From Streptomyces luomodiensis (GTDB taxonomy: Bacteria > Actinomycetota > Actinomycetes > Streptomycetales > Streptomycetaceae), in NCBI RefSeq assembly GCF_031679605.1, contig NZ_CP117522.1:124001-188000 (forward strand): a stretch of DNA of 64,000 bases, given 5' to 3'. The translations under genes and the position numbers were made by a program. Shown here in pieces: positions 1 through 64,000 of the stretch; the first letter of the stretch is position 1; the number at the start of each line of letters is the position of its first letter. The notes under the pieces were generated by a model that was not told the origin of the DNA, ran no database searches, and saw only the letters and a list, made by a program, of their open reading frames with translations.

Positions 1-953
1 GTGTTCTCGAAGGCCAGCGCGTTCAGCTGGGTGCGGTCCATCGCGTAGTAGATCGCCTTGCGCACCGCCGGGTCGGTCTGCGGTCCCGAGCACCCGAGGT
101 CGGCGTTGGAGCAGGTGAACAGGGCGGCCTGGTTCATCGGCACGGTGACGGCCTGGTAGCCCGGGTAGTTCTTCGAGACGTTCTTGATGTCGGGGACGGG
201 GCCGGTCTGCCAGTCGATCTGGCCGGTCTTGAGGGCGTCGGCGCCGGACTGGTTGCCGGAGAGCGTGACGAAGCGGACCTTCTTCAGCGCGGGGGCGCCC
301 CCGTAGTAGTCCGGGTTCGCCTCCAGGGTGAACGCCTGCGGTTTGAACCCGGCCAGCTTGAAGGGCCCGGTACCCACCGGCTTCCTCATCACGTCCTCGG
401 ACGGCTTGGCGATCTTCGACCAGATGTGCTTCGGGACGATCCAGGACCTGCCGAGGACCTGCGGACCGTTGCTGAAGGACGGCTTGTCGAAGGTGATCTT
501 CACATGGGTGGGGTCGACGGCCGTGGCGGTGCCGGAGTACCCCGTGCTGTTCATGCCGGGGGTCTTGCGGATCATGTCGAGGGTGAAGACGACATCGTCC
601 GCGGTGAACTTCTGTCCGTCGCTCCACCTGGCGTCGGACCGAAGGGTGACCGAGAGCTCGGTGCCCTGCTTGTTCCAGGAGAAGGCCGTGCCCAGTCGCG
701 GCTCGGGCTTGTCCTTGCGCGCGATGTTGTAGAAGAACAACGGCTCGAAGATCGTGCCCGGACCGTCGATCGCGGTCGGCGAGTAGGGGTTGAAGTTGAT
801 CTGGTAGTCGCCGCTCTGGCTCGTGTAGGCAACCAGCGTGTCGGAGCCACCACCGCCGGCGCCACCGTCGGCGCTGCACCCCGTGAGGGCAAGGCTGAGG
901 GTCACGGCCCCCGCGATGCAGACACGACGCGACTCACTACGAATCCTGGACAT
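1..953 (-). CDS. ABC transporter family 5 solute-binding lipoprotein (3' part cut by window edge)
   Basis: This is the substrate-capturing lipoprotein of a peptide/nickel/oligosaccharide-type ABC importer, acting outside the membrane. The ATG at 953 opens a signal peptide ending in the lipobox LTGCS, followed by a Gly-rich linker. The segment around FNPYSPTAIDGPGTIFEPLF and the later ARWSDGQKFTADDVVFT are hallmarks of the SBP_bac_5 fold. About 317 residues are visible; the family usually has 520-600, so the rest and probably the permease genes lie beyond position 1. It is divergent from the ROK regulator and close to a mannanase, so an oligosaccharide ligand is plausible, but the family also carries peptides. 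The family call is secure; the ligand is inferred. Confidence 0.88.
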   Translation of the reverse strand, partial: MSRIRSESRRVCIAGAVTLSLALTGCSADGGAGGGGSDTLVAYTSQSGDYQINFNPYSPTAIDGPGTIFEPLFFYNIARKDKPEPRLGTAFSWNKQGTELSVTLRSDARWSDGQKFTADDVVFTLDMIRKTPGMNSTGYSGTATAVDPTHVKITFDKPSFSNGPQVLGRSWIVPKHIWSKIAKPSEDVMRKPVGTGPFKLAGFKPQAFTLEANPDYYGGAPALKKVRFVTLSGNQSGADALKTGQIDWQTGPVPDIKNVSKNYPGYQAVTVPMNQAALFTCSNADLGCSGPQTDPAVRKAIYYAMDRTQLNALAFEN

Positions 954-1044
954 ATCAGCCACTCTCCCGAGGCGGTCCTTGCCGGACGGCCGGGGCTCCC
1001 GGAGCCGCCTCGCGGAGGCCGGGAACCACGCACATGTGGCGAGA

Positions 1045-1073
1045 TTGTTAAGCTGACGAAGAAAGAAAGTCAA
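1045..1073 (-). promoter_or_regulatory. Sigma-70-like promoter for the solute-binding lipoprotein gene
   Basis: Read on the minus strand there is a -35 box TTGACT (1073-1068) and a -10 box TAACAA (1050-1045) separated by exactly 17 bases, about 90 bases upstream of the lipoprotein start. It lies in the 300-base gap between the divergent transporter and ROK genes, where control by the neighbouring regulator would be expected. Confidence 0.55.
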
Positions 1074-1272
1074 CACATCGGCGGGAACTTGAGATGCATT
1101 CAGGGGCCAACGACCTGGGCCGGGGACCGCGCCCATCACGGAATCCGCGCTCCTCGGGCAGCAGTACTGCCATCTCCCGCCCGTTGCTATGTTCGTCCTG
1201 TAAATAAACTGAGTCGATGCCGGAGTCTCCGGCCGAAGCGCGGCGCCTGCCTGGGCGCCGGGGAGGATGTCG

Positions 1273-2598
1273 ATGGGCGGGCCGGCAAGGGACATGCCGC
1301 ATGCGACCAGCAGGGCCGCAGTACTGGACGTCATCAGGGCGGCCGGAACCATCAGCCGTGTCCGGTTGATCCAGGCGACGGGTTTCACGGGCGCCACGAT
1401 CTCGACAGTGGTGCGTCGCCTGATCGACGACGGCCTGGTCACCGAGGTCGGCCGGTCCGAGTCCACCGGGGGCAAGCCGCGTACCCTGCTGGCGCTCAAC
1501 GAAAGCTCACGCTACGCGGTCGGCGTCCATCTCGACCACTCGGGCATCACCTACGCGCTCACCGACCTCGGTGGCTCGGTGGTGGCCCGGATGTCCAGGG
1601 CCGGGGCAGGCACCGACAATCCTCCCGTGGTGGTGGCCCGCATGGCCGACGAGGTGGACAAGCTCATCCAGGGGGTCGGCATCAGCCGGAACCTGGTCCT
1701 GGGCCTGGGTCTGGTGTCCCCCGGGCCGCTCACTCCAGCCAGCGGCATGCGCCTGACGCCCCCGACGATGCGGCACTGGGAGGAGTTCCCCCTCGACCAG
1801 GCACTGGCGAAGGCCACCGGTCTTCCGGTCATTCTGGAGAACGACGCCACCGCAGCGGCCCTCGGGGAACACTGGTCCGGCGTGGTACGGGGCACCCCGA
1901 GCTTCGCCGCCGTATACATGGGAACCGGCATCGGTGCCGGCCTCATGATCGACGGTGTCGTCTACCGTGGCCGGAGCGGCAACGCCGGCGAGATCGGCCA
2001 CATGTGCCTCGACGCGGACGGCCCCGACTGTTGGTGCGGCGCACGCGGGTGCACCGAAGCGCTCGCGGGTCCGGCCGCCGTGGTGACACAGGCGCGAGCC
2101 GACGTGCGCATCTCTCGTGCGGCTGGGCTGACCCAGGGGCCGGGCGGGCAGCGTCCCTCGGTGGCCGCCGACTTCGCGGCCGTGGCACGGGCAGCCCGAC
2201 TCGGGGATCGTGGTGCCCGGGAGTTGCTGGAGGGGTCCGCGCGCTGGCTCGCTCTCGCCACGCGAGCGCTCGCCAACGTCATGGACCTGGAGACGCTGGT
2301 GCTCACGGGCCCTGGCCTGGCTGTCGCCGGTTCGGTGTATCTGCCTGTCGTGCAGGCGGAGTTGGACCAGGCATTCTTCGCACGCGCTGCGCATCCGGTG
2401 GTTGCGCGCCTGTCGGACTCGGCCGCCACCGCTCCCGCCATCGGAGCGGCGACCATGGTGCTACGGGCCGAACTGGTGCCCCTGCGCCAGGGTGGCCTTC
2501 CCCTTTCAAGCGCTCTGGGGGAGCCGGAGCTCAAAGCCGCGGCCGACGCCGCAGCGGACGGCACCCGCTCGGTGACATCGCGCCGGGATTCGCTCTGA
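1273..2598 (+). CDS. ROK family transcriptional regulator
   Basis: This is a sugar-responsive repressor of the NagC/XylR (ROK) family: an N-terminal winged helix (about residues 8-65) followed by an actin-like sugar-binding domain. Visible motifs are the nucleotide/sugar loop MGTGIGAGL, the ROK signature GNAGEIGH and the zinc cluster CWCGARGC. The length (441 residues) is normal. The ATG at 1273 is preferred over 1267 because GGGGAGG at 1260-1266 leaves a 6-base spacer to 1273 but none to 1267. It lies between a solute-binding protein gene and a GH26 mannanase gene that has a perfect dyad upstream, so it probably represses both and is released by a mannan-derived sugar. The ligand is inferred. 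Confidence 0.9.
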   Translation: MGGPARDMPHATSRAAVLDVIRAAGTISRVRLIQATGFTGATISTVVRRLIDDGLVTEVGRSESTGGKPRTLLALNESSRYAVGVHLDHSGITYALTDLGGSVVARMSRAGAGTDNPPVVVARMADEVDKLIQGVGISRNLVLGLGLVSPGPLTPASGMRLTPPTMRHWEEFPLDQALAKATGLPVILENDATAAALGEHWSGVVRGTPSFAAVYMGTGIGAGLMIDGVVYRGRSGNAGEIGHMCLDADGPDCWCGARGCTEALAGPAAVVTQARADVRISRAAGLTQGPGGQRPSVAADFAAVARAARLGDRGARELLEGSARWLALATRALANVMDLETLVLTGPGLAVAGSVYLPVVQAELDQAFFARAAHPVVARLSDSAATAPAIGAATMVLRAELVPLRQGGLPLSSALGEPELKAAADAAADGTRSVTSRRDSL

Positions 2599-2721
2599 TC
2601 ACCACTTCGCGGAGTGCCGCCGACGTCGACCAGTAGGCCCAGCCCGGCCGAGGGCGACTGCCGTTTGCGGGGCCGTGAGCCGACGGCTGCACCCAAACGC
2701 TGGCACATCATCGGAAGCAGC

Positions 2722-2746
2722 TAACTTTGGCCGGTAGCCAAAGTTA
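2722..2746. promoter_or_regulatory. Perfect dyad, probable ROK operator
   Basis: The arms TAACTTTGGC (2722-2731) and GCCAAAGTTA (2737-2746) are exact reverse complements around a 5-base spacer. The dyad lies after the ROK gene and about 175 bases upstream of the mannanase start. A related half-site, CAACTTTCGG, follows near 2765. AT-rich arms of this kind are known for ROK repressor sites in actinomycetes; assignment to this ROK protein rests on proximity. Confidence 0.65.
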
Positions 2747-2919
2747 TTCCGTCGGCAGGCTTGTCAACTTTCGGACACGCTCTTAACGTCATGGACACAC
2801 CAGCGGGCTCCGGACAGTTGCGTTCAGTCACACCGAGTCTGCCGTCGTGTCCCCCGTCCTGCGCGCCGCGATGCCTGACGCAGGCCGTCTCATCCCTCCT
2901 CACACTCCAGGAGATGCTC

Positions 2920-3978
2920 ATGCCTCCAGCGAAGTTGACGCGCCGCGCGGCCCTCCGCGGGGCGACAGGCGCCCTCGTACTCGTCGGCTCTTCCGCTGTG
3001 GACACCATGACGGCGACCGCAGCACAGGCCACCCCCACCACCTCGCATCGCCGGCCGATGGCCAAGCGCGCCGCCCGTCCCGTCAACACGAGTGCCACCC
3101 GCGAGGCAGGCAACCTGCTGTCGTTCATCGCCGCCCAGTACGGGAACCACATCATTTCCGGTCAACAGGAGTCAACGTGGATTGACGGTCCCGACTACGA
3201 GATGAACTACATCCACGACAGGACCGGCACATACCCTGCCATCCGCGGCCTCGACATCTGCGACGCTCCTGGGTCCGCCGACCGGGCCATCGCCTGGTGG
3301 CGAGCCGGGGGGATCCCGATGTTCGGCTATCACATGGGGGCGCCCACCTGCCCGGACAACTACGAGGGCTCCCAGCAGACCGTGTCGATCGACAGGGTAC
3401 TCACCCCCGGGACGGCCGAGCACACCTCCTTCCTTGAACGGCTCGACAATGCGGCCGCGCAGTTGGGCACACTACAAGCAGCCAGAGTGGCCGCCATCTG
3501 GCGTCCCTTCCACGAGGCCGGCGGGACCTGGTTCTGGTGGAGCAAGGAGGGCGGAGCCCAGTACCAGCGGCTGTGGCGGTTCACGTTCGACTACCTCACC
3601 ACCACCAAGGGGCTGAACAACCTGGTCTGGCTGTTCGGCTTCAACGGCACACCGGCCGCCTCCGCCTCCTTCTACCCCGGCAAGCAGTACGTCGACATCG
3701 CCGGCGCCGACACCTATGCCGGCGATGGCGACTACGACCCGCAGAAAGCGATGTACGACGCAACGACAGCAGTGGTCGGCTCGGCTGTTCCCGTCGCTCT
3801 GCACGAGAACGGCCCCATCCCCGACCCGAACCTGCTTGGGCAGGCGGGAGCCCACTGGGTCCTGTTCAACACCTGGAACGTCGAGCACCTGACGGTGAGC
3901 AACTCGGTGGAGCATCTGGTCAACGTCTACCAGCACCACTACGTCATCACCCGCGATGAGGTACCGAACCTGCGCTGA
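2920..3978 (+). CDS. Secreted GH26 beta-mannanase (Tat signal)
   Basis: Predicted endo-1,4-beta-mannanase of glycoside hydrolase family 26, exported by the Tat pathway. The ATG at 2920 gives a leader with LTRRAALRG, a hydrophobic stretch and an AQA cleavage region; CAGGAG at 2908-2913 is 6 bases upstream, so longer in-frame starts are unlikely. GH26 motifs include HIISGQQES near the N-terminus, the acid/base region WRPFHEAGGTWFWW (Glu about 199) and the nucleophile region ALHENGP (Glu about 296). The 352-residue product is a lone catalytic domain without a carbohydrate-binding module. It is probably controlled by the upstream dyad, and it is followed by the broken kinase and isomerase genes of the same sugar route. 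Confidence 0.9.
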   Translation: MPPAKLTRRAALRGATGALVLVGSSAVDTMTATAAQATPTTSHRRPMAKRAARPVNTSATREAGNLLSFIAAQYGNHIISGQQESTWIDGPDYEMNYIHDRTGTYPAIRGLDICDAPGSADRAIAWWRAGGIPMFGYHMGAPTCPDNYEGSQQTVSIDRVLTPGTAEHTSFLERLDNAAAQLGTLQAARVAAIWRPFHEAGGTWFWWSKEGGAQYQRLWRFTFDYLTTTKGLNNLVWLFGFNGTPAASASFYPGKQYVDIAGADTYAGDGDYDPQKAMYDATTAVVGSAVPVALHENGPIPDPNLLGQAGAHWVLFNTWNVEHLTVSNSVEHLVNVYQHHYVITRDEVPNLR

Positions 3979-4018
3979 TCACTGGGCCAGGCTCCGCCGC
4001 CGCAGAGGATCCGTGTCC

Positions 4019-4693
4019 TGCCTGGGTATCGGGAGCGCCGGTCCTGTGGACACCGTCGCCGGTCGCCGGCACCGTCAGCCCCGTCAACATCCCCGCGTGG
4101 CGCGGTTTTCCCCTGGTCGCCGAGATCGCGTCCTATCCGGGTATGCCGGCCGGGACCCAACCCGTGCTGATCGGTGACGCCGTCGCCATGACGGCGGCCG
4201 AACACTGGAAGGGCGCTGCGCGCGGCGTCGCGAACGCCCTGTGCATGGTGGTGTCCACAGGCGTAGGAGGCGGTCTTGTCCTCGATGGACGCCTGCATTC
4301 GGGAATCACCGGCAACGCTGGTCACATAGGCCATATCAGCGTGGATCTCGACGGTGAGTACTGCCCCTGCGGCTCCCGAGGCTGTGTGGAACTGCTGGCC
4401 AGTGGCTCCGCCGGCGTGCCCTGGCAGCGGGGTGGCTGCCACCATCAGGCAGCGAACCGACGGCGGCGTCCGTCGCGGCCTCCGCGCGCGGAGGAGACGA
4501 CATCGCCCTCGCCGTGTTCGACCGGGCGACGCAGGCGCTGGCCGCCGGCATAGCCGCCACCGTCTCCCTCGTGGAACTCGACCTGGTGGTCATCGGCGGC
4601 GGTGTCGCGCAGGCCGGGGACCTGCTCTTCACCCCGCTGCGCCGCCATTTTCTGCGGCGGGATGCGCCAAGGAGGCCGAGGGCATACCTCTGA
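4019..4693 (+). pseudogene. Broken ROK sugar kinase (glucokinase-like) remnant
   Basis: Three successive frames together encode a ROK kinase body: GIGSAGPVD, then IPAWRGFPLV and VSTGVGGGLVLDG with the zinc motif CPCGSRGCVE, then LDLVVIGGGVAQ ending at TGA 4691-4693. Frameshifts lie near 4060 and 4410, and the N-terminal phosphate-binding part is missing. In a mannan pathway it would have phosphorylated mannose or glucose. It starts 40 bases after the mannanase stop, consistent with a former operon. It cannot make a functional enzyme as written. Confidence 0.75.
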
Positions 4694-5225
4694 GTGCGCC
4701 CCACCGCTCCTACAAGGATGACCAGCACAAGCCGGAGTTGATCGTCGCTCTCACTCCCTTCCAGGGGCTGTGCGGCTTTCGCAGTCCGCGGGAGAGCGCC
4801 GTCCTCCTGGAAGGACTCGAAGTCACCGCGCTCGACGAACACGTCGCCACGCTGCGCGAGGCTCCCGAGGCGGAGGCACTGCGCCATTGCGTCGCCGCGT
4901 TTCTCGACGCAGCCCCCTGGACGCCGGAGTCCGTCGCCATGTCCCTGGCGCGGCACGCCGCCGAGGACGGTCCCCGCGCCGAGTCGTACTCCGTGTACGC
5001 CGAGATCGCCCGCATGCGCCCGGGTGATCCGGGCCTCCTTGTCGCCCTGCTGCTCAACATCGTGCGGCTGAGCCCGGGACAAGGGCTCTTCCTCGGATCC
5101 GGGGTTCCCCATGCCTACCTCAGGGGACTGGGTGTCGAGGTCATGGCGAGCTTCGACAACGTGCTGCGCTGTGGTCTCACCGCCAAGCACATCGATGTCC
5201 CCGAACTGCTGCGCATCGTCCGGCG
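4660..5225 (+). pseudogene. manA: Mannose-6-phosphate isomerase fragment
   Basis: An open stretch encodes the central part of a type I phosphomannose isomerase: KEAEGIPLSAPHRSYKDD, HKPELIVALTPFQGLCGFR, then the cupin segment GQGLFLGSGVPHAYLRG and VLRCGLTAKHIDVPELL. Known enzymes are about 390 residues with zinc ligands in the His-Lys-Pro-Glu region and an earlier QxH motif. That N-terminal third and the C-terminus are absent. The first bases overlap the end of the kinase remnant in another frame, marking a deletion junction. It would have converted mannose-6-phosphate to fructose-6-phosphate. Confidence 0.78.
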
Positions 5226-5365
5226 GCCTTTCAGGTCGTGCATGGTGCTCCCTCAGCGAATCGGCCGGTCCGGAAAGGACCGGGCATGGCCGTATGGCGT
5301 TCTGCCGGTACGGGTTCGGAAGGGGCCCGGTCCCGACAGAGCGGGCGGCGTGCCGTTGTCCCAGA

Positions 5366-6967
<1,602 letters not shown>

Positions 6968-7054
6968 TGAAAACTCTCCATGGCTTCCTGAAGGCAGACC
7001 TGTCCCCTTGGGCGAGGGTGGGTCGCTAGGAAACACGCGGAGTCGACATGCGGG

Positions 7055-7345
7055 TCATGCTAGCGACCTACCGACGAGACATGCCAGCCGTTTGTTGGTG
7101 CGCACGGTGCGCGCGGGGCCGTGCGGCTCAGCCCACAGCGGTACTTCCCCTCGCGGGGCGGTGCGCGAGGCACCCACCGCCGCGGCGGCGCAGACGGTCG
7201 CGGCCACCAGGCCGAGCATTCCCATTTCGGCGCCGAACCCCAGGTGCCCGGACGCGGTGGCGCCGACGAGCCCCCCCCCCGGCCCCACTCGCGCCCAGGC
7301 CGGCCACTGTCACGTCGCTGATCTGCAGCGCCGCGCCGACGGTTC
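7055..7345 (-). pseudogene. C-terminal fragment of an MFS-type permease
   Basis: Two frames joined at a run of ten C (about 7271-7280) give TVGAALQISDVTVAGLGASG followed by GHLGFGAEMGMLGLVAATV, which resembles the last two or three helices of a drug:H+ antiporter and ends at 7055. The frame breaks exactly at the homopolymer, and the rest of the gene is replaced by transposon debris. Nothing functional is expected. Confidence 0.5.
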
Positions 7346-7468
7346 GCGAGGCCGGGCGGGCCTGCGAGCGCTGGTTCACCGGGCGCCGTCTGGCGCATCC
7401 GGCCCCGGACCCCGGCTCGGAACCAGGCCGGGAACCGGCGGTACGCGGTGTACAGGCCGGTCCGGTGC

Positions 7469-8064
7469 TCAATCGCCGCCGGTGACCCAAAGCGAGCTGA
7501 AGCCGTGGAAGCCCAGGTTGTTGTTCCAGTCGGTCGCCTGCGGCGGCACCCGCAGAGCCGGCCACCTGCGTACAGGGTGCTCAGAGCGTACGGCCTTGCC
7601 GCCTGTGGCCCGAGGACCGGGAACGGTCGCCGCGTTGAGGTTGAAGCGGGTGTCCATGTCAAGCTCACCTCGCCGTACAGCCGGACGTGCGACCAGAAAA
7701 GCGGGACCAAGCCGCCCTGGTCGGCGGGCGTGAGGAGGTCCGCCCACTCTGGCTCGCCGAGGGAATCCTGGAGCATCAGGGTGTTCACATACACCAGGGC
7801 CAATTGCAGAATCAGCAGGCACAGCACGAACATCTCTTGCTCGTCGCGCCGGTTCACCTGTATCTGCCGGGCGACGAACTCCACCGCCTCGCCCGGCAAC
7901 TCGAACCGGCCCCGGGGAAACCGGCCGTACTGCGTGTAGAACTTCAGCAACACGGCGAAGCCCAGTCGCGTCGCACCGCGCTTGCCGGACACGAGACCTT
8001 GCTCGTCTTTCAACAGCGTCCAGTGCTCGACCAGGTCGTCCCCGTCCAAAGGGGTACGGGCCAC
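7469..8064 (-). pseudogene. Tn3-family transposase remnant, N- and C-terminal ends fused
   Basis: A GTG at 8064 starts the DUF4158 N-terminal region of a Tn3-family transposase (TPLDGDDLVEHWTLLKDEQ, GKRGATRLGFAVLLKFYTQ, RFELPGEAVEFVARQIQV). After eight residues it passes in frame into the extreme C-terminus (LLILQLALVYVNTLMLQD, LGEPEWADLLTPAD, LFWSHVRLYGEV). About 800 residues including the whole DDE core are missing. A frameshift near 7655 moves the tail (MDTRFNLNAATVPGPR) to another frame. This is a deletion derivative, not an active transposase. Confidence 0.75.
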
Positions 8065-8169
8065 GGTCGTAGATCGTCCTCTTGGAGCTTCACCCCGCAC
8101 AGCTGTACGACCCGGACTCACCCGCACGGGTGACATCCCCGCGAGATCACCGCCGTTTGCGGCGGCTGG

Positions 8170-8626
8170 TGACAGCGTTCTTACCGGCACCCCGATCTCC
8201 GCTCGGCGAGCGCGCCGAAGGTAGATCACGTTGCCGCAGTTCTCGCACTCCCCGCTGATGTCCAGGCGGATCCCGTCGTCGCCCTGCCGGTCCGAGCAGG
8301 CTGGCCGCCGCGCCAGGTCCCGCCGGATCAACCGCCCGTATGGCGGTCGACCAGGGCCTCGCCGCCGGTCTCCTCCAGCGGTCGGTGAGCCTGCCGGCCA
8401 GCAGCCTCGGCGCGGCTTCTGGTCGCATCGCAGGGGTTCTTCAGCCGCCCCAGCTCGACCGACGAGGCCTCTCGGCTTGGTCCTGCTGCCAGCCGTTCAG
8501 CCGTGCCCGCAGCCAGGCCACGGGCGACAGGACCGCTCGCAGATCGAGATCCTCCGGGAGCCCCACCGGCTCGTCTCCGCCTGCGGAGAGCGCAGAAGCT
8601 TCCCGGTCTTCCAGCTCCCGCGGCAC
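8170..8626 (-). pseudogene. Unrecognised remnant with a CxxC pair
   Basis: Read across three frames the minus strand gives LPEDLDLRAVLSPVAWLRA, then RLKNPCDATRSRAEAAGR and HRPLEETGGEALVDRHTGG, then LIRRDLARRPACSDR and ECENCGNVIYLRRARR. The CxxC pair suggests a small zinc ribbon at the end of an alpha-helical protein, perhaps from a plasmid or integrative element. I do not recognise the family. At least two frameshifts break it, and it abuts the Tn3 remnant. Confidence 0.35.
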
Positions 8627-8714
8627 GGCTCACCTCCGCCTGAGCGGAGGCAATTGATCAAGGGCCGCCCGGGCCGGATGGTGCTCTCCGTCGAAGTGAT
8701 CGGTGGGGCCTCTC

Positions 8715-8844
8715 CGCGCGAGCGTGCCGCGACGCACACCTCGCGGGTCGAGAACTCTCCATTGGCCGATGCCGCCAGAAGATCGGCAGCTGCGTCGATG
8801 ATCAGCGCGCGGGTTCGCTGAGCCGATGAAGCCTCCTTCGTCAT
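8715..8844 (-). pseudogene. N-terminal stub of a TetR-family regulator
   Basis: From the ATG at 8844 the product begins MTKEASSAQRTRALIIDAAA and reaches STREVCVAA, the first helix and start of the HTH of a TetR protein. It then runs into unrelated sequence before the recognition helix. About 43 of the usual 190-210 residues remain, so it is a truncated fragment left by a rearrangement. Confidence 0.55.
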
Positions 8845-8970
8845 ATAGCGGTGATACACAAAAGCACTCCTGGGCCCGAAATAAAGCTCATCGACGCTAT
8901 ACGAGGTCGAGAGTCCGTTCCCCCCATCGTCACGCTGCCCCCTGAGGCCATCGCGCTTCCCGCCAGGTGG

Positions 8971-9764
8971 TCAGGCCGGATCAGCAGCATCCTTGTCACG
9001 CAAAGGCCGCAGCCCGCCGGGCAGGCCGGGAAGCTGGAAGGAGTACCGGCCGAGCACGCTGATGTGGTGGCGGACGAACGGCGAGAACCGGACGACGTCC
9101 TCGTTGCGGATCTCCAAGCCGTCCTGACCGGAGCTGGGTCAGGGCGGCGTCCACGTACCAGGTGTCGAACAGCACGAAGGCGTTGAGGACCAAGCCCAGC
9201 ACCCCGATCCGGTCCTCCATGCCGTCCTCGTAGCGCTGGCAGAGCTGCCCCGAGCGGCCGTGGAAGATCTTCCGCGCGAGCGCGTGGCGGCCTTCCTGGA
9301 GGTTGGCCTGCACCTTGATCTGGCGGCGGTAGCCGGGCACGTCCGCCAGGCGCAGGACGTGCAGGGCCTTCGCGATCCGCCCGTAGTGCGCGATCGCATC
9401 CCCCAGCCGGGTGGGCCGACCGTCGCGGGAGAGCATCCGGATGACATCGCAGGCGCGGACGGCCCGGTGTGGATGGAGCCGATGATCCGCAGGATGTCCT
9501 CCCAGTGCCGCTCGATCCGGGCGAGGCCGATCCGGCGTCGGAGGCGGTGTCGGTGACGATCACCTCCGGGCAGCGGCCGCCGTCGCGATTGCAGAGGACG
9601 TCCAGCACATACAGAGAGTCACGCCGGGTTCCGGCCACCACCTCCCCGCCCAGACCTGCCACCTGGTCGTCGATCATGCTGAGCCAGGTCACCCAGCCCC
9701 GGCACCCGAAGTAACGCGGGCTCAGCCGCGCACACACCGACGGCACGAGCACAACGAACCCCAC
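8971..9764 (-). pseudogene. Second Tn3-family transposase remnant (core to C-terminus)
   Basis: Frame one carries GWVTWLSMIDDQVAGLG and GTRRDSLYVLDVLC followed by EVIVTDTAS, part of the DDE catalytic core. Frame two continues with RLGDAIAHYGRIAKALHVL, the nested GYRRQIKVQANLQEGRHALA and NAFVLFDTWYVDAAL, then a further shift gives HHISVLGRYSFQLPGL to the stop at 8971. The whole N-terminal half is absent and at least two frameshifts occur. Because it has its own C-terminus, it is a different element from the remnant at 7.5-8.1 kb. Confidence 0.75.
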
Positions 9765-9783
9765 CCCGTCAACGGAAGCGACC

Positions 9784-9809
9784 AGGGCCTGTGTGATGTC
9801 GTGATCAGT
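9784..9809. repeat. 26-base direct repeat, copy 1 (IS5-type end)
   Basis: The 26 bases beginning AGGGCCTGTGTG and ending GTGATCAGT recur exactly and in the same orientation at 10635-10660. This copy includes the transposase stop codon (9807-9805), so it is the terminal region of the IS5-like element whose fragment follows. Confidence 0.8.
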
Positions 9810-10020
9810 CAGTGGTCTTCAGGAGGTCGTCGATCCAGATCATTGCGGCTCGGAGGTGGAGGCCGGCGAGGTAGCTTTCGGGTGACTTGTCGTAGCGTGT
9901 GGCGATCCCTCGCCAGGCCTTCAGCTTGTTGATCAGCCGCTCGACGGTGTTCCGCTCCTTGTAGAGACCGGCATCGTGGCTGACGGGCCGGCCGCCTCCG
10001 GAGCCCTTGTTCTTCCGGGG
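9805..10020 (-). pseudogene. IS5-family transposase C-terminal fragment
   Basis: The minus strand encodes GSGGGRPVSHDAGLYKERNT, VERLINKLKAWRGIATRYDK and YLAGLHLRAAMIWIDDLLK, the last 70 residues of an IS5-group (IS427-like) DDE transposase including the catalytic Glu region. Upstream codons are lost at about 10020, where sequence leading to a small membrane-protein gene begins. It is inactive. Confidence 0.75.
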
Positions 10021-10112
10021 AACTGCTCAAGCCCAGGTCCTTGTCTATGTTGGTGCGTGGCCACAGGCGCGCCCCTGGTTGCAGAGGCCGCCGCATCTCA
10101 ACGGGGGACGGG

Positions 10113-10535
10113 ATGAGCGAGTCGAGCAACGAGACCGAGGGCACAGGCATCTTGATCGCGCTTGGCATGACGGCCGGCCTGTCCTTGGTCTGGGCCTATG
10201 TCATCAAGGACCAGGCAGAGCTGATGACTTGGGGCTCCTTGGTGATGGCCGGAGTCACCGGCCTCATCGCCGGAAACTACAGCAACCACAGCCAGTCGGT
10301 CGCCGTCACCTGTGCCTTGGCCACCCCGCTCGGCACCTACCTGGGCACGCTCCTCGGCCTCTGTCTGATCGCCGTCGCTCGGTACGGAGGTGACTTCAGC
10401 GACGCCTGGCACGTCTTCACCAGCGACACCAGCGAGGCGGCGCGCCTGTTCAAAACGGAGGCCCAGGACCGCGACTGGCTCTTCCTGTTCCTGTCGGCGC
10501 CGGTGGGGTACGGAGCGGCGATGCTGGAGGATTGA
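10113..10535 (+). CDS. Small four-helix membrane protein, unknown function
   Basis: The ATG at 10113 follows a purine-rich GGGGGACGGG and gives a 140-residue protein. After a short acidic N-terminus it has hydrophobic segments at about residues 14-34 (ILIALGMTAGLSLVWAYVI), 43-60, 67-92 (including GTYLGTLLGLCLIAV) and near the C-terminus (DWLFLFLSAPVGYGAAM). I recognise no family. It lies between two identical IS5-type ends, so it may have moved with or survived between IS copies. The intact frame, ribosome site and coherent hydrophobic pattern support a real gene. Confidence 0.6.
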   Translation: MSESSNETEGTGILIALGMTAGLSLVWAYVIKDQAELMTWGSLVMAGVTGLIAGNYSNHSQSVAVTCALATPLGTYLGTLLGLCLIAVARYGGDFSDAWHVFTSDTSEAARLFKTEAQDRDWLFLFLSAPVGYGAAMLED

Positions 10536-10634
10536 CCTGGGACGGGTCCACGCGGCGGCCGCGGGGACCCGTCCCACCCGTCCCTCCTCCGCGCTCGCCT
10601 CGAGGACCCCTGGCGCCCCACAAGGCCACGCTTT

Positions 10635-10660
10635 AGGGCCTGTGTGATGTCGTGATCAGT
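10635..10660. repeat. 26-base direct repeat, copy 2 (IS5-type end)
   Basis: This is an exact second copy of the repeat at 9784-9809 in the same orientation, but no transposase codons accompany it. It forms the breakpoint that truncates the secreted-protein gene on the right, so only the tip of the IS remains. Confidence 0.8.
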
Positions 10661-11113
10661 TGCCGGATTCTTCCCTCTTCGTGGGGTGGAAGCCCGTAGG
10701 ACATGGGTCGTGACGCGCAGACAACTCACCGATGCCGGGTCATACGAGTCAAGGGCCCCTCGGGGGTAGGAGTACGTCCGCGTCGTCTCCTTCTGGTACC
10801 CGGAGGCGGTGAGCGGCCCGTACGCGCCGCTGGTCGATCCATCCCCGAAACGCCAACGGAAGTAGACGCGCCCACTGGCGCCGTCCGACTGCGAGTCGGT
10901 GATCGTCACCTTCGCGTAGCTGGTATCGCCGGATACCCAGTACTCGCCATGTGCCCAGGCCCCCACCACATCGGCCTGGGTGCCCGTCGCGTTCCAGGGG
11001 GTGGCTGCCTGAGCGGTGCCGGCGGAGGCGAGCATCCCTGCCAGAGCCAGCGTCCCACTGGCCGCCACGAGCACCTATCTACGCGAAGTCCTTTGCTGCT
11101 TACCTCGTTTCAC
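10661..11113 (-). pseudogene. Small secreted protein gene with amber stop at codon 13 and lost 3' end
   Basis: A very good ribosome site (GGGAGGAGG, 11127-11119) precedes a GTG at 11113 that opens a signal peptide: basic KRGKQQRTSRR, then a TAG at codon 13 (11077-11075), then LVAASGTLALAGMLASAG and the AQA cleavage site in the same frame. The mature part (YWVSGDTSYAKVTITD, GRVYFRWRFGDGSTSGAYG) resembles small beta-rich secreted proteins of Streptomyces. The stop splits the leader, and the 3' end runs into an IS end. A restart at the GTG after the stop would lack the basic n-region. Confidence 0.55.
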
Positions 11114-11203
11114 ACTGACCTCCTCCCGAATGCTGTAGGCCCACGACCGTCCTGCGGGGCGGTGAGCGGGCGAGGTCACGGCCCGCTCGAGGGCGGACGT
11201 GCT

Positions 11204-12121
11204 CTACTTGCGGCCGACTGTTGCCCATGGGCCGAGAGTGAAGCTGTCACCGTCCCGTCGTACTTCCAGGGCCCCCGCGCCACCGAAATGCGCGGGAACG
11301 AGCAGCTCCCGTTCGTCGACGGCCCGTCCGAGGATCCGACAGCGGCTGGCCGTCGCTTGTTCCGGGGCCAGGCAGGCACTGCTGTTGCAGCCGGGGTGCA
11401 GGATCTGCACCGGGCTGTGAAGCAGGTCCCCGACGAAGACCGCCCGGTCGCTGCCGGACGCCAGGCGCAGCACGGATGAGCCGGGAGTGTGGCCGGGTGC
11501 GGCTTCCAGGGTGAGGTGTTCGTCGATGCGGTGGTGGCCGTCCCACAGCACGGCCTGTCCGGCCTGGTGGATGGGCGCGATGCTGTCTTCGTAGATCAGG
11601 CGGTCGACCTCCTGCACGCCGTTGCCGTACGCGTTGTCCGGACCGTAGTGGAAGTCGTCGGCGGCCGGAATGAGGTAGTGGGCATTGGGGAACGCCGGCA
11701 CCCACTGCCCGTCCGCGTCGACGGTGTTCCATCCGACGTGGTCGACGTGCAGGTGGGTGTTGACGACGACGTCGACGTCCTGGGGCCGGATGCCGGCCCG
11801 CTCCAGCAGGCCGAGGAAATCACTCTGCGCGTTGTGGAAGGGCCCCATGCCCGGCCGCTCACGCCCGTACCCGGCTCCGGTGTCGACCAGGACGGTCCGG
11901 CCGGCACTGCGCAGCACCCAGCTCTGCAGAGCGGACACCACCATGCCGCTGTCCGGCTCCCAGTGGTCCGGTGCCAGCCAGCCCTCGTTGTCCTTCCACA
12001 CATCGGCGGCGACCGCTGGGAGGAAATCGGGAGCCGGCAGGACCGGCTGGTGCCACTCGACGACCCGGATGACCTCGACGTCGCCCAGCACCATGCTCTG
12101 CACATTATCGTTCTCGTTCAT
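11204..12121 (-). CDS. MBL-fold metallo-hydrolase
   Basis: A 305-residue cytoplasmic hydrolase of the metallo-beta-lactamase superfamily. The first metal motif is THLHVDHVGW (HxHxDH), followed by the conserved APGHTPGSSVL, VFVGDLLHSP (bridging Asp) and the final PAHFGG, so a binuclear metal site is expected. The sequence before the motif (WVLRSAGRTVLVDTGAGYG) resembles lactonase-like or alkyl-sulfatase-like members; no substrate can be assigned. ATG 12121 is taken; the GTG one codon upstream is equally possible. It is divergent from an AraC regulator, which probably controls it. Confidence 0.88.
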   Translation of the reverse strand: MNENDNVQSMVLGDVEVIRVVEWHQPVLPAPDFLPAVAADVWKDNEGWLAPDHWEPDSGMVVSALQSWVLRSAGRTVLVDTGAGYGRERPGMGPFHNAQSDFLGLLERAGIRPQDVDVVVNTHLHVDHVGWNTVDADGQWVPAFPNAHYLIPAADDFHYGPDNAYGNGVQEVDRLIYEDSIAPIHQAGQAVLWDGHHRIDEHLTLEAAPGHTPGSSVLRLASGSDRAVFVGDLLHSPVQILHPGCNSSACLAPEQATASRCRILGRAVDERELLVPAHFGGAGALEVRRDGDSFTLGPWATVGRK

Positions 12122-12234
12122 CACGTCATCGACGTTAAGGACGCCCGGACGATCGTCTCAATGCGTCATGGACTCACAAAAATACGTATGCGTCTCACCT
12201 TTCATACGGTGGATACCGTGGAGGGATGGATGTA

Positions 12235-13167
12235 GTGAGCGACGCGATCTCTGCCGTGCACCTCGGGCACCCCTGGTTCCACCGGATGCGGACCAACGGC
12301 ACCTGGTGCGCGCGGCTGGACCCCTACGACGGCGCGGGCTTCTACGTCGTCATCAAGGGCCGCTGCTGGCTTTTGACCGACAACAGCGCCCCCGTGCCTC
12401 TCGGCGTGGGTGACGCGGTACTGCTGCCCCATGGCACAGGCCACGTGATCGCCGATTTCCCGATCGACCCGGCGACCGCGAAGACCAAGGCGGTGCCGTT
12501 CGAGCAATCCCTTGCCCAGCAGACAGAGCCGCCAGCCCAGCACGATCACCACGAGACAGAGACGATCTGCGGCAAGTACTGGCTAGACTGCAGCCGCATG
12601 CACCCGCTCATGGCGGAGCTGCCTGACATCGTCCACCTGCCCAATCGAGTAGGCAGCCACCCCGAACTCCGTGCGGCCATCGATCTGCTCGCCGGTGAGC
12701 TGGATGAAATCCGGTGCGGCTCCTGCGTGGCACTGCCGAGCCTGCTCGACCTCCTCCTCGTCTACATGATCCGCGCCTGGATGACGGAGGCCCCCAACGG
12801 AGTCTGGCCCCGCGTACTTGGCGACCCAGTGACGGCCGCCGCCCTGCGGGCCTTGCACTCCGACCCGGCCGCGCCGTGGAGCACCGACTGTCTGGCGGCC
12901 GATGCGGGCGTCTCCCGCTCCACCCTGGCACGCCGGTTCACCACCCTCGTCGGCCGCCCTCCGATGGCATACCTCACCTGGTGGCGCTTGATCCGTGCCG
13001 CCACCCTGCTCCGGGATACCCAGGACACCCTGGCCGCCATCGCCGACCGAGTCGGCTACCGCAGCCCATACGCCCTCTCACACGCCTTCCAACGGGAGTT
13101 CGGCGTCACACCGGGACGGTATCGAGCACAAGCCACGGCACGATCCGCCGACGTCGGAACAGACTGA
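12235..13167 (+). CDS. AraC-family transcriptional regulator with N-terminal cupin
   Basis: A one-component regulator: an N-terminal cupin-like sensor (about residues 1-150, with RLDPYDGAGFYVVIKGRCW and LGVGDAVLLPHGTGHV) and a C-terminal double HTH (WSTDCLAADAGVSRSTLARR and LAAIADRVGYRSPYALSHAF). GTG 12235 is preferred to the in-frame ATG 12226 because GGAGGG at 12220-12225 abuts the ATG but is 9 bases from the GTG. It is divergent from the MBL hydrolase, the usual arrangement for AraC proteins of this type that activate a neighbouring oxidoreductase or hydrolase gene. The effector is unknown. Confidence 0.88.
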   Translation: MSDAISAVHLGHPWFHRMRTNGTWCARLDPYDGAGFYVVIKGRCWLLTDNSAPVPLGVGDAVLLPHGTGHVIADFPIDPATAKTKAVPFEQSLAQQTEPPAQHDHHETETICGKYWLDCSRMHPLMAELPDIVHLPNRVGSHPELRAAIDLLAGELDEIRCGSCVALPSLLDLLLVYMIRAWMTEAPNGVWPRVLGDPVTAAALRALHSDPAAPWSTDCLAADAGVSRSTLARRFTTLVGRPPMAYLTWWRLIRAATLLRDTQDTLAAIADRVGYRSPYALSHAFQREFGVTPGRYRAQATARSADVGTD

Positions 13168-13364
13168 GCTCTTTCAGCGGGGCCACCGATCCAGTGACGA
13201 GGCCGCTCAACGGCGCGTGCCGCAGCCGCAGCGAACCCGAGGCCGACACTCGGCCGGCGGGACCCGTCCTGTCCGGAATGCTGCTCAAACCCGCCGACAG
13301 GTCCGCACCGCCGAGCACGCTCAAGCATGCGTGCCCAGCCTGCGAGTCTCACTTGCCACGGTGT

Positions 13365-13470
13365 CCGGATCTTGAGCGGCTGGAGGTCCGCCACCGGGCG
13401 CACGCACGCCTCGAGGACCGCATCCGCTGCGGCAAGCGGCACCGTCCCTGCCCACCCACAACCCGAGGAA
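13365..13470 (+). pseudogene. IS1380-type transposase scrap
   Basis: The short stretch DLERLEVRHRAHARLEDRIR followed by CGK matches the conserved LExRHRxxARxEDRIR motif of IS1380-family DDE transposases. Downstream frames carry no further convincing similarity before the amidohydrolase stop. The rest of the 13168-13588 gap holds no gene that I can see. Confidence 0.5.
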
Positions 13471-13588
13471 CCCTGGAGCATCCGACCCGCACGTCGGGCC
13501 CCGGCCATGCCCGCCCGGCCATGAGCAACCGACACCACCGCTTCACCGCGATCCGACCAGCTCAGCCACGCGAAACGACATGGGGAGG

Positions 13589-14614
13589 CTAGAGTCGGAA
13601 CAGCTTCTCGGCGTTCAGGTGCGTCATCTTCTCCTTGTCCTCGTGGCTGACGGGCAGCTCCTCGACGAATGCCCGCGTGCCGTCCAGCGCCAGATACGGG
13701 TAGTCGACGGACCAGATGATGCGGTCGGCGCCCACCACCTTGTGCACGAACTCGAAGTGGGGCAGCCCCCAGATACCGCTGGGGGTGACCCAGACATGAC
13801 TCCGGTAGATCTCGGTGATGGTGTCCGGCAATCCGGTCGTTCTCGGCGGGAGCGCATCGTCGAGGCGCTGCAGGAAGAACGGCACCATCTCTCCCCAGTG
13901 GCCGCTGATGACCTGCAGGTCGGGGTGGCTCTGGAAAGCTCCGGAAAGGATCAGCCGCAGAACGTGTACTCCGGCCTCGTTGTGCCAGCCCCACGCGCCG
14001 AGCGAGAGCCATGAGCTCACAGCCGGGGAGAAGCCGCCGTAGTAGGCGTCCTGCACCTGCGGCAGTGGGTGGTACGGATGCACATAGAGGGGCACCCGCA
14101 GGTCGCTGAGCTTTTGGAGCACGGGTGCGTATCGCGGGTCGTCCAGGAACGTCTCCCCCGGCCGGCCCACGATGAGCACGCCTTTCAGACCCAGTTCGCC
14201 TACCGACCTGTCGAGTTCGGCGACCGCCGCCCGCGGATCCTGCCACGGCAGGACCGCGAACCCGCTCAGCCGGTCCGGGTACGCCTTGATCGCGGCGGCG
14301 AGCCGGTCGTTGGCGGCACGCGTCAGCGACACGGCCTCGTCGGGTGGGGCGAGTTGCGCCGGCGTGGTGAAGGAGACCACTTGCATCTGGATGCCGTGCT
14401 TGTCCATGTTCCTGATCCGGCCCTCGCCGAGGTCCGCGGCCAGCTCGTCGGCCTCCCGCATCGACAAGACCGTCGGGCGCCCGCTACCACGCGGCCAGGG
14501 CGCTTCCGCGTCCTGTTGAGCGCCCATATAAGGCGCTTCCCGCAGCAGGGCGGGTGCGGCGGCCTTCGCCATCTCACGGTCGACCGTGTGTTCTTCGACG
14601 CAGATGATTTTCAT
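13589..14614 (-). CDS. Amidohydrolase family protein (decarboxylase-like, TIM barrel)
   Basis: Amidohydrolase-2 family enzyme of 341 residues, the group of 2-amino-3-carboxymuconate semialdehyde decarboxylase and 2,3-dihydroxybenzoate decarboxylase. Features are the N-terminal ICVEEHTVD (a variant of the metal HxH strand), LYVHPYHPLPQ (metal His), ISGHWGEMVPFFLQRLD and IIWSVDYPYL with the catalytic Asp. The enzyme probably performs a non-oxidative decarboxylation or hydrolysis of an aromatic or ring-cleavage product. It is divergent from a LysR gene, a classic catabolic regulatory pair. The substrate is not determinable. Confidence 0.85.
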   Translation of the reverse strand: MKIICVEEHTVDREMAKAAAPALLREAPYMGAQQDAEAPWPRGSGRPTVLSMREADELAADLGEGRIRNMDKHGIQMQVVSFTTPAQLAPPDEAVSLTRAANDRLAAAIKAYPDRLSGFAVLPWQDPRAAVAELDRSVGELGLKGVLIVGRPGETFLDDPRYAPVLQKLSDLRVPLYVHPYHPLPQVQDAYYGGFSPAVSSWLSLGAWGWHNEAGVHVLRLILSGAFQSHPDLQVISGHWGEMVPFFLQRLDDALPPRTTGLPDTITEIYRSHVWVTPSGIWGLPHFEFVHKVVGADRIIWSVDYPYLALDGTRAFVEELPVSHEDKEKMTHLNAEKLFRL

Positions 14615-14702
14615 GCCTTCATGGTCCGTTCGGCCGAAGCGGTCCGTCCAAGACCTTCAGCGGCACCTGCCATACCCTGAAGGCATCACCACAGGGTAGG
14701 AG

Positions 14703-15641
14703 GTGGGTGCGACGGATCTGGACCTGCGCAAAGTGCGCTACTTCGTCGCTGTGGCCGAGCACCGGTCCTTCGTCCGTGCTGCCGAAGCGCTGCACATCGC
14801 GCAGCCGGTTCTGTCCCGCCAGATTCGTTCGCTGGAGCATGACCTGAAGGCCACCCTGTTCGACCGGGACACCAAGGGAACGCGGCTCACCGCGGCCGGT
14901 GAGGTGTTGCTCGAGGAAGCGCTCAGTCTGCTCGCGGCGGCAGATGCTGCCCGCCGCCGCGTTCGCGATGCGGCCGCGGGCTCGCGCAGATTCACGGTCG
15001 GGTTCACGCCTGGCGTGTCCATCGCCCCCGCTGTCCGGGAATTCGCCGCCCGCCACGCCGACGTCTCGGTGGAGGTGCTCCGCATGGATTTCGTCCACCG
15101 GGCCGACTCCGTGAGGGACGGCCAGGTCGACGTCGGATACCTGCGGCTGCCGGTCCGCACTCACGGCCTGTCGATCGAGCCGTTGTTCAGCGAGCCACGC
15201 GTGGTCGAGTTGCCGACCGGCCATCGGCTCGCGCAGCGAGCCACGGTGCGCATCGCCGAGCTGAGGGCCGAACGCATGCTTCTCGACGACGTGGCCCAAC
15301 CACGCGACGGCTCACCTGCGTCGCCGGAAGAACACACGGAGCGGCCAGTCCTCGCCGCCCGGAGCATCGAGGAGTTGCTCGAGCATGTCGCCGCGGGACG
15401 CGGTGTCGTGGTGGTTCCGCTCTCGACCGCCCTGTACTTCGCTCGCCCCGACATCACCCACGTCGTCATCGAGGACCTGGACCCGTCCCATGTCTGCCTT
15501 GCCTGGAGAAGTTCCCGACGTGACGCGCTCATCAGGGAATACATCGACATCGCCCGGCGGACGGCTTCGGCGCGCCGGCTCGGCGGCAACGGTACGGTGA
15601 GCGACCACAGTTCATTCGACACGATGCACGGCCGCGACTGA
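14703..15641 (+). CDS. LysR-type transcriptional regulator
   Basis: LysR regulator of 312 residues with the N-terminal winged helix (VRYFVAVAEHRSFVRAAEAL, HIAQPVLSRQIRSLEHDL, LFDRDTKGTRLT) and a periplasmic-binding-like effector domain. It starts at GTG 14703, with AGGAGG at 14698-14703 overlapping the codon, so the true start may be slightly downstream. It is separated by 88 bases from the divergent amidohydrolase gene and probably activates it in response to the pathway substrate. Confidence 0.88.
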   Translation: MGATDLDLRKVRYFVAVAEHRSFVRAAEALHIAQPVLSRQIRSLEHDLKATLFDRDTKGTRLTAAGEVLLEEALSLLAAADAARRRVRDAAAGSRRFTVGFTPGVSIAPAVREFAARHADVSVEVLRMDFVHRADSVRDGQVDVGYLRLPVRTHGLSIEPLFSEPRVVELPTGHRLAQRATVRIAELRAERMLLDDVAQPRDGSPASPEEHTERPVLAARSIEELLEHVAAGRGVVVVPLSTALYFARPDITHVVIEDLDPSHVCLAWRSSRRDALIREYIDIARRTASARRLGGNGTVSDHSSFDTMHGRD

Positions 15642-15794
15642 CGCTTCCCCATGACCAGACCAACGAGGAGACAAACCGACAGTCACCTGGCCATAGTTCG
15701 TCGACGACCACCCGCACGCCTACGAGGTGAAGCGGCTCTGCGCGGTCCTGGAGGTGGACCGTTCGAGCTACTCAAGTGGCGCGCCGGTGCTGAG

Positions 15795-17157
15795 CTCGTT
15801 CCTTAACATCGGGCCCGGCCGTGTGGTCACTCTTTGGAGTGATCGCAGGGTATGAGGGCGGCCTTCCTCATGATCCTGAACTCTGCGACGAGGTCTCGGA
15901 GTTCACCAGGAAGGCCGTGAGGATGAGTGTGCTGGCATCGGCCGGCGAGCGGAACGTGCTTGAGGAACTGTCACGCTTTCGGACGGCCTTCTACGGGTGC
16001 TTGTCCGGCGGACGCCGGTCGAGCTGTCCCTGCTCGCCGAACACCAGCGCGGCTACGGCTCGTTGTACGGCGCTCTGAACCATGGTCGGCTCGACACGAA
16101 CACCCTGCGCGACCTGCTGGTTTCCTTGCCGCTTCCGCGGTTCGACGGGCGGATCGTGCTCACGGTGGACGTCTCACCGTGGCTGCGGTCGGACGCCGCC
16201 TGCTCGCCGGAGCGATTGTTCTGCCTGGTCCACGGCCGCAACGGCCGCTCATCGGACCACGTGGTGCCGGGCTGGCCGTACTCATTCGTCGCCGCGCTCA
16301 CCCCGGACCGCACGTCGTGGACCCAGGTCCTGGACGCGGTCCGGCTCGGGCCCACCGACGACGCCGCGGCCGTCACCGCCGACCAGCTGCGGGCCGTGGT
16401 CGAGCGCCTGGTCACGGCCGGTCAGTGGCAGGACGGCGACCGGAAACATCCTGGTTGTGATGGGCCTGGCGAAGCCGGAGACCTGGCCGGAGCCGACAGC
16501 AGTGACCCTCAACAACACACCCCGCTACGGCAAGGCCGAGGCCCGCGCCTGGGACCGGCTCCACCCCCGGCTCACCCACCGCTCGCCCTGGATCGACCTG
16601 GACGGCGAACTCCCCCTGATCGAAGGCACGATGATCCGCCTCAAGGCCGACCACCAGCCCGGCGACCGCGACGCGCCGCCGGTCTGGCCGTGGTCCTCCG
16701 CGACCGGCGCGCCCCCGGACCACCTCGACTTCGTCTGGTCGTGCTACCTGCGCAGATTCAACCTGGAGCACACGTTCCGCCTGTTCAAGCAGTCCCTGGG
16801 CTGGACCCGCCCCCGGCTGCGTGACCCACAGGCAGCAGACCGGTGGACGTGGCTGGTGATCGCCGCGCACACCCAGCTCCGCCTCGCGCCGCCGCTGGCA
16901 GCCGACCGGCGCAAGCCCTGGGAGAAGACCACCCGCACCGGCACCGCGCTCACCCCGACCCGCGTCCGGCGCGGGTTCAGGAACATCCGCCCCCACCTCG
17001 GCAGTCCAGCCCGTGCACCCAAACCCACCCGGCCGGGGCCAGAACGACCACCCGGTTCGAAGAACCGGCGCCCCACCACCCGCTACGACGTGGGCAAGAC
17101 CGTCAAACGCCCCGAGACCCTAGTCGCTCTGCGTAATGGCAGATGTTAAGGAACAAG
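15795..17157 (+). mobile_element. IS701-like insertion sequence with intact ends and 5-bp target duplication
   Basis: The ends are 16-base inverted repeats CTCGTTCCTTAACATC (15795-15810) and GATGTTAAGGAACAAG (17142-17157), matching at 15 of 16 positions. The sequence CTGAG flanks both sides (15790-15794 and 17158-17162); removing the element and one copy restores the IS3 OrfB reading frame (GAEARAARRR). The element is 1363 bp. Its own transposase is broken, so it could move only with help from another copy. Confidence 0.78.
15923..17149 (+). pseudogene. Degenerate DDE transposase of the IS701-like element
   Basis: Three blocks in different frames add up to a Streptomyces DDE transposase: NVLEELSRFRTAFYGCL; TPVELSLLAEHQRGYGSLYG with IVLTVDVSPWLRSDA and GWPYSFVAALTPDRTSW; and AKPETWPEPTAVTLNN with RRFNLEHTFRLFKQSLGW to the stop at 17149. 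Compared with full-length relatives, a piece is missing near 16000 and a longer piece, including the second catalytic Asp region, near 16455. Both losses shift the frame. Confidence 0.75.
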
Positions 17158-17351
17158 CTGAGGCCCGGGCCGCCCGGCGGCGCGAGGACCAGCTCCTGGT
17201 CGAGAAGATCCACGAGGTCCACGGCGAGTCCGGCGGCGCCTAGGGCCTTTCTTGTGGATCATCCATCCGTGACCCGGCTGCACGGGTTTCGCACTGCGCC
17301 GGAGCGAGACCAGCCCACAGGGCGACGCGGGACACCAGGGCAAGGGCGCTG

Positions 17352-17954
17352 TCATCGTCCGCCAGAAGCGGAGGAGTGCCCTCGGATTCCGTCCAGGAGG
17401 TACATGGTGCGGCGGTCGTAGTCGGCCCGGGGAGGCCGCTTGCCGTGCTTGAGGGCGAGGGCGTTGTCGACGACGAGGGCGTGGAGGTCGCCCGCCGTGA
17501 ACTCCGGCCGCAGCGCACCGGAGGCCCGTGCCGCTGCGATGAGCTCTTCGTTGGCCTCGCTTCCGACCCGGCAGATCTCCATGAGCTGCTGCGAGTGCGG
17601 ATATGTCTGCAACAGGACGTCGTTGAAGGCGGGCTGGCGGTACTGGAGGTCGCGGATCGCGGTGAGGTAGTACGCGATCCGCTCGCCGACGTCGTCGATG
17701 GTCCGAGTGTGGTCGATGACGGCGAACAGCTCACTCGCCACAACCTCTTCGATGACGGCTTCGATGAGGCCGATCCGCCCGCCGAACCGGTTGAAGATCG
17801 TGGCCTTACTCACGCCTGCTGCCTTGGCTACCTCCTCCAGCGGCACCGTCAGGCCCTGCCCCTGGAAGGCGCCGATTGCGGCCGAGCGGATCTGTTCGGA
17901 ATTGCGCCGGGCGTCGGCGCGCAGCCGGGCTTCCGAAGGCACCGCACCAGCCAT
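17352..17954 (-). CDS. TetR-family regulator, divergent from the NmrA-like gene
   Basis: TetR repressor of about 200 residues. The HTH region is VPLEEVAKAAGVSKATIFNR and FGGRIGLIEAV; the C-terminal ligand domain is all-helical and of the type with QPAFNDVLLQTYPHSQQ. ATG 17954 is taken; a GTG three codons earlier is also possible. The gene is divergent from an NAD(P)H-binding oxidoreductase and a TGACC/GGTCA dyad lies between them, so local repression of that gene is likely. Confidence 0.85.
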   Translation of the reverse strand: MAGAVPSEARLRADARRNSEQIRSAAIGAFQGQGLTVPLEEVAKAAGVSKATIFNRFGGRIGLIEAVIEEVVASELFAVIDHTRTIDDVGERIAYYLTAIRDLQYRQPAFNDVLLQTYPHSQQLMEICRVGSEANEELIAAARASGALRPEFTAGDLHALVVDNALALKHGKRPPRADYDRRTMYLLDGIRGHSSASGGR

Positions 17955-18039
17955 GGCCCTCACCGTCCCTTCCTGTCGCCCGTCGTCGTAATTTGACTCG
18001 CCGGGTCAGCTTACCTACGGTCGTCGACAGGAGAGAACC

Positions 18040-18054
18040 TGACCCTATTGGTCA
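18040..18054. promoter_or_regulatory. Inverted repeat between the tetR and NmrA-like genes
   Basis: TGACC-CTATT-GGTCA (5+5+5) lies about 60 bases upstream of the oxidoreductase start. A related imperfect repeat, TGACTCGCCGGGTCA, sits some 45 bases further upstream. The two may be the operator pair of the divergent TetR. Coordinates are accurate to about one base. Confidence 0.4.
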
Positions 18055-18112
18055 ACTTATGCTGCCGCCCACCCTGAGACGGACACCGTGGGCGCTCAGG
18101 AAGGTCGAGAAC

Positions 18113-18967
18113 ATGATCGTTGTCACCGGCGCCACTGGTGGACTGGGCGGCGCTACCGTCGACCACCTCCTCAAGCGCATACCCGCCGACCAGATCGGTG
18201 TCAGTGTCCGCGACGCCGCCAAGGCGCAGCACTTCGCCGACCGTGGCGTGCGCGTGCGGCAGGGCTCCTACGAGGACCCGGCCGCGCTGCGTGACTCATT
18301 CGCCGGGGCCGAGCAGGTCCTTCTGGTGTCCGGCAACGACCCGGCCGCCGACATGGTCAGCCTGCACCGCAATGCCATCGAAGCCGCGGCCGCGGCCGGC
18401 GCCCGGCGGGTCCTCTACACGAGCCAGCAGGGCGCCGTCCCTGGCAACCCGTACCCGCCGTCGGACATCCACATCGCCACCGAGGCGATCCTCGGCGACT
18501 GCGGCGCCGCCTGGACCGCACTGCGCAACGGCGCCTACGGCCCGCTCGATCAGGTTCTCGGCCCGTGGCAGCGGACCGGCGTGATCGCCCAACCGGAAGA
18601 CGGCCCCGTCCCGTATACCGACCGTGCCGATATAGCCGAGGCCACTGCGGTCATTCTCGCCGGTGACCGCTCCTTCGACGGCCCCGTCACCCTCACCGCG
18701 CCGACCGCCGTCACCCTCGACGATTTCACCAAGATCGCCTCTGATCTCACCGGTCGCACCATCAAGCGCATCCTCCTGGACGACGAACAGTGGATCGCCG
18801 ACCAGATCACGATCGGTATGCCGGAGCAGATGGCCCGACTCATGCTCACCTGGTATCAGGCAGCCCGCGCGGGCTACTTCGCTGAAGCCGACCCTCTGCT
18901 GGCCGAACTCCTGGGCCGCGAGCCCCGCACCGCCGCTGACCGGCTCGCAGCCCACATCGCCGCCTGA
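18113..18967 (+). CDS. NmrA-like NAD(P)H-binding oxidoreductase
   Basis: Atypical SDR of 284 residues. The Rossmann motif VTGATGGLGG lies right at the N-terminus (start ATG 18113, GGAAGG just upstream), with RRVLYTSQQGAVPGNPYPP in the middle and a C-terminal region DDFTKIASDLTGRTIKRIL as in NAD(P)H:quinone oxidoreductase QorB-like proteins. The catalytic Tyr-Lys pair of classical SDRs is not obvious, typical for this subgroup. It probably reduces a quinone or senses redox state, under control of the divergent TetR gene. Confidence 0.85.
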   Translation: MIVVTGATGGLGGATVDHLLKRIPADQIGVSVRDAAKAQHFADRGVRVRQGSYEDPAALRDSFAGAEQVLLVSGNDPAADMVSLHRNAIEAAAAAGARRVLYTSQQGAVPGNPYPPSDIHIATEAILGDCGAAWTALRNGAYGPLDQVLGPWQRTGVIAQPEDGPVPYTDRADIAEATAVILAGDRSFDGPVTLTAPTAVTLDDFTKIASDLTGRTIKRILLDDEQWIADQITIGMPEQMARLMLTWYQAARAGYFAEADPLLAELLGREPRTAADRLAAHIAA

Positions 18968-19007
18968 AGCTGAGCTTCTGTCCGATCGCCTGATCGTTGA
19001 CCTGGGT

Positions 19008-19830
19008 ATGCCCTTGGCTGACGCCCAGTGGGCGCGGATCGAGCCACTGCTCCCGAGCCGAACCCCAAAGCGTGGCGGCCGGTGGCGAGATCACCGGCAG
19101 ATGATCGACGCCATCGCGTTCAGGTTCCAGACCGGGACGCAATGGGTCCATTTACCGGGCAAGTACGGCAATGGGAAAGGCGTCTACAACCGACTTCGCA
19201 TGTGGGCCATTGACGGCACCTGGCGGCGAGTGTTCACCGCGCTGATGGCGCAGGCCGACGCCGACGACGACCTCGGCTGGGCCGTCTCAGTGGACTTCAC
19301 GATCGTACGCGCCCACCAGCACGCCGCCGGAGCCCGCAAAAGGGGACCCGACTGACGAACCACACGACCACGCCATCGGCCGGTCCCGCGGCGGACTGAC
19401 CACGAACATCCACCTCGCCGCCGACGCCGGCTGCCGCCCTCTGGCGTTTCTTCTCACCGCCGGACAGGCCGGCGACGCACCCGCAATCACCGACGTCATG
19501 GCCCGCCTGCGCGTTCCCCGAAAACGTGGCCGCCCGCGCACCACGCCGGACGTTGTCCTGGCGGACAAGGCGTACTCCTCCCCCGCGATCCGCGAGCACC
19601 TGCCCACGCGCGGCATCCGGGCAGTGATCCCCGCCCCCGCCGACCAGCGCGGACACCGGCAACGTCGGGGCAGACACGGCGGCAGACCACCGGCCTTCGA
19701 CCGCGAGACCTACAAGCAGCGCAACACCGTCGAACGGCGTATCAACCGCCTGAAGCAGTGGCGAGGCATCGCCACCCGCTACGAGAAGACCACCATCTAC
19801 CTGGCTGGTCACCGTTCTCCACCTGCGTAA
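19008..19830 (+). pseudogene. IS5-family (IS427-like) transposase in two frames
   Basis: The first frame from ATG 19008 gives MPLADAQWARIEPLLPSRTP and FRFQTGTQWVHLPGKYGNG, ending at TGA 19353-19355. The second begins in the overlapping CGCAAAAGGGGACCC region and carries GRSRGGLTTNIHLAADAGC, LADKAYSSPAIREHLPTRG and RNTVERRINRLKQWRGIATR. Members of this group often join two frames by a -1 slip, but here the second frame is +1 (or -2), so this is more likely a true frameshift. The C-terminus is also shifted (YLAGHRSPPA). I could not define its terminal repeats. Confidence 0.75.
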
Positions 19831-19912
19831 ACTCTCATAGCGGCCACTCCCCGACCGGGCGCGGCCGGCGCGAGCGACCGATCAGGCGGACTGCTGAGGC
19901 CGGACCGGGGTT

Positions 19913-21334
19913 CTACAGGGCGTGGAGTATGTCTTCCACGCGTTCCTTGGCGTCACCGAAGAGCATCGCGGAGTTGTCTCGGAAGAACAGGGGGTTCTGG
20001 ACGCCGGCGTAGCCAGAGGCCATGGACCGTTTGAAGACCACGACGTTGTCGGCCTCCCAGACGGTGAGCACCGGCATGCCGGCGATCGGGCTGTCCAGGT
20101 CCTCCGCCGCGGCGGGGTTCACGGTGTCGTTGGCGCCGATGACGAGGACGACCGAGGTGCTCTCGAAGTCGTCGTTGATCTCGTCCATTTCCAGCACGAT
20201 GTCGTACGGCACCTTCGCCTCGGCCAGCAGCACGTTCATGTGTCCGGGCAGGCGGCCGGCGACCGGGTGGATGCCGAACCGGACGTTCACGCCCTTGTCC
20301 CGAAGCTTGCGAGTGAGCTCGGCGACACCGTACTGCGCCTGCGCGACGGCCATGCCGTAGCCGGGAGTGATGATCACCGAGTCGGCGCCGGACAGTAGGT
20401 TGGCCACGCCTTCGGCGGTGATCTCTCGATGCTCGCCGTAGTCCTTGTCGTCGGCCGGGCCGGCCTCGATCCCGAAGCCACCGGTGATGACGGAGATGAA
20501 CGAGCGGTTCATCGCCTTGCACATGATGTAGGACAGGTAGGCACCGGACGAGCCGACCAGCGCGCCGGTGATGATGAGCAGATCGTTCGCGAGCAGGAAG
20601 CCCGATGCGGCCGCTGCCCAGCCGGAGTAGCTGTTCAGCATCGACACCACGACCGGCATGTCACCGCCGCCGATGGAGGAGACGAGGTGCCAGCCGAGCA
20701 GCAGCGCGAGCGTGGTGACCGCGATCAGCAGCCATAGCCGGGGCTCGATCACGAACCATACGGTGAGCGCGACGAACGCGACCAGGGCGCCGATGTTGAG
20801 GAGGTTCTTGCCCGGCAGCACCAGCGGGCCGGACTTGATCCGCGCCGACAGCTTGAGGAAGGCCACGACCGACCCGGTGAAGGTCACCGCGCCGATGAAC
20901 ACGCCGATGAACACCTCGGCGGAGTGGACGCCGAGCAGGTCCTCAGCACGCAGCTCGTCGGCGGCGTCGCCGTGGAGGCGGTTCTCCACGTGCAGGAAGC
21001 CGGTCCAGCCGACCAGGACAGCGGCGAGACCCACGAACGAGTGCAGCAGGGCGATGAGCTGGGGCATGCCGGTCATCTCGACCACGCGTGCCTGCCAGAG
21101 GCCGATCACGGCGCCGATCACGGTCGCGCCGACCAGCAGGCCGATACCGAGCGGCTTGATGTCGCTCTCGACGGTGAGCGCTGCCGTCGCGGTCAGCGCG
21201 ACGGTCATACCGGCGATGCCGATGGTGTTGCCCGCCTTGGCCGTCTCGTGCTTCGAGAGCCCTGCCAGAGCGAGGATGAACAACAGGGCGGCGACCATGT
21301 ATGCCGCTTGGACAGCGGTGTCTACGGTGAACAC
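19913..21334 (-). CDS. pntB: NAD(P) transhydrogenase subunit beta
   Basis: Beta subunit of the proton-translocating nicotinamide nucleotide transhydrogenase, which uses the proton gradient to reduce NADP+ with NADH. The first 270 residues are eight or nine membrane helices; the C-terminal NADP(H) domain contains [20 protein letters not shown] and [20 protein letters not shown] with the characteristic GxGxxV-like loop. The 473 residues are full length. The GTG start lies three bases after the pntA stop, so the genes are translationally coupled. It probably supplies NADPH to the reductive enzymes nearby. Confidence 0.95.
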
Positions 21335-21337
21335 GAA

Positions 21338-22855
21338 TCAGCTCCTGGAGAACATGGCGAGCATGCGGCGGGTCACTGCGAAGCCACCGAAGACGTTGAT
21401 GCTGGCGAGCAGGATGGCCGCGCAGGACACAACCGGATCCCGGCCGATCTGCAGGAAGGCGCCGACCACGATGATCCCCGAGATCGCGTTCGTCACCGAC
21501 ATCAGAGGGGTGTGCAGCGCGTGGTGCACGTGCCCGATCACGTAGTAGCCGATCACGATCGCCAGCGCGAAGACCGTGAGGTGGACCTGCAGCGCCGCAG
21601 GCGAGAACGCCACCAGTCCGAACAGGAGCGCGGCCGCCGCGAAGACGATGCCCAGCCGACGCCCGGCCGGCATCGGCTGCTCGGCGTGGCTCTCGTGTGT
21701 CTTGTGCGCGGCGGCGGGCGCGGCGGCAGCATCGGCCGAGACCTGTACCGCCGGCGGGGGCCAGGTGGACTCACCGTTGCGGACGACGGTCATCGACCGC
21801 TGCACCACGTCGTCGAAGTCGAGGACGAGCCGGCCGTCCTTGCCCGGCGTCATCAGCTTCATGAGGTTCACCAGGTTGGTGCCGTAGAGCTGTGAGGCCT
21901 GCGCGGGCAGCCGGCCGGCCAGGTCGGTGTAGCCGATGATGGTCACGCCGTTCTCCGTGACCACCTTCTCCCCCGGCATGGTGCCCTCGACGTTGCCGCC
22001 GTTGGCCGCGGCCATGTCGACGATGACGCTGCCCGGGGTCATGCCGGCGACCATCTCTGCCGTGATCAGACGTGGCGCCGGTTTCCCCGGGATGAGGGCA
22101 GTGGTGATGATGATGTCGACGTCACGCGCCTGTGCGGCGTACAGCTCGGCCTCGCGGGCCTTGTAGGTGTCGCCCATCTCCTTGGCGTAGCCGGTGGCGC
22201 TGACCTCGACCTCCGGCGACTCAATGGAGAGGTATTCACCAGCGAGGGACCTGACCTGGTCGGCGACCTCCGGCCGCGGGTCGGTGGCCCGGACGACGGC
22301 GCCGAGGCTGCCCGCGGCGCCGATCGCGGCCAGGCCGGCCACTCCGGCACCGGCCACCAGGACCTTCGCCGGCGGGACCTTTCCGGCGGCGGTCACCTGA
22401 CCGGTGAAGAACCGGCCGAACTCGTGGGCCGCTTCCATCACGGCGCGGTAGCCGGCGATGTTGGCCATCGACGACAGCACGTCCAGCGACTGCGCCCGGG
22501 AGATCCGCGGCACCGCGTCCATCGCCAGCGCCGTGATCGGCCGACGGGACAGGTCCTCGACCAGTTCGGGGTTCAACGCGGGGCTGAGCAGGCTGATCAG
22601 CGTCGCGCCCTCGCGCAGCCCGTCCAGCTGCCGGGTCGACGGCGCGTTCACACCGAACACGATGTCCGCGTCGAACGGGTCGCCGACAACGGCACCTGCC
22701 TCGGCGTATGCCGCATCGGTGAAGTGCGACGCCTCGCCGGCGCCGGGCTGGACAACAACGTCATAGCCAAGCTTCATCAGTTGAGTCACTGTTGCCGGTG
22801 TCGCGGCCACTCGAGTCTCCCCCGAGTCAGCCTCTTTCAAGACTCCGATCTTCAT
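21338..22855 (-). CDS. pntA: NAD(P) transhydrogenase subunit alpha (fused NAD domain and membrane part)
   Basis: ATG 22855, with GAAGGGAA upstream, opens [20 protein letters not shown], the start of the NAD(H)-binding domain I, which also shows [20 protein letters not shown]. After an Ala-rich linker (about residues 375-405) come four membrane helices of domain II ([37 protein letters not shown]). It is thus the fused 505-residue form, not the split PntAA/PntAB form found in many actinobacteria and alphaproteobacteria. It is followed at once by pntB; the acyl-CoA ligase gene ends 190 bases upstream in the same direction. Confidence 0.95.
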
Positions 22856-23045
22856 GCACGAGTTCCCTTCGTCAGGGGCCCAGGGCCCTGGGCCGGCCAT
22901 GCGACCGAGGAGTCCGGAGTCCAGCGTCCGGTTGAGCCGAAGCGATGCGGGTTCACCAAGTGCGTCGGGCTGCTGGTCATGCACCGGAGCTCACCGATCC
23001 ATCTCGCCGGGCGACGAGCAGACCGTTTCCCACACAGCCCGGGAC

Positions 23046-24647
23046 TCACCTTGCGATCTTGATGCCTGCCGCCTCCCGGTCCCAGGTGTCCGAGGTAACG
23101 CCCACTTCACGCAGACTCGCCTTCTGGATCTTGGCAGTTGGCGTTTTCGGCAGTTGCTCCACGAACCGGATGTAGCGGGGGACCATGTAGTACGCCATGC
23201 GTGGCTGGAGGAACCGGATCAGGTCCACCGGATCGATCGTGACGCCCGGATCCGGGGCGATCACTGCCATCACTTCGTCTTCGGAGATCTCACCGGCGAC
23301 CGCGACCACCGCCGCTTCTCGCACATGTGGGTACGCCCTGATCTCTGCCTCGACCTCCATCGACGAGATGTTTTCTCCCCGCCGTCGGATCGAGTCCTTG
23401 AGCCGGTCGACGAAGTAATAGTTGCCTTCCGCGTCCTTCCAGGCCGCGTCTCCGGTGTGGAACCAACCGTTTCGCCACGCTTCGGCCGTGGCCTCCGGCA
23501 TGTGGAAGTAGCCGTGGTTCAGCGCCCAGGGGGCGTCCGTGCGAACGATGATTTCGCCCACTCCGCCGACGGGCACCTCGCAGTCGGCGTCGTCGACCAA
23601 TCTGATCTCCACGCCTGGGCGAGCTTTTCCGCAGGTCCCTCGCCTGGTGGGGTTCGGTCCCGAGATGATCGGCGCAGAGAGTTCGGTCATGTTGTAGATC
23701 GTGTAGACGTCCACGCCAAAGCGTTTGGAGAAGGACGCGACGTCGTCGAGCAGTGGCGCCATGAACACCTTGGTGAGAGGGTTGTCCGCATCGTGGTCGG
23801 CGGGCGGGCGCCGGTCGACGAAGTTGGCCATGACGCCGAGGAGAAAAACCATCGTGCTCTGGGAGTCGCGGATCTGCCCCCAGAACCGCTCACTACTGAA
23901 TCGATCGACGACCGCGACCGAACCGCCGTTGATCAGCATCGCGTAGAGCAACGTCGAGCCGCCGACGTGGAAGGTCGGCATGTTGATCAGAAAACGGTCC
24001 TCGGCGGTCATGATGGGCATCGTCTCCGGACCGAACGCCGCCCATGCTTGCATGTAGGACGACAGAACTCCCTTGGAGGGACCTGTGGTGCCAGAGGTAT
24101 AGAGGATCGCCTGAGTGTGCCAGGGCTCCACCGGGTGCGGCAGGTCTGAGGGCTCCCCTTGGACAGCGGTCAGTTCCTCGGCCGGTATGACCTGAAGCCC
24201 GTCGATGTCGAGCCGTCGGTCTCCGCCGACCTGGACGGCGAGCCGGATCCTGCCACGGGCCTCGATCTCGGCCAGTCGCGGCAGCAGTCCGGCCTCGCCG
24301 ATGATGATCTCCGCATCAGAGTTGCTGAGCACATGGGAGAGCACGCCACCCCGGTACGCCGTATTGATCGGCACGAACACCGCACCGAGATAGTTGATCG
24401 CGAACCAGAACCGGAGTACGTCAGAACCGTTAGGGAGCCAGCACACCACCTTGTCGTGCTGACGCACCCCGATCGACTCCAGCGCCACGGCCGTCTGTCG
24501 CACCTGCCGCAGCAGCTCGCCCCGCGTCCAGACAGGACCGCCGTCAAAGATCGCAAACACTTTGTCCGGGTCCTCGGCGGCTCGGCGTTCCAGCAGATAT
24601 CGCAGGACGAGCTCATCACGAGGAGGGACTCGCGGGTCCGTTGACAC
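23046..24647 (-). CDS. AMP-forming acyl-CoA ligase (CaiC-like)
   Basis: ATP-dependent CoA ligase of 533 residues from the ANL superfamily. Motifs are the phosphate loop ILYTSGTTGPSKGV, YNMTELSAP, WFHTGDAAWKDAEGNYYFVD, the hinge DRLKDSIRRRGENISSMEVE and the catalytic Lys region PKTPTAKIQK. The closest recognisable group is crotonobetaine/carnitine-CoA ligase-like enzymes, though the true acid is unknown. GTG 24647 follows AAAGGAGC. Two palindromes lie in the divergent promoter it shares with the iron alcohol dehydrogenase, so it probably activates the acid degraded by the downstream acyl-CoA dehydrogenase and hydratase. Confidence 0.92.
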   Translation of the reverse strand: MSTDPRVPPRDELVLRYLLERRAAEDPDKVFAIFDGGPVWTRGELLRQVRQTAVALESIGVRQHDKVVCWLPNGSDVLRFWFAINYLGAVFVPINTAYRGGVLSHVLSNSDAEIIIGEAGLLPRLAEIEARGRIRLAVQVGGDRRLDIDGLQVIPAEELTAVQGEPSDLPHPVEPWHTQAILYTSGTTGPSKGVLSSYMQAWAAFGPETMPIMTAEDRFLINMPTFHVGGSTLLYAMLINGGSVAVVDRFSSERFWGQIRDSQSTMVFLLGVMANFVDRRPPADHDADNPLTKVFMAPLLDDVASFSKRFGVDVYTIYNMTELSAPIISGPNPTRRGTCGKARPGVEIRLVDDADCEVPVGGVGEIIVRTDAPWALNHGYFHMPEATAEAWRNGWFHTGDAAWKDAEGNYYFVDRLKDSIRRRGENISSMEVEAEIRAYPHVREAAVVAVAGEISEDEVMAVIAPDPGVTIDPVDLIRFLQPRMAYYMVPRYIRFVEQLPKTPTAKIQKASLREVGVTSDTWDREAAGIKIAR

Positions 24648-24687
24648 GGCGCGCTCCTTTCGCGCTGACACCAGCCAGCACAATATT

Positions 24688-24704
24688 GACTGGTCGGTAC
24701 AGTC
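24688..24704. promoter_or_regulatory. Palindromic operator, type 2, ligase promoter
   Basis: GACTG-GTCGGTA-CAGTC is a 5+7+5 inverted repeat 40 bases upstream of the ligase start. Its reverse complement contains ACTGTACCGACCAGTC, a 16-mer found exactly at 28430-28445 and with one change at 36542-36557. An AT-rich CAATAT lies just downstream in the ligase direction and may be the -10 box. Confidence 0.65.
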
Positions 24705-24800
24705 ATAGAGGAAGGATCCACTTGTCAAGACCTGAGACCCAGTGTGCGAGGAGTACAACCACAAGCACAAGGGCGAAGGACAGTGCACTTCCCATGGACT

Positions 24801-24822
24801 CTGTACCGGATGGACGGTACAG
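24801..24822. promoter_or_regulatory. Perfect palindromic operator, type 1, adh promoter
   Basis: CTGTACCG-GATGGA-CGGTACAG is an exact 8+6+8 inverted repeat 55 bases upstream of the iron alcohol dehydrogenase start. The same CTGTACCG half-site recurs across the cluster. It is the best-formed member of the family and a likely TetR site. Confidence 0.75.
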
Positions 24823-24877
24823 TTCCGCGACACCCGCTAACCCAGCCACAATGAAGTGAGTACCTGGAGGTTGAGTC

Positions 24878-26053
24878 GTGCCCGAGATCGTGAAGTTTGA
24901 AATGCCGCGGGTCGAGACCGTCGTTCAAGGCATCGGTGCGGTACGCGAGATTGCCGCCGAACTCGATCGTCGCGGACTGCGACGCGTGTTTCTCGTGACC
25001 GGCCACTCCGTCGGGTCGGGCGCGGCCTTCGCGGAACTCGCTTCCAACCTCGGTGGCCGGGTGGTCGGGACGTTCAAGGGGGTAAGGGCACACAATCCGG
25101 TCGAGCTGATCGTGGAGCTGATCAAGGAGGTGAGGTCCGCGCACGTGGACGCCTTGGTCGCGATCGGCGGGGGGTCACCGATCGACGCTGCGAAATTGAC
25201 CGCGATCGGCATCTGTGAGGGCTCGGACTCGGTCGAGGACGTCTCCCGCAACTACCTGGAATTCGAGTACCCCAGCACGGTCCGACAGCGCCCTCTGACC
25301 GGGAAGCCCATGCCGGTCTTCGCCGTCCCCACCACGCTGTCCGCGGCCGAGTGGGACGGCTTCGCCGGCTCGGTCGATCAGTCTCGCGACACCAAGGACC
25401 TGACCGTCTACCTCGAGGCCACTCCCCGGGTGGTCTTCCTCGATCCCGAGTTCTGCGCGCACACCCCCCGCGATCTGTGGGCCACCACGGGCGTGCGAGC
25501 GTTGGACCACGCTGTCGAGACCGCGTATGCCAAGAACGCGCACCCATTCACGACCGCGTTGGCGAACGGCGCCCTGGCGATGCTGGCCGAGAACCTCCCG
25601 CGATCCGCGAAAGACCCTCATGACTACGAGGCGGCGCTCAAGTGTCTCGAGGCGGCGTGGATGTCCATCATCGGCGTCCACAACGTATCCCTCGGCCTCT
25701 CCCACGCCATCGGCCATCAGCTCGGCGCGGTGGGCATCCCCCACGGGGTGACCTCATGCATCATGCTCCCGCACGTGATGCGCTTCCTGGAGCCGGTGAC
25801 CTCCACGGAGCAGGCCCGCATGGCGCAATCTCTCGCGCAGGTACAAGGTGACGCCGAGGATCTCTCTGCCGCCGACCGGCTCGAGCGGATCCTCGACGAG
25901 CTCGCGGTACCACGCCGGGTCTCCGATTTCGGAGTCGGACGCGACAAGATGAAAGGCGTCGCGCGGGCAGCGCTGGGAGACATCGTAGTCCGGGAGTCGC
26001 CGCGAACCGTCGACGAAGCCGCGATCCACGAATTGCTGGAGACCGTCTGGTAA
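24878..26053 (+). CDS. Iron-containing alcohol dehydrogenase
   Basis: Group III (Fe-ADH) NAD(P)-dependent dehydrogenase of 391 residues. The N-terminal dinucleotide fold shows VDALVAIGGGSPIDAAKL and the C-terminal helical domain holds the metal ligands within RALDHAVETAYAKN and LGLSHAIGHQLGAVGIPHG. The family includes lactaldehyde, 4-hydroxybutyrate and maleylacetate reductases, and I cannot choose among them. It starts just downstream of the perfect type 1 palindrome and converges on the TetR gene across a strong hairpin. A collapsed copy of parts of this gene lies at 27.1-27.2 kb. Confidence 0.9.
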   Translation: MPEIVKFEMPRVETVVQGIGAVREIAAELDRRGLRRVFLVTGHSVGSGAAFAELASNLGGRVVGTFKGVRAHNPVELIVELIKEVRSAHVDALVAIGGGSPIDAAKLTAIGICEGSDSVEDVSRNYLEFEYPSTVRQRPLTGKPMPVFAVPTTLSAAEWDGFAGSVDQSRDTKDLTVYLEATPRVVFLDPEFCAHTPRDLWATTGVRALDHAVETAYAKNAHPFTTALANGALAMLAENLPRSAKDPHDYEAALKCLEAAWMSIIGVHNVSLGLSHAIGHQLGAVGIPHGVTSCIMLPHVMRFLEPVTSTEQARMAQSLAQVQGDAEDLSAADRLERILDELAVPRRVSDFGVGRDKMKGVARAALGDIVVRESPRTVDEAAIHELLETVW

Positions 26054-26082
26054 TTGAAGGCCGGTCGCGGCCCGAACCACCT

Positions 26083-26135
26083 AAGGGTAGGAGAGAGGGG
26101 CCCGGCATGGCACCGCGCCCCTCTCTCCTACCCTT
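26083..26135. terminator. Strong bidirectional terminator hairpin
   Basis: The arms 26083-26101 and 26117-26135 are perfectly complementary over 19 bases (AAGGGTAGGAGAGAGGGGC and its complement) around a 15-base loop. It lies between the convergent alcohol dehydrogenase and tetR stops. A degraded copy lies at 27218-27270. Confidence 0.85.
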
Positions 26136-26144
26136 CTCCCCCGC

Positions 26145-26756
26145 TCAGCGGTCACGGTCACGCACGCCCTCCAGCAGCGCGTTGGTGAACAAATCCGCGA
26201 TCTCCTCAGGGGCACGATCCCCATGCGGCTGGATCCACGCGTAGGAAAAGTTGTACATACCGAGGATCCCTTTTGTGACCAGAGGATCCATGGGGCGGAA
26301 TTCACCCGCTTTCGCGCCGCCCTCCAGGAGCTCGGCGACCATGCTCTCGTATCTGTCACGAGCATCCTGAATGACGACACGCCGCTGCCCCGTCAGTGCT
26401 CCGAACTCATGGAAGGCAACCCTCCATTCCAGCACGTGGTCGGCGAGGTTGCGCATCGTCGACCGCATCAGCTCACGGAACCGCTGCTCATAGGTGGCGT
26501 CCATCGCCAGGACCCGGCCGGACTGCGTCAGCAGGTCGGACATGCGAGTGTGGCAGATCTCGAAGAGCACGGCTTCTTTGTTGCCGATGTGGTGGTAAAG
26601 CGCACCGCGGCCGATCTTTGATTCGCTGGAGATCAGCTCAATGCCGGTTGCATGGTATCCGTTCTCAGCGAACAGCCTCACCGCAGCCTGCATGATCCGC
26701 TGTTTGGCTTCCAGGCCCGCCCGGTTCGATCGACGCGTCGACATGCCCGACTTCAT
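26145..26756 (-). CDS. TetR-family regulator of the catabolic cluster (1)
   Basis: TetR protein of about 203 residues with a basic N-terminus (STRRSNRAGLEAKQRIMQAA), HTH GIELISSESKIGRGALYHHI and a helical ligand domain. The start is uncertain: ATG 26756 is used, but ATG 26744 and GTG 26783 are in frame and none has a good ribosome site. It converges on the alcohol dehydrogenase gene and lies in a tract carrying at least five related palindromes, so it is a prime candidate to bind them, with an acyl-CoA as likely ligand. A remnant of a second copy (27288-27348) is present. Confidence 0.85.
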   Translation of the reverse strand: MKSGMSTRRSNRAGLEAKQRIMQAAVRLFAENGYHATGIELISSESKIGRGALYHHIGNKEAVLFEICHTRMSDLLTQSGRVLAMDATYEQRFRELMRSTMRNLADHVLEWRVAFHEFGALTGQRRVVIQDARDRYESMVAELLEGGAKAGEFRPMDPLVTKGILGMYNFSYAWIQPHGDRAPEEIADLFTNALLEGVRDRDR

Positions 26757-26821
26757 AGCAGCCAATGTTGATGCTTCCCTCACTTGTAGGTCGACGGTGC
26801 GGGAGCCCAGGGACGAACGAC

Positions 26822-26945
26822 AAAGCTCACGCCACCACTTTCACGTCGATGTGATCTCGTCGCCGACCGCCCACCGGTTCAGACAACGTCCGCCCCCCAC
26901 TGCGCTGTGGCCGTCAAACGATGAGACCCCGATTACTCGCGTCGC
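26822..26945 (-). pseudogene. Fossil 5' end of a second quinone oxidoreductase gene
   Basis: The 26822-26974 stretch aligns with 28226-28385, the first 40 codons and promoter of the intact quinone oxidoreductase. Shared blocks include TTTCACGTCGATG, TGATCTCGTC, CACCGGTTC and CTTCCTCAC, with scattered changes and short indels. The start codon equivalent has become ACG and the remainder of the gene is absent. Confidence 0.65.
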
Positions 26946-26958
26946 ACTTCCTCACATG

Positions 26959-26974
26959 TACCGATCGTACGGTA
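26959..26974. promoter_or_regulatory. Palindrome, type 1, before the fossil oxidoreductase gene
   Basis: TACCGATCGTACGGTA matches the intact copy TACCGACCGTACGGTA at 28370-28385 in 15 of 16 positions. It now has no intact gene on the left, so it is a relic or still binds regulator as a decoy. Confidence 0.6.
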
Positions 26975-27120
26975 TCTTGGAAACCCACGCCGCCCATGGC
27001 CGACGTGCTGGCGATGCCCGGCCGGGCGGCAGGCGCTCCGCGGCCGCTGCGGCGGATCTTCTGGTCGGCCAGGAAGCCGCTGATGGCACGGACTGCCGGC
27101 ACAGAACGCCAACAGAGTTT

Positions 27121-27348
27121 CTGTACCGGATGGACGGTCTACCTCTGGCTCGGGCAGCACCCTCTGACGGCGAAGCCTGGGCCGCTCTTCGCCGTTCCCA
27201 CACGTGTCCGAACTACCGGGCAGGTAGGAGAGAGGGGCCCGGCATGGCACCGCGCCCCTCTCCCCTGCCCTTCCCCTCTCTCAGCGGTGCAACGTTCCAC
27301 TCCAGTACATGGTCGGCGAGGTTGCGCATCGTCGACCGCATCAGCTCA
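27121..27348. pseudogene. Collapsed second copy of adh promoter, adh, terminator and tetR
   Basis: Four pieces appear in the same order as in the intact locus: CTGTACCGGATGGACGGT at 27121 equals the adh operator 24801; 27155-27204 matches adh codons at 25285-25335 (CCCTCTGAC, CTTCGCCGT); 27218-27270 matches the terminator 26085-26135; 27288-27348 matches tetR 26416-26475 (GGTCGGCGAGGTTGCGCATC). About 1.7 kb has shrunk to 230 bases by internal deletions. It ends 20 bases from the intact oxidoreductase stop. Confidence 0.7.
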
Positions 27349-27367
27349 GAGCCTCGACCGAAATCAG

Positions 27368-28345
27368 CTAGCCGACTGCACCGACTTCGAGAACGAGCTT
27401 CCCGGAGGCAGTGCGGTCTTCCATCGCGATCAGCGCCTTCGCAGCATCGGCCAACGAATACACGCCTCCCACAACAGGGCGGATAAAGCCCTCATGGGCG
27501 AGACGCGTGAGTTCCGCTGCAGAATCCGCAGCAATCGTGTCGTCCTGCTCGACGAAGCCACCCCAGTAGACCCCCACGACCTCAATGTTCTTGAGGAGAA
27601 GCCTATTCACGGCAATTTCCGGAATTCCGCCGGCCGCAAAGCCGATCACGAGGTGGCGACCCTCGGGGCGGAGAAGCCGAATCGCGTCGGCGAAGTACTC
27701 GCCGCCGACCGGGTCCACCGTGACGTCGACTCCGCCCGCAGCCCCTGCCCGGACCGCATTGGCCCAGTCTTCGCCGGCCACCACGACAGCGTCGGCACCC
27801 GCGGACTCGGCCACCGTGATATTGGCCGCGGAATCGACCACGGCGGTGACCGTCGCGCCGAGCCCCTTCGCGACCTGAATGGCCGCCGTGCCCACGCCTC
27901 CGGCGGCTCCGTGCACCAAGACGTGCTCTCCCGCCTTGAGCCGCCCGCGGCGCACCAGGGCGAAGTGCACCGTCTGGAAGTTCATCGCGAAGGCCGCGCC
28001 CTGCTGGAACGAAAGCTCGTCGGGCAGGGGGAACGTCACCGCCGGCTTGGCGACGACGACCTCGGCATAACCACCGCGCGGCACGTAGGCGGCACACCGA
28101 TCGCCGGCCTTCACCGACGCGCCCTCGGGAGCCGATCGCACCACACCGGCCACCTCGACACCCGGCACGAACGGCAGGTCGGGCCGAACCTGGTACTTGC
28201 CGCGCGTCATGAGAGCGTCGACGAAGCTCACGCCTACCGCTTTCACGTCGATGGTGATCTCGTCATCAGCCGCCACCGGTTCGGCAATCTTCACCAGTTC
28301 CACAGCGTCGGGGCCATCAAGCGATGAGATCTGAATTGCTCGCAT
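27368..28345 (-). CDS. Quinone oxidoreductase / zinc-free MDR-family NADPH reductase
   Basis: Medium-chain reductase of 325 residues. It has the N-terminal GroES-like domain (FVPGVEVAGVVRSAPEGASV, GDRCAAYVPRGGYAEVV) and the nucleotide motif HGAAGGVGTAAIQVAK. It lacks the zinc-binding Cys/His set of classical alcohol dehydrogenases, as in QOR and acryloyl/crotonyl-CoA-type reductases. ATG 28345 follows GAGGAAG. A type 1 palindrome lies 25 bases upstream of the start, so it should be repressed with the rest of the cluster. NADPH from the nearby transhydrogenase would suit it. Confidence 0.9.
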   Translation of the reverse strand: MRAIQISSLDGPDAVELVKIAEPVAADDEITIDVKAVGVSFVDALMTRGKYQVRPDLPFVPGVEVAGVVRSAPEGASVKAGDRCAAYVPRGGYAEVVVAKPAVTFPLPDELSFQQGAAFAMNFQTVHFALVRRGRLKAGEHVLVHGAAGGVGTAAIQVAKGLGATVTAVVDSAANITVAESAGADAVVVAGEDWANAVRAGAAGGVDVTVDPVGGEYFADAIRLLRPEGRHLVIGFAAGGIPEIAVNRLLLKNIEVVGVYWGGFVEQDDTIAADSAAELTRLAHEGFIRPVVGGVYSLADAAKALIAMEDRTASGKLVLEVGAVG

Positions 28346-28369
28346 AGTGCTTCCTCACGTCCCAGTGTG

Positions 28370-28385
28370 TACCGACCGTACGGTA
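28370..28385. promoter_or_regulatory. Palindromic operator, type 1, quinone oxidoreductase promoter
   Basis: TACCGACCGTACGGTA, extended to GTACCG...CGGTAC, begins 25 bases upstream of the oxidoreductase ATG on the opposite strand, so it would overlap the promoter or 5' leader. It belongs to the same family as 24801-24822 and 36479-36494. Confidence 0.7.
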
Positions 28386-28429
28386 CAGAACAGAGCCTCA
28401 AGATGTTGACGAGCACGAGAGGCAGGGTT

Positions 28430-28445
28430 ACTGTACCGACCAGTC
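28430..28445. promoter_or_regulatory. Palindromic operator, type 2
   Basis: ACTGTACCGACCAGTC is identical to the reverse complement of the ligase-promoter site at 24688. It is 44 bases from the type 1 site at 28370, giving a two-operator array facing the MaoC-like gene on one side and the oxidoreductase on the other. Confidence 0.65.
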
Positions 28446-28976
28446 GGGTTCGAGGCAAGGGACATGCCTCTGAGGTGCGGCCTTCGCCTCACCCGCAGCC
28501 GAGGTCGCGCCAGTCGTTCGGACCACCGGTCCGCGCAGCACACCGCTTCCCCCGAGGAGGAAGGGAGACCGCATGCATGAGTGAATGCCGTCGGGCCACC
28601 TCGGTACGTCGAAGTGCCCCCGGGTGGCTTCACCGACCTGAGCCATCCGCTGACGCTCATGACGGCTGCTGAAGTCGCCGAGCACTACGCCACCGTCAGC
28701 GGATGCACCCGCGACCGCCTGCACCTCTACCTCGGCATGGGCGCGATGTGGCGACACGAGACGAGGTGGATCTCGACAGGGCCGTTCGAGCTCTTATCGC
28801 GCGCTCTGAGTCACCGCAAAATCCAGAAAGGACAGGATAATGATCGTCATTACAGAGTACCCGGGATGCCGGGAATCCACGATCCGGCCTTGCGGCCTGT
28901 CGCGGAACTCTCGAAGGCCCGTGCACCGGTCTCATGTGCAGGACGTGGATTCGGCCGTCGGCGGGAGGCTCGTCTG
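28446..28976 (+). other. 530-base tract upstream of the MaoC-like gene, possible decayed gene
   Basis: No intact gene is visible. One frame from about 28590 reads MTAAEVAEHYATVSGCTRDR and LHLYLGMGAMWRHE, which resembles the C-terminus of the APH-like phosphotransferase family found 2 kb downstream ([20 protein letters not shown]). If so, it is a truncated relative. An ATG near 28842 with an upstream AAAGGA opens MIVITEYPGC and about 45 codons that I do not recognise. Confidence 0.3.
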
Positions 28977-29927
28977 ATGCCGGAAGACCACCTCATACGT
29001 GTGCTGCCCGCAGACACTCCCGGCCTCGTTCGAACAGCCGAATACGACGTCGACGACCGCTGGCTCCGAGCCTTCGCGGCATCGGTCGGCGATACCCGAC
29101 CCGAGCTCTTCGATCTCGATCGCAGCGGTGGAGTCCTCGCCCATCCGGTCTTCCCCGTCTGTATCGAATGGCCTCTGGTCGAATTCGGCGCTCCGGGCAT
29201 CGAATTGACGGTCGACACCCTGAGGTTGGGCCTGCACGTGTCCCACCGGACGCGACTGCACGCCCCACTGCAACCCGGTCAGCGGGTACGCACGGAAGCC
29301 GAGCTGTACCTCGCCGAAGCACGCAGCAATGCCGTGCACATCGCAACGGAGTTTCGGACCTTCTCGTCCGACGGCAAGCCGATCGTCACCACGCACCTGC
29401 ACATGCTCTACCGCGGTGTTCGTCTCGAGGGCACAAAGACACCCCCCAGCGGGCCATGGGACCCCTCGCCGAGCACCGAGGCGGAACTCATCCGCATCGC
29501 GACGTTCGACGTCGACGCCACCAACGCCGTTGTCTACAGCGAGTGTGCAAAGATATGGAACCCCATTCACACAGACATTCGCATCGCCCGCGCTGCCGGG
29601 TTGCCCAACACGGTCCTGCACGGCACGGAGGTCCTCGCTCGAGCGGTCTCAGCCGTGACACGTGCCGACGTCTTTCCCCTGGGGATGACGATCACTGGAA
29701 TCGACTGCCGCTTCACCAGCCCCGTCTTCCCTGGCATGACGCTCGCGGTCAATGCCGGACGTGTTTCCGGGAACTCCATCGCCTTCGATGTCCAGGGGGC
29801 GGACGGTACGTCACCGATCTCGGGCGGCCTCATCACGTTCGAGAGCGCAGCCAGTATCCATCGCGCGGGCGCGTCCTGGGAACCGTCACGAGATCGGGCG
29901 GAATCCCAGAGCTCGCTGAGCTCATGA
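28977..29927 (+). CDS. MaoC-like double hot-dog (R)-enoyl-CoA hydratase
   Basis: Predicted acyl-thioester hydratase/dehydratase of 316 residues with two hot-dog folds. The N-terminal FAS1-type domain spans about residues 15-150 and the C-terminal MaoC domain bears the hydratase motif around KIWNPIHTDIRIARAAGLPN, with the catalytic Asp/His pair, and NTVLHGTEVLARAV. ATG 28977 follows GGGAGG with an 8-base spacer. It would hydrate the enoyl-CoA made by the acyl-CoA dehydrogenase at 31.8 kb. The operator pair 530 bases upstream suggests co-regulation. Confidence 0.82.
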   Translation: MPEDHLIRVLPADTPGLVRTAEYDVDDRWLRAFAASVGDTRPELFDLDRSGGVLAHPVFPVCIEWPLVEFGAPGIELTVDTLRLGLHVSHRTRLHAPLQPGQRVRTEAELYLAEARSNAVHIATEFRTFSSDGKPIVTTHLHMLYRGVRLEGTKTPPSGPWDPSPSTEAELIRIATFDVDATNAVVYSECAKIWNPIHTDIRIARAAGLPNTVLHGTEVLARAVSAVTRADVFPLGMTITGIDCRFTSPVFPGMTLAVNAGRVSGNSIAFDVQGADGTSPISGGLITFESAASIHRAGASWEPSRDRAESQSSLSS

Positions 29928-29998
29928 GCAAGGACTCACGTCTGGTACCGACTGGTGATGTTCCCTAGTTAGCCGGAGAAGGGCGGGTAAGCGTCCCG

Positions 29999-30616
29999 GT
30001 GAACGCTGAGATGACCGGCGAAGGAGCGGAGTCGCGAAAGCCCGACAAGCTGCCCCAGCGGCTGCTTACCGCAGCGACGCGACTCTTCGCCGAGTACGGA
30101 TTCGAGGGCACCTCCGTCCAGAAGATCGTCGAAGCGGCGGGCGTGACAAAGGGCGCGCTGTACCACTACTTCGACTCCAAGGACGACCTTCTGCGCGATA
30201 TCTACGGCCGTGTGCTGCGCATGCAGGCTGAGCAGCTGGAGAAGTTCGCGACCACGCAGAGCCCAGTCGCCGAACGCCTGCGCAATGCCGCGGCCGACGT
30301 TGTACTCACCAGCATCGCCCATCTCGACGACACCAAGATTTTCTTCCGGTCGATGCATCAGTTGAGCGCGGACAATCAGCGGGCGGTACGCGCCGCGCGG
30401 CGCCGTTACCACGAAGGGTTCCGCACTCTGATCGAAGAAGGGCAGGCAGTCGGCGCCTTCCGCACCGACGTCCCGGCCGACCTCTTCGTGGACCTCTTCT
30501 TCGGGGCCGTCCACCACCTCAGCATCTGGTACCGGCATGACGGGACACTGTCCGCCGAGCGGATAGGCAGCCATTTCGCGGATCTGCTCCTGACCTCACT
30601 GCGCCCCACCGGCTGA
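29999..30616 (+). CDS. TetR-family regulator of the catabolic cluster (2)
   Basis: TetR protein of 205 residues with HTH TSVQKIVEAAGVTKGALYHY and FDSKDDLLRDIYGRV, and a ligand domain (FFRSMHQLSADNQRAVRAAR) resembling the acyl-CoA-sensing KstR2-like group. The start is uncertain: GTG 29999 or ATG 30011. It precedes the phosphotransferase, acyl-CoA dehydrogenase and SDR genes by 120 bases in the same direction. With two TetR proteins and two palindrome types in the cluster, each may recognise one type; that is inference. Confidence 0.85.
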   Translation: MNAEMTGEGAESRKPDKLPQRLLTAATRLFAEYGFEGTSVQKIVEAAGVTKGALYHYFDSKDDLLRDIYGRVLRMQAEQLEKFATTQSPVAERLRNAAADVVLTSIAHLDDTKIFFRSMHQLSADNQRAVRAARRRYHEGFRTLIEEGQAVGAFRTDVPADLFVDLFFGAVHHLSIWYRHDGTLSAERIGSHFADLLLTSLRPTG

Positions 30617-30738
30617 CCCGTGAAAACAGCAATGGCGACACGCACGACCAGCGGCACACCGCACCGAACCGACACAACAACCAGTCGACATCTGCTGTCG
30701 AAAGGTCTGCTTCCGAGCGTCTGCAGCAAAGGAACCCG

Positions 30739-31764
30739 ATGAGCGACACCGATCCGCCCGGCCTCTCGCTGAGCCGTCTGCGCACCCACCTCGACCAAGA
30801 GCTGCCCGGTCTGGTCCACGGGCCTCTGCGGGGTGAGCTGATCGACGGCGGCAGGTCGAACCTGACCTACGTCGTGACCGACGGCTCCTCGCGTTGGGTC
30901 GTCCGACGGCCCCCGCTCGGACACGTGCTGGCCACGGCGCACAACATGGCGCGCGAGCACCGCGTCATCACGGCCCTGCACCCCACGGCGGTGCCGGTCC
31001 CGCAGCCAGTGCTGCTGTGCCAGGACCCCGACGTCCTCGGCGCACCGTTCTATGCCATGGAATACGTCGGGGGAACGCCGTACCGCACCCGTACGCAATT
31101 GGCGGCCCTCGGCCCCGACCGCACACGGGCGATCGCCCTCCGCCTCCTCGACACCCTGGTCGACCTGCATTCCGTCGATCCCTACGCCGTGGGACTCAGT
31201 GACTTCGGCCGTCCCCAGGGTTTCCTGGAGCGACAGATGCGCCGCTGGAGGAAGCAACTGGACGCCTCACGCAGCCGGCACGTGCCTGGTATCCAGGAGC
31301 TGCACGACCGGCTCGTGGGCACGCTGCCCGCTGCTCCGGAGTCCACCGTCGTGCACGGCGACTATCGGCTGGACAACGCCCTGATCGGGGCCGACGACCG
31401 GATCCGCGCCGTCCTCGACTGGGAGATGTCCACCCTCGGCGACCCGCTCACCGACCTGGCCCTGCTCGTCGTGTACGCCCGACTCGGCGCGGGAGACGAT
31501 GACGGACCGCTGTCCAACGCCGCCTCGGCACCCGGGTATCCGAGCACGGACGAGATCGTCGCCCGCTACGCCCACCTGTCCGGACGGGATGTCTCGGCGC
31601 TGAGCTGGTATATCGGACTGGCCTCCTTCAAGCTCGCCGTCGTCCTCGAAGGCATCCACTACCGCTTCAGCCAGGGACAGACAGTCGGGGGCGGATTCAA
31701 CCGCATCGGCGCCCTGGTCGCCCCACTCGTCGCACTCGGCCTGGCCCACCTGAAGGAAGACTGA
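30739..31764 (+). CDS. APH-like phosphotransferase associated with acyl-CoA dehydrogenase
   Basis: Aminoglycoside-phosphotransferase-fold protein of 341 residues. Motifs are the N-lobe [20 protein letters not shown], the catalytic loop [13 protein letters not shown] and the metal [17 protein letters not shown]. Family members fused to or beside acyl-CoA dehydrogenases (ACAD10/11-like) phosphorylate 4-hydroxyacyl-CoA so that it can be rearranged for beta-oxidation. Its stop overlaps the start of the acyl-CoA dehydrogenase gene (ATGA-type coupling), which strongly links the two. This suggests a hydroxy-acid substrate. AAAGGAA precedes ATG 30739. Confidence 0.9.
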
Positions 31765-32975
31765 TGGACTTCTCGTTCGACGCCCGCACCGAGGAACTGC
31801 GGCAGAAGCTGCTCGCCTTCATGGACTCCCACATCTACCCCGCCGAACCGGTCTTCGAGCGGCAACTCGCCGAACAGGACGATCCGTGGTCGGTCCCGCC
31901 GATCGTCGACGAGCTCAAGGCCCAGGCCCGCGGCCAGGGCCTGTGGAACCTCTTCCTGCCCGGCACGTACGGCGCGGACCTGACCAACCTGCAGTACGCG
32001 CCACTTGCCGAGATCACCGGCCGCAGTCCCCGGCTCGCTCCCGTCGCACTCAACTGTGCCGCCCCGGACACCGGCAACATGGAGATCCTGGCGATGTTCG
32101 GCACCGAGCGGCAGAAGACGCGGTGGCTGCGGCCGCTCCTGGACGGAGAGATCCGCTCCGCCTTCGCGATGACCGAGCCGGACGTGGCCTCCTCCGACGC
32201 GACCAACATCGCCACCCGGATCGAGCGGGACGGTGACGAATACGTGATCAACGGGCGCAAGTGGTACACCTCCGGAGCGATGAACCCGCGCTGCGAGATC
32301 CTCATCGTGATGGGCAAGACCGATCCCAACACCGAACGGCACCGCCGGCAGAGCATGATCCTCGTCCCCAGGAACACCCGCGGGGTGGACGTCAAGCGCG
32401 GCATGCGTGTCTTCGGCTACGACGACGCCGACCACGGCGGGCACGCCGAGGTCGAGTTCACCGACGTCCGGGTCCCAGCGGAGAACCTCATCGCCGAGGA
32501 GGGTGCGGGATTCGCGATCTCCCAGGCGCGGCTCGGACCCGGCAGGATCCACCACTGCATGCGGCTGATCGGCATGGCCGAGCGAGCGATCGAGCTGATG
32601 TGCGAGCGCGCCGTGTCCCGCACCGCGTTCGGCAAGCCTCTTGCGGAGCAGGGCGTGGTGCGGGGGTGGATCGCCGAGGCACGGGTGCGCGCCGAGCAGC
32701 TCCGCCTGCTCGTCCTGAAGACTGCCTGGCTGATGGACACGGTCGGCAACAAGGGAGCCCACGCCGAGATTCAAGCGATCAAGATCGCGACGCCGCAGTC
32801 CGTCGAGTGGATCCTCGACAAGGCGATCCAGGTCCACGGGGCGGGTGGCGTCAGCCAGGACTTCCCCCTCGGGGAGCTGTGGGCCCAGGCCTGCATGCTG
32901 CGCCTGGCCGACGGGCCCGACGAGGTGCACCAGCAATCCCTCGCCCTTCGAGAGCTGAGGAACCACCGGAAGTAG
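31764..32975 (+). CDS. Acyl-CoA dehydrogenase (ACAD10/11-like partner)
   Basis: FAD-dependent acyl-CoA dehydrogenase of 403 residues. Visible are [20 protein letters not shown] (FAD and substrate loop), [16 protein letters not shown], and the C-terminal helices with [20 protein letters not shown] and [20 protein letters not shown]. Its coupling to the phosphotransferase gene matches two-protein versions of ACAD10/11, in which phosphate elimination from a 4-phospho-acyl-CoA precedes double-bond rearrangement. A normal desaturation role remains possible. Confidence 0.92.
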
Positions 32976-33036
32976 CGGCGGGGCGAACACCACCCTGTGG
33001 AGCTCCGGAGACACCCGTCGAGAAGGGACAACAGCA

Positions 33037-33789
33037 GTGACGTCGTTCAAGAACCGCGTGGCTATCGTCACCGGAGCAAGCCGCGGCATCGGGCTGGCCA
33101 TTGCCGAGCGGCTCGTCGAGCGCGGAGCGAAGGTGTGCGTCACCGCGCGCAAACCCGGCCCCCTTCAGGAGGCCGTCAAGGAGCTCGGCGGCGCCGGCCA
33201 CGCCATCGCCGTCTCCGGCAAGTCCGACGATCCCGCACACCAGGAAGAGGCCGTGGCCCGTACCGTCGAGGCGTTCGGACGGCTGGACCTGCTGGTCAAC
33301 AACACCGGCATCAATCCGGTCCACGGGCCGATGCTCGACATCGACGACGCCGCAGCGGCGAAGATCCTCGCGGTCAACGTGCTGGCCCCGCTCGCGTGGA
33401 TCCGGCGTGCCCGTGACGCGTGGATGGGCGAGCACGGTGGCGCGGTCGTCAACGTCGCGTCCGTGGCAGGCATCCAGGCATCGTCCGGCATCGGCCTGTA
33501 CGGCGTGAGCAAGGCGGCGCTCATGCACCTCACCGTCCAGCTCGCGGCCGACCTCGGCCCCGGCATCCGGGTCAACGCGGTCGCCCCGGCCGTGGTCAAA
33601 ACACGTTTCGCGACGGCCATGTACGAGGGGCGCGAGGAAGAGGCCGCCACCCGGTATCCGATGAAGCGCCTCGGCGTGCCAGAGGACATCGCGGGCGCCG
33701 TGGCGTTCCTGCTGTCCGACGAGGCAAACTGGATCACCGGCCAGACCCTCGTCGTGGACGGTGGGCTGACCATCACCGGCGGAGTATGA
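33037..33789 (+). CDS. SDR-family dehydrogenase (3-oxoacyl-ACP/CoA reductase-like)
   Basis: Classical short-chain dehydrogenase of 250 residues: cofactor motif TGASRGIG, NNTG (NNAG variant), the catalytic Ser and YGVSK (Tyr/Lys), and the C-terminal GQTLVVDGG typical of FabG-like enzymes. GTG 33037 follows AAGGGA. It is the last gene of the phosphotransferase-dehydrogenase run and could oxidise the 3-hydroxyacyl-CoA produced by the MaoC-like hydratase. The direction of the reaction is inferred. Confidence 0.9.
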   Translation: MTSFKNRVAIVTGASRGIGLAIAERLVERGAKVCVTARKPGPLQEAVKELGGAGHAIAVSGKSDDPAHQEEAVARTVEAFGRLDLLVNNTGINPVHGPMLDIDDAAAAKILAVNVLAPLAWIRRARDAWMGEHGGAVVNVASVAGIQASSGIGLYGVSKAALMHLTVQLAADLGPGIRVNAVAPAVVKTRFATAMYEGREEEAATRYPMKRLGVPEDIAGAVAFLLSDEANWITGQTLVVDGGLTITGGV

Positions 33790-33959
33790 ACCGTAGGCTT
33801 TCCGGCACAGGGCGCAAGGTCGAGCGTCGGGGAACTGCGCCGTGGCCACGGTGACCACGGTGACCACGCAAAGTGTGGCCGGCGCCGCCTCCACACCAGA
33901 GGTCAGGGTCGTCGGCCGGGCGCGGCCGCGGTCGGCGGGTCGGCCCGGCACGGGCGCGC

Positions 33960-34341
33960 AGTGCGCACCGACGGTCGCCCCGGCCGAAGACCGCCGCCGG
34001 GTCGGGGCGGCCGCCCGTGACCGTGCCCGGTGCGGCTCTGCGCTCCGGCCCGCCGAGGCGGCCCGGGTGTCCGGCACGGCGAAGGGCCAACTGCCCCGGA
34101 ACAGATGTGCCCGCATCGGGCGAATGTCCGCCACCACCTGGCCTTCGGCGCCGGCCGCCATCGCTGCCCTGGGGCATCCCTGGCACGCACGGAGGCGGCG
34201 GTGGCCCTGCGGGCAGTGGCCCGCCGCCTGCCGGGACTACGGCTCGCGGCGGCAGCGGAACCCCCGATGCTCGGCCTGCTGTCCTTCAGGGCACCCCTGC
34301 GTGTGGCAGTGGAAGCCGTAAGCCGCCCAGCGGCGTCATGA
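33960..34341 (+). pseudogene. Cytochrome P450 C-terminal fragment
   Basis: The frame ending at 34341 contains the heme-binding loop HLAFGAGRHRCPGASLARTE with its Cys ligand, preceded by a poor match to the meander and PERF region (LRLCAPARRGGPGV). The ExxR helix and all upstream parts are missing and an internal piece is lost before the heme loop, so it cannot fold as a P450. The bases 33790-33960 hold nothing recognisable. Confidence 0.65.
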
Positions 34342-34498
34342 ACGGCGCGTACCTCGTTACTTCCGGCCGGGATTGTCCGACACCAGCCACCTTCAGTACC
34401 TGAGCTCGCTTGTCCGGGGGTCGGGGCCATCCGGAGACCGCGGCGCGCACACTCCGGATGAACTGGCCCGACGGCTCCTTTGGATCCGGTCGGACGAC

Positions 34499-34840
34499 TC
34501 AGGGCGCCGTGACCGATCCCTCCCGTAGCAGCGCGTCGACAATCGCGTCCAGCAGTCCAGGAATCGCTTCCTGCAGGTCATCACGTCGCAGCCGGTGGCC
34601 CCGCGCCCCGCCGACCATGACAGGCCGAAGAACACCCGCGTCCACCAAGACCTTGAAGTGATGCGTGGCCGTCGACTTGCTCAGATCCTCGTAGAGGTCC
34701 CCGCACGGCCCCTCACCATCGAGGCTGACGGCCAGGCGCCGCACCATCTCCAGACGGACGGGATCTGCCAGGGCGCGCAGCAGCTTCTGCACGTTGCCGA
34801 CGGGCGGCAGCCGATCGGCGGGAGTCTCCCAGGACGACAT
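34499..34840 (-). CDS. ArsR-type winged-helix repressor
   Basis: Small helix-turn-helix regulator of 113 residues: RALADPVRLEMVRRLAVSL, then LSKSTATHHFKVLVDAGVL (recognition helix) and the wing VGGARGHRLRRDDL. It lacks the metal-binding CxC of classical ArsR, so it probably senses an organic ligand. ATG 34840 has GGAGG just upstream, with an adjacent GTG as alternative. It is divergent from an MFS transporter gene, and the symmetric operator between them suggests efflux control. Confidence 0.85.
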   Translation of the reverse strand: MSSWETPADRLPPVGNVQKLLRALADPVRLEMVRRLAVSLDGEGPCGDLYEDLSKSTATHHFKVLVDAGVLRPVMVGGARGHRLRRDDLQEAIPGLLDAIVDALLREGSVTAP

Positions 34841-34852
34841 CACACCTCCAAA

Positions 34853-34908
34853 GTTTGACGCGCATCGTACTTGTGCCTAGCATCCCCGAAGTACGACGTA
34901 GGTCAAAC
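34853..34908. promoter_or_regulatory. Long nested inverted repeat between arsR and the MFS gene
   Basis: GTTTGAC (34853-34859) pairs with GTCAAAC (34902-34908), and within them CGTACTT (34866-34872) pairs with AAGTACG (34889-34895). The two half-operators are thus arranged symmetrically over the shared promoter, so one repressor could silence both directions. Confidence 0.6.
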
Positions 34909-34923
34909 ATATCAGGAGTCGCT

Positions 34924-36171
34924 TTGCAGACATCCTCAACGCGCCACCCGCAGAGATGGCGCTACCCCACCCTCCTTGTCCTCCTCATGCTCGGGCAGGG
35001 GACCTCGGCCATCCCCTCGCCGCTGTACTCCATCTATGCCGAGAAGTGGCACTACCCGCCCGTACTGACCACCATCATCTTCGGCGCGTACGGAGCCGTG
35101 GCACTGGTGGCCATCCTGGCCTCCGGCCCCCTGTCCGACCGCTTCGGCCGCCGACCAGTCCTGATCATCGCGGTGCTTCTCGTACTCATCGGGCTCGCGG
35201 TCTTCGTCTTCGCCGCCAGTCCCGCGTACCTGGTTGTGGCCCGGATGCTCAACGGTCTCGGCATCGGCGCGATCGTCGTCGTCGGCGGCGCCGCCCTGCT
35301 GGACGTGCACCCGGACATCGCGGCGCGGACCGGGACGCTGACCGCCATCGCGTTCAACCTCGGCATCGCCATCGCAGCACTCGGCACCGCGACTCTCGCC
35401 CAGATCGACTTCCACCCCCTGCTCATCCCCTACCTCGCCGACGCCCTCATCGCGTTCATCCTGCTCATCCTCATCGTGCGGATGCGTGAACCGCACCCCT
35501 CGATCAGCACCGCGCCTCTGAGGATTCCGCGGCCGGAAGTGCCCGGGGAGATTCGCGGACGCTTCACCTTCGCCGTGATCGGCGCCAGCGCCGCCTGGGC
35601 CGTGCTCGGAGTGTGCTTCTCCCTCGAGCCGTCGATCGCCTCCCATGCCGCGCACATCGACGGACCGCTGTTCGGCGGCATCATCATCGCGGCCTTGACA
35701 GTGACCGCCGCAATCGCTCAGACCATCGGCGGCCGCTATCCGGCCCGAACGGTCGCGCTCATCGGCGATACGGCGCTCGCGGTGCTCATGATCGCCGGGG
35801 TAGGCGCGTTCGCGACGGGCCACGCTGTCCTCATCGCCGTGACCGTCGCACTCCAAGGCGGCGCCTACGGACTCGCGTTCGGCGGATCCCTCCGCCACCT
35901 GACCACACACATCCCCGCCGAGCGCCGCGGCGCTGTCATGTCGGCGTTCTACCTCATCGCCTACACCGCTCTTATCGTGCCCACCCTCCTCGTGGGCGCA
36001 GGGGCGACAATGTGGTCCGACACCTCGGTCTTCCCCGTCTTCGCCGTACTCGCGGCGCTCCTCTGTCTCTCCGCCGTGGTCATCGAGAGGCTCCTCGGCC
36101 GTCATGACCGGCGTCCCGGGCGGGTACAGCCGGCGGTGGAGCTGGATCGTGGAGTGACCGCGCATGACTGA
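34924..36171 (+). CDS. MFS transporter
   Basis: Major facilitator permease of 415 residues with 12 predicted helices. The loop 2-3 signature GPLSDRFGRRPVL and the following LGLAVFVFAASPAYLVVARM are visible. The initiator is probably TTG 34924, preceded by AGGAG with a 5-base spacer; an upstream in-frame ATG would include the operator in the coding region. Control by the divergent ArsR protein is likely. The substrate is unknown; drug or metabolite export is usual for this arrangement. Confidence 0.85.
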   Translation: MQTSSTRHPQRWRYPTLLVLLMLGQGTSAIPSPLYSIYAEKWHYPPVLTTIIFGAYGAVALVAILASGPLSDRFGRRPVLIIAVLLVLIGLAVFVFAASPAYLVVARMLNGLGIGAIVVVGGAALLDVHPDIAARTGTLTAIAFNLGIAIAALGTATLAQIDFHPLLIPYLADALIAFILLILIVRMREPHPSISTAPLRIPRPEVPGEIRGRFTFAVIGASAAWAVLGVCFSLEPSIASHAAHIDGPLFGGIIIAALTVTAAIAQTIGGRYPARTVALIGDTALAVLMIAGVGAFATGHAVLIAVTVALQGGAYGLAFGGSLRHLTTHIPAERRGAVMSAFYLIAYTALIVPTLLVGAGATMWSDTSVFPVFAVLAALLCLSAVVIERLLGRHDRRPGRVQPAVELDRGVTAHD

Positions 36172-36478
36172 CGTTTCCGCTCGAGGTTGAGCGCGAGAAG
36201 CAGTAGCTGAGCAAGCTGTCACCGAGACCGCCCTCGCCGGTGAGACGACCGGCCACATCGGCTACGAGAAGTACGACCGTCACCACCGGCGTAGGCCGGC
36301 GGGGCCGCAGACACCATTCCGCCGTCCGGAGCGCGCTGGGCCGACCCCCACCTGTTTCGCGCGATTCGCCATGGCCGCCGATGACGACCAGGGAAAGCGG
36401 CGGCACCAGCCGTCCGCGCTCAGGTGGAGCTTACTGGTGAGTCCGTCGCGCGAGCGGCGGACTCACCTCCCCCACGTG

Positions 36479-36494
36479 TACCGATCGAACGGTA
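36479..36494. promoter_or_regulatory. Orphan palindrome, type 1
   Basis: TACCGATCGAACGGTA belongs to the same family as the sites at 24801, 26959 and 28370, but it lies 6 kb from the end of the catabolic cluster in a 526-base gap (36172-36697) with no intact target gene on its left. Confidence 0.6.
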
Positions 36495-36541
36495 TAGAGA
36501 TCCATATCAGACGGTCTTTGACTCAGCCAGACCGAGGGAGT

Positions 36542-36557
36542 ACTGTACCGATCAGTC
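36542..36557. promoter_or_regulatory. Orphan palindrome, type 2
   Basis: ACTGTACCGATCAGTC differs by one base from the type 2 sites at 24688 and 28430. It follows the type 1 site by 47 bases, nearly the spacing seen at 28370/28430, so the whole promoter module has been copied here. Confidence 0.6.
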
Positions 36558-36697
36558 GATACGCACAATCCTTCTCGAGCAGCCGCTCCGGCAAGCACGG
36601 AGGTGAGCAGCGAGCGGGTGTACCGACCCAGCCCCGTGGCCAGGAGACGACCAACCTGACCACCCCATCCGCCACCCGAGCCACCACGGGAGGGCGC

Positions 36698-37156
36698 ATG
36701 ATCGTCCAGCCCCTCACAGCAAGGCCACGGCAGGCTCCGAGGCCGACAGCATCGCGCCGAGCATCCAGCTGCAGCGCGGACGTGACACCCGAGAGTGTCC
36801 GCGCATTTCGCAAGCTCACAAAGACCACAGCCCGGCAGTGGGCACTCCCAGATGACACCGTGGAAGTCTTGACACTCATCGTGAGCGAATTGGTGACCAA
36901 CGTGCTCGCCCACAGTGGCAGCGACGAGGTGGCCGTTCTCCTGGTCTTGGACCACGAGAACGTGCAGCTCGAAGTCAAGGACCACGGCACATGGCAGCCG
37001 CGCCACTCCGACGACACACCCTCCGAAGACTCAACAAGTGGCCGGGGTCTACAGCTCATCCAGGCCCTCACGACCACCTGCGGGATACGCCACGCATCAC
37101 CAGACGCGAAGGGCACCTCGGTCTGGGCGCAGATTTCCGTGCAGGACTCGTCCTGA
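36698..37156 (+). CDS. RsbW-like ATP-binding protein (HATPase_c_2)
   Basis: Single GHKL ATPase domain of 152 residues, as in the many Streptomyces anti-sigma-factor-like kinases. The N-box is IVSELVTNVLAHSGSDEVAV, the G1 box KDHGTWQP, and the G2 region STSGRGLQLIQALTTTCGI. ATG 36698 follows GGGAGG. No sigma or anti-anti-sigma partner is adjacent, so its target is unknown. The orphan operators lie 140-220 bases upstream and might affect it, but that is speculative. Confidence 0.82.
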   Translation: MIVQPLTARPRQAPRPTASRRASSCSADVTPESVRAFRKLTKTTARQWALPDDTVEVLTLIVSELVTNVLAHSGSDEVAVLLVLDHENVQLEVKDHGTWQPRHSDDTPSEDSTSGRGLQLIQALTTTCGIRHASPDAKGTSVWAQISVQDSS

Positions 37157-37288
37157 GGTCGGCCGGCACGTCTGCACCGTCCTTCAGGCGGCCCGCCGGA
37201 CGGGGACTGTGTGCGTCAACGAGGACGCCGAGGCCCCGGCCCTCGTAGCACATGAAGCGTCAATCCCGAAAGTGAACACGGAGTCCTC

Positions 37289-37600
37289 ATGGCCGCACCG
37301 CGCTTCAGCTACGCCTCGGACACCTCGGAGAGCCCTTGTGGGGTGAAACCGTTGGCGCGAACTTCGATCGCACCGTGGCCGCCTTCGGAGATCGGGAAGC
37401 CCTGGTGGACGTGGCAACGGGTCGTCGATGGACCTATCGAGAGCTTGCCGAAGCCAGTGCCGCGTTGAGCCCGGATGACCCGATCAACATCCAGTACACG
37501 TCGGGGACGACTGGTGTTCCCAGGGGGGCGACGCTGTCGCACCGCAGCGTCCTCAACAACGGTTTCCTCGCCGGGCGAGTTGTGTCACCAGGCCGACTAG
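37289..37600 (+). pseudogene. Acyl-CoA ligase fragment with internal deletion
   Basis: ATG 37289 begins MAAPRFSYASDTSESP, typical of fatty acyl-CoA ligases of the FadD3/AMP-binding type. After a one-base loss the frame continues VGANFDRTVAAFGDREALVD and TGRRWTYRELAE, then jumps in frame to ALSPDDPINIQYTSGTTGVP (phosphate loop) and SHRSVLNNGF before ending in unrelated sequence. About 100 residues between these blocks and the entire C-terminal half are missing. Confidence 0.7.
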
Positions 37601-37619
37601 GACCGGGTCTGTACTCCCG

Positions 37620-38300
37620 TGCCGTTCCGCCACGGCTGGAGCTGAGGAGCTTGGCGAGCGCGGCTTCCTTCTTGAAGGGGCCGAGCAGGTTCTCCGCTGG
37701 AACGCGGACATCGTCGAAGGACAGCTCCCTGGTGTCGGAGGCGTTCCAGCCGACCTTGGAGTACGGCGCTGCCACGGTCAGGCCCGGAGTGCCGGAGGGG
37801 ACGATGATCGCGCTGATCTCCTTGCCCCCGGACGCCGTGGTGCCGGTGACCGCCGTGATGGTGATCAGGGCGGTGATGTCGGTACCGGCATTGGTGATGA
37901 AGCACTTGCTGCCGTTGATCACCCACTCGTTCGTGGCCTCGTCCAGGCGCGCCGTCGTCCGGGTGGCTCCGGCGTCGGAGCCACCTCCCGGCTCGGTGAG
38001 CCCGAACGCGCCGAGGATCTCACCCGCGCACAGCCGGGGCAGCCATGTGGTCTTCTGCTCCGGGGCGCCGAAGAGGTAGAGGGGCATGGCACCGAGCGAC
38101 ACGCCCGCCTCCAGGGTGATGGCCACGGAGGAGTCGACCCGAGCCAGCTCCTCCAGGACCAGGCAGAGCGCGAGGTAGTCCCCGCCCATGCCCCCGTATT
38201 CCTCGGGAAACGGCAGCCCGAACAGTCCCAGCTTTCCCATCTCCCGGACGTTGTCGTACGGAAACGCGTGCCGCCCCGAGTGGTCCGCCGCGGGGCGGCT
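37620..38300 (-). pseudogene. Acyl-CoA dehydrogenase internal fragment
   Basis: The minus strand encodes YDNVREMGKLGLFGLPFPEE, FGLTEPGGGSDAGATRT, NGSKCFITNAGTDITALITI and SKVGWNASDTRELSFDDVRV: the middle of a short/branched-chain acyl-CoA dehydrogenase like those of leucine degradation. The first 40 or so residues and the C-terminal helices with the catalytic base are missing. It is fused on one side to the ligase fragment. Confidence 0.75.
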
Positions 38301-38449
38301 CTGGAGTCGGTGGGGATCAGCGCGCTGTCCGGCCAGAGCGCGCACCGTGCGGGAAACACTGGGGCGGCCGAGTCGCCCGGCCGTCCACACGCTGGTATCG
38401 ACCGGGGCGGCACTGTGGGGCGGATCCGGCGAGCGACGTCACGCTACGG

Positions 38450-38585
38450 CCTCCCCGTTCTCCCGGGGCCGGCCTTCGCGGGCTCGACGACCGCGAGGAC
38501 TTCGTCCAGGACCACGGTGGCGTCCGGCGCGACGCGCAGCTCGGTGACCGTTCCGTCGAAGGGCGCGGTCACAGCGTGCTGTGCT
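38450..38585 (-). pseudogene. Biotinyl-domain tail of an acyl-CoA carboxylase
   Basis: The minus strand reads AVTAPFDGTVTELRVAPDAT and VVLDEVLAVVEPAK to a stop at 38450. This is the second half of a biotin carboxyl carrier domain, and the biotinylated Met-Lys-Met lay just before the breakpoint. Together with the acyl-CoA dehydrogenase fragment it indicates a lost leucine/isovalerate-type operon. Confidence 0.6.
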
Positions 38586-38667
38586 CAACGCTGCCTCCTT
38601 GCGCGGCCCGACAACAGACATACCGGGGCGTGACGCACGTTCTTCAGCATGAGCGTTACATGTGCAT

Positions 38668-38711
38668 TAGTTAACGCTCACTAACTCTTGCGATGCTAGC
38701 GATCGTTAACA
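38668..38711. promoter_or_regulatory. Operator-like repeats upstream of the enoyl-CoA hydratase
   Basis: AGTTA-N8-TAACT (38670-38687) and GCTAGCGATCGTTAAC (38696-38711) lie between the carboxylase remnant and the hydratase gene. TTAGT...ACTAA-type repeats of this shape are known for TetR repressors of branched-chain acyl-CoA catabolism in actinomycetes. The assignment is by resemblance only. Confidence 0.45.
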
Positions 38712-38873
38712 CATGCTGTCCAGGGTCGGTTTCGCGCCACGGCCCGAGCAGGCCGCACCGGCACCCGCGAGGGAAGGAGGACATGGCCACCGCGCGCCCA
38801 GAGCGGCCCTGAGCACTCGCACGACCTGTGCCATACACCGTTGCCCGTTTCCCCCGATCACCAAGGAGATGAC

Positions 38874-39653
38874 ATGGCTGTAGCGGCCGAACCCCTCGTG
38901 AAGCTCACCATTGACGAGGACATCGCCACCATCACGCTCGACTCCCCGGCCAACCGCAACGCCCTGTCCGCGGCGCTCGTCGAGGAGTTGCACGGCTGCC
39001 TCACCCAGGCGTCGCACCCCACGATCCGGGCTGTGGTCCTCACCCACACGGGCCCCACCTTCTGCGCGGGCGCAGACCTCAAGGAGGCGGCAGACGGGGG
39101 CATGCAACGGGGCACCGAAGCGCTACTGGGCCTGCTGCGCCGCATCGTGGAGTTCCCGGTCCCGGTCATCGCGCATCTGCGGGGCAACGCCCGAGCGGGC
39201 GGGATCGGCCTGATCGGAGCGGCCGACATCGCGGTGGCCCCCGCCGGGGTGACCTTCTCCTTTTCCGAAGTACGCCTCGGCCTCGCCCCCGCGATCATTT
39301 CCCTGACCGTGCTGCCCCGCATCGACCAGCGTGCGGCGGGACGCTACTTTGTCACCGGGGAGACTTTCGACGGCACCACGGCCGCCCACATGGGCCTGCT
39401 GACCTGCGCCGCGCCCGACGCCGCCGGCGTCGACGAGACGGTCGCCCGCCTCGCCGCGGCCCTGCGGTTGTGCTCCCCCCAGGGCCTGCGCGCATCGAAA
39501 AGGCTCACCACCGCACGAACGCTCGAGTCCCTCAACCAGCATGGCACCGCAATGGTGACGCTCTCCGCCGAACTGTTCGCCTCCGAGGAAGCCGCGGAGG
39601 GAATGCTCGCCTTCCGCGAGCGCCGGCCGCCACACTGGGCGCCACTTCCCTGA
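38874..39653 (+). CDS. Enoyl-CoA hydratase/isomerase family protein
   Basis: Crotonase-fold enzyme of 259 residues. The oxyanion-hole segments THTGPTFCAGADLKEA and HLRGNARAGGIGLIGAADIA are present, followed by FSFSEVRLGLAPAIISL. AAGGAG precedes ATG 38874. In leucine-type operons this protein acts as methylglutaconyl- or enoyl-CoA hydratase after the acyl-CoA dehydrogenase and carboxylase, whose remnants lie directly upstream on the other strand. Confidence 0.9.
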   Translation: MAVAAEPLVKLTIDEDIATITLDSPANRNALSAALVEELHGCLTQASHPTIRAVVLTHTGPTFCAGADLKEAADGGMQRGTEALLGLLRRIVEFPVPVIAHLRGNARAGGIGLIGAADIAVAPAGVTFSFSEVRLGLAPAIISLTVLPRIDQRAAGRYFVTGETFDGTTAAHMGLLTCAAPDAAGVDETVARLAAALRLCSPQGLRASKRLTTARTLESLNQHGTAMVTLSAELFASEEAAEGMLAFRERRPPHWAPLP

Positions 39654-39755
39654 CCTGACGATCTCGTCGCACGGAGCCCCACGGAGGGCGGCGGAGACGT
39701 ACGGCCCGCCGCCACCGATCCGCACTGGACACCTACGCTTCCGGAGGTGACGTTC

Positions 39756-40229
39756 ATGTCAACGATGTCCCCCCTTGAGATCTTCGACCTGCTCTCCGCG
39801 CCCCTGCTCGCCGACCGGACGACACAGAGCGTCGACGTAGCCCAGCCCGAACAAACCCGGCTCGCCGACCACAGCCGGCGGGACTGCTTCGGCGGACTCA
39901 AGGACGGCACCCTCCACTTCCAGCGCTGCCGATGGTGCCGCTCACCCACCTTCCGACGCGTGTTCTGCCCTGCCTGCGGCTCTCCCGATCTGGAGTTGGA
40001 GCGCAGTTCAGGCACCGGGACCGTCAGCCGCTCGCTGGTCCGCCGGAACGACGCGCCCCGCAAGCTCTTCACCATCGACATGAGCGAAGGATTCCGGCTG
40101 CAGGGCAGCATCGTGGGTGTGGCGCGTCACGCCGTGTGGGTTGGGTCCCGGGTCCGCGTGGTGGCAGACACCGGGACCAACTCCGGGGACCTCACCTTCA
40201 AGCTCTGCACAGCCTCTGGCGCCAACTGA
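39756..40229 (+). CDS. DUF35-type zinc-ribbon/OB-fold protein
   Basis: 157-residue protein with a rubredoxin-like zinc ribbon (CRWC ... CPACGSPDLEL) followed by an OB-fold that includes SGTGTVSRSLVRR and DMSEGFRLQGSIVGVARHAV. Such proteins bind acyl-CoA and partner thiolases or hot-dog hydratases. The ribbon is preceded by an unusual 50-residue extension. ATG 39756 is chosen because GGAGG lies 8 bases upstream. No thiolase is adjacent, so its partner was probably lost or is encoded elsewhere. Confidence 0.7.
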   Translation: MSTMSPLEIFDLLSAPLLADRTTQSVDVAQPEQTRLADHSRRDCFGGLKDGTLHFQRCRWCRSPTFRRVFCPACGSPDLELERSSGTGTVSRSLVRRNDAPRKLFTIDMSEGFRLQGSIVGVARHAVWVGSRVRVVADTGTNSGDLTFKLCTASGAN

Positions 40230-40424
40230 CAGCCGCTCCGCGACGAGGGGCCCTCGACAGGCCGCTCAACGCTCACCTGCCTTACTGGGCACGTGAGCGT
40301 CGGCCGGCATGATGTGGGGCCGGGGCGCGCCGCACCCTGTCACGGCAGGGCCACGGGAAGGCGTCATGCAGGAGCGCTCGTACCGACCATCGCCTCGGTG
40401 GGGTCGGCTCACGCAGCCACCCGC

Positions 40425-40740
40425 AGACGGCGATCTGCACCTCGGACAAGCCCGAACTCGCCGACGAGCTCTCCAAGGACATCAACGCGGCCCTGGACGG
40501 CTCCCCCGCCACCACGGCGATCAGCCTCCACGACCGCACCACGAACACCGCCTGCGCCCTGGACGCGGACCGGAGGTTCGACTCCGCGAGCACGGTCAGG
40601 GTGACGGTCCTCGCCACACTGCTGTGGGACGCGCAGAAGGACAACCGCGCGCTGACACAGGAGGAGAAGGACCGCGCCACCGCCATGATCACGCAGTCTG
40701 ACAACGATGTCGCGCCGCTCGCACACCTCGCAGTAGAAGG
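40425..40740 (+). pseudogene. Serine hydrolase (class A beta-lactamase-like) fragment
   Basis: The frame reads ICTSDKPELADELSKDINAA, ATTAISLHDRTTNTACALDA, FDSASTVRVTVLATLLWDAQ and DRATAMITQSDN. In the family the catalytic Ser is followed by xxK (for example SVVK); here the motif is STVR, so the general-base Lys is Arg. The signal peptide and everything after the SDN motif are missing. Confidence 0.6.
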
Positions 40741-40754
40741 CGGGCGGCCGGCCA

Positions 40755-42086
40755 CCTCGGCACGACCTCTGCGCGGCCGTGCACCCCCTGGCGGCCGCGT
40801 CGGCCTTCTTCCGGGAGTTCGACCTCCCGGCCCGTGGCGTCCCGCTGCTGCGGGCGCCCATCGCCTACGCACACCCCCTGGACGGCGGCAGCGCCGCGTT
40901 CGCCCACCACGAGCTCGCCAGAACCTGCGACCGGCTCGGCCCGGACGGGCGCCGCTGGCGGCGGCTGATGGCACCGCTGGTGCGGCACAGCACGGGCGTG
41001 ACCGACTTCCTGCTGTCCGGCCTGCGGTCCCTGCCACGCGACGTCACCGCCCCGCTGCTGCTCGGCACGCGTGTGCTCGGGCACCTCCTGCGGTCCGACG
41101 GGCTGCGCACCGAGGCCGCCCGAGCGCTGCTCACCGGGGTGGCGGCACACGCGGTGAGCCGACTGCCCAGCCCGCCCGCCGGGGCCATCGCGCTGCTGCT
41201 CGGACACCTGGCGCACACGACCGGCTGGCCGCTGCCCCAAGGCGGCAGTGTCCGCATCGCCGAGGCTCTGGTCGACGACCTGCGGACGCACGGCGGCACG
41301 GTGCACACCGGTCACCGGGTCACCGACCTCGCCGAACTCGACGCCCGGGTGATCATGCTGGACACCACACCCCACGGCCTGCTCTCGCTGGCCGGCGACC
41401 GGCTGCCGCCGCGCTACCGCCGCGCGTTGGACCGCTTCCGCTACGGCCCCGGCGCGGCAAAGGCCGACTTCCTGGTCAGCGAGCCCATCCCATGGGCCGA
41501 CCCGGAGGTGGGACGGGCCGGGACCGTGCACCTGGGAGGCGCCCGCGCCGACATGCTCGCGGCGGAGAACGCGGCGACCCGGGGCGTGGCCACCCAGGAG
41601 CCGTTCGTGCTCCTGGTCGACCCCGCCGTCACCGATCCCGGCCGCGCCGCGGGCGGGCGCCGCCCGGTGTGGGCCTACGCGCACCTGCCCAACGGCGATA
41701 CCCGGGACCTGGTGCCGCTGATCACCCGTCGCATCGAGCGGTACGCGCCGGGCTTCACCGACACGGTGATCGCGGCGCGCGGTGTGCCGGCCGCCGAGTA
41801 CGAGACGTACAACCCGAACTATCCCGGCGGCGACATCGGTGCGGGAGCCATCACCCTCACCCAGTCCGTATTCCGGCCGGTCCCCGCCTGGAATCCGTAC
41901 CGCACGCCCCTGCCCGGGGTGTACCTGTGCTCGGCGTCGACGCCCCCCGGCCCCGGTGTGCACGGTATGTGCGGGCACCTCGCGGCCAAAGCCGCCCTGC
42001 ACCAGGAATTCGGCATCACCACGACCCCGCGCCTGGGCCCCCAGGACACGGCCGGCGCCACCGGACACCCTCGGGGACCGCATTAG
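40755..42086 (+). pseudogene. Phytoene-desaturase-like FAD oxidoreductase lacking its FAD-binding start
   Basis: An open frame continues to 42086 and carries HDLCAAVHPLAAASAFFREF, AIALLLGHLAHTTGWPLPQG, YETYNPNYPGGDIGAGAITL and the final flavin motif LCSASTPPGPGVHGMCG. In complete relatives (about 510-520 residues) the dinucleotide motif GxGxxG and about 60 more residues come first; here they are replaced by the serine hydrolase fragment. It might still start at GTG 40779, but it could not bind FAD normally. Confidence 0.7.
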
Positions 42087-42094
42087 GGTGTCTT

Positions 42095-42575
42095 CAAAGA
42101 TCATTGGGTGGTGGATCATGGCGGGGTGATACGTCGCCACGGCTCATGGCAGACGGTCTGCACCCGCTTTCGTCGCTACGCCCTGGATGGCGTGTTCACC
42201 CGGGCCCTCCAGCAGATCCAGGCCCGCGCGGACGCGGCTGATCCGCGGCGGCCACATCGACACCGCGATGCTCCGCGCCATGCAGGTCTCCGCCCGCGGC
42301 GACCTGCGTCGTTCACCTCTAAGGGTTCTGGCTCAGCTTTCGTGCCGAGTGACGCTCCGTTATGGCTCTTCCGCCTGCGGCTGATGCACCCCGAGATCAC
42401 GATTGTGTGGGCGGACACCGCTTACGCCGGGAAGCTCGTGGACTGGGCGGAACAGCACCATCCAGCACTCCGAGACCTTGATCACTTGGGCAGCCATCAC
42501 CCTCATGACCAGGCGCCTGGCCCGGAAAGGCGCCACCCCCCGGCTGGTCAAGGAAGCCCGCGCCGGCCAGCTGAG
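42095..42575 (+). pseudogene. Decayed IS5-type transposase
   Basis: Pieces in several frames match an IS5-group transposase: RRHGSWQTVCTRFRRYALDG and VFTRALQQIQARADAA near the start, HPEITIVWADTAYAGKLVDW in the catalytic core, and SETLITWAAITLMTRRLARK at the C-terminus. Frameshifts and internal deletions separate them. No terminal repeats are obvious; bases 42576-42655 hold nothing recognisable. Confidence 0.65.
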
Positions 42576-42655
42576 CTCTCCTCCTCCATGTCGCCGATGC
42601 GGACGCGCAGCTCGCGCATGCCCTCCAGGGATCGCGATGCCGAAGGCAGCCTGCT

Positions 42656-43846
42656 CTACCCATGCCTTCCGCAGTAACCCCCCTGGAAGGCAGCCCAGAA
42701 GTCCTCGTCGATCCCGGTGTCAGCGAACGAGTTCCAGTTGGTGTGGGCGACGAGTTGGTCGTGCCCGTCGCGGCTGTTGAGGGCGAAGGTCAGGTACCCG
42801 AGTGCACTGCCGCCGTGGCCGTACGCACGGCCGCAGCCGGTGGCGTAGACGTAGACACCCAGGCCGTAGGCGACAGCGGGCGGGGCGCTACCGGTTGTGG
42901 GGACCGTGTCGGTGAGCATCCGGCGAAGCAGGTCCGGGGACAGGAGGCGGCCTTGCAGCAGGGCCCGGTAGAAGCGTGCGATGTCGGCCGCGGTCGTGAC
43001 GAGGGCGCCCGATGCACCAGCCTCGGACGGACTGAACGCGGTGACGTCGAACCGGGTGGGGTCCGGCGCGTTCGGCAGCAGGAGCGAAACGTCCGCGTAG
43101 CCGTGTACATGGGCTCCGTCGATGGTGGTCTGCGCCAGCGGATATGCAGTGTCGCGCAGCCCGAGGGGCGCGAAGACGCGGCGCTCGAGGTTGGTGCGCA
43201 GGTCGCGGTCGGTGACCCGTTCGACGATCAAGTCGAGTAGCAGGTAGTTGGTGTTGGAGTACCGGAATCGGGTGCCGGGAGCCGGGAAGTACCGGGGTTG
43301 GGCAAGTCCGATGCTGATCAGCTGGTCGCGGGGCCAGTACTGGTCAAGCCTGCGGAAGTGGGGAAGCAGCCCGTCGATGTAGTCGTACAGCCCACTCGTG
43401 TGGTTGAGAAGCTGACGGACAGTGATGGGTGCACCGGACAGTGCGTTGTCGGTGCGGACCTGGTCGGGCAGCAGGCTCTGCACGGTGTCGTCGAGTCGCA
43501 ACCGGTGCTCGGCCACGAGTTGCAGGACGACCGTTGCGGTGAAGGTTTTCGTGACGCTCCCGGTGCGGAACTTCAGGTCCGGTGCCATCGGCGTGCCGGC
43601 GGACCGGTCGGCGACGCCGGCCGCGCCGAAGCGGTCGTCCGAGCCGCGGCGGGCTCGCAGGAAGGCGCCTGGGTTGGGGTTCGGGTCGGCCACCACCTGG
43701 TCGACCAGGGCCTGCAGGGCCGGGTCGCGGCGGCTGCCAGCCGTCTGTCCGTCACTGGTTTGGCCCGCGGTGGCCATACCAGGTGGCAGCAGGAGAGCAA
43801 GAGCAAGTCCCATATATAACAAGCCAGTTGCGCGTCGTCGGATCAT
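42656..43846 (-). CDS. Exported serine hydrolase (class C beta-lactamase / DD-peptidase family)
   Basis: 396-residue exported enzyme with a signal peptide (MIRRRATGLLYMGLALALLL to the ATAGQ region). The active-site motifs are SVTK (in FRTGSVTKTFTATVVLQL), YSN (RYSNTNYLLLDLIVE) and HGG (YGHGGSALGYLTF), as in D-alanyl-D-alanine carboxypeptidases and esterases of the beta-lactamase family. ATG 43846 follows GGAGAGG. It is divergent from a TetR gene 60 bases away, which probably represses it. Confidence 0.88.
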   Translation of the reverse strand: MIRRRATGLLYMGLALALLLPPGMATAGQTSDGQTAGSRRDPALQALVDQVVADPNPNPGAFLRARRGSDDRFGAAGVADRSAGTPMAPDLKFRTGSVTKTFTATVVLQLVAEHRLRLDDTVQSLLPDQVRTDNALSGAPITVRQLLNHTSGLYDYIDGLLPHFRRLDQYWPRDQLISIGLAQPRYFPAPGTRFRYSNTNYLLLDLIVERVTDRDLRTNLERRVFAPLGLRDTAYPLAQTTIDGAHVHGYADVSLLLPNAPDPTRFDVTAFSPSEAGASGALVTTAADIARFYRALLQGRLLSPDLLRRMLTDTVPTTGSAPPAVAYGLGVYVYATGCGRAYGHGGSALGYLTFALNSRDGHDQLVAHTNWNSFADTGIDEDFWAAFQGGYCGRHG

Positions 43847-43908
43847 CGCACGGGCCCTCTCCAGTAGCAATATAGACGTACGGTTATAGCACGCGATACC
43901 GTCTCCAC

Positions 43909-44541
43909 GTGCCGAGAGTCGCCGACCATGACGCCCGCCACGGGCAGATCACCGACGCCGTCCAACGCCTGATCGTGCGACACGGCCTCACCGCCGTGAC
44001 CGTCGCGCGGACCGCCGCAGAAGCGGGCATGTCCGTCGGCCTGGTGCAGCACTACTTCACGGCAAAGGACGAGATGCTGCTGGCCACGTTCACCCGCGTC
44101 AACGGGCGTTTCACCGCACGAGTGGACGAACTGGTGAACCGAGGGGAGACCGAAGGCCGCACCATCGCCGAGATGCTGCGGCAGGCGCTGACCGAGCTCA
44201 TACCGCTCGACGACGCCCGCCACGCCGAATTCCTGGTCCGTCGCGCCTTTGCAGACCAGGCCGCACACAACGCCCGCCTTGCCAACGTCCAGAGAGAGAC
44301 CCTCGTGGGCATCCGCTCACGCGTCGCCCGAGCCATCAACAATGGCAAAGTATGCGGCGAGGTCCCTCAGGGGGTCGACGCGGCTGACCAGGCCCTGCAC
44401 ATCGTCGCGTTCGCCGAAGGACTCGCCCTGCACACGCATATCGACCCCGACGGCACACCGAAACCAGCGATCCTCGCCGCGCTGGACGACCAACTCGGCC
44501 GCGTATTTACCGGAACCTGCCGACGCGCCCAGCTCGGTTAG
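43909..44541 (+). CDS. TetR-family regulator divergent from the serine hydrolase
   Basis: TetR protein of 210 residues. The HTH is LTAVTVARTAAEAGMSVGLV and QHYFTAKDEMLLATFTRV, and the helical C-terminus includes LGRVFTGTCRRAQL. The intergenic region contains ATAGACGTACGGTTATAG, an imperfect dyad that could be its site. GTG 43909 is the likely start. Local control of the hydrolase is the simplest reading. Confidence 0.85.
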   Translation: MPRVADHDARHGQITDAVQRLIVRHGLTAVTVARTAAEAGMSVGLVQHYFTAKDEMLLATFTRVNGRFTARVDELVNRGETEGRTIAEMLRQALTELIPLDDARHAEFLVRRAFADQAAHNARLANVQRETLVGIRSRVARAINNGKVCGEVPQGVDAADQALHIVAFAEGLALHTHIDPDGTPKPAILAALDDQLGRVFTGTCRRAQLG

Positions 44542-44858
44542 AGATCCGCAACGCGGCCCCCTGGGACACAACGCCGGCATCCTTGCTCGCCCCCTTTCCG
44601 CAGCGGGCCGAGTAGGCCGACACCGGACGCGGGGACCGGTGGGCGTGCAGTCGAAGATGTCGCGGAATGTGGCGGCGCCGACAGGGACAACCGCTGGGAA
44701 ACTCCCAGACGCACCAAGCCGAGCAGGCTACCACCCAGGTCGGCGCCAACCCTGGGGCCGCACAACGCGGTTCGGTATTCGCGACGGCGTCGGCGGCGAC
44801 ATCGGGCTGGTACACGTGCAGCATCAGCCGCCCCGGACGCGCGGCGGCGGTTCCATGG
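44542..44858. other. 317-base gap without a recognised gene
   Basis: Neither strand shows a convincing product. A minus-strand stretch (GLLGPLRKGGEQGCR and neighbours) is an artefact of GC-rich sequence or old transposon debris. No hairpin or operator stands out. Confidence 0.4.
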
Positions 44859-45809
44859 TCAGCTGACCGGCAGCGTAGATGCCCAGTCGCGGAGGAGCTG
44901 TGCATACCGGGGCGGATCAAGCTCGTGCATGACATGCGGCGCGTCCGGTGCCGAGTGGTAGTCGACCGTCACCCCAGCCGACCGCATCAACGTGACAGCG
45001 TGCGCGGCCTGCTCGTCGGACAGCGCTCCGAGCGGCTCTCCCGTGTCCGGGTCGACGGACCGCGTGTGGTGGGTGACCAGCACGGGCGTCTTGACCTGCC
45101 TGAGCATCCGGTCGTGCGGGCAGTTGAGGGCGACGGTCCCCTCGTGGAACGCCCGTGCCCACTCGGGGTCGTACTCCTTGAGGTTTTGCGGCGGCTCCTC
45201 CTGCCTCCCGGAAAGCTGCGAGGCGAAGATCCGGACCATCGTGGACGGGGACTTCTTGACGGCCTCGAGGTAGCCGGGCCAGTCGTTGACAGACCATTGG
45301 TCGCCGAGGTAGGTGCTGTACAACTGGAACAGCGGTCCAGCGCCCTCCCGGATCGAGTGCCCGATGGCCGGGACCAGTTCGGAGGAGAACAACGGCGCAT
45401 CCTCCAAGAGCGCGCCCCGGGTCTGGCCGGGCATGGCGTACGCCGACAGCCATGCGGCCAGGACACCGCCCGAGGAGTTGCCCGCGACGATGACCGGGCG
45501 CTTGACGACCAGGGCGATGAACCGGACAAGGTCGTTGCCGAAGTTGTCGAGGCTGTACCGCTTGGGCGTCCACGTGCTGCGCCCTTGGCCGCGCAGGTCG
45601 ACGGCGTATACGTGGAAGTCGGGAGACAGCAGGCTCATCGCCTCCTCGTAGCTCCACCACGACCCGGTCTGCTCGGGGACCAGCAGCAGCGCCGGCTTGT
45701 CCGACGATCCGGCCTCGGCGTAGTTCATGGTCACCTCACCGAGGTCGACCCGCTGCTCGGGGTACGCGTGCGGGACGAAGACGTCACGGACCGCGGGGTT
45801 GCTCGCCAT
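44859..45809 (-). CDS. Alpha/beta hydrolase
   Basis: 316-residue hydrolase of the alpha/beta fold. It has the strand-turn LLLVPEQTGSWWSYEEAM, the DLRGQGRST motif, the nucleophile elbow GNSSGGVLA (Ser) and the final His region APHVMHEL. ATG 45809, after GAGGAG, is preferred to longer in-frame starts. The HDRML insertion and EYDPEWARAF resemble hydrolases of catabolic clusters. It is divergent from the IclR gene and probably under its control. The substrate (ester, lactone or C-C bond) is unknown. Confidence 0.88.
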   Translation of the reverse strand: MASNPAVRDVFVPHAYPEQRVDLGEVTMNYAEAGSSDKPALLLVPEQTGSWWSYEEAMSLLSPDFHVYAVDLRGQGRSTWTPKRYSLDNFGNDLVRFIALVVKRPVIVAGNSSGGVLAAWLSAYAMPGQTRGALLEDAPLFSSELVPAIGHSIREGAGPLFQLYSTYLGDQWSVNDWPGYLEAVKKSPSTMVRIFASQLSGRQEEPPQNLKEYDPEWARAFHEGTVALNCPHDRMLRQVKTPVLVTHHTRSVDPDTGEPLGALSDEQAAHAVTLMRSAGVTVDYHSAPDAPHVMHELDPPRYAQLLRDWASTLPVS

Positions 45810-46035
45810 TGCTCCTCTTTCGTGCGTACGGGCAGATTCCATGGCCCAGCGCTGGGCCAGTGCCATGTAGTAGGTGGTCACGCCGGGGCGGCCGACGGCA
45901 GCTGCGCTCAGCACCTCGCCGGGCGCGGCCCCCTGCGGGATTCCCGCGCCATCACCGGTGTGTGGACGTGATCATGTTCGGATGTCACGGCGCTAGGATT
46001 CACCCTGTGACTGCCGCCAAGCACTGCCCGTTTCG

Positions 46036-46842
46036 ATGAGTGGTACAGCGGATCACACGCGGCGCTCGGGACGCCCGCCGCAGGGGGAGCCGATCCTTGA
46101 ACGTGCGTTCAAGGTCCTGGGCGCATTCGCCCACACAGGGGAGAGCCTGCCGCTCAAGACGCTCGCGTCCCGCGCCGACCTTCCCAAGAGCACCACCTCG
46201 AGGATCGCCGCGCAGTTGGTCGGCGTGGGGGCTCTCGAACGTCTGGAGAACGGTGAGTTCGTCGTGGGACTGCAGATGCTGGAAATCGCATCGCTCGCTC
46301 CCCGCGGCCACGGCCTGCGTGCCGCCGCGCTGCCGTTCATGCAGGACCTGCACCGCGTAACGCGCCAGCACGTCCTTCTCGCCGTTCGCGACGGCCACGA
46401 GGCGGTGCTGGTGGAGCGCCTGTCGGCGCACGACGCGGTTGCCGTGAAGTACCGCGTGGGCGGACGGCTCCCGCTGGACACCACGGGGATCGGCATCGCC
46501 CTGCTGGCCTATGCGACCGAACGGGTGCGCGAGGACGTACTCGCCGGGGCCGCGGCCCCGGCCCGCGTACGTCAGTTGATGGCCATGACCCGGTCCGAGG
46601 GTGTGTGCGCGGCGGCCGTGCCCAACCCAGTGGACACCGGCCCGGCCACGGTGTCGACGGTCGCCGCACCCATCCTCGGCCGCGGCGGCAAGGCGCTGGG
46701 TGCGGTCTCGCTGGTCGGAGCGGACGAAGCGGGCACTCAGATCGCTTGTCGCATCGCGCTGCGTACGGCGAGTCTGGCGATCTCGCGAGCACTTGGGACC
46801 GCGGTGGCGGGTTCAGGTAAGGGGCCAGGCCAGCAGAGGTAG
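46036..46842 (+). CDS. IclR-family transcriptional regulator
   Basis: 268-residue IclR protein: winged helix LKTLASRADLPKSTTSRIAA and effector domain with LPLDTTGIGIALLAYATER and GVCAAAVPNPVDTGPATVST. Start ATG 46036. IclR proteins commonly control aromatic-acid and ester catabolism; this one is divergent from the alpha/beta hydrolase gene and lies near the flavin monooxygenase pair. Confidence 0.9.
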   Translation: MSGTADHTRRSGRPPQGEPILERAFKVLGAFAHTGESLPLKTLASRADLPKSTTSRIAAQLVGVGALERLENGEFVVGLQMLEIASLAPRGHGLRAAALPFMQDLHRVTRQHVLLAVRDGHEAVLVERLSAHDAVAVKYRVGGRLPLDTTGIGIALLAYATERVREDVLAGAAAPARVRQLMAMTRSEGVCAAAVPNPVDTGPATVSTVAAPILGRGGKALGAVSLVGADEAGTQIACRIALRTASLAISRALGTAVAGSGKGPGQQR

Positions 46843-46984
46843 CCGGGTTCGGCGTCGGGGGCGGTCATCAGCGCGGTGATGTGCTCGGGCCCCGCGGTGG
46901 CGATCATGTGCGGCGGCCGGCCGAGCCACCCGCGGAGCGTGTCGCGGGCCGCGGGCCGCGGCGAAGGTCGCCTCGGTGCTACAC

Positions 46985-47120
46985 CCGACGTCCTGCCTGT
47001 GATCGTGCCGGCGCTGCGCGAGGGCGTACGCGCCGCCCCCGCCAGCACACTCGTGCCCGTCCCAGCGCTCTTCGCCCCGGGCTGCCTCGTCGAAGTCGAC
47101 GTCACCGCCGCCCCCCCCTG
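46985..47120 (+). pseudogene. RidA/YjgF C-terminal scrap
   Basis: The plus strand reads VIVPALREGVRAAPASTLVP and VPALFAPGCLVEVDVTAA, which matches the last 45 residues of RidA-type enamine deaminases (conserved Arg in RxAxST and a final EVExxA strand). No start or N-terminal domain precedes it. Confidence 0.4.
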
Positions 47121-47160
47121 TCCGCCTGAACCGGCCGGGCGGGGTGGCGGCGGTGGCCCG

Positions 47161-47652
47161 TCACGAACCCAGCCGGTGAAAATCGCGGTTGTGGTAGACG
47201 AGTCCGTCGGCGTCACCCCGCACGTGGATCTCTTCCACACGGATGAAGAGAACGCTGTGCGAACCCATCGGCGTGCGCCCGGACAGAGTGCCGGTCATGG
47301 TCACCGGCGCGTCGCGCAGCACCGGCACCGGGTCGGCCGACGCCCAGATGTCCCAGGCGAAGCGCTCGTCCATCGCCACTTTCGTGGCTCCGGAGAAGTG
47401 CCGCGCCAGCTCCGCCTGGTCCCCGCCGAGGACGTTCAGCGCGACCCGGCCATTGCTGACGAAGACGTCGTGCATGGCGCTGCTCCGGTTGACGCACGCC
47501 AGGACGGTCGGCGGGGAGTCCGTGACCGAGCAGACGGCACTCAGTGTGATTCCGCACCGGCCGCCAGGGCCGTCGGTCGTGAGAATGCTGACAGCCGCCG
47601 CCAGGTGTGCCATGGCGTCCCGGAATTCGGCGCGAGTCGCTGTGATCGTCAT
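47161..47652 (-). CDS. Flavin reductase component of a two-component monooxygenase
   Basis: 163-residue flavin reductase-like protein (HpaC/HsaB group), which supplies reduced FMN or FAD to the oxygenase encoded next to it. Motifs are AAAVSILTTDGPGGRCGITL, AVCSVTDSPPTVLACVNRSS and ALNVLGGDQAELARHFSG. ATG 47652 has GGAG five to six bases upstream; an ATG 14 codons earlier lacks a ribosome site. It lies 57 bases after the oxygenase gene on the same strand. Confidence 0.88.
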   Translation of the reverse strand: MTITATRAEFRDAMAHLAAAVSILTTDGPGGRCGITLSAVCSVTDSPPTVLACVNRSSAMHDVFVSNGRVALNVLGGDQAELARHFSGATKVAMDERFAWDIWASADPVPVLRDAPVTMTGTLSGRTPMGSHSVLFIRVEEIHVRGDADGLVYHNRDFHRLGS

Positions 47653-47708
47653 GTTGTCTCCGCCCCTGTTCAACTCGTTCGGGTTCGTGCTCATGCGGCG
47701 TTCGGGCG

Positions 47709-48887
47709 TCAGATGTTCGTGGCGATGGGCTCGTCGACACCGGTCAGTGCCCGCCCGTAGGCCTCGCGGGCCAACTGCGTGTTGAGGAAACCGTGGCGGC
47801 CGGCGGCCTCCAGGTCACGCCAGGCGCGCTGCAGCGGGTTGGCCTCGGCGAACCCGCTCGCGCCGTGGATGTCGAGCAGCCGTGACATCGCCTGCCGGCA
47901 GCTCTCCACCGCGGTGGAGACGTCCATGCGCGCGCGGGCCCGCTCCACCAGACTCATGGCGGTGCCCGACGCGACCGCCCCGTCGATCGCGTCGGTCGCG
48001 CGGCGGGTGTGCAGCCGGGCGGTGTCCAGGTGCTGCGTCGCCTCGGCCAGCCAGAGCTGGGTCACCACCGCCTCCGGAGCGGAGGGGTACCGGCTGTAGA
48101 CGATCTTCTTCTTCGCCGCCAACGTCTGGTGCACGACGTCCAGCGCCCCGTGCGTGGCGCCGAGCAGCGGGCCCGCCATCATGGCCGATCCGCCGATCCC
48201 GCTCAGGATCTCCTGCTCCGCGGTCCGGGGGCCCTTGGGGGTGATGATCCGTTCGGTCGGTACGAAGACGTCCGAAGCGACGATCGTGTGGCTGCCGCTG
48301 CCGCGCATACCGGCGACCCACCAGTCCTCGTCGATGGTCAGGTCACTCATCGGGACGGCGAAGCCGTGCACGGTCGGGCCGCCTTCCTCGACGGTGCCGG
48401 TGGCCAGAACCATCGCCCACCGCGCATGTGTGCAGCCCGAGGCGTACCCCCACCGCCCGGTCAGCCGGACTCCTCCGTCGACAGGTTCCACCCGGCCGGC
48501 AGTTGGATTGAGCGAACCGCACAGCCAGGCGTCCGGACCCTCGCTGTACAGGAAGGAATTGAGGGCGGGGCTCTTCGGAGTGATGGCGATCTGCCCACTC
48601 ACTCCCACCACCCAGGCGGTGGAGGCGCAGCCGCGTCCCAGTTCGGCCGTCACCTCGGTCAGCGTCCCGATGCCGTGGCCGTAGCCACCGTACTCGACGG
48701 GTACGCACAGTCGCGCGAACCCGGCCTCGGTGATCACCGCGAGGCTCACGTCGCTCAGGTGCCGCCGCTCCTCGGTCTCGGCGGCGTGCTGCCTGAGCAG
48801 CGGCACGAGTGCGGCGGCGCGCGCCACGAGCTCTTCGCGTGCGGGCACCGCGCTGGTTTCGTCGTGTCCGACGGCCGTCATCGTCAT
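47709..48887 (-). CDS. Group D flavin-dependent monooxygenase (acyl-CoA dehydrogenase fold)
   Basis: 392-residue oxygenase of the HsaA/HpaB-like family, which hydroxylates aromatic or related rings with reduced flavin supplied by the adjacent reductase. It has an acyl-CoA dehydrogenase fold (RLCVPVEYGGYGHGIGTLTE, GWGYASGCTHARWAMVL-like core, and a C-terminal helix bundle with DIHGASGFAEANPLQRAWRD). The catalytic Glu of true dehydrogenases is not evident. The substrate is unknown, but PucR and IclR regulators flank the pair. Confidence 0.85.
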   Translation of the reverse strand: MTMTAVGHDETSAVPAREELVARAAALVPLLRQHAAETEERRHLSDVSLAVITEAGFARLCVPVEYGGYGHGIGTLTEVTAELGRGCASTAWVVGVSGQIAITPKSPALNSFLYSEGPDAWLCGSLNPTAGRVEPVDGGVRLTGRWGYASGCTHARWAMVLATGTVEEGGPTVHGFAVPMSDLTIDEDWWVAGMRGSGSHTIVASDVFVPTERIITPKGPRTAEQEILSGIGGSAMMAGPLLGATHGALDVVHQTLAAKKKIVYSRYPSAPEAVVTQLWLAEATQHLDTARLHTRRATDAIDGAVASGTAMSLVERARARMDVSTAVESCRQAMSRLLDIHGASGFAEANPLQRAWRDLEAAGRHGFLNTQLAREAYGRALTGVDEPIATNI

Positions 48888-48983
48888 GATCGCTTCCTTG
48901 GATGTCTCGGTCCGGGCTCACGCCCCGATGCGACCGAGTCAAGCCGAGCGACGCGACGGGTCTCTTGTGACGGCGACCAGAGT

Positions 48984-50306
48984 TCAGTCCGGTCTTTGCG
49001 ACGGCGGTCCGAACACCTCGACGAAGTTGAGGGCGGCGTGCACCGCCAGCCGGCCCTCCTTCACCGGACGCCCGCGCAGCTGCTCGGCCTTCTTCACCCG
49101 GTACAGCACGGTGTTCTTGGCGATATGCAGCCGTTCGGCGACAGCAGAGACGGCACGGTCGTCGTCGAGGTAGGCGCTCAGCGTGCTCCGCAGCTCCGCC
49201 ATCGCCGGGTCGTCGGCCGCGAGCGGCCCCAGCACCCGGGTCACGAACTCCGCCGCCGCGACCGGGTCGGCGTTCAGGAGAATCGGCAGTTCCAGCCGCT
49301 CGTAGTCGTACACGGGCCCCGGAGACCGTCCCACCCGGCCGGCCCGTTCGGCCGCCAGCGCCTGCTCGTGGGAGCGGCGGAAGCCGGCGAGGGCGTATCC
49401 GGGACGCCCCAGCGCGACGCGCAGATGTGGCGGGAGCCCCCGGTTCCGCGGCGCGGACTGCCGGTCCGGGCCCGGCGTGGGCGGACCGCTGACCCTGCCT
49501 CCCCACGCCCACAACTTGGCCGTGCCGGTGGGTACCAGCAGGACCGAGGAGCATCCGGCGGTCGTCAGCAGCCGCGTCGCGGCCTCGGCGAGTTCATCGG
49601 CGCCGCCGGCCACTTCGGTGTCGGACCAGGCGATAAGCGCCAGATGGTGCACGGTCAGATCGTAGGAGAGTCGGCTCATGGCCACGTCGCGGTCGATCTT
49701 CCGGCCCGCGAGGATGTCCCGCACCATCTCCTGCCGGGCCGCCGCGGCGCCGGCGAGCCAGCGGTCACGGGTGACGGCAAACTCCTGTGCCATCAGGGCG
49801 CTCAGCGCGGCCATCCCCTCGAACAAGTCCGCGGACATCTGCCGCATGACCTCCGACTGACTCTCCGGGGGCAGATGGGCACCGCACCAGTCGAAGAGTC
49901 TGCCGAGGAAGTCCGAGTGGAACAGTTGGACGCCCTGGAGCCCCACGTCCACCGACACACCCCTCGGTACGGCTTCCCTGACCAGGGCGGAGACCTCGCT
50001 GCGCAGAGCAGCGGGCGGAGTGTGGTCCCCCGACAGGGAGACGACGGCGGACAGAGCCAGGGCCTCGTAGGAACGGCGCGGCCGGAAGTGGACGTACCGG
50101 ACGTCGGAGAGACCGTGGACGTCTCGTCTGGCCGCCATGGCCTGGCCGGCCTCGATGGCCCACCCCGCCGCGGCGCGGCCGACCCGGGCGACCACCTCGG
50201 CGACCAGCATGGGATCGGACACGGCGGAGCCGATCACCGCCTCGTCCTCGGGCCGAAGCCGTACCAGCCATACCCGCTCCCGGTCCCTGATCCCGTCCGT
50301 GCTCAC
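48984..50306 (-). CDS. PucR/CdaR-type transcriptional regulator
   Basis: 440-residue regulator with a long N-terminal sensory part, a GGDEF-like middle region and the C-terminal PucR HTH (LSAYLDDDRAVSAVAERLHI, AKNTVLYRVKKAEQLRGR). Such proteins activate nearby catabolic genes. It is encoded 96 bases upstream of the flavin monooxygenase gene on the same strand and probably controls that pair. A strong dyad lies in its promoter. Confidence 0.88.
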   Translation of the reverse strand: MSTDGIRDRERVWLVRLRPEDEAVIGSAVSDPMLVAEVVARVGRAAAGWAIEAGQAMAARRDVHGLSDVRYVHFRPRRSYEALALSAVVSLSGDHTPPAALRSEVSALVREAVPRGVSVDVGLQGVQLFHSDFLGRLFDWCGAHLPPESQSEVMRQMSADLFEGMAALSALMAQEFAVTRDRWLAGAAAARQEMVRDILAGRKIDRDVAMSRLSYDLTVHHLALIAWSDTEVAGGADELAEAATRLLTTAGCSSVLLVPTGTAKLWAWGGRVSGPPTPGPDRQSAPRNRGLPPHLRVALGRPGYALAGFRRSHEQALAAERAGRVGRSPGPVYDYERLELPILLNADPVAAAEFVTRVLGPLAADDPAMAELRSTLSAYLDDDRAVSAVAERLHIAKNTVLYRVKKAEQLRGRPVKEGRLAVHAALNFVEVFGPPSQRPD

Positions 50307-50438
50307 CGGGCGCTCCGGCGCATGGGCCGACGGTGACTCATCTTGCTTTCCCGTGTCCCCTCGTTGGCGAAGTAGAGTTCACGGCCAATGCGCAGTGGCC
50401 GGCCGCGGGACCGGGTTGACGAGGAGGACATGCGGCTC

Positions 50439-50470
50439 ATTGTAGCGGAAATTAATGAACAACGTTCATT
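50439..50470 (-). promoter_or_regulatory. Promoter and TetR-like dyad upstream of the PucR gene
   Basis: On the minus strand a -10 box TACAAT (50444-50439) is preceded by AATGAAC-GTT-GTTCATT (50470-50454), a perfect 7+3+7 dyad covering the -35 position. Any repressor bound there would block transcription toward the PucR gene. No TetR gene is adjacent. The plus strand also shows GAGGAGG before an ATG at 50430, whose frame is broken after 14 codons by the IS. Confidence 0.5.
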
Positions 50471-50473
50471 TAA

Positions 50474-51046
50474 GAGGGTGTCTCACGTGGCACGTTTCGC
50501 GAGCTTCTTGTAGCCGGTCAGGGCGGCGGCCAGGCCGAGAAAGGCGAGGACCGCGTGGAGTTTGACGGGTCGGCGCCGCCGTGGTCCAAGGCGGGACGGG
50601 ACGGCGGGTATGCCGCGGATGAGCGGCTTGAGGGCGAGGCTGTCGTGCATGTTCGCGCCGGACACGGCGACGGCGAGCGGGATGCCCTGGGCATCGGACA
50701 GCACGTGCGGCTTGCTGCCCCTTCTTGCCGCGATCGACCGGGTTCGGCCCGGTCAGCGATCCCCCCTTTTGGCGCGAACGGAGGCCGCGTCGACGATCGC
50801 CGAGGTCCAGTCCACCTCGCCCCGGGGCCCGAGTTCGTCCAGCACCGCCCGGTGCAGCCGACGCCACAGGCCGGCCTCGGTCCGTACCGTGAAGCGGCGA
50901 TGCGCGGTGGCGGGCGACGTGCCGAACGTCGGCGGCAAACGGGATGGCCAGCACCCAGAGTTCATCAGGAACCAGACACTTTTCGATAGATCAGCACCCA
51001 CGACCGGCATCATGCCGCACGAACATCACGTCACGTGAGAAACCTC
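50474..51046 (-). mobile_element. Miniature IS5-type element with TAA target duplication
   Basis: 573-bp element with terminal repeats GAGGGTGTCTCACGTG (50474) and, at 51046 in reverse, GAGGTTTCTCACGTG, flanked by TAA on both sides (50471-50473, 51047-51049), as for IS5 relatives with 3-bp duplications. Inside is a transposase in two frames joined at a CAAAAGGGGGG slip site (DWTSAIVDAASVRAKRG, then GSLTGPNP, then HVLSDAQGIPLAVAVSGANM). The catalytic C-terminal third is deleted and the frame jumps to FLGLAAALTGYKKLAK. It is non-autonomous. Confidence 0.8.
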
Positions 51047-51630
51047 TAAGCCTTGATTGATGCGGCTGTCCTGGCAGCCTGCTCGATCTTCGCGCAGTGG
51101 GCTGTACGGGCTTGCTCGTCGATCTGCTCCTCGTTTTCGGCGCGCACCCCGGTCCGGCCGTCGAGGCCCTCGCGCAGGATATCGGCGTGCCCGGCATGCC
51201 GGTTGGACTCGCCGAGGACATGGACCATGATGGCGAACAGGTTGGTGTTGGGATAAGGCTCCGGCCACCACGGCACGTGGCCGGGGGCGTCGAGGGGAAG
51301 CTCGTTGATCGTCGCGTCCGAGTGTTCCCACGTGCGCCGGTAGAACCCGATGATCTGCTCGCGGGTCTCGTCCTCGGTCGCCCACAGATCGCTGCCGTTG
51401 TAGTCCTGCCACCGGGGCAGCGGTTCCGGGGAAGGGCGGTCGAAGACCTCGCCGAAGTACCTGGCCTCGACGGTGGCCACGTGTTTGACCAGGCCGAGGA
51501 GGTTGGTCCCGGTCGCTGTCAAAGGTCGGCGGGCGTCGTATTCGGACAAGCCGTCGAGTTTCCAGAGCAGCGCCTTGCGGTCCCGCCGCAGTCTCCCGTG
51601 CAGGTTGTCTTTCGCGAATTCATCGATCAT
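51046..51630 (-). CDS. DinB/DUF664 family protein
   Basis: 194-residue DinB-fold protein (four-helix bundle, metal-dependent thiol-transferase-like) of the DUF664 group. Visible are LVKHVATVEARYFGEVFDRP, the second His in MVHVLGESNRHAGHADILRE (metal-binding HxxxHxGH) and YNGSDLWATEDETREQIIGF. ATG 51630 is the likely start. The IS at 50474-51046 abuts the 3' end and contributes the last base of the TAG stop codon. The cellular role is unknown; relatives may use mycothiol or bacillithiol. Confidence 0.85.
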   Translation of the reverse strand: MIDEFAKDNLHGRLRRDRKALLWKLDGLSEYDARRPLTATGTNLLGLVKHVATVEARYFGEVFDRPSPEPLPRWQDYNGSDLWATEDETREQIIGFYRRTWEHSDATINELPLDAPGHVPWWPEPYPNTNLFAIMVHVLGESNRHAGHADILREGLDGRTGVRAENEEQIDEQARTAHCAKIEQAARTAASIKA

Positions 51631-51689
51631 GCGGCACGAGCCTGCCATGGGGTGCTCGTGGGCTCAAGATCCCGTGCGTGGTCCGCAAC

Positions 51690-51773
51690 GACTGGCAGAG
51701 CCGAGGCCTGGCCATGGCCGCCGCCCTGACCTGCTACAAGAAGCTCGCGAAACGTGCCACGTGAGACAACCTC
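51690..51773 (+). mobile_element. IS5-type right-end scrap
   Basis: The 3' end GLAMAAALTCYKKLAKRAT of an IS5-type transposase is followed by an end repeat related to that of the miniature element (CACGTGAGACAACCTC). It lies in inverted orientation to the 50.5-kb element, so the DinB gene is bracketed by two related ends. Only about 80 bases remain. Confidence 0.65.
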
Positions 51774-51907
51774 TTAGCGTGAGAACTCCGACAGCCGCTG
51801 CGAGTAAGGCGGGACGGTCGCCCGGTGGCGGATGGCGGCACGGGGCGGGGCCGCCCGCCCGGCCGTGACGGACCGGGCGGGCGGTGGTGCAGACTGCGGG
51901 GCGGGTA

Positions 51908-52801
51908 CTACTCGGCGAGCGTCTCGGCCATCCACTTCGCCGAGCGGGCGATGATCTCGCCGAAGTGGTTGGAGAGGATCTCGTAGTGCTGGCCGGGATA
52001 CTCGATGAGCTCCTTCGGCTCGGGGATGCGCTCGAACATCTCCCTCGCCTCCTCCACCGGCGCCACGGTGTCCTCGCTGGCGAGGATCATCAGCGTGGGC
52101 TGGGTGATGCGCTCGGCGTAGGCGCGGACCTCCATCTCGAAGAGGTGGTCCAGGGTGGAGATGGTGATGGCGTTCTTGAAGCTCGGCAGGCTGTGGATCA
52201 TGTTCTCGACGAACTCCAGCCCCTCCTCGTCGCTGAACATGACGGGGTCGCCGGGCGCGGGCTCACCGTGCAGCCGGATGGTCCTGGCCGGTTCGCCCTT
52301 CGCCTGGGCCTGACGGTCGACGGGGATGAGCGCCTCCAGCTCCGCGAGGGTGTCGGCGGGCTGGAGCTTACGGGCGCTCCAGCCGCTGACCGGCGGGATG
52401 ATCGCGGAGACGGCCTTGACGCGGGTGTCGGTGGCGGCGACGAACATCGAGTTGGCGCCGCCGATGCTCACGCCCCACAGGCCGATGCGGTCGCCGTCGA
52501 TGTCGTCGCGCAGGGTCAGTTGGGTGATGACGTGCCGCAGGTCGCGGCACTGCTGCCAGGGGTCGAACATCTGGCGGGGCTCGCCGCCGCTGTATCCGGT
52601 GCAGCGGTGGTCGTACGTCAGACAGGCCAGGCCCTGTTCGGCGAAGCCCTGGGCCTGGAACGTCATCGACTCGGCCGGTCCGCCGAGGCCGCCTTGGAGG
52701 ATGACGACGGGCAGCGGTCCCTCGGCGTCGTCGGGGCGGGTCAGCCAGCCGCGCAGGGTGATGCCGTCAACGGTGAACTCGATGTCCTCGACCACGGGCA
52801 T
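51908..52801 (-). CDS. Alpha/beta hydrolase of the dienelactone-hydrolase type
   Basis: 297-residue cytoplasmic hydrolase. It has the oxyanion strand VVILQGGLGGPAESMTF, the Ser elbow LWGVSIGGANSM, the acid in LMILASEDTVAPVEEAREMF and the final GQHYEILSNHF with the catalytic His. ATG 52801 follows GGAGAG. Polyketide- or ester-cleaving hydrolases of this group often follow monooxygenases; it lies 45 bases after the FAD monooxygenase gene on the same strand, so the two are probably co-transcribed. Confidence 0.88.
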   Translation of the reverse strand: MPVVEDIEFTVDGITLRGWLTRPDDAEGPLPVVILQGGLGGPAESMTFQAQGFAEQGLACLTYDHRCTGYSGGEPRQMFDPWQQCRDLRHVITQLTLRDDIDGDRIGLWGVSIGGANSMFVAATDTRVKAVSAIIPPVSGWSARKLQPADTLAELEALIPVDRQAQAKGEPARTIRLHGEPAPGDPVMFSDEEGLEFVENMIHSLPSFKNAITISTLDHLFEMEVRAYAERITQPTLMILASEDTVAPVEEAREMFERIPEPKELIEYPGQHYEILSNHFGEIIARSAKWMAETLAE

Positions 52802-52845
52802 GGTGCTCTCCAAAAGTACGTGGGTGTACGGGGGTTGCGGGAGGG

Positions 52846-54069
52846 TCAGCGGCCTGCGACGGGCACGTCGTCCGGCAGGAAGTCGGCCTGGCTGAAGGAG
52901 CGCGGGTCGGCCGAGGCGCGGAAGATCGGCCAGACCTCGGCGCGCATGCCTTCCTCATAGGCGGCGATCTCCCGCAGCAGGTCGCCGTCGCCGTTGGCCG
53001 CGCGGTCCAGTGCGCCGGCCAGGGACGCCGCGTCGCGCAGGGCGGTGTTGGCGCCGGAGCCGAAGGAGGGCGGCATCGCGTGGATGGCGTCGCCGAGGAA
53101 GGTGACGCGGCCGGTCTCCCAGGCGTCGACGGGCTCCAGGCGCCGTACCGACATGGGCGCGACGGTGGACAGGTCGACGCGCTCGACCAGTTCGACCACG
53201 GCGGGGTGCCAGTCGCGGACGGCCTCGCGCATGACGGGGTGCAGTTCCTCGGGGCCAGCGCTCCACAGGTCGGGGATGCCGGCGAGGTAGGGGCTGCCCT
53301 CGGTGAAGCCGCAGTGGACCATCATGTACGGCTCGACGTGGTCGATGTCGGCGTCCGGGGCGAGTTCCGCGACGGCCTCGGCGACGGGGCGGCGGGGCTG
53401 CCAGGCACCGAAGGAGAAATTCACCCCGTCCGCCGAACTGGCCAGCACGAAGCCGTCGAACAGGGCGTCGGGGAGCATGGCGACCAGGTCGTCGGTGAGC
53501 GGGACGCAGGCCGCGATGCTGCGCATGCCCGTGTCGAACGTGGGGATCTCCGGCAGCCGCTGACGGCGGACCGGGGAGTGGAGTCCGTCCGCGGCGACCA
53601 GCACGTCACCGGCGGCGGAGGTGCCGTCGGCGAAGAGCAGGCGGATCGCGTCGCCGTCCTCCTCGTAGCCGGTGACCGTGTGGCCGAAGTGGACGATGTC
53701 CTCCAGGCCCGTGTGCATGATCTGGCGCAGCGTGCGCCGGTTGACCGCGGTGTGCGGGCGGTCGGGGTCGTTCGGCGGCCCGATGTGCGGGCGCGCGCCC
53801 AGCTCCTCGCACTGGCTGTCCAGCATGACGAACACCTCGCGGCGCGGTGTGATCCGCGAGGTCTGCATGTACAGCTCGTACAGGTTCTCCGGGAGGCACT
53901 CCTTGAGGGCCCCGCCGCCGGTGGCGTTCATGTGCAGCCGGTATCCGGTCCGCACGATGCCGGGGGCCGCCTCATGGACTGCGCAGCTTATTCCGGCCTT
54001 CTTCAATCCTTGCGCCAGACAGAGGCCCCCTATTCCTCCGCCGGCGATGAGAACGTGAAACGAGGACAT
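52846..54069 (-). CDS. FAD-dependent monooxygenase (aromatic hydroxylase family)
   Basis: 407-residue group A flavoprotein monooxygenase. The FAD motif FHVLIAGGGIGGLCLAQGLK (GxGxxG) lies at the N-terminus, the DG motif VLVAADGLHSPVRRQRLP in the middle, and the second FAD motif GRVTFLGDAIHAMPPSFGSG in the C-terminal half. ATG 54069 is preferred to an upstream start. It hydroxylates an unknown aromatic or enol substrate with NAD(P)H. Its hydrolase neighbour downstream and divergent LysR regulator make a compact catabolic unit. Confidence 0.9.
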   Translation of the reverse strand: MSSFHVLIAGGGIGGLCLAQGLKKAGISCAVHEAAPGIVRTGYRLHMNATGGGALKECLPENLYELYMQTSRITPRREVFVMLDSQCEELGARPHIGPPNDPDRPHTAVNRRTLRQIMHTGLEDIVHFGHTVTGYEEDGDAIRLLFADGTSAAGDVLVAADGLHSPVRRQRLPEIPTFDTGMRSIAACVPLTDDLVAMLPDALFDGFVLASSADGVNFSFGAWQPRRPVAEAVAELAPDADIDHVEPYMMVHCGFTEGSPYLAGIPDLWSAGPEELHPVMREAVRDWHPAVVELVERVDLSTVAPMSVRRLEPVDAWETGRVTFLGDAIHAMPPSFGSGANTALRDAASLAGALDRAANGDGDLLREIAAYEEGMRAEVWPIFRASADPRSFSQADFLPDDVPVAGR

Positions 54070-54275
54070 CGGCGTCCCTGCCCTTCTGGAACTTTCCACG
54101 CGTCGATACGGCAGGCGATAGGCGCTGCCGGGAACGCGGAGTCCGGTGCGGCTGTGTCCCCGGACTCGCGGTGCCCTAGTCTTGCCGGGCGGAACTTCAT
54201 CAGGGAAGCTGAATTCGCTGATGTCCGTTATAGATGAAGCTGATGCGCCGTGACGGCTCCTACGAAGGGGTGGAC

Positions 54276-55175
54276 ATGAGCCCGGACCTCAACCTGCTCA
54301 TCTCCCTGGACGCCCTGCTCCAGGAGCGCAGCGTGACGCGTGCCGCCCAGCGCCTCGGACTCAGCCAGCCGAGCCTGAGCGCCGCACTGGCCCGGCTGCG
54401 CCGCCACTTCGACGACGAACTCCTGACCCGCGTGGGCAACTCCTACGAGCTGACCGCCCTGGGCGAGCGCCTCGCCGAGCAGACCTCACTCGCCCTGAGC
54501 TGGACGGACCGGGTCTTCCAGACCCGCGCCGACTTCGACCCCGAGGAGTCGGAGCACGAGTTCACCCTCGTCGTGGCCGACTGCCACCTACCGGTCTTCG
54601 GCCGGGTCCTGGCCGACCTGGTCCAACGGCAGGCACCTCGGGTGCGCCTGACGTTCCAGCACAGCACCGCCCAGTTCGTGCACCGCGCCTCCGACCAACT
54701 CCGTGCCGTGGACGCGATCGTGCTGCCGCAGGGCGTCCTGGTGAACATGCCCATGCTGCAGCTGTACCGGGACCGCTGGGTCTGCGTGATCTCCTCCGAC
54801 ACCGCCGACCGGCCACTGGACCGGGAGGAACTGTCCAGCCGCCCCTGGGTCTTCGCCTACCAGCACCCCTTCTCGGGGCTCTCCACGATGCCGCGCCTGG
54901 CCCAGGAGGGCGTACGCATACAGTCCTCGATCACCACGGAGGACTTCCTGTCCGTACCCCACCTGGTGCGCGGCACCGACCGCATCGGCCTGATGCCCGA
55001 GCGCGTCGCCCGGCTGCACCCCGCCGGCCAGGGCGTCACCATCGCCGCCCTCCCCTTCGAACTGGGCGACCTGCTGGAATCCCTGTGGTGGCACCCCGCC
55101 CACGAACGGGACCCCGCCCACACCTGGCTGCGCCACATGGCCTCGCAGGCGGGACGCATCGTGGAACAGTCCTGA
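54276..55175 (+). CDS. LysR-type regulator of the FAD monooxygenase unit
   Basis: LysR protein of 299 residues. The HTH region is LISLDALLQERSVTRAAQRL, GLSQPSLSAALARLRRHFDD, with ELLTRVGNSYELTALGERLA of the wing and linker, a pattern typical of NodD/LinR-like members. ATG 54276 follows GAAGGGG and is preferred to the ATG 14 codons upstream. It is divergent from the monooxygenase gene and likely activates it. Confidence 0.88.
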   Translation: MSPDLNLLISLDALLQERSVTRAAQRLGLSQPSLSAALARLRRHFDDELLTRVGNSYELTALGERLAEQTSLALSWTDRVFQTRADFDPEESEHEFTLVVADCHLPVFGRVLADLVQRQAPRVRLTFQHSTAQFVHRASDQLRAVDAIVLPQGVLVNMPMLQLYRDRWVCVISSDTADRPLDREELSSRPWVFAYQHPFSGLSTMPRLAQEGVRIQSSITTEDFLSVPHLVRGTDRIGLMPERVARLHPAGQGVTIAALPFELGDLLESLWWHPAHERDPAHTWLRHMASQAGRIVEQS

Positions 55176-55232
55176 GCCCCGTACCGCCCTGGTTTGCGTA
55201 CGGGACCGTTTCAATTCATCCAGGAGGCGTCT

Positions 55233-55832
55233 GTGGCTACGGACGAGGCCGCTGCCCCCGTCAAACGCCCACGGGTCACCGCGGAGCGCGAGCGGGAGGT
55301 GCCGACCGCCACCCTCCAGGCGCTCGGCGACACCGGCTACGAGGCGCTGTCCATGGACGACGTGGCCGCGCGTGCCCATTGCAGCAAGGCGACGCTCTAC
55401 CGGCTCTGGCGCACCAAGGCCGGCCTGGTCTCGGCCGCGGTCCGCAGCAGCGGACCGGTGCGGCCCGCGGAGGTCGACACCGGCAGCCTGCGGGGCGACC
55501 TGATCACGGTTGCCGAGCGCCTGGCCCGGCACGCTCCGGAGGACAGCCGGCTCTACGCGGCCCTGAGCCACGCCATCCTCACCGACGACGAGCTGGCCTC
55601 CGCCGTACAGACGGCGCTGTTCCGGCCGGACACCGAGCACGTCATGCGGTTCGTCGACCGGGCGGTCGAGCGCGGGGAGCTGACCCACCGGCCCGCGGCG
55701 GCCGACTTCCTGCCGCAGACCATGCGGAGCCTGGCCATGAGCCGCCCCGCGCTCGACGGGACCCTGCTCGACCCGGACTACCTCGGCCGGTTCATCGACG
55801 ACTGGGTGATGCCGGCCCTGCTGCACACCTGA
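55233..55832 (+). CDS. TetR-family regulator
   Basis: TetR protein of 199 residues. The HTH is ALSMDDVAARAHCSKATLYR and LWRTKAGLVSAAVR; the ligand domain belongs to the TetR_C_16-like type (DEELASAVQTALFRPDTEHV-like region). GTG 55233 follows AGGAGG with a 5-base spacer. It is separated from the LysR gene by 57 bases in the same direction; its targets are not evident. Confidence 0.86.
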   Translation: MATDEAAAPVKRPRVTAEREREVPTATLQALGDTGYEALSMDDVAARAHCSKATLYRLWRTKAGLVSAAVRSSGPVRPAEVDTGSLRGDLITVAERLARHAPEDSRLYAALSHAILTDDELASAVQTALFRPDTEHVMRFVDRAVERGELTHRPAAADFLPQTMRSLAMSRPALDGTLLDPDYLGRFIDDWVMPALLHT

Positions 55833-56183
55833 CCGGCGGGCCGGCCCCTTCTCCCCTTCTCAGACGGCCACGGCCGCCGCCGGCAAAGCGCGCACCACAC
55901 GGTCCCCTCGTCGGCCCCGTTCACCTTCACCCGCGCGATGTCGTGTACCTCACCGAGGCCCGGCCAGGTGCCGAGCCGACTGATCGTGTCGGTGATCTCT
56001 TCCGTCCATGGTCAGTGGCGGGCGAATCGCAGGCGCCGTTGGCGTGCGGTCGCGAGGAGTCGGGCAGCGCGGAGAACAGCAGCAGCCTCCCGCGGCAGCA
56101 ACGACCGGCGAGTCGAGGTCCGTGGCTTCCGGGTCGAGACAGCATGACGGCGGTGGTGCCGGCCGGGCCGGCACCAGTCGCAG
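55833..56183. other. 350-base gap without a recognised gene
   Basis: The gap lies between the convergent TetR and glycosyltransferase genes. Neither strand gives a product with recognisable motifs. No strong hairpin with a T-tail is visible. Confidence 0.4.
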
Positions 56184-57713
56184 TCACCTCATCGCCCCAC
56201 CGCTCGCTCCCGGGCTGTTGGATCCAGGACCGGCCTTCGAAGACGGGTCGTGGTCTCGGACATAGACGGTGACTCGCGCCCCGTTGACATGGGTTGTTCC
56301 GTACTCGCGGAAATGGCGCCGCAGAGTGCGTGTTTTCGCTTCCTCCTGCGGGTTGGTCAGCGAGTGCGCACCCGCCGCACGGACCGCGACGATCCGGTCG
56401 AATTCCAGCATGCGTGCCGCAATATCCTGGGCGGGAAGCTCGACACCTGCAAGGGTGTTCGACGAAACGGGATCCTGCGCCAGGGCCAGATCTGTCAGAA
56501 AACGGGTGTCCTCGGGGTTGGCCGCGGTCAAGATCCGGTGCTGGCCGGAGAGATAGAGCAGCCCGTCGCCGGGACGGCCTTCCCCGCGTACGGCGGCGCC
56601 GATGGCGGTGACGTCATTGCTCCGGCTCTGCGGCGTCCTCAGCGACAGGCTCGGCGGGACCAGCGCGGCCAGTACGGCAACCACCGCGATCCACACCTTG
56701 CGGGAAGACTGCTGCAACCGGTGGAAGTAATCCATCCAGGTACCCAGCAGCAACGCGATTCCGATATTGCTGTAGAGCACATACCGGTCGACGAAAAGAG
56801 GCTTGACCAGTGAGGTGATCAGCAGCAGAAGGCCCGGAAGCACAAGAATCGGCACAGCCAGCGCGGAAAGCCGCACGGGCCCCCTCACCCCCAGGGGCCA
56901 TCGGGCACACGCCACACCCACGACCGCCACAACCAGGAAATAACGAAGCCGCACCGGTCCGCCGATCCAGGACACCTGCCCCGACTGCCCCGCACTGCGG
57001 ATCGCCAGTGGCAACAGCCCGGCCACAACGCCCGCGGCGGCCACACTCCACGCCCTCAGCACCGGTCGTGGAACACGGGAGACGACCAGTGTGACGCCGT
57101 GTGCGACCAGGGCGAGAACCGCGAACTCATGGAGCAGACAGGCCAGCAGCATGGTGGAGCCATAGACCGCCCACCGCCACCGGGCGCGATGCGGGACGCT
57201 GACCACGAGCGCATAGGTGGCCCAGGTGACCAGGGCACAGACCATGGCATACGAGCGGCCTTCCTGCGCGTACTTCTGCACCTGGGGAAGGAGCGGAAAC
57301 ACCAGCCCGGCCAGCAGCCCGGCGCGGGGTCCCGCCAGGCGTAGCCCCAGAAGCCCGACTCCGCTCGCCGCCACGGACATTGCCAGCACAGACGGCAGCC
57401 GCAACGTCAGCAGCCCTCCGCCGAAGAGACCGAAGATCTCATGCATCACGGCGTAGTAGAGGGCATGGACCAGATCAATATGCTGGGCGGTGTGCCATAT
57501 CCGCGAAAGATCGCGGTGCGCGAGCTGATAGGTGACGGACTCGTCCCCCCACATGGTGTTCTTCCTGCGGATACCCCAGAGCCCCAGAGCGATGGTCAGC
57601 GACAAGGGCGCGATGACGACAACGGCTCTGGCCGGGCTCGGTGATTGCCGACGGGCAGGTACGGGAGGGGAAACGGTCCTGACCACGGCCGGGGCACGTT
57701 CATCAAGGGACAT
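56184..57713 (-). CDS. GT39/ArnT-like membrane glycosyltransferase
   Basis: 509-residue polytopic protein. Near the N-terminus is a helix followed by MWGDESVTYQLAHRDLSRIW, where the acidic DE pair matches the catalytic loop of lipid-linked-sugar glycosyltransferases of the PMT/ArnT superfamily. About ten further helices follow (FPLLPQVQKYAQEGRSYAMV and neighbours), then a soluble C-terminal domain with the motif LYLSGQHRILTAANPEDTRF. It would transfer a sugar from polyprenyl phosphate outside the membrane. It is divergent from a response-regulator gene 128 bases away. Confidence 0.82.
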   Translation of the reverse strand: MSLDERAPAVVRTVSPPVPARRQSPSPARAVVVIAPLSLTIALGLWGIRRKNTMWGDESVTYQLAHRDLSRIWHTAQHIDLVHALYYAVMHEIFGLFGGGLLTLRLPSVLAMSVAASGVGLLGLRLAGPRAGLLAGLVFPLLPQVQKYAQEGRSYAMVCALVTWATYALVVSVPHRARWRWAVYGSTMLLACLLHEFAVLALVAHGVTLVVSRVPRPVLRAWSVAAAGVVAGLLPLAIRSAGQSGQVSWIGGPVRLRYFLVVAVVGVACARWPLGVRGPVRLSALAVPILVLPGLLLLITSLVKPLFVDRYVLYSNIGIALLLGTWMDYFHRLQQSSRKVWIAVVAVLAALVPPSLSLRTPQSRSNDVTAIGAAVRGEGRPGDGLLYLSGQHRILTAANPEDTRFLTDLALAQDPVSSNTLAGVELPAQDIAARMLEFDRIVAVRAAGAHSLTNPQEEAKTRTLRRHFREYGTTHVNGARVTVYVRDHDPSSKAGPGSNSPGASGGAMR

Positions 57714-57841
57714 CGGCGACAGGGCCTTTCAGCAGTGGCGAACACACTCCGCCAGCGTGGCCGGACTCCATTGACCCGTTGCTGACCCAACCTGACCGGC
57801 CGATCAGGAAGGCGGGCCGGCGCTGTGCGAGGCTGCACCCC

Positions 57842-58522
57842 ATGCGCATCCTGGTGATCGAAGACGAGGTGGACCTTGCCCACACCCTGCACACCGGTCT
57901 GACCGCCGAGGGCTACAGCGTCGACCTCGCCCACGACGGCCGGCAGGGACTGTGGATGGCCCGGACCGGCGAATACGCCCTTGTCGTACTGGACTTGATG
58001 CTGCCGGGACTCAACGGCTACAAGGTCTGCGCCCAGCTGCGCCGGGAGGGCAACGCGACCCCCATCCTGGTACTCACCGCCAAGGACGGGGAGTGGGATC
58101 AGGCAGAGGCCCTGGACACGGGGGCCGATGACTACCTGGCCAAACCCTTCTCCTACATGGTGCTCGTCGCACGGCTGCGGGCCCTGGTCAGACGAGCCGC
58201 CACGGCCGCCCCGCCCGTCCTTGCGGTGGGCGACCTCTCGTTGGATGTCGCCGGCCGGGTCTGCCGCCGGGCCGGGACCCGGGTGGAACTCACACCCCGG
58301 GAGTTCGCCGTGCTGGAGCTGCTGGCCCGCCGGGCGGGCCAGGCGGTCTCCAAATCGGATCTGCTCTATCACGCGTGGCCCGACGACGCCCAGGATCCCA
58401 ACCTGGTGGAGGCGCGCGTCAGCGCTCTCCGCAAGAAGGTGGACACCGCGTTCCACCGGAAGTCCCTGCAGACCGTACGGGGTACCGGCTACCGGCTGGT
58501 GGACGACCGTGAACGCGACTGA
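57842..58522 (+). CDS. OmpR/PhoB-family response regulator
   Basis: 226-residue DNA-binding response regulator. The receiver domain has the acidic pair in ILVIEDEVDLAHTL, phosphoacceptor Asp in LVVLDLMLPGLNGYKV and Lys in YLAKPFSYMVL; the C-terminal winged helix has ELTPREFAVLELLARRAGQA and VRGTGYRLVDD. ATG 57842. It overlaps the downstream kinase gene by 14 bases. A target could be the divergent glycosyltransferase. Confidence 0.93.
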   Translation: MRILVIEDEVDLAHTLHTGLTAEGYSVDLAHDGRQGLWMARTGEYALVVLDLMLPGLNGYKVCAQLRREGNATPILVLTAKDGEWDQAEALDTGADDYLAKPFSYMVLVARLRALVRRAATAAPPVLAVGDLSLDVAGRVCRRAGTRVELTPREFAVLELLARRAGQAVSKSDLLYHAWPDDAQDPNLVEARVSALRKKVDTAFHRKSLQTVRGTGYRLVDDRERD

Positions 58523-59984
58523 GCCGCGACGCCGCTGGTGGCCGCGTTCGGTACGAGCCCGCGCGGCCCTGGCCGCCGCCTCGGCCGCCGCCGTCATCCT
58601 GGTCGGCACCGGCTGGTGGGTACACCACGACGTCTACCGTGAGGGCACGCGGATCGCCGAGAAGCAAGCCCAGGAACAGCTCTGGGCTCTCGTCGATCAG
58701 CTGAAGGAGGGTGTGGTTCCCGTTCGCAGAAGCGCCGTGCCGTACGAGGTCGTCGCGAGCGGCCGGCGCTCCGCTGTCGCCTACGGCGGAGGCATGGACG
58801 ATCTCGATCCCGGCACCCGCCATGTGCTGCCCGCCCCATCGCAGGCCAAGGAATCCGCGCTCTTGACGATCCGTCCCATCCGCATACCGGTGCGCCGCGA
58901 CGACAACCCCAGGGACGGATCCGATATGGCCGGCCGGACCTACATGGTGATGTCCGCCGATATCAGCGCCGATGAACTGAGCAGCGACAAAGCCGCCGCT
59001 CTGGGCGTCGCCGCCGACGCCCAGCTGCGCGTCTATGTGGTGGTGCTCCCCCACACGGCCGAGGCAATCACCAAGACCACCGACCGCCTGCTGCTGCGGG
59101 CCGGGCTCGTCAGCCTCGTACTGATCGGCGCCATCGCCTACTTCGCCGTCCGCATCGCGCTGCGGCCGGTCGAAGCCATCCGCGTCCTCACCGCCTCGGT
59201 CACCGCGAGCGACCCCCGCGAACGCGTCACCGTCCCCGCCACGGGACACGAGATCACCGCCCTGGCCACCACCATCAACACCACCCTCCAACGCCTCGAC
59301 AACGCCGCCGCCCAGCAGCGCCGCTTCGTCGCGGACGCCGCCCACGAACTGCGCAGCCCCCTCACCACACTGCTGGCCAGCCTGGAAGTCGCGCTCGCCT
59401 ACCCGGAACGCACCGACTGGCCCGCCGCGGCCACCACCGCCGCACGACAGACCCGCCGCCTCCAAGCCCTCGCCGAAGACCTGCTGCTCCTCGCCCGCCT
59501 CGACACCCGCACCCCCACAGCCGACCCCGAAACCGTCGACCTGACAGCCCTCGCCTCCCGGCTGACCGAGCAATACCCCCTCACCGAACGACCGTTGACC
59601 CTCACCTGCGACAGCACCGCCCCCGCACACGTACACGGAAACCCCGACGAATACGAACGGCTGCTGCGCAACCTCCTCGACAACGCCGCCCGCCACGCCG
59701 CCCACCGCATCCAGATCACCATCCGGAACCAGGACACCTGGGTCGTCCTCACGGTGCACGACGACGGACCGGGCGTACCCACCGAGGACGCCGAGCGCAT
59801 CTTCGAACGCTTCGTCCGGCTCGACGACGCCCGCTCCCGCGACCACGGCGGCACCGGCCTGGGCCTCGCCATCGCCCGCGACCTGGCCCACCGCCACCGA
59901 GGCACCCTCACCCTCACCCCCCGGACCCTCGGAGCATGCTTCCAGCTACGCCTTCCCCGAGCCCCCGCCCCGGCCGAGAAATGA
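58509..59984 (+). CDS. Membrane sensor histidine kinase
   Basis: 491-residue kinase starting at GTG 58509 inside the end of the regulator gene. It has two membrane helices (residues about 16-38 and 198-220) around a 160-residue extracellular sensor, then a HAMP linker, the H-box AQQRRFVADAAHELRSPLTT with the phosphorylated His, N-box LLRNLLDNAARHA, G1 HDDGPGVPTED and G2 HGGTGLGLAIARDLAHRH. It forms a two-component system with the overlapping regulator. The signal is unknown. Confidence 0.93.
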   Translation: MNATEPRRRWWPRSVRARAALAAASAAAVILVGTGWWVHHDVYREGTRIAEKQAQEQLWALVDQLKEGVVPVRRSAVPYEVVASGRRSAVAYGGGMDDLDPGTRHVLPAPSQAKESALLTIRPIRIPVRRDDNPRDGSDMAGRTYMVMSADISADELSSDKAAALGVAADAQLRVYVVVLPHTAEAITKTTDRLLLRAGLVSLVLIGAIAYFAVRIALRPVEAIRVLTASVTASDPRERVTVPATGHEITALATTINTTLQRLDNAAAQQRRFVADAAHELRSPLTTLLASLEVALAYPERTDWPAAATTAARQTRRLQALAEDLLLLARLDTRTPTADPETVDLTALASRLTEQYPLTERPLTLTCDSTAPAHVHGNPDEYERLLRNLLDNAARHAAHRIQITIRNQDTWVVLTVHDDGPGVPTEDAERIFERFVRLDDARSRDHGGTGLGLAIARDLAHRHRGTLTLTPRTLGACFQLRLPRAPAPAEK

Positions 59985-60009
59985 CGCGCTTCACCGCGGC
60001 AGCCCCTCG

Positions 60010-60265
60010 GAACCGGAAGACCACCAGATGACCACGTGGCCGGCCGACTCCGCGCGGCCGGCCACGCCGCGATCACCGGCCTCGGCTTCGTCGGCCTCGA
60101 CGGTGGCGGCGACGACAGCAGCGCCCCAGCGGTCATCACCGGCTGGAAGAAGCCCAGGGGCAAGAAGCTCCCGCCCGCGAAGAAGCAGGTCAACCGACTG
60201 ATCGCCGCAGAACGAGCCGTTTGCGGACACGCCTTCGCACACCTGACCCACGGCGGGTCAGTTCC
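60010..60265 (+). pseudogene. Transposase C-terminal fragment (DDE_Tnp_4 type)
   Basis: The plus strand encodes GLGFVGLDGGGDDSSAPAVI and KKLPPAKKQVNRLIAAERAV followed by HAFAHL, the end of an IS5-relative transposase with the final catalytic Glu region. No upstream catalytic part is present. Confidence 0.55.
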
Positions 60266-60283
60266 GTTTTCTGAGACGTCTTG

Positions 60284-61072
60284 TCAGGCGGTCTTGACAG
60301 CTCCAGCGTCAATCAGCAGGTCCGTGCCGGACATGCTGGCCGCCAGCGGTGAGGCGAGGTAGGCGACGGCCGTGGCAACCTCGGACGGTTCCAGCAGGCG
60401 GCCGGTGGCCATGCCCATCGAGGCCGGGATCTGAGCCAGCAGCTGCTCCTGGGTGATCCCCATGGAGCGGGCCAGCTCCGCGCCATAGCCATCCGGGCTC
60501 TCCCACATCGCGGTACGCACCGCGCCCGGCGAGATGGTGTTGACGCGCACGCCCTGCGGTCCGAACTCCTCTGCCAGTGCCTTGCCGAACGCGGTCAGCG
60601 CGGCCTTGGCAGTGGTGTAGGGGACGGGCCCGGCATGCGGCATCCGGGCGCCGTTGGAGGAGATGTTGACCAGCGCCCCGCGGCGGCGCAGCAGGCTGGG
60701 CAACGCCGCCCGGCTGGTCCGCACGGCGGCCAGGAAGTTCAGGTCGAGGGACTGTTGCCACTGCTGGTCGGTGAAGGAGAGGAAGCCGCCGGTCTGGCCC
60801 TCTCCGCTGTCGCCGCCGCCGACGTTGTTGACGAGCAGGTCGAGGTCGCCGAGCTCGGTGGTGGCGCGGTCGATCAGCTGGGCGGGGGCGTCGGGAGTCA
60901 GCAGGTCCACCGGTATGGCCAGGGCGTCGGTCTCCTTCAGCTCCGGGGTGATGGTGCGGGCGGCGGCCACCACGCGCACGCCTTCGGCGATGAGCGTTTG
61001 GACGGTGGCGAGTCCGATGCCGCGGCTCGCGCCGGTGACCACGGCGGTGGTGTTCTTCAGCTGCAGATCCAT
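60284..61072 (-). CDS. SDR-family oxidoreductase
   Basis: 262-residue classical SDR. Cofactor motif TAVVTGASRGIGLATVQTL, NNVGGGDSGE, the Ser in VNISSNGARMPHAG, YTTAK (Tyr/Lys) and NTISPGAVRTAMWESPDGYG with the substrate loop. ATG 61072. It is divergent from a TetR gene, with a perfect dyad between them, so local repression is probable. The substrate is unknown. Confidence 0.9.
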   Translation of the reverse strand: MDLQLKNTTAVVTGASRGIGLATVQTLIAEGVRVVAAARTITPELKETDALAIPVDLLTPDAPAQLIDRATTELGDLDLLVNNVGGGDSGEGQTGGFLSFTDQQWQQSLDLNFLAAVRTSRAALPSLLRRRGALVNISSNGARMPHAGPVPYTTAKAALTAFGKALAEEFGPQGVRVNTISPGAVRTAMWESPDGYGAELARSMGITQEQLLAQIPASMGMATGRLLEPSEVATAVAYLASPLAASMSGTDLLIDAGAVKTA

Positions 61073-61133
61073 GGGATGCGCTCCTGTCGCGGCAATGAAC
61101 AAGTCGCTACTCCAGCGACGCTGTAAAGCTAGT

Positions 61134-61146
61134 AGATGCAACATCT
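61134..61146. promoter_or_regulatory. Perfect dyad between SDR and tetR
   Basis: AGATG-CAA-CATCT (5+3+5) with a second GATGC repeat eight bases downstream. It lies 62 bases from the SDR start and 49 from the tetR start, a good position for an operator that controls both genes. Confidence 0.5.
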
Positions 61147-61194
61147 GTGATGCAAGTAGCCGGGGTTCGGCGTCCTGGATGTACTGTCGCGTTC

Positions 61195-61776
61195 ATGGAG
61201 ACGAGGGGGCGCGCGCTGCGCGCCGATGCGGAGCGGACGGTGCGGACGATCCTGGAGGCGGCCGAACGCGTCCTGGCCGCCGACCCGGCGGCGACCATGG
61301 AACAGATCGCAGCGGCGGCCGGGGTGGCCCGTACCACCGTGCACCGGCGCTTCGCCACCCGCGAGGCACTGGTCGAGGCGCTGGTGATCTGGGCGACCGA
61401 GCGGTTCCACCAGGCCGTGGAGGCCGCCCGCCCGCTCACCTCCCCACCGCTGGTCGCCCTGCACCAGGTGACCGCCAACGTCCTGCAGGTGAAGATCGGC
61501 TGGAGCTTCGCGATGAGCCGGACCGCTCCCTCCGACCCCGAGGCGGCGCGCGTGCACGCCGACGTCCTGGCCCAGTGCGATCAGCTCTTCCGCCGCGCAC
61601 AGGAGGCCGGCCTGCTGTCCGCGGACACCGACCTGGAGTGGGCCCGCCGGGTCTACTACGCCCTGATCCACGAGGCGGCCGAAGAAGGGCGGGAGCTCGT
61701 CGATATCGGCGCCGTCGACCAGCTGGCCGCACGTGTGGTGGACACCCTGCTGCACGGAGTCGGAACACCGGTATAG
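61195..61776 (+). CDS. TetR-family regulator divergent from the SDR gene
   Basis: 193-residue TetR protein with HTH ATMEQIAAAAGVARTTVHRR and FATREALVEALVIWATERFH. ATG 61195 is taken; ATGs 15 and 16 codons earlier are in frame but would put the operator inside the gene. The C-terminal helical domain (EWARRVYYALIHEAAEEGRE) probably binds the inducer of the SDR. Confidence 0.86.
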   Translation: METRGRALRADAERTVRTILEAAERVLAADPAATMEQIAAAAGVARTTVHRRFATREALVEALVIWATERFHQAVEAARPLTSPPLVALHQVTANVLQVKIGWSFAMSRTAPSDPEAARVHADVLAQCDQLFRRAQEAGLLSADTDLEWARRVYYALIHEAAEEGRELVDIGAVDQLAARVVDTLLHGVGTPV

Positions 61777-61972
61777 ACCTCGCCGCGGGGGCCGGTCGGG
61801 GGCTCGGCCCATCCGCCCGGATACCCGGAGTCCGGGCGACCTCATCAAGATCAAGTACAGCATCCACCAGCCACACGGACGGCACCGTGGCGCGGCGCGG
61901 ACGGAGACGGACTGTCCGCCCGCGGCTCGGTCTCACCCGTTCGCGAGCGGTTCGTTTGCCGGACGTGAGTGA

Positions 61973-61989
61973 GACGTTTCCGAAACGTC
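61973..61989. promoter_or_regulatory. Perfect palindrome upstream of the lipoprotein gene
   Basis: GACGTTT-CCG-AAACGTC is a 7+3+7 exact inverted repeat 83 bases before the lipoprotein start, between the TetR stop and that gene. With no T-run after it, an operator seems likelier than a terminator. The regulator is unknown. Confidence 0.5.
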
Positions 61990-62071
61990 AGCGGCCCCGG
62001 GAAAAGTGGTGTCCAGACCGCGGGAACCGCCAACGAAGACTCCCGCACCAAACCCAAGGGGGAACCCGATC

Positions 62072-62764
62072 ATGCGTACGTCCCGGATTCGTACCGCCGC
62101 CCTGGCCGCCGTCACCGCCGCGCTGGCGCTGGGCCTGACCGCCTGCGGCGGCGCCGACGGCGACTCCAAGGCGGCAGGCGGCGACAACGCCGCCGCTACC
62201 GCGCAGAGCCGGTCCGCGTCCAACGGGGACCGCAAGGACGGCGCGGAGCAGGCCAACAGCAACGGTGACACCAAGACGGACGCGCGCTCGGCCACCACCT
62301 CGGACGGGTCCGACGAGGTCGCCAGCAAGGACGCAGCGGCCGCCGCCCAGCAGTGCCGCGGCGACGAGCTGCTGGTCACCGCGGTGCACCGGTTCGCCGG
62401 ACAGCAGGGCGACCACCTGCTGATCACCGCCTCGAACGAGGGCACCACGCCATGCTGGGTCACCTCCTACCCCGCCGTGAAGCTCGGCGACGACGACACC
62501 GCACTGCCGCACTCGAAGAAGGACAACCCGGGCGGCGACCAGCACATCACGCTCCAGCCCGGCGGCACGGCATACAGCGCGGTGAACCTCTTCGACTACG
62601 GATCGGAGAACCAGACGGCCCAGTCGCTCGCCATCGCACTGCGCGACGCGGACGGCCACCAGAACCCCTTCTACTCCGTCGTCATGAAGGGCGAGAAGCA
62701 GCAGTTCAGCTGGAACGAGGCCGACGTACTGAACTGGAACACCGAGAAGCCCTACGACTTCTGA
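62072..62764 (+). CDS. DUF4232 lipoprotein
   Basis: 230-residue exported lipoprotein. The signal peptide ends in the lipobox LTAC (GLTACGGADGD), followed by a roughly 70-residue Ala/Asp/Ser/Lys-rich linker and a DUF4232 domain (QCRGDELLVTAVHRFAGQQG, NEGTTPCWVTSYPAVKLGDD, TAYSAVNLFDYGSENQTAQS). AAGGGGGAA precedes ATG 62072. Such proteins are abundant in Streptomyces; their function is unknown. Confidence 0.9.
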   Translation: MRTSRIRTAALAAVTAALALGLTACGGADGDSKAAGGDNAAATAQSRSASNGDRKDGAEQANSNGDTKTDARSATTSDGSDEVASKDAAAAAQQCRGDELLVTAVHRFAGQQGDHLLITASNEGTTPCWVTSYPAVKLGDDDTALPHSKKDNPGGDQHITLQPGGTAYSAVNLFDYGSENQTAQSLAIALRDADGHQNPFYSVVMKGEKQQFSWNEADVLNWNTEKPYDF

Positions 62765-62905
62765 CAACCCGCCAGACAGCGAGGGCGTCATCCCGGACAC
62801 GCCACACCACACCTCCCGCACCCCACCGGCACGGCCTCGGTGCGCCGCTCCCCCGCAGCTCCGGGGCCGCGTCATACCTCCGCTCTCCGGGGAACGACTG
62901 ATTGG

Positions 62906-62925
62906 GCCGGGCCGTCCGGCCCGGC
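62906..62925. terminator. GC-rich hairpin between convergent genes
   Basis: GCCGGGCCG-TC-CGGCCCGGC is a 9-bp stem (the loop is probably widened to four bases) in the 320-base gap 62765-63084 between the lipoprotein and AsnC genes. It lacks a T-run, as is usual for actinomycete terminators. The rest of the gap shows nothing recognisable. Confidence 0.5.
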
Positions 62926-63084
62926 TCACCCTCCACACGCCTCCTCGCCAGCCAGGCCGGCCAGGCCGGCCACGTCAGGATCGCGCAGCGGCCACCCAGG
63001 GCCGCGATTCACTTCGACACGCCGAACGCGACAGAGAAGTGGCCGGTCGGCGAGCTCCAGGGAAACGCCGCCCGCGCCGAGGGG

Positions 63085-64000
63085 TCAGCCTGCGGGCAGG
63101 CTCCGAGGCGCGGATCGGCGTCCCTGTCCCGGCGGACGCTCCGAGTGCGGCGTTCGCCGCCAATAGCGCTTCCAGACTTCGAGTTGCAGCGTGCATGCGA
63201 CGGCCGTGACCTCGACGTCCGCGGCGGCCCCGCCCATGATGAAATCGGCCAGGTCTCCTTCGTCGCGGAACACACCGTCGCACACGAAGGTGCTGGCAGC
63301 GCCGATGAGCGCGAGGAACCGTGTGGCCGGGTGGGCGGCGAGCGCTGTGCTCAGCCGGGTGGCCGCGCTCGGCGGGCAGGAGATTTCGAGTACCGCCTCG
63401 ACCTGGTAGCCGAGGTGTCGCGGTTCGACCTCTACGCGGGGGCGCAGCAGTCCCGAGGCGAACATCGCCGTCGCCGTGCGCCGGGCACGGGACTCGGAGA
63501 CGTCCAGGGCACGGGCGAGGTCGGAGTAGGGGGTCCGCGCGTTGTCCCGCAGTACGGCCGCCACCTCGCGTTCCAACGGGCCGAGGTTCGGGTCGTTGCC
63601 CTCCTCGGCCGCGGTGTGCGCGGCGAGCGCCGCCTCCTGGTCCGCGGTCAGCCGCGGCAGCCGCCACGCCGCGGAACTGGTGAGCCTCCGCAGACTCCAG
63701 TGCGCCCGTACCCCGCGGATACCCGGGATGCCCGGGATGTCGTCGACCAGCGCACAGCTGGTCGCCGCCCGGGTCATCCCGTGCAGGACGGCGTAGACGT
63801 CCCCGTGCCCGGATGTGATGCCGACGTGTGCGGTGTCCGCCCGGTCGGCGAGGGCGGCGGCGACCTCGCGGGCCCGTCCGGGTTCGGTGTCGATCCACAG
63901 GTGCACGGGCGGTCCCTCGGCGAGCAGCGACCAGTCCACCTCGCAGATGACACGGAGCAGGCCCTCGTCCAGCAGACGGCCGTACCGGCGCCCGACCGTG
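63085..64000 (-). CDS. Two-module Lrp/AsnC-family regulator (5' part beyond the window)
   Basis: At least 305 residues of a tandem AsnC protein. The first HTH is cut by the window edge (TVGRRYGRLLDEGLLRVICE), a ligand domain follows, then a second HTH (LEREVAAVLRDNARTPYSDL, ARALDVSESRARRTATAMF) and a second ligand domain ending CTLQLEVWKRYWRR. Such double AsnC proteins are common in Streptomyces and usually control a neighbouring transporter or catabolic gene, here probably outside the window. Confidence 0.88.
   Translation of the reverse strand, partial: TVGRRYGRLLDEGLLRVICEVDWSLLAEGPPVHLWIDTEPGRAREVAAALADRADTAHVGITSGHGDVYAVLHGMTRAATSCALVDDIPGIPGIRGVRAHWSLRRLTSSAAWRLPRLTADQEAALAAHTAAEEGNDPNLGPLEREVAAVLRDNARTPYSDLARALDVSESRARRTATAMFASGLLRPRVEVEPRHLGYQVEAVLEISCPPSAATRLSTALAAHPATRFLALIGAASTFVCDGVFRDEGDLADFIMGGAAADVEVTAVACTLQLEVWKRYWRRTPHSERPPGQGRRSAPRSLPAG

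Follow-up and report, generated by a model that had tools for sequence, protein, structure and literature searches.

Remnants of a probable tandem duplication of an adh-tetR-qor block in Streptomyces luomodiensis

Tandem duplication followed by random loss is a model of gene-order change and is best known from animal mitochondrial genomes. Under duplication-degeneration-complementation, the losses are complementary and lead to subfunctionalization. Bacteria delete useless DNA, and intermediates of duplication and loss are thus seldom legible in their genomes. Here, we describe a locus of Streptomyces luomodiensis at which pieces of both copies of a block remain alignable with their parents. 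It lies in a window of 64,000 bp, by which we mean the whole stretch of DNA analyzed (positions 124001-188000 of a single 10.04 Mb contig). Very probably, a block of ≈3 kb comprising an operator, adh (plus strand), a hairpin, tetR (minus), qor (minus), and the qor operator was tandemly duplicated, and each copy then lost the genes that survive in the other. The type of event is known; the locus is a clear example, in which an ordinary process has been fossilized in unusually legible form. Our literature search found no report of this locus among titles and abstract openings, which is not proof of absence.

Intact genes and relics of the block

The features of the locus are as follows, with copies numbered according to the duplication history that we favor. 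E-values are from BLASTN of 26788-27367 against the remainder of the window.

23046-24644, minus strand: AMP-ligase (Pfam-supported)
24801-24822: palindromic operator preceding adh, copy 1 (minus-strand profile score 18.3)
24878-26053, plus strand: adh, iron-containing alcohol dehydrogenase, intact, copy 1 (PF00465/PF25137)
26086-26139: terminator-like hairpin between the convergent adh and tetR, copy 1 (−50.9 kcal/mol on the minus strand)
26145-26783, minus strand: tetR regulator, intact, copy 1 (PF00440, PF17932)
26818-26974, minus strand: relic of qor, 5′ end with leader, copy 1 (74% to 28219-28385, E 3.0e-21)
26956-26973: TetR-type operator preceding tetR, within the qor relic (score 25.2)
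27045-27079, minus strand: 35-bp DDE transposase gene fragment between copies 1 and 2 (34/35 bases identical to a gene of a congener, L007)
27120-27138: left-half relic of the adh operator, copy 2 (19/19 bases identical to 24800-24818, E 7e-4)
27155-27210, plus strand: adh relic, copy 2 (83% to 25286-25343, E 2.7e-9)
27223-27288: hairpin relic downstream of qor, copy 2 (93% to 26086-26152, E 8.7e-22)
27289-27348, minus strand: tetR relic, copy 2 (55/60 bases identical to 26416-26475, E 4.5e-19)
27368-28345, minus strand: qor, PIG3-like quinone oxidoreductase, intact, copy 2 (PF00107, PF08240; TIGR02824 under its cut-off)
28367-28384: intact qor operator, copy 2 (score 17.7)
28977-29927, plus strand: MaoC-type protein (Pfam-supported)
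29999-30616, plus strand: second tetR (Pfam-supported)

The surviving genes, adh and tetR in copy 1 and qor in copy 2, are all intact and make up one complete set, in agreement with the first-pass annotation. The interval between tetR and qor spans 584 bp and holds no recognized gene. The annotation had read 26822-26974 as a diverged copy of the 5′ end and promoter of qor, and 27121-27348 as four ordered pieces of the adh/tetR locus; the alignments listed above recover the first match and all the pairs of the second. In the qor relic, the start codon is altered or lost and several small gaps are present. Ungapped repeats within the pairs have identities of 94% (26086-26139/27223-27276), 92% (26416-26475/27289-27348), 81% (25281-25332/27150-27201), and 75% (26897-26955/28300-28358). 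The matches had been expected to be colinear at 75-85% identity; colinearity is borne out, and the identities range more widely, from 74 to 94%, with the operator at 100%.

That the matches would exceed chance in GC-rich DNA held for every piece: the true score was reached by none of 1000 dinucleotide shuffles and by none of 1000 same-length stretches of the window, which served as real-DNA controls, for each of the five. When the window was compared with itself and 32 kb of flank (E ≤ 1e-5), no direct repeats other than four of the five pairs had both copies within the window; the pair missing at this threshold was the 19-bp operator. The remaining matches comprised three inverted pairs and one direct repeat that reaches into the left flank. 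This direct repeat (59606-59903; 298 bp, 97% identical) has its other copy ≈78 kb leftward in the flank (L079). A 67-bp inverted repeat (50471-50536/51710-51776; 96% identical, copies ≈1.2 kb apart) resembles the ends of a mobile element.

The pieces run from left to right as qor, operator, adh, hairpin, and tetR, all in one orientation and in the cyclic order of the block, the colinear arrangement that a head-to-tail repeat demands. Spliced alignment placed the four pieces of 27120-27348 in block order; we take the three fillers that it suggested (18, 6, and 6 columns) as chance, and no obvious micro-homology was seen at the deletion ends in this alignment. An amendment to the first-pass annotation is that the DNA between the copies (26975-27120) holds the transposase fragment. 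The gene it matches in the congener encodes a product with a PF13358 DDE_3 match, and we take the fragment to be of the IS630 type; a further exact match of 25 bp to it lies at ≈25 kb of the window's genome. Homology stops at an operator on both sides of the junction.

Single blocks in relatives and the origin of the relics

An unduplicated block had been predicted to occur in relatives, and a single set of adh (plus), tetR (minus), and qor (minus) is present in six (L036, L063, L064, L065, L076, and L077) in the predicted order and orientation. Four of 30 loci examined carry AMP-ligase (minus), adh (plus), tetR (minus), qor (minus), and maoC (plus) in order: Nocardia carnea (L036), Rhodococcus koreensis R85 plasmid unnamed2 (L063), a Rhodococcus plasmid (L064), and R. 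jostii RHA1 pRHL1 (L065; G1292 shares coordinates with this match, and the two were counted once). L076 and L077 have the same gene order; in L077, adh and tetR lie ≈1.5 kb apart. The other 26 loci mostly have adh without the block; in one, L041, AMP-ligase, adh, and tetR lie on one strand with no qor. Relatives with two full copies, also suggested by the annotation, were not found among the genomes searched, all of them more distant than close strains: each relative examined has one adh.

Conversely, no relative was found that has the scraps without the block; among 295 genomes of the genus, only the window's own matched a piece together with its neighbors, and the matches in a few congeners, none longer than 44 bp or better than E 3e-5, fell within single pieces. 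The relic DNA alone, compared with four block-bearing genomes, gave one match, which lies inside the genome's own tetR (G818). A search of 100 relatives with the whole block (E ≤ 1e-10) returned nine matches, the own genome and eight that match within qor only.

Taken together, order, orientation, and the single block of the relatives support the annotated history of a block duplication after which copy 1 lost qor and copy 2 lost adh and tetR. A head-to-tail duplication of operator, adh, hairpin, tetR, and qor would have been followed by loss of the body of qor from copy 1, with adh and tetR retained there, and by the reduction of adh and tetR in copy 2 to islands of ≈56-60 bp, with qor retained. 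Both relic stretches, with the transposase fragment between them, now occupy the tetR-qor interval. Weighing against this history are the failure to find a genome with two full copies, the uneven divergence of the pieces (below), and a relic of a phosphotransferase gene at 28641-28748 (36 residues aligned, 56% identity). The Rhodococcus plasmids carry this gene intact, between qor and maoC; its relic shows that genes here can also shrink to islands without duplication. A different phosphotransferase gene is found at 30739-31764 (54% to that of Nocardia carnea), and open reading frames at 37336-38390 resemble remnants of a truncated AMP-ligase (plus) and an acyl-CoA dehydrogenase (minus).

The islands are short with abrupt edges, and permutation allows a single age for the four pieces of 27120-27348 (p 0.087), as would be expected if a single template-switching repair event had copied short pieces into the tetR-qor gap and no full second copy had ever existed. 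Fragments left by a switching polymerase are often mixed in order and orientation, however, whereas the exact cyclic order and single orientation seen here are expected of a tandem duplication and arise in only 1/3840 random arrangements of five pieces. We infer duplication over such piecewise copying, which we consider improbable.

The cluster as a whole looks acquired. The adh gene was found in 1/295 genomes of the genus (E ≤ 1e-60) and in 1/394 of the class (E ≤ 1e-100), in both cases the window's own, and the nearest proteins are from Rhodococcus, Prauserella, Amycolatopsis, and one Hyphomicrobiales metagenome-assembled genome (86-88% among the best rows); this distribution suggests that the cluster was probably acquired by this genome. 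At strict cut-offs, the gene occurs in 5/390 genomes in the family of G673 and in 3/401 in the family of G672. Stretches at 17384-19156 resemble DNA near the block in L077 and in L076 (84% over 509 bp), so the shared cluster extends leftward. Acquisition, together with the transposase fragment between the copies, would also suit a second arrival, in which a diverged block from another donor was inserted beside the first, perhaps with a transposase element, before complementary losses. The scraps nevertheless match the window's locus better than that of any of the six relatives, and the hairpin sequence is found only in the window, so the donor would have to be nearer than the relatives compared; we hold this alternative to be very unlikely. 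Chance resemblance in GC-rich DNA, which has nothing in its favor except base composition, is ruled out for practical purposes by the shuffled and real-DNA controls for each piece.

Returning to tandem duplication, its age can be bounded by comparison with the relatives. The scraps are closer to the window's own genes than to those of any of the six, identity at 4-fold sites between the window's three genes and those of five relatives is only 36-52%, and the hairpin common to both copies has no alignment with sequence in the same gap of the relatives. These comparisons indicate that the duplication postdates the divergence from the relatives compared. No row of protein relatives was closer to a relic peptide than to the intact sequence (58 rows for adh, with one truncated row dropped, and 29 for tetR, own proteins included), a count tilted against the relics by an X at one relic position in each peptide. 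Relic and intact sequences differ at 0/19 ungapped columns in the operator, 10/61 in adh, 4/66 in the hairpin, 5/60 in tetR, and 29/155 in qor. This divergence is uneven (hairpin and tetR versus qor, Fisher p 0.005, a contrast picked after seeing the data), and permutation gave p 0.017 for heterogeneity among the five pieces and p 0.18 for the coding pieces alone. Gene conversion as the source of the lower hairpin and tetR divergence is unnecessary at such modest heterogeneity.

Control elements in the debris

The qor-tetR gap is 30-74 bp, with both genes on the same strand, in five of the six relatives (L077 excluded), versus 584 bp in the window. This arrangement suggests that qor and tetR probably formed one transcription unit in the ancestor. 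The losses would have parted these near neighbors into two units. Less certain than the duplication itself, the two genes are likely to be separate units now, in which the regulation of both could have been retained; the order of the losses and this functional outcome are what we infer from the present arrangement.

Operators were scored with a profile of 18 hand-chosen sites of relatives out of 25 TGTACCG sites; the seven left out were judged not promoter-proximal, although the one at 8458 of L077 does lie between AMP-ligase and adh. At 25.2, the operator within the qor relic has the third highest score in the 64 kb, versus 17.7 for the intact qor operator, and it lies ≈170 bp upstream of tetR with no intervening gene. 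This operator is not conserved significantly better than the remainder of the qor relic (p 0.09). In L077, an operator-like TGTACCG lies within the tetR-qor gap, and, given the ≈1.5 kb between adh and tetR there, its tetR may have its own promoter. A second strong pair of such operators, separated by 67 bp, is found at 36476-36560 with no block gene adjoining; operator pairs are spaced by 64 bp on the qor side in the window and by 68-69 bp in Rhodococcus. As a candidate third copy of the qor-side promoter, 36476-36560 was rejected: the operators match, and the spacer is not beyond chance (151/1000 shuffles at least as good).

Downstream of qor, the hairpin of copy 2 still folds (−46.8 kcal/mol on the minus strand), and, as for the hairpin of copy 1, none of 200 shuffles folded as well. 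By inspection, two changes in its stem weaken one strand each, and we discern no signal of strand-specific selection. A terminator scan flagged neither hairpin and found no T-tailed terminator there, and a consensus promoter scan found none in 24600-28700.

It is plausible that each surviving gene has a putative control element in the debris, the operator for tetR and the hairpin for qor. Tentatively, the operon may have undergone fission, with tetR driven by the leftover qor promoter under its TetR-responsive operator and qor transcription ending at the leftover hairpin, which would leave one repressor acting on two units that can be tuned independently. The duplication itself may have stemmed from recombination between operator repeats, a possibility suggested by the end of homology at an operator on both sides of the junction.

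Comparison with known systems

The modest significance of the locus rests on a preserved intermediate and a possible split of control. It allows one to ask which redundant parts vanish earliest and whether control elements persist longer than coding ones, and it offers a concrete route to the separate control of a regulator gene and its neighbor without relocation.

As in duplication-degeneration-complementation, the two copies together retain one full set of genes. Unlike in that model, whole genes rather than subfunctions of one gene are partitioned, and selective retention of control elements is only putative. The likeness to tandem duplication and random loss lies in the adjacent duplication, the loss of one copy of each gene, and the relics between survivors. 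The locus differs from that model in that it lies on a bacterial chromosome and that gene order is unchanged, with only the distance between qor and tetR and their shared control elements altered. The closest counterparts of the block itself, on R. koreensis R85 plasmid unnamed2 and R. jostii RHA1 pRHL1, share its genes, their order and orientation, and operators at the corresponding promoters, whereas the block in these plasmids is single-copy, with tetR and qor 49-74 bp apart and the phosphotransferase gene beside qor intact.
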